Assembly (NCBI GenBank): GCA_021847925.1
Contig: JAJZNI010000112.1
Location: 1-37,649, forward strand
Direction: 5' to 3'
From: a bacterium
GTDB taxonomy: Bacteria; Chloroflexota; Dormibacteria; Aeolococcales; Aeolococcaceae
Length of the DNA: 37,649 nt
Made by a program: the position numbers and the translations under genes. Of the stretch, positions 1-37,649 are shown piece after piece (the stretch's first letter is position 1; the number at the start of each line of letters is the position of its first letter). The notes beneath the pieces are model-generated. The model was not told where the DNA came from, ran no database searches, and worked only from the letters and a program-made list of their open reading frames with translations.

Positions 1-723
1 GCCGAAGGTCTGCTCGGTGACCGCGAAGGACATCGAGAACACCGTCCCCGCCGGTTGCGCCGCGATCTCTCCGGAGATGGCCTTGAAGAGGTTGGGGAAG
101 CCCTGGACCCCCAGGGTCTCGGCGGGCGGAACGGCGAGGAGGATCAGGTGAGCCTCAGGAGCGATGGAGTACGCCCACTCGATGTCCAGGGTCGCCTCCC
201 CCGACCAGCCGGCCGCGGCGCACTGCCCGCCCAGGCCGGTGCCGCTGCCGTGGCAGGCGTTGTTGTACTGCGGGTTGCCCAGCGGGAAGACCTGCTGGAA
301 ATTGGGCTCCGGCAGGGTGGGGAAGAAGGTGTCGTGGAACGTCTGGAGATCTGCCGCCGCGGTTGGGCTGCCGTAGGCATCGACGAGGACGATGGTCTGC
401 CCCTGTCCGTAGTCGGCTGTGGTCCCGTCCTCCGCCATCGCGAGCGGCGCGACCGCGTCCACGCCGTACGCCGCGCGGATCTGCTGGGGCGTGTAGCAGT
501 GGAAGAAGTTGACGTCCGTGCCATCGGGCAGCGTGCAGGCCGTGTAGGGCCCCGCCTGCCTCGTGAACAGGCCGGGGACGTGAGGAAGGCCCACGGCCAG
601 GGGCACCGCCGCAGGGGTTGCCGCAGCGGGGGCTGTGGCGGCAGCCGCCCCGAGGGCCCCGAGCCCGGTGGCCGCGGCCACGGCGAGGGTGCAAGCTCTT
701 CGAACGCTGGCGAACGCAAACAC
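1..723 (-). CDS. S53 (sedolisin/kumamolisin-type) serine-carboxyl peptidase, 3' end beyond left edge
   Basis: Only the N-terminal 241 codons are visible. The start is a GTG at 723-721, seven bases after a GGAGG (731-735), which decides the start. Residues 1-35 form a signal peptide: an Arg-Arg pair, a hydrophobic Ala/Leu core and an Ala-rich end, so the product is exported. From about residue 76 the sequence follows the S53 catalytic fold: C-Y-T-P-Q-Q-I-R-x-A-Y-G, then GQGQTIVLVDAYG (106-118), then GEATLDIEWAYSIAPEA (175-191). Glu176 and Asp180 match the paired Glu/Asp of sedolisins; the GTSxS nucleophile region lies outside the window. The roughly 180-residue activation prodomain of classical S53 enzymes is absent, the catalytic domain following the signal peptide within about 45 residues. 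Likely an acid-active extracellular endopeptidase. The S53 call rests on motifs and order; specificity cannot be read. Confidence 0.82.
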   Translation of the reverse strand, partial: MFAFASVRRACTLAVAAATGLGALGAAAATAPAAATPAAVPLAVGLPHVPGLFTRQAGPYTACTLPDGTDVNFFHCYTPQQIRAAYGVDAVAPLAMAEDGTTADYGQGQTIVLVDAYGSPTAAADLQTFHDTFFPTLPEPNFQQVFPLGNPQYNNACHGSGTGLGGQCAAAGWSGEATLDIEWAYSIAPEAHLILLAVPPAETLGVQGFPNLFKAISGEIAAQPAGTVFSMSFAVTEQTFG

Positions 724-981
724 TGTGTTCCCTCCGATCCCATGCCGGGAGCGGCCCGACTCCTTCCCATCGCCGCCCCGACCAGGGCCGGGAATCCCCG
801 CGGAGGCGAGGGCTTCCGACGGGCCGGGAGAAGCGTCGAACGAACGCTACACCTCCGTCCCCACGCACGCAACGGTGCGGCCGCCGGCCCCCGGCACGGC
901 CGTTCGGTGACCCGCCCGGCCCCAGGAGCCGTGTGATCGAGGGAGCGGAGCCCGCCGCGGTCGCTGCCACAATCGATCCCC
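724..981. other. divergent intergenic region, no gene seen
   Basis: This separates the minus-strand S53 gene from the plus-strand small ORF and glucosidase. A TAGCGT on the minus strand near 843-848 could be a -10 for the peptidase, which would give a leader of about 110 bases; that is weak. Reading frames crossing here on either strand are Arg/Pro/Gly-rich and look like GC-driven shadows. Confidence 0.4.
968..973 (+). promoter_or_regulatory. possible -10 element for a leaderless transcript
   Basis: CACAAT lies eight bases before the ATG at 982, so transcription would begin at or next to that ATG. No convincing -35 is visible. The same geometry recurs before several other starts in this window. 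Confidence 0.35.
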
Positions 982-1028
982 ATGAGCCCGCACCAGCCCT
1001 CCCGACGCGACCGCGACACCCGCAGCGA

Positions 1029-1032
<4 letters not shown>
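982..1032 (+). CDS. 16-codon upstream ORF coupled to the glucosidase gene
   Basis: An ATG at 982 opens a 16-residue Arg-rich reading frame (begins MSPHQPSRRD). Its TGA (1030-1032) overlaps the glucosidase ATG (1029-1031) as ATGA. It sits eight bases behind a -10-like CACAAT, so it could be the first codon of a leaderless message. The glucosidase start has no recognisable ribosome binding site, so reinitiation from this ORF would explain how it is translated. That is inference; the overlap itself is directly visible. It may instead be chance, with the glucosidase starting elsewhere. Confidence 0.35.
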
Positions 1033-3758
<2,726 letters not shown>

Positions 3759-3843
3759 GCGGGCCGGAGGCCGAGGGGGCACCCGGGAACGGTGTCCGAG
3801 ACGCGCGAGCGCCGCGCGACCATCCCGGGGCACCATCAGGGGG

Positions 3844-4785
3844 ATGGACGGGCTGCCGCGACGCGACCGGGGGGTGAGCCGGCGAGGGCTCGCGCTCTTC
3901 GCCGTCATGTGCGTGATCTGGGGCATCCCCTACCTGCTCATCAAGATCGCGGTGGGGGGCATGAGCCCGGCCACCCTGGTCTGGATGCGCACCGGCATCG
4001 GCGCCGTGCTCCTGCTGCCCGTGGCACTGGCGCGCCGGGAGCTGCGCCCGGTGCTCCCCGCCTGGCGTCCCATCCTCGCCTACACGGCCTGCGAGCTGGG
4101 GCTCCCCTGGCTCCTCCTCTCCGAGGCCGAGACCCGGCTCTCCAGCTCGCTGAGCGGCCTCCTCATCGCCGCCGTGCCGCTGATCGGGGCCCTCCTCGCC
4201 TGGGTCACCCGCAGCGAGCACCGCGTCGACGCCCGCCGCGCCGGCGGGCTCCTCCTCGGGCTGGCCGGCGTCGCCGTGCTGATCGGCTTCGACATCTCGG
4301 CCCGGGACCTCGGCGCGGTGGCCGAGGTGGGGGTCTGCGCCCTCGGCTACGCGCTCGGGCCGATGATCGTCTCGCGCTGGCTCTCCGGCCTCCCCTCGGT
4401 GGGCGTGGTGACCGCCTCTCTGCTCGTGACCGCGGTCGCCTACGCGCCGGCGGGCATCGTCCAGCTCGGCGGCGCGCATCTCACGGGGGGCGTCGTGGGT
4501 TCCGCGGTGACGCTGGGGGTGGTGTGCACCGCGACCGCGTTCATCATCTTCTTCGCCCTCATCGCCGAGATCGGCCCGGTGCGCGCCACGGTCATCACCT
4601 ACTTCAACCCGGCGGTGGCGCTGCTCCTCGGGGTGACGGTGCTGGGGGAGCCGCTCAGCGCCGCGGTGATCGGCGGCTTCGCGCTCATCCTCGCGGGGTC
4701 GTACATGGCCACCCGGGGAGGGTCCGCCGCGACGGGACGCCGGGCGGCGGCGGCGGTCGACGCCGAGGCGGAGCGAGCCGGCTAG
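3844..4785 (+). CDS. EamA/DMT-family membrane transporter
   Basis: 313 residues with about ten hydrophobic segments and the internal duplication of EamA (DUF6) drug/metabolite transporters. The first repeat begins LFAVMCVIWGIPYLLIKIA and the second near residue 150 (LGAVAEVGVCALGYALGPM). The typical second-repeat ending is present (NPAVALLLGVTVLGEPLSAA). Substrates of this superfamily range from amino acids to nucleotides and cannot be predicted. The ATG at 3844 follows an AGGGGG run directly; a GTG at 3874 is an alternative start. The gene is followed by a GC hairpin and then the TPP riboswitch, so it is probably transcribed apart from the thiamine operon. Confidence 0.85.
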   Translation: MDGLPRRDRGVSRRGLALFAVMCVIWGIPYLLIKIAVGGMSPATLVWMRTGIGAVLLLPVALARRELRPVLPAWRPILAYTACELGLPWLLLSEAETRLSSSLSGLLIAAVPLIGALLAWVTRSEHRVDARRAGGLLLGLAGVAVLIGFDISARDLGAVAEVGVCALGYALGPMIVSRWLSGLPSVGVVTASLLVTAVAYAPAGIVQLGGAHLTGGVVGSAVTLGVVCTATAFIIFFALIAEIGPVRATVITYFNPAVALLLGVTVLGEPLSAAVIGGFALILAGSYMATRGGSAATGRRAAAAVDAEAERAG

Positions 4786-4795
4786 GGACCCGGCT

Positions 4796-4812
4796 GGGCG
4801 GTCGAGCCGCCC
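4796..4812 (+). terminator. short GC hairpin after the EamA gene
   Basis: GGGCGG (4796-4801) and CCGCCC (4807-4812) form a perfect six-pair stem with a five-base loop, eleven bases after the EamA stop and before the riboswitch. No U-tract follows, so this is a possible terminator only. Confidence 0.3.
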
Positions 4813-4835
4813 CTCCCCCCGAGCCGCCGCGGTGC

Positions 4836-4841
4836 TACCCT
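4836..4841 (+). promoter_or_regulatory. possible -10 for the thiamine operon
   Basis: TACCCT here would place the transcription start near 4848, just at the 5' edge of the TPP aptamer. The position fits riboswitch-leader architecture. No -35 consensus is visible. Confidence 0.35.
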
Positions 4842-4844
4842 CTG

Positions 4845-4920
4845 GAGCACCCGGGGTGCCCGCGAGGGCTGAGATCACACCCGAAGAACCTGACCTGGGC
4901 AATGCCAGCGTAGGGAGAGG
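4845..4920 (+). promoter_or_regulatory. TPP (THI-box) riboswitch
   Basis: All conserved TPP-aptamer blocks appear in order: GGGGTGCC (4853-4860), CTGAGA (4869-4874), CACCCGAAGAACCTGA (4878-4893), CTGGGCAATGCCAGCGTAGGGA (4895-4916, listed here as consecutive blocks CTGGG, CAATGCC, AGCG and TAGGGA). The aptamer 3' end abuts AGAGGAG (4916-4922), the ribosome binding site seven bases before the thiD ATG. No separate terminator hairpin fits between aptamer and start codon. Control is therefore most likely translational, with the ligand-closed P1 region hiding the ribosome binding site; that mechanism is inference. The ligand is thiamine pyrophosphate, the product of the downstream pathway. Confidence 0.95.
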
Positions 4921-4929
4921 AGATCCGAG

Positions 4930-5715
4930 ATGACCGTGGGGCGGTGCCTCACCGTGGCCACCTCGGATTCCGGCGGCGGCGCCGGGATCCAGGCCGACCT
5001 CAAGGCCTTCGCCGCGGCCGGGTGCCACGGCATGTCGGCGATCGTCGCGCTCACCGCGCAGAGCACGGTGGGAGTCCGCGCCATCCACGAGCTGCCTCCC
5101 GACTTCATCCTCGCCCAGCTCGACGCCGTCGCCGAGGACATCGGGGTGGACGCGGCCAAGACGGGGATGCTCTTCTCGGCGCCGATCATCGACTGCGTCG
5201 CGGGGTGGCTTGAGGGGACGGACTTCCCGCTGGTGGTGGACCCGGTGATGGTCGCATCGTCGGGGGCGGTGCTGCTCCGCGAGGACGCCGTCGCCACCCT
5301 GGTGGAGCGGCTCTTCCCACGCGCCACCGTGATCACCCCCAACCTCCCCGAGGCGGAGGCGCTGACCGGTCTGCGGGGCGCCGGCCGGCGCGAGCTGGCG
5401 GAGCGCCTCCACGAGATGGGGGCGCCCGCGGTCCTGGTCACGGGAGGCCACGGCGACCCGGCGGTCGACCACCTCTTCGACGGCCGCGAGCACCACGAGA
5501 TCCCGGTGGTCCGCCACCCGGTCCCGGCCAGCCACGGGGCCGGCTGCACCCACTCGGCCACGCTCTGCGCCCGCCTCGCCCTGGGCGACGACCTGCTCGG
5601 CGCGGCGCGCGAGGCGGCACGGGTGGCGGCGGACGCGGTGGCCCACGGACTGGTCGAGATCGGGCACGGCGACGGGCCCGTCCATGTCCTGCACGGAGCC
5701 GCGCATGAACGCTGA
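4930..5715 (+). CDS. thiD: hydroxymethylpyrimidine (phosphate) kinase
   Basis: 261 residues, ribokinase fold. It phosphorylates HMP to HMP-P and HMP-PP, the pyrimidine substrate of thiamine phosphate synthase. Visible motifs are SDSGGGAGIQADLKAF (12-27, substrate loop), VVDPVM (102-107), ITPNLPEAEALTG (135-147) and the anion-hole segment GAGCTHSA (203-210) with Cys206; the commoner form of that segment is GTGCTxS. First gene after the TPP riboswitch. The start is fixed by AGAGGAG seven bases upstream. The last 11 bases overlap the thiM start, indicating coupled translation. Salvage kinases and the ThiD of de novo synthesis cannot be told apart by sequence, but no thiC is nearby. Confidence 0.93.
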   Translation: MTVGRCLTVATSDSGGGAGIQADLKAFAAAGCHGMSAIVALTAQSTVGVRAIHELPPDFILAQLDAVAEDIGVDAAKTGMLFSAPIIDCVAGWLEGTDFPLVVDPVMVASSGAVLLREDAVATLVERLFPRATVITPNLPEAEALTGLRGAGRRELAERLHEMGAPAVLVTGGHGDPAVDHLFDGREHHEIPVVRHPVPASHGAGCTHSATLCARLALGDDLLGAAREAARVAADAVAHGLVEIGHGDGPVHVLHGAAHER

Positions 5716-6553
5716 CCGCTTCTCTCCCGCCGCATCGCTCAGCCTGGTTCGCACCCGCAGCCCATTGGTCCACCAGATCACCAACTACGTGGTGATGAAT
5801 GAGACCGCCAACATCACCCTCGCCATCGGCGCGTCGCCGGTGATGGCCCACGCGCTCGACGAGGTCGAGGAGATGGCGGCGGCGGCGTCCGCCCTGGTCC
5901 TCAACATCGGCACCCTCTCCCCCGACTGGGTGGAGGCGATGGTGCGGGCGGGGCGTGCCGCCAACGCGCACGGCGCGCCGGTGGTGCTCGACCCCGTGGG
6001 GGCGGGCGCGACCAGGATGCGCACCGAGGCGGCGCGGCGGATCCTCCGCGAGGTCAGGGTGGCGATCGTCCGGGCCAATGCGGCCGAGGTCGCCGCCCTC
6101 GCCGGCGAGGCGGCGGCGATTCGCGGCGTCGATGCGATCGCCTCGGCGGAGCCGGGGGCGCTGGCGGAGCGGGCGGCGGCCGCGCTGGGCTGCACGGTGG
6201 CGGTCACCGGCCCCGTGGACCACATCGCGTCGGCGGAGGGGAGCGCGACGGTCAGCAACGGCGTGGCCATGCTGAGCCGGGTCACCGGCACGGGATGCAT
6301 GTCGTCGGCGCTCTGCGGCTGCTTCGCCGGGGTGCGGAGCGACGACCCGCTGCGCGCGGCGGCGGAGGCGCTGGCCGCCTTCGGCGTCGCCGCCGAGCAC
6401 GCCGCGCAGGGGGCGCGGGGGCCGGGCAGCTTCCACGCCAACCTCTACGACGCCGTCGCCAACCTGGATCCCGAGACCCTGGACGGCGAGGCGCGCATCA
6501 CCTGGGCCCCCCGCGACGCCCCGGGGACGGGGGGGCCGGGGGCTCGCGCGTGA
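5705..6553 (+). CDS. thiM: hydroxyethylthiazole kinase
   Basis: 282 residues. Phosphorylates 4-methyl-5-(2-hydroxyethyl)thiazole, a salvage-only step of thiamine metabolism. Family motifs: HQITNYVVMNETAN (23-36), LNIGTLS (66-72), LDPVGAGAT (95-103), RANAAEV (123-129) and GTGCMSSAL (195-203) with the conserved Cys198. The ATG at 5705 was preferred over an in-frame ATG at 5684 because GGAG (5695-5698) lies six bases upstream. It overlaps the thiD end by 11 bases. The last two bases of its stop are shared with the thiE GTG (GTGA). About 15 residues at the C-terminus are Gly/Ala-rich and poorly conserved. Confidence 0.94.
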   Translation: MNADRFSPAASLSLVRTRSPLVHQITNYVVMNETANITLAIGASPVMAHALDEVEEMAAAASALVLNIGTLSPDWVEAMVRAGRAANAHGAPVVLDPVGAGATRMRTEAARRILREVRVAIVRANAAEVAALAGEAAAIRGVDAIASAEPGALAERAAAALGCTVAVTGPVDHIASAEGSATVSNGVAMLSRVTGTGCMSSALCGCFAGVRSDDPLRAAAEALAAFGVAAEHAAQGARGPGSFHANLYDAVANLDPETLDGEARITWAPRDAPGTGGPGARA

Positions 6554-7143
6554 TCCTGCACGCGATCGTGGCGGACGCCGGGGCCGCCCGGCGGGCGGCG
6601 CGCGACGGGGCCACGGTGGTGCAGCTCCGGATCAAGGACGCGCCCACCTCGGAGCGCATCCGCGCGGGGCGGGAGGCGCTCGGGAGCCTGCCGGATTCAG
6701 TCATGATTGTCATCAACGATGACGTCGAGGCGGCGGTGGCGCTGGGCGTCACCGTCCACCTGGGCCAGGGCGACCGGGGCGTGGAACGCGCCCGCGCCGC
6801 CGGGATCGCCTGGGGCCGGTCGGCGAACGGCACGGACCAGGCGCGCCGGGCCGAGGCCGAGGGTGCCCTCTACGTCGGCGCCGGTCCGGTGTGGGAGACG
6901 CCCAGCAAGCCGGACGCCGGCGCGGCCCTCGGGCTCGAGGGGCTGGCCGCCGTCTGCGCCGCGGTGCGCATCCCGGTGGTGGCGATCGGCGGGATCGACT
7001 CCGGCAACGCCGGCGCCTGCATCCGGGCGGGTGCCGCGGGGGTGGCGGTGATCCGCGCGGTCTCGGAGCTGCGCAGGGTGCGGGCGGCCGTCGACGCGGC
7101 CCGCGTGGGAACGGACGGAGCGGCGGGGAGGACACGGGCATGA
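6550..7143 (+). CDS. thiE: thiamine-phosphate synthase
   Basis: 197 residues, slightly short for ThiE (about 205-220). A TIM barrel that joins HMP-PP and thiazole phosphate to thiamine phosphate. Motifs: VVQLRIKD (23-30; the usual form is QLRxK), VIVINDDVEAA then VHLGQGD (53-75), ALYVGAGPVWETPSKPDA (106-123) and IPVVAIGGI (141-149). The middle block reads WGRSANG instead of the usual GxSxH, a mild divergence. It starts with GTG overlapping the thiM stop by four bases and ends in ATGA shared with the permease start, so all four genes appear to be translated as a coupled unit. Confidence 0.92.
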   Translation: MILHAIVADAGAARRAARDGATVVQLRIKDAPTSERIRAGREALGSLPDSVMIVINDDVEAAVALGVTVHLGQGDRGVERARAAGIAWGRSANGTDQARRAEAEGALYVGAGPVWETPSKPDAGAALGLEGLAAVCAAVRIPVVAIGGIDSGNAGACIRAGAAGVAVIRAVSELRRVRAAVDAARVGTDGAAGRTRA

Positions 7144-8645
7144 CCGAGACCCTGGCGGGCGCGGGCGCGCCCGTCGCGGAGCCCGGCACGGCGATCCCGG
7201 TGCGTGAGGGCGTCTACGGCGAGCGGGTGGTGGCGGTGGAGCCCGGGGGCGTCGAGTACATCGCGGAGTCCGAGCGGCACGGCCGCCCGCTCCAGCTCTT
7301 CTGGATGTGGACCTCGCCCAACCTGGAGTTCGCCACCCTCTACGTCGGCGTGCTTCCCGTGGTCCTCTTCGGGGGCGGCTTCTGGCCCAGCGCGGTGGCG
7401 CTCCTGCTCGGGACCGCGCTGGGAGCCCTCTTCCAGGGGGTGCTCTCGGTGATGGGGCCGCGCCTCGGGGTCGCCCAGCTGGTCGCGAGCCGCGCCGGCT
7501 TCGGGTACCGGGGCAACCTGCTCCCCGCCGCGCTCCAGGCGGTCACGGCGGGGGCGGGCTGGGTCGCGGTCAACAGCGTGAGCGGGGCCTTCGCGCTGCA
7601 GACCTTCTGCGCCGCGGCGGGTCTGCCCGTCCCCGGCTTCGTGCTGGCGCTCGGCATCGTCGTCCTCATCGAGATCGCGGTCGCCTTCACCGGGTACAAC
7701 TTCATCCACGCCATCGAGCGCTCGGTGTTCCCCTTCCTGGCGCTGGTGTTCGCCGCCTCCTGCGCCGTGATCTTCGTGAAGTCGCACCCCGGTACCGGCT
7801 TCGACGCCGGGGCGGCGGCGGCCGGCGGCGGGCCGGTGGGGGCGTTCATGATCGCGGTCTTCCTGGCCTTCGCCTACGCGGCGAGCTGGAACCCCTACGC
7901 CTCCGACTACAGCCGCTACCTCCCGCGCAACGCCAGCCGGGCGCGGGTGGCGCTCTTCTCCGGTCTCGGCATCCTGGTCGCCTGCGGCGTGCTGGAGGTC
8001 GCGGGCGCGGCGCTGGCCACCGTCCACGGGACCGCCTGGGGAGCGAGCGACGTCCCCACCACCCAGTTCGTCCGGCCGCTGCCCGCGGGGCTCTCCGTGA
8101 TCGCGCCGCTCGCCATCTGCGTCGGCGCCATCTCCGCCAACGTGATCAACCTCTACAGCAGCGCGATGAGCTTCCTCAGCATGGGGGTGCGCATCCCGGC
8201 CCGGATGCGCCGCGCGCTGGTCGCCGGGGGCTTCGGGGTGATCGGCTTCCTGGTCGCCTTCCTCACCGTGCAGACCGGGCAGGTGGGGCCGAGCGGCACC
8301 GGCGGCACCTACCAGAACTTCCTCTTCTTCAGCACCTACTGGATCGTGGCCTTCCTGGGGGTGGTGCTGGCCGACTGGGCGATGCGCGGGCGCGGGCTCA
8401 CCACCGCGCTGGTCTTCAACGCGCGCCACGTCAACCGGGCGGGGGTGGCCGCCTTCGTCATCGGCATCGCCGCCTGCATCCCCTTCATGAACCAGAGCCT
8501 CTACGTCGGCTGGGTGGCCTCCACCTTCCCCCAGACGGGCGACCTCAGCTTCGCGGTCGGGTTCGTGGTCAGCGCCGCCGCCTACTGGCTGCTGAGCCGG
8601 GGCAGGCCGGCGGGAGCGCGGCCCCCGGCGTCCGCCGGGGGGTGA
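7140..8645 (+). CDS. NCS1-family nucleobase permease, probable HMP/thiamine-precursor uptake
   Basis: 501 residues, about twelve membrane helices, of the purine-cytosine permease (NCS1) family. Typical segments are LEFATLYVGVLP near residue 60, GVAQLVASRAGFGYRGN near 108, and SWNPYASDYSRYLP near 250, the last a family hallmark. NCS1 members found behind TPP riboswitches (CytX type) are predicted to import hydroxymethylpyrimidine. Position in this operon supports that role, though cytosine or purine uptake cannot be excluded. The start overlaps the thiE stop as ATGA. Its 3' end overlaps the convergent minus-strand gene by 64 bases. Confidence 0.88.
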   Translation: MTETLAGAGAPVAEPGTAIPVREGVYGERVVAVEPGGVEYIAESERHGRPLQLFWMWTSPNLEFATLYVGVLPVVLFGGGFWPSAVALLLGTALGALFQGVLSVMGPRLGVAQLVASRAGFGYRGNLLPAALQAVTAGAGWVAVNSVSGAFALQTFCAAAGLPVPGFVLALGIVVLIEIAVAFTGYNFIHAIERSVFPFLALVFAASCAVIFVKSHPGTGFDAGAAAAGGGPVGAFMIAVFLAFAYAASWNPYASDYSRYLPRNASRARVALFSGLGILVACGVLEVAGAALATVHGTAWGASDVPTTQFVRPLPAGLSVIAPLAICVGAISANVINLYSSAMSFLSMGVRIPARMRRALVAGGFGVIGFLVAFLTVQTGQVGPSGTGGTYQNFLFFSTYWIVAFLGVVLADWAMRGRGLTTALVFNARHVNRAGVAAFVIGIAACIPFMNQSLYVGWVASTFPQTGDLSFAVGFVVSAAAYWLLSRGRPAGARPPASAGG

Positions 8646-9955
8646 CCGGAACCGGCCGCGGGTGCCGTGCGTGTCCCCGCCGCGGACCGATCCCGCATCA
8701 CCAGCGCGACCACCGCCACCATGAGCAGGGACGCGATCATCCCCTCGACCACCTGGGACGGGGGGGGCGGGATCACCTGCCGGGTGGAGAGCATCACCGA
8801 GTCCACGGTGAGGAGGACGGGGGCGATGACCCGCCAGGTGAGCACGGGCCCGGGGCGGGCCAGCCACCACACCGCCGCGAAGACGTAGGGGTCGAGGGCG
8901 TAGTACCCCCACGCGGTCTTGGCCAGCATGGGGACGCACGCCGCGGAGACGGTGAGCAGGGCGGCCAGCGCCCCCGGGGTGAGCGCGCGCCCCCGTCCGC
9001 GCCAGAGCATCAGCGCCACGAGCGCGGCGCCGGCGGCGCCGAAGAGGACGGTGTCCCCGTGCTGGACGAGACCCTGCCAGGGTTGCCCGCGGGCGAGGAG
9101 CGCCCACCAGGTGCCGCCGCCGATGGGGAGGCTGCCACGGTAGGTGAGCAGGGAGAAGACCACGTCGTGGCGATCGGCGAGCAGGAAGGGAAGCAGACCG
9201 AGGCCGGTGACCAGGCCCGCGCCGGCCAGCAGGGAGAGGGCGGAGGCGATGCGGCGGGGCAGGGATGGCGCGGAGCCCCGAGCCCGCGCGGCGGCGCCGG
9301 AGAGCACGACCAGCGCCAGGGTCAGCACGGCCACCAGGGCGGCGCTGCGCGTCAGCAGCACCAGGCCCAGCACGCACCCGGCGACCCCGGGGCGGCCGCG
9401 CAGCACGAGGCGCGCGGCGACAAGCGTGAGCCAGAGCTCGACGGGCTGCTCCACGTGCCCCGCCGCCGCCACCGAGATGAAGAGGGCGGGTGCGAGGGCG
9501 AAGGCCGCGTGGGCGAGCACGCGGCGCTCGATCCGCCCCCTACCCTCCTCCACCAGCAGCACCGCCTCCCGCGCCATGAGCAGGGGGAATACGCCCATCA
9601 ACCCCAGCGTGAGCGCGGAGCGCGCCGGCTCCGCCTGCCACCCCAGGAGGTTGGCCAGGGCCGCCACCAGTCCGAGCGGCAGCAGGGCGAGGGGCCCGTT
9701 GGCATCCGGGTACGCCCCGGTGCGCACCGCGTAGACGAGGAGGGGGTGCCCGTGGGCCGCCGCCTCGGCCGACGGCCAGAAGAAGAGGTCGAGGTCGGAC
9801 GTCCCCGCGCGCAGCAGCAGCGCCAGCAGGGCGGAGAAGAGGAGGTAGGCGGCGATCAGGACGGCGGTGGGCCGGTGGGCGGTGGCGGCGCCCCCACGCG
9901 CCGCGGCGACCCGCGCGCCCGCCTGGTCCAGCGCCGGAGCGGCTGGCTCGGGCAT
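8582..9955 (-). CDS. polytopic membrane protein, GT87/GT-C-like
   Basis: 457 residues with ten or more hydrophobic segments. Residues 1-30 and the last 35 are Ala/Pro/Arg-rich and probably soluble. An acidic loop after the first helix (SDLDLFFWPSAEAAAHGHP) followed by YPDANGPLALLPLGL resembles the D-x-x-x-Y and Y-x-P-P pattern of GT87 (DUF2029) polyprenyl-phosphate-mannose-dependent transferases. Function is inferred only from this resemblance and from similar neighbours. No good ribosome binding site precedes the ATG at 9955, so the start is uncertain. The gene converges on the NCS1 permease with a 64-base coding overlap. Confidence 0.7.
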   Translation of the reverse strand: MPEPAAPALDQAGARVAAARGGAATAHRPTAVLIAAYLLFSALLALLLRAGTSDLDLFFWPSAEAAAHGHPLLVYAVRTGAYPDANGPLALLPLGLVAALANLLGWQAEPARSALTLGLMGVFPLLMAREAVLLVEEGRGRIERRVLAHAAFALAPALFISVAAAGHVEQPVELWLTLVAARLVLRGRPGVAGCVLGLVLLTRSAALVAVLTLALVVLSGAAARARGSAPSLPRRIASALSLLAGAGLVTGLGLLPFLLADRHDVVFSLLTYRGSLPIGGGTWWALLARGQPWQGLVQHGDTVLFGAAGAALVALMLWRGRGRALTPGALAALLTVSAACVPMLAKTAWGYYALDPYVFAAVWWLARPGPVLTWRVIAPVLLTVDSVMLSTRQVIPPPPSQVVEGMIASLLMVAVVALVMRDRSAAGTRTAPAAGSGHPPADAGGRAPAGLPRLSSQ

Positions 9956-10098
9956 CTGCGCCCGATGCTGGCAGACGCCGGCGGGCGGCGGGGACGGCCT
10001 CCACAGGACCGGGACAGCGGCGCGTCCCCGCGGTCATCAGGGACGGCGCGATCACATCGAGCCGGGCGGCCAACGTCGCGGCGCGGATCGCGACCGGC

Positions 10099-10104
10099 TA
10101 CGCT
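10099..10104 (+). promoter_or_regulatory. -10 element for a leaderless start
   Basis: TACGCT lies six bases before the ATG at 10111, and no ribosome binding site is present. This is the expected layout for a leaderless message. Confidence 0.45.
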
Positions 10105-10110
10105 TCCCCC

Positions 10111-10521
10111 ATGGGCGATGACCAGGCGATCCCATTCATCCGCACCAATCACCGCGCCGTCCTGGCGACCCGCCGCCGCGATGGCGGGGTCCAGCTCTCC
10201 CCGGTCGTGGCCGCCGTGGACGCGCAGGATCGGGTCGTGATCAGCACCCGGGAGGGCGCGATGAAGACCCGCAACCTGCGCCGTGACCCGCACGCCTGGC
10301 TCTGCGTCATGAGCGACCGATTCTTCGGGGAGTGGCACGGCGTGGAGGGGACGGTGGAGGTGCTGAGCCTCCCGGAGGCGATGGAGCCCCTGGTGGACTA
10401 CTACCGAGGGGTGGCCGGGGAGCACCCGGATTGGGACGAGTACAGGACGGCGATGGAGCGGGAGCACCGGGTCCTGCTGCGGCTGCGAGTGGAGCGCAGC
10501 GGGCCCACCCGGGTGGGCTGA
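10111..10521 (+). CDS. PPOX-class F420/FMN-dependent oxidoreductase
   Basis: 136 residues, split beta-barrel flavin-binding fold of the pyridoxamine-phosphate-oxidase superfamily, close to the Rv1155-like F420-dependent group. Diagnostic pattern: an N-terminal N-H-R-A-V-L-A-T-R-R-x-D-G-x-x-Q-L-S-P-V (13-32), then VVISTREGAMKTRNLRRDPHAWLCV (42-66, given as consecutive short blocks VVISTREGAM, KTRNLRRDP and HAWLCV). The segment holds the basic residues that bind the cofactor phosphate. Members reduce diverse substrates with F420H2, or act on heme or biliverdin; the substrate here is unknown. It is a lone gene, probably leaderless, followed by a strong hairpin shared with convergent gltX. Confidence 0.85.
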   Translation: MGDDQAIPFIRTNHRAVLATRRRDGGVQLSPVVAAVDAQDRVVISTREGAMKTRNLRRDPHAWLCVMSDRFFGEWHGVEGTVEVLSLPEAMEPLVDYYRGVAGEHPDWDEYRTAMEREHRVLLRLRVERSGPTRVG

Positions 10522-10531
10522 GGCGCCCTGC

Positions 10532-10550
10532 CCGCGGCGGCCCGCCGCGG
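10532..10550. terminator. bidirectional hairpin between convergent genes
   Basis: CCGCGGCG (10532-10539) and CGCCGCGG (10543-10550) form a perfect eight-pair stem with a three-base loop. It lies exactly between the F420/FMN gene stop and the gltX stop, a position suited to terminating both. There is no U-tract, so efficiency is uncertain. Confidence 0.45.
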
Positions 10551-10570
10551 ACGCGATCCCGCGGGCCCGG

Positions 10571-12001
10571 CTAGCTCTCCAGCTCGGCGCGCGCGGCGCG
10601 GAGGCGGCGCAGCGACTCCTCCGCGCCGATGAAGGCCATGGCGTCGAAGACGGGGAGCCCCGCGGGACGGCCGAGGATCGCGATGTAGAGGACGCGGAAG
10701 CCGTCGCGCGCCCGCACACCCTGCGCCTCCAGGCCCTCCGTGAGACGGTGGCGCATCGCCTCCAGGTCGTCCAGCCCGCCCGCCTCGACCTCGCGGGCGG
10801 CGTCGTCCAGGAGCCGCGCGGCGACAGCGGCACTCACCCTCCTCGGCGGGAGCGCCGCGCCCTCCTCGCGCGCTGCGGGGCCGAGGAGCGGGGCGGCCAG
10901 CCCGGTCGCGTCGCGCAGGGTCACCATCCGCTCCCGGAGCAGCGGCACAAGGCGCGTGCGCGCCTCCCTGGACACCCCCGGGAGGTGGAACTCGAGCGCC
11001 TCCATCAGCGCCTCGGTGCTCATGCGGCGGATGTGCAGCCCGTTGAGGGAGTCGAGCCGCTGCGGGTCGAACACCGCGGGCGAGGGCTGCACGCGCTCCA
11101 GGGTGAAGGCCGCCACCAGCTCGTCGCGGCCGAACACCTCCTGCCCGGTCCCGCTCGACCACCCGAGCAGCGCCATCGCGTTCACCACGGCGTCGGGGAC
11201 GTAGCCCGCCTCGGCGTACTCCAGCACGGTGCGCGCGCCCCGGCGCTTGGAGAGCTTCTGGCGCTGCTCGTCGAGCACCTGGGGGACGTGGCAGAAGCGG
11301 GGCGGCTCCCAGCCGAGGGCACGGTAGACGGCGAGGTGCTTGGGGGTGGAGGGGATCCACTCGTCGGAGCGGATGACGTGGGTCATCTCCATCAGGTGGT
11401 CGTCCACCACCACCGCCAGATGGTAGGTGGGGAATCCGTCCGACTTGAGCAGCACCTGGTCGTCGACCTCGCCGTTGTCGTAGCGCAGCGGGCCGTGGAC
11501 CGCGTCGTCCCACTCGGTCGTGCCCTCCGGCATGCGCAGGCGCAGCACCGCCGGCACCCCTGCGGCGCGCTCCGCGGCGACCTCGTCCTGACGGCCCAGG
11601 CAGCGCCGGTCGTAGCGGGGCGGGCGGTGGTTGCGCTGCTGTTCCTCACGCATCGCGGCGAGCCGCTCCGGGGTGCAGGTGCACCAGTAGGCCGCACCCG
11701 CCTCGACCAGCCGCTCGGCGTGGGAGCGGTAGAGGTCGACCCGCAGGGACTGGATGTAGGGTGCGTGGGGCCCCCCCACCTCCGGCCCCTCGTCCCATTC
11801 CAGGCCGAGCCAGCGAAGGGTCTCGAGGATGGCGGCCTCGCTCTCCGCGACATAGCGCCCCTGGTCGGTGTCCTCGACGCGGAGCACGAAGCTCCCGCCC
11901 GTGGAGCGCGCCGCCAGCCATGCGAAGAGCGCGGTGCGCACGTTGCCGAGATGGAGGAAGCCCGTCGGGGAGGGGGCGAACCGCGTCCGGATGGGTGTCA
12001 C
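10571..12001 (-). CDS. gltX: glutamyl-tRNA synthetase
   Basis: 476 residues, the normal length for a class I GluRS. It charges tRNA-Glu with glutamate. The HIGH signature appears as HLGN (17-20) within FAPSPTGFLHLGNVRTAL, and the KMSKS signature as KLSKR (249-253). WCTC (106-109) begins a partly degenerate zinc-binding region, and the anticodon-binding helical domain fills the C-terminal third. It starts with GTG at 12001, 13 bases after the small membrane-protein gene; no separate binding site is seen, so it is probably translated in the same operon. A discriminating or non-discriminating specificity cannot be told from this alone. The matching tRNA-Glu(UUC) gene lies 4.4 kb downstream in plus coordinates. 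Confidence 0.95.
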   Translation of the reverse strand: MTPIRTRFAPSPTGFLHLGNVRTALFAWLAARSTGGSFVLRVEDTDQGRYVAESEAAILETLRWLGLEWDEGPEVGGPHAPYIQSLRVDLYRSHAERLVEAGAAYWCTCTPERLAAMREEQQRNHRPPRYDRRCLGRQDEVAAERAAGVPAVLRLRMPEGTTEWDDAVHGPLRYDNGEVDDQVLLKSDGFPTYHLAVVVDDHLMEMTHVIRSDEWIPSTPKHLAVYRALGWEPPRFCHVPQVLDEQRQKLSKRRGARTVLEYAEAGYVPDAVVNAMALLGWSSGTGQEVFGRDELVAAFTLERVQPSPAVFDPQRLDSLNGLHIRRMSTEALMEALEFHLPGVSREARTRLVPLLRERMVTLRDATGLAAPLLGPAAREEGAALPPRRVSAAVAARLLDDAAREVEAGGLDDLEAMRHRLTEGLEAQGVRARDGFRVLYIAILGRPAGLPVFDAMAFIGAEESLRRLRAARAELES

Positions 12002-12014
12002 GCGGCGGCGGGGC

Positions 12015-12212
12015 TCAGCGCTGCGCGAAGAAGAAGACGAAGAGGCCGGTCCAGACCACGAGCACGGCGATCACTGCGATCGCATCCCACACCGGCACTC
12101 GGAACCCCACCCGGACCGGCGCCCCGCCGCGGGGCCCGTTCGCTCCCGTGGGGGCCAGGTCGCCCATCCCCCAGGCGGGGAGGTCGTTCCCCGCGTCCTC
12201 CGGCTCCGGCAT
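12015..12212 (-). CDS. small single-pass membrane protein upstream of gltX
   Basis: 65 residues: a soluble Pro/Gly-rich N-terminal 40 residues, then one hydrophobic helix (WDAIAVIAVLVVWTGLFVFF) and a short basic tail. GGGGAG five bases before the ATG supports the start, and a TATACT -10 lies 41 bases upstream. It is the first gene of a probable two-gene transcript with gltX. I do not recognise the family. It could be an accessory or simply a conserved neighbour. Confidence 0.6.
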   Translation of the reverse strand: MPEPEDAGNDLPAWGMGDLAPTGANGPRGGAPVRVGFRVPVWDAIAVIAVLVVWTGLFVFFFAQR

Positions 12213-12252
12213 CTCGACTCCCCGTGATCAGTGCGGCCCGCCTCGCCGCCCG

Positions 12253-12260
12253 AGTATACA
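12253..12260. promoter_or_regulatory. divergent promoter with shared palindromic -10
   Basis: The palindrome GTATAC sits here. Read on the minus strand it gives TATACT (12258-12253), a near-perfect -10 whose start near 12246 leaves a 34-base leader for the small membrane gene and gltX. Read on the plus strand it gives TATACA (12255-12260) for the methyltransferase at 12323. No clear -35 on either side. Confidence 0.5.
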
Positions 12261-12322
12261 AAGGGGCCTCCTCGCGCCTGGCGGGGACGCCGGCTCGGGC
12301 CGGGGCATGGCAGGATGGCCCC

Positions 12323-12916
12323 GTGGCCTGGCAGCGCCTCTTCTACTCCGCCATGTACCGGTGGGGGCGCCCGCGCTGGGACACCGGGATCACCCCTCCC
12401 GAGCTGGTCGCGGCGGTGGAGGGCGCGGGCGCGCCGCCACCGGGCCGGGCGCTGGACCTCGGCTGCGGCACCGGGACCAACGCCGTCTACCTGGCGCGGC
12501 ACGGCTGGGAGGCCACCGGCGTCGACTTCGTGCCGCGTGCGATCAGCCGGGCGCGCCGGCGGGCGGAGGCCGCGGGCGTCACGGCGCGCTTCCTCGCCGG
12601 AGACGTCACCCGCCTGCCCGAGCTGGGGGTGACCGGCCCGTTTGACCTCGTGGTGGACATCGGGTGCTTCCACGGCATCCCCGCGGCGCGGCGCGGCGGC
12701 TACGCCTCGGGGGTCGCCTCCGCGACCGCCCCGGGGGCGAAGATGCTCCTCTTCGGGTTTGGCCGCCCCTTCACCCGCGGCGCCCCCGGGGCCCCCGAGG
12801 AGGAGGTGCGGCGGTGGCTGGGCGGATGGTTCGAGATCGTGGAGGTGCTCCGGGGGGAGGAGGATCACCCCGGGGAGGCGCGGCTTCCCGCCTGGTACCG
12901 GCTGGCCCGGCGGTAG
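12323..12916 (+). CDS. class I SAM-dependent methyltransferase
   Basis: 197 residues. Motif I is ALDLGCGTG (43-51), the acidic ribose-binding residue is Asp68 in GVDFV, motif II/III is LAGDVTRLP (91-99), and FDLVVDIGCFHGI follows. Methyltransferases of this shape, often annotated as tellurite-resistance or thiopurine-methyltransferase-like, act on small molecules; the substrate is unknown. The GTG at 12323 follows AGGA by about seven bases. Divergent from the gltX operon through a shared -10 palindrome. A PIG-V-like gene follows after 43 bases but has its own -10. Confidence 0.85.
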   Translation: MAWQRLFYSAMYRWGRPRWDTGITPPELVAAVEGAGAPPPGRALDLGCGTGTNAVYLARHGWEATGVDFVPRAISRARRRAEAAGVTARFLAGDVTRLPELGVTGPFDLVVDIGCFHGIPAARRGGYASGVASATAPGAKMLLFGFGRPFTRGAPGAPEEEVRRWLGGWFEIVEVLRGEEDHPGEARLPAWYRLARR

Positions 12917-12945
12917 GGCGGGCGTCGCGCCGCGGCGGGTGCCGA

Positions 12946-12951
12946 TACACT
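12946..12951 (+). promoter_or_regulatory. -10 element for a leaderless start
   Basis: TACACT is eight bases before the ATG at 12960, with no ribosome binding site between, which suggests a leaderless transcript for the PIG-V-like gene. Confidence 0.45.
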
Positions 12952-12959
12952 CGCCGGCC

Positions 12960-14132
12960 ATGACGCACGCGCGGTCCGCGGACGCCTGGCGGGGGGCCCT
13001 CGGCGGCAGCGCTCTGCGCGTGGCGGTGCCACCGTTCGTGGCCAGCAAGCTGATCGGCGTCCTGGTGCCCATGGCCACGGTCTGGGCGCGCAGCCCGGGG
13101 GTGGGGGTGCCGCCGGCGTCCCGCTTCCTCACCCCCTTCGCGCTGTGGGACGGGGCGACCTACACCCGGATCGCCACCCACGGGTACCCGGCCGGACCGC
13201 TGGACCTGGCCCCGGGAAGCTCGGGGCAGCTCTGGTCGCGCTTCCCCGGCTACCCGCTCCTCGTCCACCTGGTCTCCTACGTGGTGCCCCAGACGGTCGT
13301 GGCGGCCATGGTCGTCAGCGCCGCGGCGGAGCTGGTCGCCCTCTACTTCCTGGCCAAGCTGATCCTGCTGGAGCGCGACGGCGACGAGGGCTCGGCGCGC
13401 TTCGGCTGCTGGGCGCTCGCGGTCTTCCCCTACGCCGTCTACCTCACCACGGCCTACACGGAGAGCTCCTTCCTGGCCGCCTCGATCGCCGCCCTCTACC
13501 TGTCCCGGCGGGGACGGGACGGGGCCGCGGCGGCGGCGGCGGCGGCGGCGATCTTCATCCACGTGAGCGGTCTGGCCCTGGTGCCGGCGCTCGCCGCGGA
13601 GCACCTGTGGCGGCGGCGCGGACGTCCGGGATGGGGGCTCGTGCCCATCGCCGCGAGCCTCGTGGCCCTGCTGCTCTTCGTGCTCTGGGCCTGGAGGCTG
13701 AGCGGGGACCCGCTCGCCTACGTGCACGAGGTGGAGTCGGCGTCCTTCAACCGCCTCCCGGCCTGGCCGTGGAGCGGCGCGTCCACGACCTGGGCCTCCT
13801 TCACCCATGGCAGGGGGGGCAACAGCTTCATCTTCGGGATGGAGATGCTCTTCGGGACCGGCGCGCTGCTCGGCATCGTGAGCATGGCCCTGAGGTGGCG
13901 CGAGATCCCGGTGTCGTTCACGGTCTACGCGGCCGGCGTGTGGGTGCTCTCCGCCTCGGTCATCTACTGGCTGGGGATGCCGCGCCTGATGATGACGGTC
14001 GCCCCCTTCTACCTGCTCCTGGCCGACCTCACCAGGGGGCGCCCCCGGGTGCGCTCGGTGATGCTGGCGGCCTCGGCCGGGTGGATGGGGTTCATCGCCA
14101 TGCTGGTGGCCACCGGCCAGTTCGTGGCCTGA
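12960..14132 (+). CDS. PIG-V-like (GT-C) mannosyltransferase
   Basis: 390 residues, about nine membrane helices. It shows PIG-V family signatures: ALWDGATYTRIATHGYP (61-77) with the lumenal Trp63-Asp64, SRFPGYPLL (93-101), and FPYAVYLTTAYTESSF (about 158-173) with its conserved Thr-Glu-Ser. Eukaryotic PIG-V adds mannose to GPI using dolichyl-phosphate mannose. Bacterial members probably move sugars from polyprenyl phosphates to envelope lipids or glycans. A run of nine alanines encoded by a GCG repeat (13526-13550) lies in a helix. The gene is preceded by a leaderless-type -10 and followed by a GT87-like gene on the same strand. Confidence 0.85.
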   Translation: MTHARSADAWRGALGGSALRVAVPPFVASKLIGVLVPMATVWARSPGVGVPPASRFLTPFALWDGATYTRIATHGYPAGPLDLAPGSSGQLWSRFPGYPLLVHLVSYVVPQTVVAAMVVSAAAELVALYFLAKLILLERDGDEGSARFGCWALAVFPYAVYLTTAYTESSFLAASIAALYLSRRGRDGAAAAAAAAAIFIHVSGLALVPALAAEHLWRRRGRPGWGLVPIAASLVALLLFVLWAWRLSGDPLAYVHEVESASFNRLPAWPWSGASTTWASFTHGRGGNSFIFGMEMLFGTGALLGIVSMALRWREIPVSFTVYAAGVWVLSASVIYWLGMPRLMMTVAPFYLLLADLTRGRPRVRSVMLAASAGWMGFIAMLVATGQFVA

Positions 14133-14260
14133 GGCGAGGCCCGGCCGGCGTGGCGGGCGGGGGGCGACGGCGGCCACGTGACGGGGGCTCGGCGGGATGT
14201 CGCGCGACTGTCACCGAACCCGCATCGCGGAAGGCGGAACGGGAGTCGATCATCGGCGGG

Positions 14261-15553
14261 ATGGGCAGCTCGGAGACGGCCCTCACCCGCCCGCGAGCCG
14301 CCGCGGGACGGGGCTCGGGCACGGCATCGGGCGTCCGGCTCCGGCGGGTGGGGCGCCGGGCGGTCGAGGCCGCCCTGATGGGCGCCCTGCTTGCCCAGGC
14401 GGTCCGCGGCCCGTGGAGCCTCGCCTCCAACGGGGTGGCGCGCGGAGGGCTCTCCGACTGGATCGCCTTCGCCGCCGCCGCCCGGATGGTGTCCGGCCAT
14501 GCGGGGTCGGCCATGTATGGCTTCGCCGCCATCCATGCGGCGGAGCTGCGCTACCTGGGCCTCGCGTCGTCGCCCCTCACGATCCCGTTCCTGAACCCGC
14601 CGGCGGCCGCCGGCCTGGTCATCCCCATCGCCGCGCTCCCCCCGGCGGCGGGGATCACCGTCTTCACCGCCGCGGGCCTGCTGGCCCTGGTGGTCGCGTT
14701 TGCCCTGCTGCGCCAGCTCGGCTGTCCGAGCTTCCCCACCCTGCTCGCGCTCGGCTCCCTGCCCGCCGGTCTCGCCCTCGCCGTGGGGCAGTGGACGCCG
14801 CTCCTGGTCCTCGCGCTCGCCGCGGCGCTCCGCCTGCTGCGCCCCCGGCCCGTCGCCGCGGGCCTGCTCCTCGCCGGGCTGCTGATCAAGCCGCAGTACG
14901 CATGGCTCGTGCCGATCGCGCTGGTGGCGAGCCGGCGGTGGCGCGTCCTGGGCGGCTCCGTCGCAGGGGTCGCGCTCCTGGGAGCGCTGAGCCTGGCGGC
15001 GGCCGGCATCTCCGGCTGCGTCGCCTGGACGCACGCCGTCATCGACACCGGGAACCATGCGATCGGTGTCCTCATCGGCGTGTCGGGCCTCCTCGCGGAC
15101 CTCGGGCTCCCGTCGGTGGGAAACGCCGTCACCATCGGGGCGATCCCCGCCTGCGCCCTGGGCGCGTATCACTGGCGCGAGCGCCTCCGGGAGCAGCCGG
15201 AGCTGGCGGTCGCCGGTTCCGTGGGGCTGTCCCTGCTCTTCGCGCCCCACGTCCTGCGAGCCGACCTGCTCATGGCCGCCCCCGGGCTGGCGCTGGCCGC
15301 CCGCACCCGGCCGCGGGTCGCGGCACTCACCGCGGCGCTGCTCTCCGTCGCCTTCGTCAACGACTTCACGGACAGCGCGAGCGACATGCCCGCCGCCTTC
15401 GTGGTGCTGACGCTCGCCGCGAGCGTCCCACTCTGGGCCCTGCTGCGCCGGTCCCGCGAGGACGATCCCGTCGCGCCGAGCGCGGCGTCCGCGCTGGCGG
15501 CGACGATCAGGCGCGCGGGGGGGCGGCGAACCGGTGCGCGCTCCCATCCGTGA
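14261..15553 (+). CDS. GT87 (DUF2029) membrane glycosyltransferase
   Basis: 430 residues with ten or more hydrophobic segments. The GT87 pattern is present: an acidic first loop (LSDWIAFAAAARMV), NPPAAAGLVIPIAALP for the usual Y-x-Y-P-P region, GQWTPLLVLALAAAL, then AGLLLAGLLIKPQYAWLVP followed by RRWRVL, the Lys-Pro being the most conserved point. Family members in actinobacteria are polyprenyl-phosphate-mannose-dependent alpha-mannosyltransferases of lipoarabinomannan-type glycans. Acceptor unknown. The ATG at 14261 has only a weak GGCGGG upstream; an earlier start is possible. It ends by overlapping the convergent TIGR02206-type gene by 47 bases. Confidence 0.8.
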   Translation: MGSSETALTRPRAAAGRGSGTASGVRLRRVGRRAVEAALMGALLAQAVRGPWSLASNGVARGGLSDWIAFAAAARMVSGHAGSAMYGFAAIHAAELRYLGLASSPLTIPFLNPPAAAGLVIPIAALPPAAGITVFTAAGLLALVVAFALLRQLGCPSFPTLLALGSLPAGLALAVGQWTPLLVLALAAALRLLRPRPVAAGLLLAGLLIKPQYAWLVPIALVASRRWRVLGGSVAGVALLGALSLAAAGISGCVAWTHAVIDTGNHAIGVLIGVSGLLADLGLPSVGNAVTIGAIPACALGAYHWRERLREQPELAVAGSVGLSLLFAPHVLRADLLMAAPGLALAARTRPRVAALTAALLSVAFVNDFTDSASDMPAAFVVLTLAASVPLWALLRRSREDDPVAPSAASALAATIRRAGGRRTGARSHP

Positions 15554-16283
15554 CCTCTGCGGAGGCGAGACGGGCGGCGTGGCGGGCCCGGCGGCGCTCC
15601 GGCCAGAAGGGGAGGTCGACCACCAGGATCGACAGCAGTCCCACCGCGGTGGCACCGAGGATGTACCAGGGCCACGGCCCCATGACCCCGAGCAGGCCGG
15701 GTGGCGTGGCGGTGTGCAGGTATTCGTAGTCGCCACCCGTCAGCGCGTCGACCCCGCCCACCAGGGCGATGAAGCCCACGGTGACGGCCACCACCCGGAC
15801 GGCGGCGCGGGGACGCGGATGGAGGCGCAGCCCGACGACGAGGAAGAGCGCGGTGAGGACCACGCCGATGTGGACCGTGTAGAACTCCAGCCAGTCGTAC
15901 GAGAAGAAGGCGATGGGGTGGTCGGGGGTGGCGATGGCCTGCAGGGTGCCGGCCATGGCCCAGAACCAGGTGATCTCGACAAGGAGGGGGCGCCGCCACA
16001 CGAGCGCCGCGGCGCCGGTGAGGGCGGCGACGTCGCAGACCCAGAGGGGGAGGCTGTACGTCACCGACCAGGGGTGGAAGACGTAGGGGTCGCCGCGGTC
16101 CCAGCCACGCCATTGCACGAGCTGGTACACCACCTCGTTGATGAGGAGGACGGCGGCCAGGAGCCAGCGCAGGGCGGTGGTCCAGCGCCCAGGCCGCAGC
16201 CGGGCGAGCGGGACCAGCGCCGCGGGGGCGGCCACCGTGATCCCGATGGCCAGGTAGTGACCGAGGTTGACCGATTGACCCAC
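15507..16283 (-). CDS. TIGR02206/YwaF-type integral membrane protein
   Basis: 258 residues, about seven helices. Family features: LINEVVYQ, then SLPLWVCDVAALTGAAAL, FWAMAGTLQAIATPD, and FYTVHIGVVL, the pattern of the YwaF/TIGR02206 membrane proteins related to TMEM164. Biochemical role unknown. The GTG at 16283 was chosen because it is the only in-frame start between the upstream tRNA and the conserved NLGHYLAIG opening; longer in-frame readings would run through the tRNA gene. Family members normally open at this point. It lies 128 bases after the tRNA-Glu gene on the same strand and could share its transcript. Confidence 0.8.
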   Translation of the reverse strand: MGQSVNLGHYLAIGITVAAPAALVPLARLRPGRWTTALRWLLAAVLLINEVVYQLVQWRGWDRGDPYVFHPWSVTYSLPLWVCDVAALTGAAALVWRRPLLVEITWFWAMAGTLQAIATPDHPIAFFSYDWLEFYTVHIGVVLTALFLVVGLRLHPRPRAAVRVVAVTVGFIALVGGVDALTGGDYEYLHTATPPGLLGVMGPWPWYILGATAVGLLSILVVDLPFWPERRRARHAARLASAEVTDGSAHRFAAPPRA

Positions 16284-16411
16284 CCTGCCCGTGAGTCTGG
16301 GCCGCGTCCCCGCCGGCCGGGTGACGGCGAGGGCGGTCCGCGGCGCCCCGGCCGGGAGCCCAGCGCCGGTGAGGCCGGCGGAGGGGGCGTCGAGCCTCGC
16401 CGGCAAGCCCG

Positions 16412-16483
16412 TACCCGCACGGGGAATCGAACCCCGATTACCACCTTGAAAGGGTGACGTCCTAGCCGTTAGACGATGCGGGC
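16412..16483 (-). tRNA. tRNA-Glu (anticodon UUC)
   Basis: 72 bases on the minus strand. The acceptor arm pairs GCCCGCA with TGCGGGT, with the G1-U72 pair common in tRNA-Glu and A73 as discriminator. The anticodon stem CACC/GGTG holds the loop CTTTCAA, giving anticodon TTC. The T arm is CGGGG/CCCCG around TTCGATT. The 3' CCA is not encoded, so CCA is added after transcription. Confidence 0.97.
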
Positions 16484-16492
16484 GCGGCCCGA

Positions 16493-16498
16493 ATCGTA
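16493..16498 (-). promoter_or_regulatory. -10 element of the tRNA-Glu gene
   Basis: On the minus strand TACGAT ends nine bases before the mature tRNA 5' end, so transcription would start only a few bases upstream of the tRNA. Confidence 0.45.
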
Positions 16499-16568
16499 AC
16501 CGCGCACCTCCGCTGCGGGCTCCCGCCGGCTGGCGCGGGGCGGGGCGGAGGCGAGGCTCGGGAGCGCA

Positions 16569-16585
16569 GCTCCGCGAGCCGGAGC
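16569..16585 (-). terminator. hairpin after the MBL-fold gene
   Basis: GCTCCG (16569-16574) and CGGAGC (16580-16585) pair perfectly around a five-base loop, 20 bases past the stop of the minus-strand metallohydrolase and before the tRNA promoter. There is no U-tract. Confidence 0.3.
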
Positions 16586-16604
16586 CGGGCACGCGTCCAG
16601 CGCG

Positions 16605-17333
16605 TCAGCGCCGCCACTCCACGTCGCCATGGAAGCCGGGGGGCCTCGGGTGCCGGCGGTACTCCTGCCTCCCGGCCCGCGCCCGCCCGATGGTGGTGGT
16701 CGCCCCGTGGCCCGGCATCACCACGGTCGCGTCAGGCAGCGGCAAAAGCCGCGCGTCGATGGAGGCGAGCAGGGTCTCCAGGTCTCCGGCGGCGAAGGTC
16801 TTGCCAGGCCCACCGCGGAAGAGCGTGTCCCCGGTGATCACGGCCCCGCCGACCCGTAGCGAGATGCTCCCGGGCGTGTGCCCGGGGGTGTGGAGGGCGA
16901 TGGCCCGGATGGCACCGGCCCGCACCTCGTCGCCGTCGCGCAGGCGGCCGTCGATCCTCGCCTCGGGGACGTGCACCTCCCGATCGCCGACCAGCACGGG
17001 CGCGCGGGTGGCGGAGCGCACCGCGTCGTAGCTCATCCAGTGATCGGCATGCCAGTGGGTCGCGACGATGGTCTGGACGCCCCCCTCCGCCTCGATCGCC
17101 TCGAGCAGCGGCCGCTCCTCGAGGGGCATGTCGACCAGGAACCCGGCCCGTGCGGAGAGGTCACGGACGATGTAGGCGTTGTTGCCGTACGGGCCCATGG
17201 GTCCGACCTTGACAATGCGGATGTCCCCGTCCTCGACGGCCTCGATGGGGACCCGGGCGCCGGCCGTCAGGCGGGGCGGGGGGCCGTCCGCCGGGCGCGC
17301 GCCGCCGGCCGGCCTCCGCGAGCTGGTGGGCAT
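16605..17333 (-). CDS. MBL-fold metallohydrolase, glyoxalase-II-like
   Basis: 242 residues. The complete metal-binding set is visible: THWHADH with His93, His95, Asp97 and His98; HTPGHTPGS with His152; GDTLF with Asp169; and MPGHG with His209. Two metal ions are therefore expected. GNNAYIV (50-56) and the order of motifs are those of hydroxyacylglutathione-hydrolase-like proteins; the real substrate may be another thioester or lactone. About 30 N-terminal residues are Pro/Arg-rich. A TACCCT hexamer six bases before the ATG suggests a leaderless transcript. Divergent from the alpha/beta hydrolase gene, 75 bases apart. Confidence 0.88.
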   Translation of the reverse strand: MPTSSRRPAGGARPADGPPPRLTAGARVPIEAVEDGDIRIVKVGPMGPYGNNAYIVRDLSARAGFLVDMPLEERPLLEAIEAEGGVQTIVATHWHADHWMSYDAVRSATRAPVLVGDREVHVPEARIDGRLRDGDEVRAGAIRAIALHTPGHTPGSISLRVGGAVITGDTLFRGGPGKTFAAGDLETLLASIDARLLPLPDATVVMPGHGATTTIGRARAGRQEYRRHPRPPGFHGDVEWRR

Positions 17334-17339
17334 GCCGAT

Positions 17340-17345
17340 AGGGTA
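17340..17345 (-). promoter_or_regulatory. -10 element for a leaderless start
   Basis: TACCCT on the minus strand, six bases before the ATG at 17333, with no ribosome binding site between. Confidence 0.45.
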
Positions 17346-17408
17346 ACGGCCCCGGCCACCCGGCGCGGTCGCGCGCGGGCCGCCGCAGTGCACAATCGGA
17401 GCGAGCCC

Positions 17409-18266
17409 ATGCGTCAGTACCTCGTCGACTGCGGCAGCGTGCGCCTCAGCGTCCGCGACCACCCCGGGGGGAGCCCTCCCATCCTCGCCCTCCACGGGCT
17501 CGCCAGCAACGCCCGCTGGTGGGACCTGGTGGCGGAGCGGCTCAGCCCCGGCCTGCGGGTGGTCGCGCCCGACCTGCGCGGCCACGGGCTCTCCGACAAG
17601 CCCGAGAGCGGCTACTCACTGGCCGAGGTCGTCGCGGACCTGCGCGGTCTGTGCGACGCGGCCGGGTTGGACCGCGTGATCGTGGCCGGTCACAGCTGGG
17701 GAGCCTCGGTGGCCCTGTGGTTCGCGGCGTCCCTTCCCGAGCGGACGGCGGGCTGCGTCTGCGTGGAAGGAGGGGTGGGATCGCTGCGCGACCACCTCCC
17801 CACCTGGAGGGAGGCCGAGGGGCGGCTCCGCCCCCCCCCGGCCTCGGGGCTGGCGGAGGCGACGGTGCGCGCATGGGCCGCCAACGGCCCCCTCGCCGAG
17901 GGCGGAGGCCCGGAGGCAGCGGGGGACATCCTCCTCGGCAACTTCGAGCCGGACGGGAATGGCACGCTCAGGCCGTGCCTTCGGCTCGACCACCACATGG
18001 AGATCGTGCGGGGGCTGTACGAGCTGGACGCGCTCGACCTGCTCACCCGCGTCCTGTGCCCCGTGCTGCTGATCCCGGCCCGGGGCGGGCCCTGGCCCGT
18101 CGAGATGAAGGCTCGCGCGATCCAGCGGGCTCAGCATGCGCTCGGCCAGAGCGTGCGGGCGACCTGGGTCGACGGCGGCCACGACCTCCCCGTGCAGCGT
18201 CCGGCGGAGGTGGCGGAGGCGATCTCCGGGTTCGCCGGAGCCCTGGCGGGGGGCCGGCGCGCGTAG
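17409..18266 (+). CDS. alpha/beta-fold hydrolase
   Basis: 285 residues. Oxyanion-hole motif LHGLAS (28-33), nucleophile elbow GHSWG with Ser96, and a C-terminal catalytic His258 in DGGHDLP. APDLRGHGLSDKP (53-65) is the usual strand-4 segment of this family. The acid residue is probably the Asp before the last helices. Substrate cannot be assigned; relatives include esterases, lactonases and ring-cleavage hydrolases. GGAG at 17398-17401, seven bases before the ATG, supports the start; a CACAAT (17391-17396) may be the -10. Confidence 0.87.
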   Translation: MRQYLVDCGSVRLSVRDHPGGSPPILALHGLASNARWWDLVAERLSPGLRVVAPDLRGHGLSDKPESGYSLAEVVADLRGLCDAAGLDRVIVAGHSWGASVALWFAASLPERTAGCVCVEGGVGSLRDHLPTWREAEGRLRPPPASGLAEATVRAWAANGPLAEGGGPEAAGDILLGNFEPDGNGTLRPCLRLDHHMEIVRGLYELDALDLLTRVLCPVLLIPARGGPWPVEMKARAIQRAQHALGQSVRATWVDGGHDLPVQRPAEVAEAISGFAGALAGGRRA

Positions 18267-18325
18267 CCGGACGGGGCCGCCGAGGCATGGAGCAGCGGCA
18301 ACGAGCAGCCGCGCCGTGGGGTCCC

Positions 18326-19648
18326 TCACGAGACCGGTATGGCGTCGCCGCCGGCGAGCGCCGTGCTGTCACCGGCGCGATGTTCCGCGGACGCCGGTTG
18401 GCGCCGGGCGAGGGACCACGCCGCCGCTGCGACGGCGATGAGGACCCAGGGGACCAGCTGGACCGGACCTCCGTCGGCCGGGCTGAGGAAGACGGCGCAG
18501 GTCAGAAGGAACCACATCACGATCGCCGCGGTCGGGCCCTGCCAGCCGGAGAGGCTCCGCTGGGCAGCCCGCGTCGCGGCCTCCGCGGTCCACCAGACCA
18601 TGGCCGGGGCCAGAAGCACGAGGTCGTGGGTCCCCGCATGCGGGGAAGCCAGGATGGAGAGAGCCGCGCCACCGGCGAGAGCGGCACCGAGGCGCCCCGG
18701 CGCGCGGCGCACCAGAAGCCCGAGGCATAGCGCAACGCCCAGGGCGGTGACGTCGCCCACGGCGCCGATCACCTGGGTTGCACCGGAGTTGCCCAGGAAG
18801 GAACCGGGGATGCCGATGAAGCCGCTGAAGGTGTCGAGCTGCCACATGGTGTTGGTCGTGATGGCGTTCCTCACGAAGTTCAGCGGTGCCGCGGGTCCCG
18901 CCACCACGACACTGAGCACGAGCACTCCGATGCCGGCGATCACGGCGCCGGCCAGGACCCTCCGGCTGCGCCAGCCCAGCATGAGGGCGAAGATTCCGAG
19001 CGCCAGGTGCGGCTTGGCGACCCCCGCGCCGAGGACGATCCACACTGCGCCCCAGAACGGGCGATCGCGCCGCCACTCGCCATAGGCGGCCGCCAGTCCC
19101 AGGGCCAGGACACTGCCCCACTGGGCCTGCAGAAGGACGATCAGGGTGGCACCCCCGCCGAAGGCGATGAGCCCGACCCCGGAGCGCCACCAGGACGGCA
19201 GCCGCGCGGGCCACGGCGCGCTGCGGACGGCGATCACCACCGCGAGGGCGAGCATCGCAAGCTGGATCAGCCCCCAGATCCGATAGGCAATGTCGAGGCT
19301 CACCAGGGTGATGGGGGCGACCAGGGCCGCAGCCACCGGGGCATCGACGAACGGCAGGTTCCCCTCCCGATCGGGGGCGATCAGCGCGGCGTGGAGCGGC
19401 GCCTGCGCGCTCAGGTCGTAGAGCTCCGATCCATGCCCCTGGCGGAGGAGGAGCCCGCCGACGTAGGCGGAGGTGAAGTCGCTCCGTCCGATCTCCCACG
19501 GTGTGACCCTGACCCACAGCATCGCGTACACCGCCAGCAGGGCGACGGTCACGATCGCCCCGATGCCCACCGCCCTGTCCATCCGGCTCGCGCGTGCTCC
19601 CACGGGGCTAAGCCCCAGCCGGACGTCTGGCCTTCTCTCGGTAGTCAT
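18326..19648 (-). CDS. GT87 (DUF2029) membrane glycosyltransferase
   Basis: 440 residues, ten or more helices. The first loop GRSDFTSAYVGGLLLRQGHG carries the conserved Asp, followed by ELYD. The Pro-containing segment PFVDAPVAAALVAP, AQWGSVLALGLAAA and WIVLGAGVAKPHLALGIFAL with Lys-Pro match GT87. Such enzymes transfer mannose or arabinose-type sugars from polyprenyl phosphate on the outer membrane face. It is the last gene of the minus-strand block. Its ATG at 19648 follows GGAGGGGA almost directly and lies 41 bases inside the preceding gene. Confidence 0.82.
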   Translation of the reverse strand: MTTERRPDVRLGLSPVGARASRMDRAVGIGAIVTVALLAVYAMLWVRVTPWEIGRSDFTSAYVGGLLLRQGHGSELYDLSAQAPLHAALIAPDREGNLPFVDAPVAAALVAPITLVSLDIAYRIWGLIQLAMLALAVVIAVRSAPWPARLPSWWRSGVGLIAFGGGATLIVLLQAQWGSVLALGLAAAYGEWRRDRPFWGAVWIVLGAGVAKPHLALGIFALMLGWRSRRVLAGAVIAGIGVLVLSVVVAGPAAPLNFVRNAITTNTMWQLDTFSGFIGIPGSFLGNSGATQVIGAVGDVTALGVALCLGLLVRRAPGRLGAALAGGAALSILASPHAGTHDLVLLAPAMVWWTAEAATRAAQRSLSGWQGPTAAIVMWFLLTCAVFLSPADGGPVQLVPWVLIAVAAAAWSLARRQPASAEHRAGDSTALAGGDAIPVS

Positions 19649-21023
19649 TCCCCTCCGGCGCCGCGTCTCGCAGCGCCAGCGGCCGCATCAGCCAATGGAT
19701 GAAGTGCGACATCGCCAGCTCCTCCGGCGCGAAGGCCACACCGGTGCCGGCAGCGGCGGCCATGAGCATCACGGTGGCTATGTAGTAGTAGTTGAAGAAC
19801 GCCCACTTCGCCGCGACGAAGGTCGCCAGCACCATGAGCGCCGCCTGCACGGCCAACTCGCCGTAGTGGCTCGGCTGGCCACGCCTGACGAAGAGGGCGA
19901 GCACAAGCAGGACGATGATGGCGGGCAGCCATCCTGGCAGCGTGACCTGGAATACGCTCCAGACGTACGCCGTCAGCGTGAGCCCGTCGTAGCGCATTGG
20001 GAGGGTGAACTGAAAGCCGAGAATGTCATAGAAGAAACTGCCCACCCCGGTGGCCACGATGAAGGGCAGAGCGTACACAAGGGCTGCGGCCGCAGCGATG
20101 AGAATCTCCAGGCGCGCTCGGTGGGACCAGAGAAAGGCGGGGGCCAGCACCACCAGGGTGATCGGGCTGACCAGGAGTGCGACGGTCAGCGCGCCCACCG
20201 CCCACGCGCGGTGGTGACGGCGCATGGCAAGCCAGCACACCACGCCGGCGACCAGGTACACCTCCACCCAGGCCTGCCAGATCATGCCCAGGCCCAGGGG
20301 CGACACCAGGGCGAGCGCAGCCATGCGGTGGGCCGACTCCGCCTGCGGTCCCTGCCGGGCCAGCACCCACAGAGCCATCGCCGTGGCCGCCACTGCAACC
20401 ACGGACATGCTTCGCACGTCCCCGAGCAACCAGCCCGGCGCCGCGAGCAGGGGTACGATCGGCCCGTATGCGAAGTGGCCGGCCGCGAACCCGAATCGCG
20501 TTGGCGACACGGCCACGGTGTAGTTGAAGAGGAGTCCGTAGGGATTCGTCCCGTGGAGGAGGGCGGCGCTGCCGCCGCTCACCACATGGAAGACGTCGAT
20601 GCTCGCGCTGCCCCAGGTGCCCCAGGTCGCCGCGACCAGGCCGACCCAGAGGACGCCAGCAGCGGCAAGGGCCCAGCCACCGCGCGGAGCTCGCAGACCT
20701 GCCGCGATCGCGGCCACCGCCGTCAGACCGACCACCAGACCCACCTGGACGGCCGGCGGGGAACCAACCGCTCCGCGGATGCCGATGTAGTACAGATTGG
20801 TGATGCCCAGAACGACTGCGAATGCCACCCACATCAATGGTCGCAGCCCGGCTCCTCCGCCTACCGGCGTCCTGAGCACGTAGACGGCGAGGCCCGCCGA
20901 TATCAGCGTGAGGATCAGAGCGGCTGGCGAGAGGTCGCCGAACCGCTGCATCACCGCCAGATCGAGGATGGCCGACGAGAGCAGGCAGATGCCGCAGAAG
21001 CCACCCGGTCCAGCGATGGACAC
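19608..21023 (-). CDS. polytopic membrane protein, GT-C-like
   Basis: 471 residues from a GTG at 21023, about eleven helices. An acidic loop (SASIDVFHVV, then GTNPYGLLFN) and HFAYGPIVPLLAAP fit the D...NPY...Y-x-P order of GT87-like proteins, and KWAFFNYYYIAT near the end is typical of the same group, though I do not recognise a named family. The start is uncertain: the reading frame stays open to 21278 but is Arg-rich there, and a well-placed ATG with GAGGAG at 21166 opens another frame. It overlaps the downstream GT87 gene by 41 bases, so they are probably co-translated. Confidence 0.68.
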   Translation of the reverse strand: MSIAGPGGFCGICLLSSAILDLAVMQRFGDLSPAALILTLISAGLAVYVLRTPVGGGAGLRPLMWVAFAVVLGITNLYYIGIRGAVGSPPAVQVGLVVGLTAVAAIAAGLRAPRGGWALAAAGVLWVGLVAATWGTWGSASIDVFHVVSGGSAALLHGTNPYGLLFNYTVAVSPTRFGFAAGHFAYGPIVPLLAAPGWLLGDVRSMSVVAVAATAMALWVLARQGPQAESAHRMAALALVSPLGLGMIWQAWVEVYLVAGVVCWLAMRRHHRAWAVGALTVALLVSPITLVVLAPAFLWSHRARLEILIAAAAALVYALPFIVATGVGSFFYDILGFQFTLPMRYDGLTLTAYVWSVFQVTLPGWLPAIIVLLVLALFVRRGQPSHYGELAVQAALMVLATFVAAKWAFFNYYYIATVMLMAAAAGTGVAFAPEELAMSHFIHWLMRPLALRDAAPEGNDYREKARRPAGA

Positions 21024-21330
21024 GCCCGATCGCCCGGGCGGCGATGGATTCACCGACGCCACGGCCGAGTCCGGTCCAGATCGGCTGGGCCACCCGTGCC
21101 ACTCGGCCACCGCGATGTCGGCCTGGGCTGTCGCGAGCGGTGATCGCCCAGCTCCGACGGGGACATCTGGTCTCCTCAGGATTGCGGCGCGGATGCAGAG
21201 AGGCCGAGGGCGGTCCTGCCAACGTACACGCCGCCGCCGAAGGCACACGCCACGTCCATGTCGCGGCCCGGTTGCCACCCCGTCACAGATTGCCGCATGC
21301 GGTATCCACCGTCCGCCCGCTTCAGGGTGC
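21024..21330 (-). other. gap in the membrane-protein block, with a possible 38-codon ORF
   Basis: It lies between two co-directional genes. A minus-strand ATG at 21166 has a strong GAGGAG (21172-21177) five bases upstream. It opens a 38-residue frame rich in Arg, Pro and Ser that stops at 21050, just 27 bases before the GTG chosen for the next gene. It may be a small leader ORF, or the true start of the next protein with a frameshift. No other signal seen. Confidence 0.35.
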
Positions 21331-23052
21331 TCAGCCCTCCACCCCGCAGACGGTGGCGGCGGCGGGGAGCGAGATCAGGGCCGAGCTGCCCGCAGCGGTG
21401 ATGTGCAGATAGGCGGTCCCATCGCCGCTGACCGGGAACGCGCGCGGCGCGGTGAGGTCCCGAGAGTCGCCCTGCCAGGCGAGCTGGATGGAGAGCTTGC
21501 CCGATACGGTGGGACGAACGGAGATCCAGCTCGGGGTGGAGAAGGTGAGCTGCAGCGGCGACCCGTCGGCGAGCTCGACGCAGGATGCTCCGCCCGGCGG
21601 CGGCGACGGCACCATCGTCCCCTCGAGCCGGGGCGCGTCGCCGGGGACCCCTGCCGGCGGGGTGGAACCGACGGCAACCTGGAGGTACAGAGCCGCATCG
21701 ATCGTATCCGTGGCGCTGATCGGAGTGTGCATCGGGATCCTCCCTGCGGCGATCATCGATCGAAGCGCGGCGACCGTCAGGTTGGACGAGTGCATCGGCT
21801 CCACCAGCCCTTCGCCACCCACGGCCAGGGGTGCCCCGTCCGCCAGCAGATGGGCTGCGCCGAGGATCTCCCCCCGCTCCTGGGTCTGGAGGACAGCGTT
21901 GGCGTCGGCGTACGTGGTGAGCACCGCAGCGCCGTTCAGTGTCAGGGCGGCGGCCAGCCCCACCACCACCCACCGGCTGGCACTCCATCGCCTCACCAGT
22001 TGGGTCAGGGCCACGGCAGTCGCGGGAAGGAGCAGCAGCACCCACAGGTAGGCGTAGCGCGACGCTCCCGCCTCGGCCACGCCCAGCGACACGCGTCCGA
22101 CGCCCACGATGGCGAAGAAGAGCGCGGCGACCACGGGCGCGGCGAGGGCCAGGGCCGCCGGTCCGCGCGCCAGCCCTCGATTCCGCACGAGCCAGACGCC
22201 GAGGCCAACGGCGAGAGCTCCGCCGAGCCCGGCGGAGAGGGTTTCGCCGAGCCCCGACGGGCTGAAGGTGTTGGCGATGGCGGAGACGAGCCCGGTGCCC
22301 ACGTACAACGGGACCTGCAGGAGCTGCGAACCGGTGGCGGGACTGGTCGACAGCAGGGACGGGGCGGCGGTCGCGACCCAGACCAGCCAGATCAGGTACG
22401 CGGCTCCGGGGACGGCGGCGGTGCGCAGCATCGCCTGCCAGCCGCGGCGCAGAAGGGCGACGCTCGCCCCCAGGAACACCATGCAGACCCCGATGCCCGA
22501 GCACATGCACGCAGCGACGGCCAGTGCCCAGTAGCCGGCATCACGGCCCCAGGTGCTGGGACCGTCGACGTCCACGAGGTAGAGGCCGATGAGACCGAGG
22601 TCGATGGAGAGCATCCAGGCCATCTGGAACGACCACTCGATGTCCTCTGCCCCCGCACCCAGGAAGAGGAAGACGGTGGCGAGTCCCGTGGCCACCCAGG
22701 GATCGGCGCCCAGACGCCGCATCCAGCGCCACAGCAGGTTGGTCGCGACCACGTGCGTCGCCAGCTCGACAGCCATGTAGGGGACGTAGCTGTACAGCCC
22801 CACCAACTTGTAGAGGAGGAACGTGATGAGGATGGGGATGGTCGACCAGTGCTCGTTGTGGGGAAGCATCAGGCTGAAGGCGGTCATGCCACCACATGCA
22901 CCACGTCCTGGGATCAGTGGCACGCACGCCGCCTGCATTCGACCGAAGAAGTCGAAGATGTCACCGATGAACCAGAGATGACGGGTGAGGAAGAGCAGGA
23001 AGAGGAAGCCCAGGGGAAGTGAGAGGTAGTGGATCGGGGTGGCCAGGTCCAT
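21331..23052 (-). CDS. large polytopic membrane protein of unknown function
   Basis: 573 residues. The first 400 hold about eleven hydrophobic segments. HNEHWSTIPILITFLLYK near residue 60 and GAGAEDIEWSFQMAW near 125 give acidic and His-bearing external loops of the kind seen in GT-C enzymes. Residues from about 410 form a soluble, probably external domain with beta-strand character (LQVAVGSTPPAG, LQLTFSTPSWISVRP, AYLHITAAG). The ATG at 23052 is supported by GGAG seven bases upstream. It is placed among GT-C-like genes, so an envelope sugar role is possible, but no family is recognised. Confidence 0.72.
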   Translation of the reverse strand: MDLATPIHYLSLPLGFLFLLFLTRHLWFIGDIFDFFGRMQAACVPLIPGRGACGGMTAFSLMLPHNEHWSTIPILITFLLYKLVGLYSYVPYMAVELATHVVATNLLWRWMRRLGADPWVATGLATVFLFLGAGAEDIEWSFQMAWMLSIDLGLIGLYLVDVDGPSTWGRDAGYWALAVAACMCSGIGVCMVFLGASVALLRRGWQAMLRTAAVPGAAYLIWLVWVATAAPSLLSTSPATGSQLLQVPLYVGTGLVSAIANTFSPSGLGETLSAGLGGALAVGLGVWLVRNRGLARGPAALALAAPVVAALFFAIVGVGRVSLGVAEAGASRYAYLWVLLLLPATAVALTQLVRRWSASRWVVVGLAAALTLNGAAVLTTYADANAVLQTQERGEILGAAHLLADGAPLAVGGEGLVEPMHSSNLTVAALRSMIAAGRIPMHTPISATDTIDAALYLQVAVGSTPPAGVPGDAPRLEGTMVPSPPPGGASCVELADGSPLQLTFSTPSWISVRPTVSGKLSIQLAWQGDSRDLTAPRAFPVSGDGTAYLHITAAGSSALISLPAAATVCGVEG

Positions 23053-23153
23053 CAGGGCGCTCCGGCGGCCCCCGAGCCGGGTCCGCGCCTCCGCTGCCCG
23101 GTGCTCGGGGCCCCCACTGGCCAGAGGAGGGACATCGCGGGGCGCGCGCCGGG

Positions 23154-24443
23154 CTACCAATGGAGACCGCCGAACGCGGGCACCACCACGCCCACCATCA
23201 GCGCGAGGTCGGCCACCCCCAGCAGCGTCGCGATCGTGGCGGTAGCGGCCGCAGCGTGCTCCCGCCACCCCGGCGTCGCCTCCAGTCCAAGCGCTCCCAC
23301 CACGGCGAGGGCTGGGAGGGCTGGGAGAAGGTACCGCCCCTGCGGCTGCGTGAAGGAGAGATTGATGACGAGCACCGCCGCCAGAGCGCCGGCGAACATC
23401 ACCAGGAGGACGGCGACGAGTCGAAGGTGTTCGGAACGCTGCCGCACCAGCCGCCAGACGCCGACCAGGGGCACGACCATGACGCCCCCGTACGCCGCAT
23501 AGACCCAGAGAGGGGCCCAGAACTCATCGTACCTACCGATCGCCAGGACGAAGGTTTCATACACCTCGGCTGGAAGCACCTGAACCATGTAGTTGGATAG
23601 GAGCGAGTGGTGGGCGACGAGATCCCCCACCGCTCCGTTCATGGCACCGGCACCGATGGGATCCCCGTAGTGCACCCACATGTAGAGGAACCACGGCAGC
23701 GCGATCAAGGGCGCAATCGCCAGCGAAGCCGCCCGCGCCGCGAGCGAGCGCAGCCGCCACCGCACGGCGGGCTCGGAGAGCACGAGGACGATCGCGCCGG
23801 CCAGCAGGAGGGCGCCGGTCACCTTGCTGAGGAGGGCCAGGCCGCCCACCAACGCCAGCGCGATCCCCTCACGCCATCGCCAGCCGCGGCGGACCAGACG
23901 CACCATGAGCCAGGTGCCGGCCGCACACAAGGTGGTGACCAGAGCGTCCGTGCTGAACATGGCGCCCCGGTATGTGAACTCGGGAAGGAACGCCACCAAC
24001 GCTCCAGCCAGAACGCCGGTGGAGCGGCGTCCTGTGGCCTCCACGCCCGCCAGGTAAGCGAAGAGCACGGTGAGGAGAGAGAGGATGCAGGTGGCCAGCC
24101 GAGCCTCGTGAAGAGCCAGGTACTTGGCGAGGTCGTTCACCGGGGCGATATCGGGGTAGGGCGGAACCGCCGGGGCGACCGCCAGGCTAGAGGAGTAGCT
24201 GGTGGCCGCGAACGGGCTCATCAAAATGTAGTAGAGGGGTGGCTCGTTGGCCTCCACGAAGTGCGAGTTGTAGGCGGGGAGGCTCCCGAAGGCATGCACA
24301 TAGGCGGCATACTGCCAATGGTTGTTCTCGTCAGGCGATCCCCAGGCGGGCACCACCAACGACCATGCCACAAGCAGGGTCCCAGCGGCGATCAGGAGCC
24401 AGACGACTGGCCGGCCGCCGCTGCGCCTCAGCTCACCGCTCAC
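23154..24443 (-). CDS. DUF2142/GT39-like membrane glycosyltransferase
   Basis: 429 residues, about eleven helices. After the first helix comes PAWGSPDENNHWQYA, whose Asp-Glu and His match the catalytic first loop of DUF2142 and GT39-type polyprenyl-phosphate-dependent transferases, then NEPPLYYILMSPF, the usual PPL-Y-Y segment. Near the C-terminus, QPQGRYLLPALPALAV is typical of the same proteins. The start GTG at 24443 lies 11 bases inside the end of the GT2/methyltransferase fusion, so the two are probably translationally coupled. That supports the fusion supplying donor sugar for this enzyme, which is inference. Confidence 0.8.
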   Translation of the reverse strand: MSGELRRSGGRPVVWLLIAAGTLLVAWSLVVPAWGSPDENNHWQYAAYVHAFGSLPAYNSHFVEANEPPLYYILMSPFAATSYSSSLAVAPAVPPYPDIAPVNDLAKYLALHEARLATCILSLLTVLFAYLAGVEATGRRSTGVLAGALVAFLPEFTYRGAMFSTDALVTTLCAAGTWLMVRLVRRGWRWREGIALALVGGLALLSKVTGALLLAGAIVLVLSEPAVRWRLRSLAARAASLAIAPLIALPWFLYMWVHYGDPIGAGAMNGAVGDLVAHHSLLSNYMVQVLPAEVYETFVLAIGRYDEFWAPLWVYAAYGGVMVVPLVGVWRLVRQRSEHLRLVAVLLVMFAGALAAVLVINLSFTQPQGRYLLPALPALAVVGALGLEATPGWREHAAAATATIATLLGVADLALMVGVVVPAFGGLHW

Positions 24444-25956
24444 GGCGGAAAGCGAGGATGATCTCCGCGCCGAGGATGCTTCTGCTCTCCTCCAACACGA
24501 AGCCACGCCGCCGCATCGTCTCGGACAGCTCTCGCTTCGTGTAGTGGGCTATGTGCTCGTCAGCGTACCCACCGGGCGCCACGCGAGCGTATATCGCCTC
24601 GAGGATGCACCACAGTCGGCTGTCGTAGTCAGGGGTGCCGAGCACCAGCCGTCCGCCCGGCAGCACAACTCGACACAGCTCGTCGAGCATCGGAGAGTCC
24701 TTGGGCACGTGCTCGATCACCTCGGAGGAGAGCACGCAGGGAAATGCTGCATCGGCATAGGGCAGCTTGAAGCCTGATGCGGTCGCCAGCGGGACCCCGA
24801 AACGGCGGGCGTGGCGCAGCTTTGCCAGCACGATGTCGACTGCCACGCTTCCGGGCGGCAGCGCGCCGATGATCCGACTTGAGCCGCAGCCAACGTCGAG
24901 GACCGCTCCGCGGTTGCGGATCAGCGACGTTATGTGCCGGTATCGCGTTCGCTGCCAGTAGCGCTGGAGCGGAACAACGCTGTCGTAGGCTCGATCATCG
25001 TAATCCGCCGAGCTGATGGAGTTGCGCAGCTTCCACAGGGACCAGAAGGTGCGCAGATAGGCGACCCCGAAGGCCCACACGTCCGCTCGGGAGCTGCCGT
25101 GCCGGCGCGGCGCATAGTGAAAGGGAACCTCGGCGATTCTCCATCCCTGGCAGTACGCCTTCACCAGCATCTCCTGAACCAGGTCGAAGTCACGCGCCCG
25201 CAACTCCAGCCGCTGGACCGCGTCCGCCCGCATCAGCCTGTAGCCACTGGACATATCGCGCACGGAGAGCCCGAGCCCGCGACGGAACACCCCATTGAGC
25301 CAGCGGCTGAGCAGCTTCCGGGTCAAGGGCATGGTGGCCTTGCCATCGCGGATGTATCGTGAGGCGATCACGAGCTCGGCTTCCTGCCGCTTCGCCCACA
25401 TCTCGGAAAGGAAGGTGGGACGGTGGGAGAGGTCGGCGTCCATGGTGACGATGAAGCTCGCCTCGGCAACCTCCATGCCCTGCCGCACCGCGTCCCCGTA
25501 ACCCCGGCCGCTCTGCACGACCACCTTCACCCGGGGACCATATGGGGCGGCCACCCGGACGGTGTCGGGGTCGGAAGGTCCGGTGACGATGACGACCTCG
25601 TGGGTGGCGTGAAGATCCTCCAGCACAGCGAGCAGCTCTGGGAGCAGGAGGGCGATGTTCTGCGCCTCGCGCAGGGCCGGTATGACCACGCAGAGGTCGA
25701 GGGGAGGGGTGCGACGCTGCTCCGGCGCGTCATCGGAGCCGGCTTCACCCCAGCGCGACGATTCCTCGGGGACCAGGACGGGAATGTCCTCCCGGATCGG
25801 GAAACGGTGGCCACAGCCACCCACGAGCCACGTGCCACCATCGAGGCTCAGCGGGATGTTTCCCGCTGGGCAGGTGGGGCAGAAGAGCCTTCCCCATCGG
25901 GTGAGGACGCCCGGTGCGATGGCATCCCCGCCATGGAGTGGGGCGCAAGCTTTCAT
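24433..25956 (-). CDS. Trm112-like / GT2 (polyprenyl-P-sugar synthase-like) / SAM methyltransferase fusion
   Basis: 507 residues, three modules. Residues 22-65 resemble a Trm112/YcaR-type zinc ribbon: CPTC (26-29), GCGHRFPI with Cys48, then DIPVLVPEE; the fourth zinc cysteine is absent (Val45). Residues 87-310 form a GT2 domain of the dolichyl-phosphate-mannose-synthase kind: VVIPALREAQN (90-100), the DxD as Asp173 and Asp175 in TMDADLSH, ASRYIRDG, DMSSGYRLM and EVPFHYAPRRHGSS. No membrane anchor follows. Residues 345-507 form a class I methyltransferase with VLDVGCGSS (352-360) and SSEVIEHVP. The ATG at 25956 was taken; a TTG at 25983 is in frame. First gene of the five-gene minus-strand block. 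Confidence 0.85.
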   Translation of the reverse strand: MKACAPLHGGDAIAPGVLTRWGRLFCPTCPAGNIPLSLDGGTWLVGGCGHRFPIREDIPVLVPEESSRWGEAGSDDAPEQRRTPPLDLCVVIPALREAQNIALLLPELLAVLEDLHATHEVVIVTGPSDPDTVRVAAPYGPRVKVVVQSGRGYGDAVRQGMEVAEASFIVTMDADLSHRPTFLSEMWAKRQEAELVIASRYIRDGKATMPLTRKLLSRWLNGVFRRGLGLSVRDMSSGYRLMRADAVQRLELRARDFDLVQEMLVKAYCQGWRIAEVPFHYAPRRHGSSRADVWAFGVAYLRTFWSLWKLRNSISSADYDDRAYDSVVPLQRYWQRTRYRHITSLIRNRGAVLDVGCGSSRIIGALPPGSVAVDIVLAKLRHARRFGVPLATASGFKLPYADAAFPCVLSSEVIEHVPKDSPMLDELCRVVLPGGRLVLGTPDYDSRLWCILEAIYARVAPGGYADEHIAHYTKRELSETMRRRGFVLEESRSILGAEIILAFRRER

Positions 25957-26033
25957 ATCTCTCTGGGCGGCATCGGTTCCCAACCCCCCGCCTCGGGGAG
26001 CTTATGCCGGTATCGGCGAGGACAGCACCGCTG

Positions 26034-26049
26034 TGTCGCGGTCGCGACA
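26034..26049. repeat. inverted repeat, possible operator
   Basis: TGTCGC and GCGACA flank a four-base centre. Two perfect six-base arms in the divergent promoter region, about 80 bases upstream of the fusion-gene start, could bind a dimeric regulator. Confidence 0.3.
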
Positions 26050-26387
26050 GACGCGTCACCCAGTGGCCGCGCCCGTCCGGGCTCTGAGCCATGGGAGCGC
26101 CCGGCGTCCGCGGCCTCACCCCGCAGAGGAGCGGAATCCCCGCGGGCGTGGCACTGTCCGCCGCATGTCCGCGCCGCGCCGGTAGCGTGCCGGATCGCCC
26201 CGCGAAGCGGCGCCGACCTCGAGGGGTCAGCCACCACGCCTTCGTCCGTCTCGCCGGGGATGTCGCTGGCCGTCGGGAGGTGTGCCGCCCCCTCTCCAGG
26301 CGGGAAGGGCGGGCGATCAGATCTCGCCGGCCTGTAACGGGGCTGCGGCTCTGCCGTCGCGCACCGACCACCCCTGGGAAGCGCCCC

Positions 26388-26393
26388 TAGGAT
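26388..26393 (+). promoter_or_regulatory. -10 element for a leaderless start
   Basis: TAGGAT lies six bases before the GTG at 26400 with no ribosome binding site between. Confidence 0.45.
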
Positions 26394-26399
26394 CGACCC

Positions 26400-27806
26400 G
26401 TGCCCCGACGCCGGCTGGTCCTGGGCGGGATCTTCGCGTTCGTCGCCGCCTACGCGGTCTTCGCGCTCGCCCACATGTTCCCTCCCGCGCCGTACGGCAT
26501 CGCCGACGACTGGCGGGTCTTCATGGGCGCGGCCGCCGTCATCGGGCGCGGCGGAAACCCATACGCCCGGATGACCCTCCACGTGGCCGAACAGCTCGTC
26601 GATCACTATCCCCACACCCAGCCGGCGCTCGACAACTTCACCGACCTCCCCGTCGTCGGGCTGCTCCTGCGCGCCTTCGCCTGGATGCCCTTCTGGTGGA
26701 GCTACGCCGTCTTCACGGCCATCGGCCTGGCGGTGTCCGGCGTGGCCCTGAGAGCCTGGCTCTCCGAGCTCGGCTGGGTCCGCCGGGGCGCATGGATCCT
26801 GGCCGCCCTCCTCTCCTGGCCGCTTCTCGTCGGCGTGTTCTCCGGGCAGCTCGACCTCCTCATGCTGGGTGGGACGGTGGCGGCTCTCCTGCTCATGCGC
26901 CGCGGCTCGCCGTGGCTCGCGGGCCTCTGCATGGTCGCCGTGCTCCTCAAGCCGCACATCCTGTGGCCGCTGCCGCTGCTCCTCTGGGCGGCCTGGGCCT
27001 CGGAGCCCGCGCTGGCGCGGCGCTTCGCGGCTGCCGCCGTCACCACGCTGGCGGGCGGGGCCCTGCTCGGCTTCCTGCTGGTGCCCCACGCGTTCGCCTT
27101 CTTCCCCCATGTCCTCCGCTTCGCCGGCCAGGTCGACCAGGTCCAACCCGACCTCGCCGGCATGCCCGGCCTCCTCCTTCCCCTCCCCGGCGGCCATCTC
27201 GCCGGCGACCTCCTGGCCGCCCTGGGGGCCGCCGGCGTCATCGGGCTCACCGTCGCGGCGATCCGGTACCCGCGCCTGCGTGCGCTGCCCGCGGAGCACC
27301 GCAGCCTCATCCCGCTTGCCGGCCTCGCCCTCTGGCTGGCGCTGGTCCCCTACGCGCACCCCAACGACGACGTCCTCCTCTTCCCGCTGGTGGCGGTGGT
27401 CATCGGCAGGGAGGGAGGGGCGCTCGACGCGCGGTGGCTGCTCAGGGGGGCGGTTGCGTCGGTCGTCCTCGCCGGGGTGTTCGTGGTGCAGCCGGTGGCG
27501 GGCGCTCTGCTCCTGGTGGCGGCGATGGCCGGGGGGACGGTGTGGCGGGACCGGGTCCCAGCCCGGGCGGCGCCCGCGCTCGCGCTGGCCGCGCTCACCC
27601 TGCTGCCCGCGGTCTGGCCCTTCCACCTCGTCCCGGTCTCGCTCACCCCCGTCGCCGCCGCGCTGGTGGCGGTGGCGGGGTTGCTGGGGCTGCGCGCCAC
27701 CGCCCTGGCGCCGCAGCCGAAGGAGACGGCGACGACCGCAGAACCGGGACTCGGCACCACGCCGGGCGCGCGCCGTCATGGCTCCGTCACAGCGGTGTCC
27801 GGGTGA
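26400..27806 (+). CDS. GT87 (DUF2029) membrane glycosyltransferase
   Basis: 468 residues, about eleven helices, with a soluble C-terminal tail of roughly 30 residues. GT87 order is clear: IADDWRVFMGAAAVIGRGGNPY (about 35-56) with Asp-Asp and Asn-Pro-Tyr, NFTDLPVVGLLLRAF, GVFSGQLDLLMLGG, and AGLCMVAVLLKPHILWPLPL with Lys-Pro. Probably a polyprenyl-phosphate-mannose-dependent transferase; acceptor unknown. A GTG start six bases after a -10 hexamer suggests a leaderless message. It is divergent from the GT2/methyltransferase fusion and is followed 95 bases later by the PrgI/ParA fusion on the same strand. Confidence 0.83.
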   Translation: MPRRRLVLGGIFAFVAAYAVFALAHMFPPAPYGIADDWRVFMGAAAVIGRGGNPYARMTLHVAEQLVDHYPHTQPALDNFTDLPVVGLLLRAFAWMPFWWSYAVFTAIGLAVSGVALRAWLSELGWVRRGAWILAALLSWPLLVGVFSGQLDLLMLGGTVAALLLMRRGSPWLAGLCMVAVLLKPHILWPLPLLLWAAWASEPALARRFAAAAVTTLAGGALLGFLLVPHAFAFFPHVLRFAGQVDQVQPDLAGMPGLLLPLPGGHLAGDLLAALGAAGVIGLTVAAIRYPRLRALPAEHRSLIPLAGLALWLALVPYAHPNDDVLLFPLVAVVIGREGGALDARWLLRGAVASVVLAGVFVVQPVAGALLLVAAMAGGTVWRDRVPARAAPALALAALTLLPAVWPFHLVPVSLTPVAAALVAVAGLLGLRATALAPQPKETATTAEPGLGTTPGARRHGSVTAVSG

Positions 27807-27901
27807 TGTCCGGCCGGCGCACGTAGCCTTCGCCATCGCCCCCCGGACCCCCTCCGAGGAGGCGCACCAATGGCAGAGCGAGGGAGAGGAGGAGAACGCG
27901 C

Positions 27902-29455
27902 ATGGCCGAGGTCGACTTCGCCGACGGCTTCGACGTCAGCGAGCCGCTGCTCTGGGGGCTGGCGGCTCCGCAGGTGGGGACGCTCATCGCCGGGGCGGTG
28001 CTGGGCTACCTGGCGATCCGCTCGCCGCTCGCCCCGGTGGGGGCGATACCGCTCGCCGTGGTGGTGGCGGGCGCGGCCTGCGCCCTGGCCCTGGGCCGCT
28101 ACGAGGGGAGGACGCTCATCTCGTGGGCGGGCGCGGCTGTACGCTTCCGGGCCCGGCCCCGGCATGGCCTGCTGCTGGTGACGGGCGGTGCAGGCGGCGA
28201 AGCTTCGGACCAATGGGCCGCGCACTCCTCGCACCCCGCTCCGCCCCTCGCTGTGGTCAGAGCCGGCGTCGACGGCCATGCGGGCCCACCGCCCGCGCAC
28301 GTCCAGGGACGCGGTCTCCCCGGTGCGGCAGCCGGGGAGCGCGATGCCGCACCTCTGGAGACACCACGGCGCGTTCCCCTGGTCCTCCTCCCCGAGCCGG
28401 TCTCCTCACCCGAGGCCGATGACGGCCCGCCGGGACGTGAGCAGCAACCCCCCATCGGCCCACCGCCGGACCTGGGCGTGGCGGAGGGAGCGGTTCTGGA
28501 GGCGCGCGCGGCGGCGCGGATTCGCGACCCCGGTGGCGGCGGACCGCTCGACCTGTGGGCCGCGGCCCCGACCACCCTGCGCGCCACCCGGCGCATCACC
28601 TTCTTCTCCCTCGCGGGCGGCACCGGGCGCACCACCCTGGCGGTGGAGGTCGCCGGCCTTCTCGCCAGCCGCGCGGCGGCCCCGTGGCCCGCTCCGGGGG
28701 TGGCGCTGCTCGACCTCGACCTGCTCAGCCCGCGGGCCAGCATCCGCCTGGGGGTGCCCCTGCTCACCGGCTGGGCGGAGGCGGTCTCCGAGCTGCCCAT
28801 GCGGGGAGGGCTGGAACGCCTGCTGAGCGTCCTCCCCAGCGGCCTGCGCGTGGTGCCCGGCCCGGCGCCGGTCCCCCTGCCGCGCTGGGACGGTGGGCCC
28901 CTCCCGCTGAGCCCGGCCGCGGCGTGGGACGCCACCGTGGGCGGCGCGCTTCCCGACGGCGGCTGGCAGCCGGACCGCAGCCTTCTCCCCCGGCTGAGCT
29001 GCCTGGTGACCGAGATGGAGCGGCAGGGCTGCGACACCCTGATCCTCGACGTCCCCGCCGGCCTGGGCCCGGTGACGCGCTGGGCCCTGGACGCGGCGCA
29101 CGACATCGTGGTCGTGCTCACCCCCACGGCCGGGGGCGTGCAGGACGCCTACCGCAGCACCGAGGCGCTGCGCCGCCTGGGCCTCGCCCGCAAGCTCCGC
29201 TACGCGGTCAACCGCAGCTGCGGGGACCACCCCTTCGCCGAGGCCATGGGCGACCTCGGCGGCAGCATCGCCGCGGAGGTCCCCGAGGATCCGGCATTGG
29301 AGCGCGCCGAGGCGGAGCACCGCCTGGTCGCCGCCGCCGGCTCGGGCGCCGCCGCCCGCGCCCTCCGCGCCCTTGCCGCCACCGTCGACGCGCGCCTCGC
29401 CACCCCCCGCAACCGCCGGTCCGCCCACCGCCTCCTCGGCCGGCGCGCCGTCTGA
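27902..29455 (+). CDS. PrgI-like membrane domain fused to ParA/CpaE-type ATPase with degenerate P-loop
   Basis: 517 residues in three parts. Residues 10-88 resemble PrgI, the VirB3-like inner-membrane subunit of Gram-positive-type type IV secretion: SEPLLWGLAAPQVGTLIAG, a second helix, then RYEGRTLISWAGAAVRF. Residues 95-225 are a Pro/Gly-rich linker. Residues 230-500 form a MinD/ParA/CpaE-type domain with a P-loop reading AGGTGRTT (238-245), so both conserved lysines are replaced (Ala238, Arg243). Further signatures are ALLDLDLLSP (Asp271, Asp273), LILDVPAGLG (Asp383) and VVVLTPTAGGVQDAY. Start supported by AGGAGG nine bases upstream of the ATG. A VirB4-like gene follows. The PrgI part is the less certain call. 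Confidence 0.72.
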   Translation: MAEVDFADGFDVSEPLLWGLAAPQVGTLIAGAVLGYLAIRSPLAPVGAIPLAVVVAGAACALALGRYEGRTLISWAGAAVRFRARPRHGLLLVTGGAGGEASDQWAAHSSHPAPPLAVVRAGVDGHAGPPPAHVQGRGLPGAAAGERDAAPLETPRRVPLVLLPEPVSSPEADDGPPGREQQPPIGPPPDLGVAEGAVLEARAAARIRDPGGGGPLDLWAAAPTTLRATRRITFFSLAGGTGRTTLAVEVAGLLASRAAAPWPAPGVALLDLDLLSPRASIRLGVPLLTGWAEAVSELPMRGGLERLLSVLPSGLRVVPGPAPVPLPRWDGGPLPLSPAAAWDATVGGALPDGGWQPDRSLLPRLSCLVTEMERQGCDTLILDVPAGLGPVTRWALDAAHDIVVVLTPTAGGVQDAYRSTEALRRLGLARKLRYAVNRSCGDHPFAEAMGDLGGSIAAEVPEDPALERAEAEHRLVAAAGSGAAARALRALAATVDARLATPRNRRSAHRLLGRRAV

Positions 29456-29537
29456 CGGCTCGATTGCACGCCACGGCCCAGGGAGGGGTGGCAGCGTTGC
29501 GAAACGAGCTTTGCGCAGCCAGGAGGGCCTTCGCCCA

Positions 29538-31718
29538 ATGAGGCGCCGTCCCGCGCAGAGCCCCGGCGCCCTCCGCGTCGACGGCTCCCACATCCTCACC
29601 CCCGACGGCCTCCGCGCCGGCGTCCTGCTCTGCGACGAGGTGGACCTCCTGGCGATGGAACCCTGGCGGCGCGAGGCGGCCACCTCAGCCCTGGAGGCGC
29701 TGCTGCGCAGCCTCGCCGCCGAGCTGGTGCTGGCGGTGCACGTGCGCCGCGCCCATCCCAGCCCCGATCCCCACATGGCGACTCCCGCCGGCCACCTGAC
29801 AGCGGCCCTCGAGCGGCACTGGCGGCAGCGCCTCGAGACCGCGCCCGCCTTCCACCGCACGGTGACCGCGGCCATCAGGCACCCTGACCCCACCACCCTG
29901 GAGCGGGAGCTGGCTGCGGTCTCCGACGCCCTCACCGCCTCCGGCATCCCGCTGCAGCGGCTCGACGGCGCCGCCCTTGGAGCCCACCTCGACCGGGCGG
30001 GCCTGGAGCTTCGCCGCATGGCCTGGGTGGAGGGGGCGCGCCAGGCGTGGCTGGGGGAGCGGATGGCCCGGGCCGCGGTGCTCGACCGGCTCCCGGGAGG
30101 GCGGGTCGACGCCGGGTGGCTGGCGGCGCTGCTCCGCGTTCCCGCGGAGGCGGACATCGCGGTCCACCTCTCGCCCACCCCGGTGCAGGTGGCCAACCGG
30201 CTGCTCGGCCGGCGCCTGCGCCATCTCAGCGCCCACCGGCTCATGGAGGGGGAGCGGGGGCTGGTTCCCGACGCCGGTGTGGAGACCGGGCTGGAGGCGG
30301 CGGCGCGGCTGCGCGACCGCCTGGCCCGCAACACTGGGCGGCCGCTCCGCCTCTGGCTGACGGCGGTGGCGCTGGGGCAGGACCGGGAGGCGCTGGAGCT
30401 CGCCTGGGGACGGCTGCACGGGGCCTTCGGGGCCACCTCGGCCCGCCCCCGCAGCGGGCACTTCGAGCACCTCGCGGCCGCGCTCTCGACGTGGGGTCTG
30501 GGCCCGCCGCCGGGACCCGGGAAGCTGGTGGACTCGCATGCCGCGGCGAGCTGCGCGCCATGGCTGCAGACCCGCATCGACGACCCCGGCGGCTACCGCA
30601 TCGGCCGGATGGTGGACGGCGGGCTCCCGGTGGCGATCGCCCCCTTCGCGGAGGAGCATCACGCCAACGCCAACATCGGGATCTTCGCCGCCTCCGGGCA
30701 GGGCAAGAGCTTCCTGATCGGCGGGCTGCTGATCGAGGCGCGCCGCCTCGGCGCCGAGGCCATCGTGGTGGATCCGGAGGGCGAATACCGCCCCCTGGTG
30801 GAACGTCTCGGGGGCGCCTGGCTGGACCTGGTCAGCGAGGCGGCCATCAACCCCTTCGACCTGGGGTCGGACGCGGAGGGCGCGTGCGCCGCGGTCGCGG
30901 ACGTCTGCGCCCTGCTCTGCCCGGGGATCACCGAGGAGGAGCGGGCGGCGGTGGAGGCGGCGGCCAGGGCGGCCCAGGAGGCGGCGCGCGCCGCCGGGGG
31001 CCCGCCGCGGCTGCGCGGGTGCCTGGACCCGCTGCTGCGCGAGGCGCCCCGGGTGGCACGCGTGCTCGGCCGCTTCCTCGACGGGCCCCTCGCCGGCTTC
31101 CTCGACCGCCCCACGTCGGCCGCGTGGTCGCTGCCGCTGCTCGCGGTCGGGCATCGCGAGGTGCGCGAGGAGCTGGTCCCGGTCACCACCCTCCTGCTCG
31201 GCCGGATGCTCTGGGACCTGGTGCGGCGCGTCCCCCGCCGCCGCCACATCGTGCTCGACGAGGTGGGGATGCTCAGCGCCCACCCGGCGCTGCGCGACCT
31301 CCTCGCCCAGCTCGCCCGGCGCAGCCGCAAGTACGGCTCCTCGCTCGTCGTGGCGACGCAGAACGTCGGTGACCTGCTCCGCACCGAGGAGGGCACGGTG
31401 GTGGCGAGCAACTGCGCCGTGGTGCTGTGCGGCGGCCACCGGGCGGTGGAGGTGGCCGCGATGGAGCGCGCGTTCGGCCTCACGGCGGAGCAGCGGCGCC
31501 GTCTGGAGAGTGCCCCGCGCGGCGAGTTCCTGCTCGTCGCGGGCAGCCGGCGGGGGATGGTCCGGGTCGACCTTCCCCACGCCTACGGCGAGATCATCGC
31601 GGGTGGCCCGTCCCGCGCCGGGACGCCCCCGGGGGGGCTGCCGGGCGCGGGCGGGGACGTCAGCCGGACCGGGGACGTCGCGGGGGGGAGGCGGCGCCCG
31701 GGTGCGGGTAGCGGGTGA
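29538..31718 (+). CDS. VirB4/TraC-like type IV secretion ATPase
   Basis: 726 residues, in the VirB4 size range. The N-terminal 350 residues are a poorly conserved VirB4-type domain. The ATPase part has Walker A ASGQGKS (385-391, Lys390), the VirB4 hallmark VVDPEGEYRPLVERLGG, Walker B IVLDEVG with Asp574-Glu575, and the ATQNVGDLL segment. Such hexameric ATPases energise pilus assembly or DNA transport. AGGAGG (29521-29526) lies 11 bases before the ATG, and 82 bases separate it from the PrgI/ParA fusion, a PrgI-VirB4 order seen in conjugation loci. No VirD4, relaxase, VirB6 or pilin gene lies nearby. Its 3' end overlaps the convergent dehydrogenase by 59 bases. Confidence 0.83.
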   Translation: MRRRPAQSPGALRVDGSHILTPDGLRAGVLLCDEVDLLAMEPWRREAATSALEALLRSLAAELVLAVHVRRAHPSPDPHMATPAGHLTAALERHWRQRLETAPAFHRTVTAAIRHPDPTTLERELAAVSDALTASGIPLQRLDGAALGAHLDRAGLELRRMAWVEGARQAWLGERMARAAVLDRLPGGRVDAGWLAALLRVPAEADIAVHLSPTPVQVANRLLGRRLRHLSAHRLMEGERGLVPDAGVETGLEAAARLRDRLARNTGRPLRLWLTAVALGQDREALELAWGRLHGAFGATSARPRSGHFEHLAAALSTWGLGPPPGPGKLVDSHAAASCAPWLQTRIDDPGGYRIGRMVDGGLPVAIAPFAEEHHANANIGIFAASGQGKSFLIGGLLIEARRLGAEAIVVDPEGEYRPLVERLGGAWLDLVSEAAINPFDLGSDAEGACAAVADVCALLCPGITEEERAAVEAAARAAQEAARAAGGPPRLRGCLDPLLREAPRVARVLGRFLDGPLAGFLDRPTSAAWSLPLLAVGHREVREELVPVTTLLLGRMLWDLVRRVPRRRHIVLDEVGMLSAHPALRDLLAQLARRSRKYGSSLVVATQNVGDLLRTEEGTVVASNCAVVLCGGHRAVEVAAMERAFGLTAEQRRRLESAPRGEFLLVAGSRRGMVRVDLPHAYGEIIAGGPSRAGTPPGGLPGAGGDVSRTGDVAGGRRRPGAGSG

Positions 31719-32556
31719 GGACGGCGCTGATGTCGAGGTCGCCGGCCGCCTGCTGCACCTCGTGGATCAGCTCCCGCGTCAGCGCCGTGACCGGCGTGGA
31801 GGCGCCCGTGGCGTGGAAGGCGGCGAGCGCCAGGTCCAGGTCCTTGACCAGGTCGCGGAGCGCGAAGAGGGTGGGTGTGTGGGTCCCCCGGAGGAAGCCG
31901 TCGCGGCGCGCGCCGAGCACCGGGCTGATCCGCGAGGTGGCCCAGAAGACGTCCTCGGGGGCGAGGCCGGCGGCCTCGCCGGCCGTCTGCAGCTCCGCGG
32001 CCGCCAGGGTGACCACGCCCAGCATGGCGTTGGCCGCCAGCTTGAGGCGGGCGCCGCCGCCCGACGGGCCGACGTGACGAACCTCCCCGAGATGCGCGAG
32101 CAGCGGGCGCGCCCGCTCCACCCCCGTGGCGTCGCCCCCCACCAGGACGGCGGCGCTGCCGGACAGGATGGCGGTGGGTGCCCCCATGATCGGCGCGTCG
32201 AGCAGGATCGAGCCACGGCCGGCGAGCAGCGGCTCGAGCTCCGCGACGATGGCGGGCCCGGTGGTGCTCATCTCCACGAAAACCTGCCCCGTGGCTGCGG
32301 TGAGCGCCCCGAGGTCACCGCGATAGGCGCTCCGCACGGCCTCCGGACCCGTGAGGCTGCTGATCACCAGGTCGCAGCCGGCGACCGCATCGCGGGGGGA
32401 CGCGGCCGGCGGCCCGGTGCCCAGGCGGTCGGCCAGCCGTCCGGCCCGCTCCGGCGTCCGGTTCCAGAGCACGAGCGGGACGCCCGCCCCGGCCAGCCGC
32501 TCGGCGATGGCGGAGCCCATCCTTCCGGTCCCCAGGATCGCGACGCGAGAGCTCAT
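31660..32556 (-). CDS. NAD(P)-dependent beta-hydroxyacid dehydrogenase (3-hydroxyisobutyrate dehydrogenase family)
   Basis: 298 residues. N-terminal Rossmann fold VAILGTGRMGSAIAERL (5-21), SSLTGPEAVRSAY, then FVEMSTTGP, the substrate-binding DAPIMGAPTAI and the catalytic-lysine helix GGARLKLAANAML. These are the five standard signatures of the HIBADH/tartronate-semialdehyde-reductase/GLYR1 family. Substrate may be a small beta-hydroxyacid or a succinic-semialdehyde-like aldehyde; sequence alone does not decide. GGAGG eight bases before the ATG at 32556 supports the start. The last 20 residues are Pro/Arg-rich and lie over the VirB4-like coding end. Confidence 0.88.
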   Translation of the reverse strand: MSSRVAILGTGRMGSAIAERLAGAGVPLVLWNRTPERAGRLADRLGTGPPAASPRDAVAGCDLVISSLTGPEAVRSAYRGDLGALTAATGQVFVEMSTTGPAIVAELEPLLAGRGSILLDAPIMGAPTAILSGSAAVLVGGDATGVERARPLLAHLGEVRHVGPSGGGARLKLAANAMLGVVTLAAAELQTAGEAAGLAPEDVFWATSRISPVLGARRDGFLRGTHTPTLFALRDLVKDLDLALAAFHATGASTPVTALTRELIHEVQQAAGDLDISAVLTRYPHPGAASPPRRPRSG

Positions 32557-32745
32557 GACGCACGCCTCCGCTGCCTTCCCACCGGCCCCGCGCCGCATCC
32601 GGCGCGGCGCGGCCCGATCGACCACCGTGGCCGGCACCCCGCGGCGGCCGGTACCCCGATGGTGGCACCGCGGGCCGCGGAGCTGCGGGGCGGCTCGGTG
32701 TGCGCCCTCGGCGGGTTTCGCGCCCGTGCGGCGGGGACGGGACGC

Positions 32746-32774
32746 TTGACGGTGCCCCGTCCCTCCCGTACGGT
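32746..32774 (+). promoter_or_regulatory. sigma-70-type promoter of the SGNH hydrolase gene
   Basis: TTGACG (32746-32751) and TACGGT (32769-32774) are separated by exactly 17 bases. The start of transcription would be near 32781, leaving about 42 bases of leader that contain the ribosome binding site. Confidence 0.7.
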
Positions 32775-32822
32775 GATGCCGCGGCCCAACCGGGCGCCGC
32801 ACGGGGAGCGGAGGAGAGTCCC

Positions 32823-33746
32823 ATGAGAGGCGTGCGCATCCTGGCTGCGGTGGTGCCCGTGGCCCTGCTGGCCGCCGGCACGACCGGCGCGGCCGCCGCC
32901 GGAGGGCCGGTCCGCCCCGGTCACGAGCATTTCCTGGGAGACGGCGGCCGGCCCTCGGCCCCACCCAGCTACTATCTCGCGCTCGGCGACTCGCTCGCCC
33001 AGGGGGTGCAGCCACTGGGACCGGGCGGCACCTCCATCGTGACCGACCGCGGCTACGCCGACGACCTCTACGCCGCTCTGCGGCCGTTCAGCCCCGGCCT
33101 TCGCCTCGAGAAGCTGGGCTGCCCGGGGGAGACCGTCCCCACCATGATCGCGGGTGGCGTCTGCGGCTACGCCCCGTACGCCTCGCAGCTGCAGGCGGCG
33201 GTCGCCTTCCTCAGCGCCCACCGCGGCCACGTCCCGCTCGTGACGATCGACATCGGGGCCAACGACGTGGACGGCTGCGCGAGCAGCACGGGTCTCAGCC
33301 CCGCCTGCGTGGCCGCGGGCCTCACCGCCGTGGGGAGCGGCCTGCCGCGGATCGTGAGCGCCCTGCGCGCCGCCGACCCCGGCGGGCAGATCCTGGGCAT
33401 GACCTACTACGACCCCTTCCTCGCCGCGTGGCTGCTCGGCACCGCCGGAGAGGAGATCGCCCAGGCGTCGGTGCCGCTGGCGGAGGACCTCAACGGCCTG
33501 CTCGAGCGCGACTACGCGGCGGGACGCATCGGGGTGGCGCCCGTGCAGGAGGCCTTCCGGACCTCCGACTTCAGCGCCCTGCCCACGGGCGTGCCGCTCA
33601 ACGTCGCGCTGATCTGCGCCTGGACCTGGATGTGCGCGCCGCCTCCGGCGGGGCCGAACATCCACGCCAACGCGGTGGGGTACGCGGTCATCGCCGGGGC
33701 GTTCCTGTCGCGGGTGAGGGGCGTCGCCCGGTACGGCCGCCGGTGA
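32823..33746 (+). CDS. secreted SGNH/GDSL hydrolase
   Basis: 307 residues. Signal peptide at about 1-26 (Arg, hydrophobic core, AAAA end), so the enzyme is exported. Block I is YYLALGDSLAQG with nucleophile Ser57, block III is IGANDVD with Asn147, and block V is NIHANAVGY with His281. The position two before the His, usually Asp in this clan, is Asn279. Cysteines at 100, 114, 151, 162, 265 and 271 suggest disulfides, as in secreted actinobacterial lipases. Probable esterase or lipase; substrate unknown. GGAGG eight bases before the ATG and a good upstream promoter define the start. Confidence 0.88.
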   Translation: MRGVRILAAVVPVALLAAGTTGAAAAGGPVRPGHEHFLGDGGRPSAPPSYYLALGDSLAQGVQPLGPGGTSIVTDRGYADDLYAALRPFSPGLRLEKLGCPGETVPTMIAGGVCGYAPYASQLQAAVAFLSAHRGHVPLVTIDIGANDVDGCASSTGLSPACVAAGLTAVGSGLPRIVSALRAADPGGQILGMTYYDPFLAAWLLGTAGEEIAQASVPLAEDLNGLLERDYAAGRIGVAPVQEAFRTSDFSALPTGVPLNVALICAWTWMCAPPPAGPNIHANAVGYAVIAGAFLSRVRGVARYGRR

Positions 33747-33784
33747 GCTGAGGGGCGGCGCCGCGGGCCGGGGGGCCTCACCGG
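33740..33784 (+). terminator. large hairpin at the end of the SGNH gene
   Basis: CCGGTGAG (33740-33747) pairs with CTCACCGG (33777-33784) around a 29-base, very GC-rich interior that can fold further. It spans the stop codon. No U-tract. Confidence 0.35.
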
Positions 33785-33793
33785 GGCCTCACC
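33772..33793. repeat. tandem 11-base repeat
   Basis: GGGGCCTCACC occurs twice head to tail (33772-33782, 33783-33793) between the SGNH gene and the nrdJ promoter. Its meaning is unknown. Confidence 0.6.
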
Positions 33794-33865
33794 TCCCCGC
33801 GGGCCGCGAACGGATGTACGATACAGGGGTGCCGGCGGGCGCGCGACGGGGGGGCCGCGGACCCC

Positions 33866-33894
33866 TTGACACCGGGTGGGCATCGACCCAAGAT
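33866..33894 (+). promoter_or_regulatory. nrdJ promoter
   Basis: TTGACA (33866-33871), a 17-base spacer and CAAGAT (33889-33894) form a sigma-70-type promoter. Transcription would start near 33901, giving a leader of about 150 bases before the GTG at 34051. The -10 lies inside the first NrdR box. Confidence 0.7.
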
Positions 33895-33901
33895 ATGGGG
33901 G
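33886..33901 (+). promoter_or_regulatory. NrdR box 1
   Basis: ACCCAAGATATGGGGG matches the invariant positions of the 16-base NrdR consensus acaCwAtATaTwGtgt (C4, A6, A8, T9, T11, G13). It covers the -10 of nrdJ, as expected for repression by NrdR with bound dATP/ATP. Confidence 0.75.
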
Positions 33902-33917
33902 CTCCAGGGCGGTCGGA

Positions 33918-33933
33918 CCCCAACATGTGGGAT
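33918..33933 (+). promoter_or_regulatory. NrdR box 2
   Basis: CCCCAACATGTGGGAT keeps the same six invariant positions around an ACATGT core. Its centre is 32 bases from that of box 1, about three helical turns, which is the usual spacing of paired NrdR sites. Confidence 0.75.
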
Positions 33934-34050
33934 ACTGTGGGGGACAGAGTAGCTCGGTGTGACCGGGTCCGCCCGCCGGGAGCCGTCCTCCGCGGGACGT
34001 GGGATCTCCGTAGAGTCGCGCCAGACACCTCAGCAGAGAGGACTTCAGAA

Positions 34051-36869
<2,819 letters not shown>

Positions 36870-36870
<1 letters not shown>

Positions 36871-37187
36871 TGTCGGGCGACAGAAATGATGCAACGCGGC
36901 CTGAATTCATCACGACAGAAAAGATGAAACATCCGGGGGTCCCGGGAGCCTCGCAGGACCAGCCAGCCGAGGCTTCCGGGCTCCCCAGCCGGCGGAAGGA
37001 CGTCTGTGGTCCCCGGGTGATGCGGAGGCACCCCGCAGGATTCCTCCCCGCCCGCGAGCTGGCCTATGTCGGCATCTGCCGCAGGCTGGCCTCCCAGGCC
37101 GGGGTCCAGATGCGGACCCTGGACAGGGCGCTCTGGCAATCTTCGAAGGAGAAGTCGAAGGAAGCCCGCCGGGAGATCCATCGATGA
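36870..37187 (+). CDS. doubtful 105-codon ORF after nrdJ
   Basis: The ATG shares its A with the nrdJ stop (TGATG), which could allow coupled translation. The C-terminal part (FLPARELAYVGICRRLASQ, then MRTLDRALWQSSKEKS) looks protein-like, helical and charged, while the first 50 residues are of mixed composition and unlike neighbouring genes. A 13-pair hairpin lies inside the frame, which argues for untranslated sequence. It may be the remnant of a longer gene whose 5' part is lost. No family is recognised with confidence. Confidence 0.25.
36941..36980 (+). terminator. strong hairpin downstream of nrdJ
   Basis: CCCGGGAGCCTCG (36941-36953) pairs with CGAGGCTTCCGGG (36968-36980) over 13 positions with a single G-U, around a 14-base loop, 70 bases after the nrdJ stop. 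No U-tract follows; a structural terminator or 3' stabiliser is likely. Confidence 0.5.
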
Positions 37188-37282
37188 GGACGCCCTCTCG
37201 CCTGCACCGGCTTGTGCTCTGGCACGGCCTTCGAGACTAGCCTATGGTGCTCGTCTCTACCGCCGAACCCTGAGGGGCCATC
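37188..37282. other. short intergenic stretch between convergent frames
   Basis: 95 bases between the doubtful ORF and the stop of the right-edge gene. No gene or clear signal seen. Confidence 0.4.
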
Positions 37283-37649
37283 TCACGGTTCCCAGACGGA
37301 GTGGTCGTGCGCGAATACGACGCGCCGAGGATCCAGCCCTTGGAGCCGATCGATCCACTCCGGTGGGGCGGGTAGCGACCCGTCATGTCCGTCCGTTCGG
37401 GCTCGCCAGGCGAGGGCGTCGGCTGCGTAGTCCGTGGCGGTGTCGTGGCTCTGTCCCGCCACGACCACGGTGCCGTGGTCGCCGCGCACGATCAGGGACT
37501 GATGGCCCGCCGTGTGCCCGGGCGTGGGCACCACCAGGACGCCGGGCAGCACCTCGGCCTCCCCATTGACCACCTCATAGCGGAGCCCTGGGGCGTCAAT
37601 CAGCTTGGGGAGCGTGTAGTCAGCGGTGGTTCGGGCCGCTTTCAGTTCA
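37283..37649 (-). CDS. MBL-fold hydrolase, N-acyl-homoserine-lactonase-like, 5' end beyond right edge
   Basis: The C-terminal 121 codons are visible, open to the window edge. PTPGHTAGHQSL carries the third metal-binding histidine, VVVAGQSHDTATDY takes the place of the usual G-D motif with its bridging acidic residue, and VVFAHDHSVWEP at the end holds the final metal His, the layout of the AHL-lactonase branch of MBL proteins. The HxHxDH motif must lie outside the window. The bridging residue reads Gln-Ser-His-Asp, so the exact ligand is unclear. It is unrelated in detail to the glyoxalase-II-like gene at 16.6-17.3 kb. Real substrate unknown; quorum-signal cleavage should not be assumed. Confidence 0.75.
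   Translation of the reverse strand, partial: ELKAARTTADYTLPKLIDAPGLRYEVVNGEAEVLPGVLVVPTPGHTAGHQSLIVRGDHGTVVVAGQSHDTATDYAADALAWRARTDGHDGSLPAPPEWIDRLQGLDPRRVVFAHDHSVWEP

Follow-up and report, generated by a model that had tools for sequence, protein, structure and literature searches.

A chromosomal gene pair of Dormibacteria, encoding a PrgI-ParA fusion and a VirB4 ATPase, is best explained as one half of a domesticated, split type IV secretion system (T4SS) translocase whose most likely role is to carry single-stranded DNA (ssDNA) through the envelope, probably inward and for use in recombination; we put the probability of this reading at about 0.6. The set is an inherited core feature of these uncultured soil bacteria (Dormiibacterota) and occupies two separate chromosomal loci. 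Its parts are conserved and linked to one another, and in families f1 and f3 one of its two operons shares an operator with comM-dprA. From these observations we infer, with good support, that the parts assemble into one machine, and we further infer the substrate, direction of transport and function of that machine.

The PrgI-ParA and VirB4 genes

The window, the whole 37,649-nucleotide stretch that was analysed, is contig C63 of a metagenome-assembled genome (MAG) of 2.44 Mb and 87% completeness. The PrgI-ParA gene (27902..29455, plus strand) encodes 517 amino acids and has a Shine-Dalgarno-like GAGGAGGAG directly upstream. Residues 13-88 (27938..28165, plus strand) form a PrgI/VirB3-like domain with a pair of membrane helices and a third helix, modelled by AlphaFold2 as a helical hairpin (22-39/45-64) plus a helix at 72-84. 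The isolated N-terminal domain scores 27.8 bits against Pfam PrgI (PF12666; curated cut-off 27, E=3.8e-6), the whole protein falls under the cut-off (E=1.1e-4), and 18 of 20 relatives match PF12666 at E≤0.1. Individually, the PrgI matches are weak. The linker that follows, residues 90-225 (28169..28576, plus strand), is disordered, with an AlphaFold2 pLDDT <50, and proline-rich (23 of 136 residues, 17%), and the alignment shows that its length differs among relatives. Residues 230-495 (28589..29386, plus strand) constitute a CpaE/TadZ-like MinD/ParA ATPase domain, for which AlphaFold2 gives a confident MinD/ParA fold, the PDB gives fold matches to 1hyq (E=2.5e-13), FleN and Soj, and TIGR01969 matches at E=2e-13. 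The P-loop, GGTGRTT at 28616, has arginine where lysine is usual, as do nearly all relatives. An earlier note, made from the sequence alone, had described a PrgI-like domain fused through a Pro-rich linker to a CpaE/MinD-type ATPase. Pfam, AlphaFold2 and the PDB fold matches agree with that description, including the PrgI similarity of the N-terminal residues.

The VirB4 ATPase gene (29538..31718, plus strand) starts with an ATG 82 bp past the PrgI-ParA gene, the two genes running head to tail. It matches the NCBIfam VirB4 models with E-values of 1e-22 to 3e-26 (conju_CD1110, E=3e-26; VirB4_CagE, 1.6e-22), and both of its Walker motifs are intact: Walker A is ASGQGKS (residue 385, position 30690) and Walker B is IVLDE (residue 571, position 31248). 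A VirB3/PrgI inner-membrane partner adjoins this virB4, as expected of a monoderm T4SS with a VirB2/3/4/6 core. Both genes are real and lie where the earlier note had placed them, with the domains, fusion and order it gave. Gene and domain calls likewise confirm a GT87 gene upstream and metabolic genes downstream, the latter neighbours being a hydroxyisobutyrate-dehydrogenase-like gene, an SGNH hydrolase and NrdJ. The note's statement that other secretion genes are missing holds for the window and fails for the genome, where contig C81 carries VirB2-like and VirB6-like genes and an SSB gene.

The fusion is also connected with Tad pilus genes. In most genomes the pair has no Tad genes between its members, and in the window there is no CpaF, TadB or TadC in the same operon; these are present in G008, G011 and G058. 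The order in G011 (family f1) and G058 (f3) is PrgI-ParA, CpaF, TadB, TadC, TadE-like, CpaB, VirB4, and it is similar in G008, where only the ParA part of the first gene was called. In g9, g12 and f3, PrgI-ParA heads a Tad-pilus operon with VirB4 at its end, which upholds the view that the ParA part is CpaE-like. An operon-specific CpaF is found in 8 of 61 genomes and is confined to these same three groups. In the genome of the window, the VirB2-VirB6-SSB genes are convergent with an adjoining, separate Tad-like operon. These arrangements together indicate that the ParA half is CpaE/TadZ-like and that the link between the machine and Tad genes takes two forms.

VirB2-like and VirB6-like partners at a second locus

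Gene calls on 40 neighbourhoods revealed the missing partners. In family f2, PrgI or PrgI-ParA is followed by VirB4, a 198-aa gene, Dtd, a 79-aa two-helix protein and a 300-aa TrbL_4 protein, so that all four VirB parts (PrgI, VirB4, VirB2 and VirB6) are adjacent. Searches with the 79-aa and 300-aa proteins found an adjoining pair in 56 of 61 genomes, including that of the window, where the VirB2-like plus VirB6-like pair lies at G000:C81:31532-32653 and the VirB6-like gene itself, a TrbL_4 protein with a fold match to R388 VirB6, at G000:C81:31532-32362. Pfam TrbL_4 is matched by 15 of 16 members of the VirB6 candidate family, and when its AlphaFold2 model was compared with 350,542 PDB chains, R388 TrwI/VirB6 took all of the five best places, with probabilities of 0.99-1.00 but E-values of 0.1-0.24. 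The VirB2 candidate matches T4SS_pilin weakly and in 8 of 16 members (best 7e-5; 0.025 for the copy on C81). The earlier note had proposed that VirB6 and pilin genes be sought elsewhere in the genome. The idea that the PrgI-ParA/VirB4 pair stands alone has to be abandoned: VirB2-like and VirB6-like partners and an SSB occur on another contig, and do so class-wide.

Families f3 and f4 and some of f1 have the genes arranged as VirB2, VirB6, M23 peptidase, SSB, and 4-bp overlaps between the genes of this operon are frequent. VirB6 was called at 75 named loci; an M23 gene comes immediately after it at 43 of them, an SSB gene lies at most two genes away at 45, and the complete order is present at 34. 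In the genome of the window, the SSB gene accompanies VirB2-VirB6 and the M23 gene is not adjacent. Because a housekeeping SSB is encoded elsewhere in most genomes, the operon SSB is a dedicated second copy. An Rfam search with the conserved leader 5' of the VirB2 operon gave no match.

VirD4 lies outside the set, and no VirD4 is conserved with it. The look-up of VirD4 that the note had proposed found none in the genome of the window, nor is there one in any of the six f3 genomes; in f2, VirD4 occurs near a second, fuller T4SS close to the set. No relaxase was noticed beside the operons.

Distribution and inheritance in Dormibacteria

The class comparison set consists of 61 genomes, all MAGs. 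VirB4 is found in 56 of them at E≤1e-4 and in 53 at E≤1e-39, with identities of ~72% in the nearest genus, ~45% in f1, 32-40% in f2 and 34-39% in f3/f4. G007, G013 and G018 have only weak, paralogue-like matches, and VirB4 is missing from G060 because the contig ends right after CpaB. The PrgI-ParA/VirB4 and VirB2/VirB6 sets tend to be absent from the same genomes (Fisher p=6e-4, counting VirB4 and VirB6 presence in the 61 genomes; one discordant genome reflects a contig end). In the VirB6 tree, f2, f3 and f4 each form one group, and f1 is split by the g1/g13 branch. Phylum-wide, no strong VirB6 match lies outside the class. A scan of named genomes with the VirB2 alignment returned 80 loci, mostly from MAGs labelled Candidatus Dormiibacterota or Chloroflexi bacterium, and a scan of named genome contigs with the single VirB4 protein returned no relatives. 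One of the 80 loci is titled Actinobacteria.

Against 72,556 plasmids, the best VirB4 match has 33% identity and no match reaches 80% coverage; among the viral contigs searched, none encodes a VirB2-like pilin. The recurrent neighbours are chromosomal and include NrdJ, FolB and Dtd. Restriction of the pair to complete conjugative elements, which by the earlier note would have refuted its reading, was not seen: close relatives are lacking from the plasmids and viral contigs searched. Presence is class-wide, and the VirB6 tree follows host families. The note's suggestion that this is a reduced and possibly domesticated device for transport is supported.

Shared control, function and known systems

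The VirB2-operon promoters carry the operator TACACA-N4-TGTGTA between -35 and -10. At ≤1 mismatch there are 0-4 sites per genome, and the total of 26 against 15 for a reversed-pattern control is a modest excess. Most of these sites belong to the VirB2 operon, comM-dprA, tlyA-nadK-recN (NadK being identified by sequence rather than through a model), dnaE2 together with imuB-like genes, and a lipoprotein PLD nuclease similar to NucT. At ≤3 mismatches, the operator precedes VirB2 in 11 of 12 f1 and 4 of 4 f3 genomes; f2 and f4 genomes lack it there. It precedes comM in all six f3 genomes and in five f1 genomes, tlyA-nadK-recN in three and dnaE2 in one. The comM association was replicated in genomes outside the discovery set: comM was called behind 13 additional promoters, and seven of these have a site at ≤3 mismatches (shuffle p≤0.025). 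In the genome of the window the sites are degenerate, with three mismatches before VirB2 (p=0.02) and four before comM (p=0.11). Upstream of PrgI-ParA-VirB4, the only operator is a weak one in G011. Control of the VirB2 operon by LexA/SOS was considered and rejected, there being no lexA promoter among those examined with the operator at ≤2 mismatches; since most lexA promoters examined carry ordinary SOS-type GAAC-N4-GTTY-like boxes, the operator is not that of LexA. We also set aside an NrdR box, which has similar half-sites at a different spacing.

How might the machine work? PrgI, as VirB3, would anchor the VirB4 ATPase to the membrane, and the fused ParA/CpaE domain would position the complex or couple it to a Tad pilus. 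VirB6 as a membrane channel and VirB2 as a pilin or pseudopilin would form the transport path, with the M23 endopeptidase opening the cell wall in most lineages. The dedicated SSB would coat ssDNA, to be handled by SSB, DprA and ComM, and this second operon would be switched together with comM-dprA, tlyA-nadK-recN and dnaE2. Shared control with DNA-repair and DNA-uptake genes suggests a home-made DNA-moving device, most likely directed inward. Import is favoured because SSB, DprA and ComM work on ssDNA that enters the cell, and because ComB and Ced/Ted provide precedents (PMC13395361, PMC9905601). The genome of the window encodes ComM, with a DprA-like gene adjoining. ComEC is absent from it, from all seven g13 genomes and from all 18 f2 genomes; most of the remaining f1, f3 and f4 genomes have it. 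Because f2 keeps the set without ComEC (0/18) or ComM (0/4), classic ComEC-dependent transformation is not its job in that family. A bolder version of the import reading, which we offer as a tentative proposal, is that ssDNA enters straight through VirB6/VirB4 without ComEC, with PrgI-ParA positioning the machine and a Tad pilus as partner, under a recombination regulon distinct from SOS, making the set a bacterial counterpart of Ced/Ted.

The archaeal Ced/Ted systems are likewise domesticated, chromosomal homologues of VirB2, VirB4 and VirB6 with parts in distal loci and no known relaxase; Ted loci also contain a MinD/ParA ATPase, and there is linkage to recombination genes (PMC9905601). Unlike them, the Dormibacteria set is bacterial and has a ParA-fused PrgI/VirB3, an SSB and an M23 peptidase, and its import of DNA is a prediction. 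Helicobacter pylori ComB is a chromosome-co-opted T4SS for DNA that also lacks VirD4 (PMC13395361, PMC7366825), but it belongs to a diderm, and its much larger VirB complement includes a VirB11 ATPase, whereas the Dormibacteria set is of a minimal monoderm type and several of its lineages lack ComEC. Chromosomal, widespread T4SSs with VirB2-, PrgI-, VirB4- and VirB6-like parts, mostly without a relaxase, are reported from Patescibacteria; the Dormibacteria genomes are larger, and the available portion of that report describes no PrgI-ParA fusion, SSB or shared operator (PMC12102498). Until recently, VirB2-type pilins in Gram-positive-type systems had been known from Patescibacteria alone (PMC12857230). 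The Tad/Flp pilus (CpaE/TadZ, CpaF, TadB/C) has the ParA domain in common with the set, and a few lineages also have all of the pilus genes next to it; unlike in that pilus, the Dormibacteria CpaE is fused to a PrgI domain and has VirB4 as its partner. Transformation of Micrococcus luteus needs Flp pili (PMC6370729). In the paper library searched, which has no preprints and only a minority of subscription papers, no description of this system in Dormiibacterota was found. Conjugation machinery that was domesticated to transfer DNA has been documented for archaea, with Ced/Ted, and once for bacteria, with H. pylori ComB. If the import reading is true, a class-wide, vertically inherited case in soil bacteria would mean that such domestication recurs, lineages without ComEC would have a mechanism of gene exchange, and whether a VirB4/VirB6 translocase can run inward alone would become testable.

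The same split T4SS could instead be an exporter that delivers proteins or ssDNA to neighbouring cells, in competition or feeding, with the operator serving a general stress response. We consider this unlikely, though it has substance: in Patescibacteria, chromosomal T4SSs with comparable parts and mostly no relaxase are essential for epibiotic growth in the single case tested, and export or feeding on other cells was considered for them (PMC12102498). The retention of the set by f2 without ComEC and, where tested, ComM also fits export, but the operon's dedicated SSB and the operator common to comM-dprA point to incoming ssDNA, and no effector gene was seen beside either operon. The idea that the set is merely what remains of an integrated conjugative element, or an ordinary part of one, is largely refuted. 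Every part is of conjugation type, and the second, fuller T4SS with VirD4 in f2 would suit such an origin, but the class-wide vertical distribution rejects it, as do the family-wise tree, the intact Walker motifs, the lack of close plasmid or viral relatives and the recurrent chromosomal neighbours.

It is improbable, too, that PrgI-ParA and VirB4 are accessories of a Tad pilus, the ParA domain acting as CpaE/TadZ and VirB4 as an extra motor, with VirB2 and VirB6 belonging elsewhere. The operons of G011, G058 and G008 and the Tad-like operon adjoining VirB2-VirB6-SSB would be expected from this, yet the pair lacks intervening Tad genes in most genomes, the operon-specific CpaF is restricted to 8 of 61, and in f2 PrgI and VirB4 stand directly with VirB2-VirB6. 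Joint use of a Tad pilus and a T4SS is compatible with the split translocase that we favour.

The PrgI-ParA fusion and the neighbours of the pair

The P-loop of the ParA domain in the PrgI-ParA fusion, at 28616, carries Arg in the usual Lys position (GGxGR), and this Arg P-loop is kept in nearly all relatives. Upstream of the pair formed by the fusion and VirB4 genes stands a group of membrane glycosyltransferases (14348-15550, 18329-19582, 23157-24443 and 24436-25689), comprising two further GT87 enzymes, a PMT_2 and a GT2-methyltransferase fusion. NrdJ, a class II ribonucleotide reductase (33814-36870), lies 3' of VirB4 in the window with two genes between them, and is repeatedly found downstream of VirB4 in genomes of the Dormibacteria family f1 (16 loci).

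Sequences preceding the VirB2 gene

In f1, the VirB2-like pilin gene is preceded by a conserved 5' leader, GGCCGGAGGGGCGRCCG...GGAGGTCGCC (at L078:10655-10790 and in the same position at further f1 loci), which matched no family in Rfam. In family f3, a small membrane protein without an assigned family stands before VirB2, and genome G011 has a similar-looking one under the same operator, TACACA-N4-TGTGTA (small membrane proteins at L091:9065-9427 and L197:2820-3209).

A second type IV secretion system in f2

Family f2 has a second type IV secretion system, seen at L069 and L072 (genomes G042 and G035), which includes separate genes for a pilin-like protein, PrgI, VirB4 and an M23 endopeptidase; the coupling protein VirD4 is encoded nearby.
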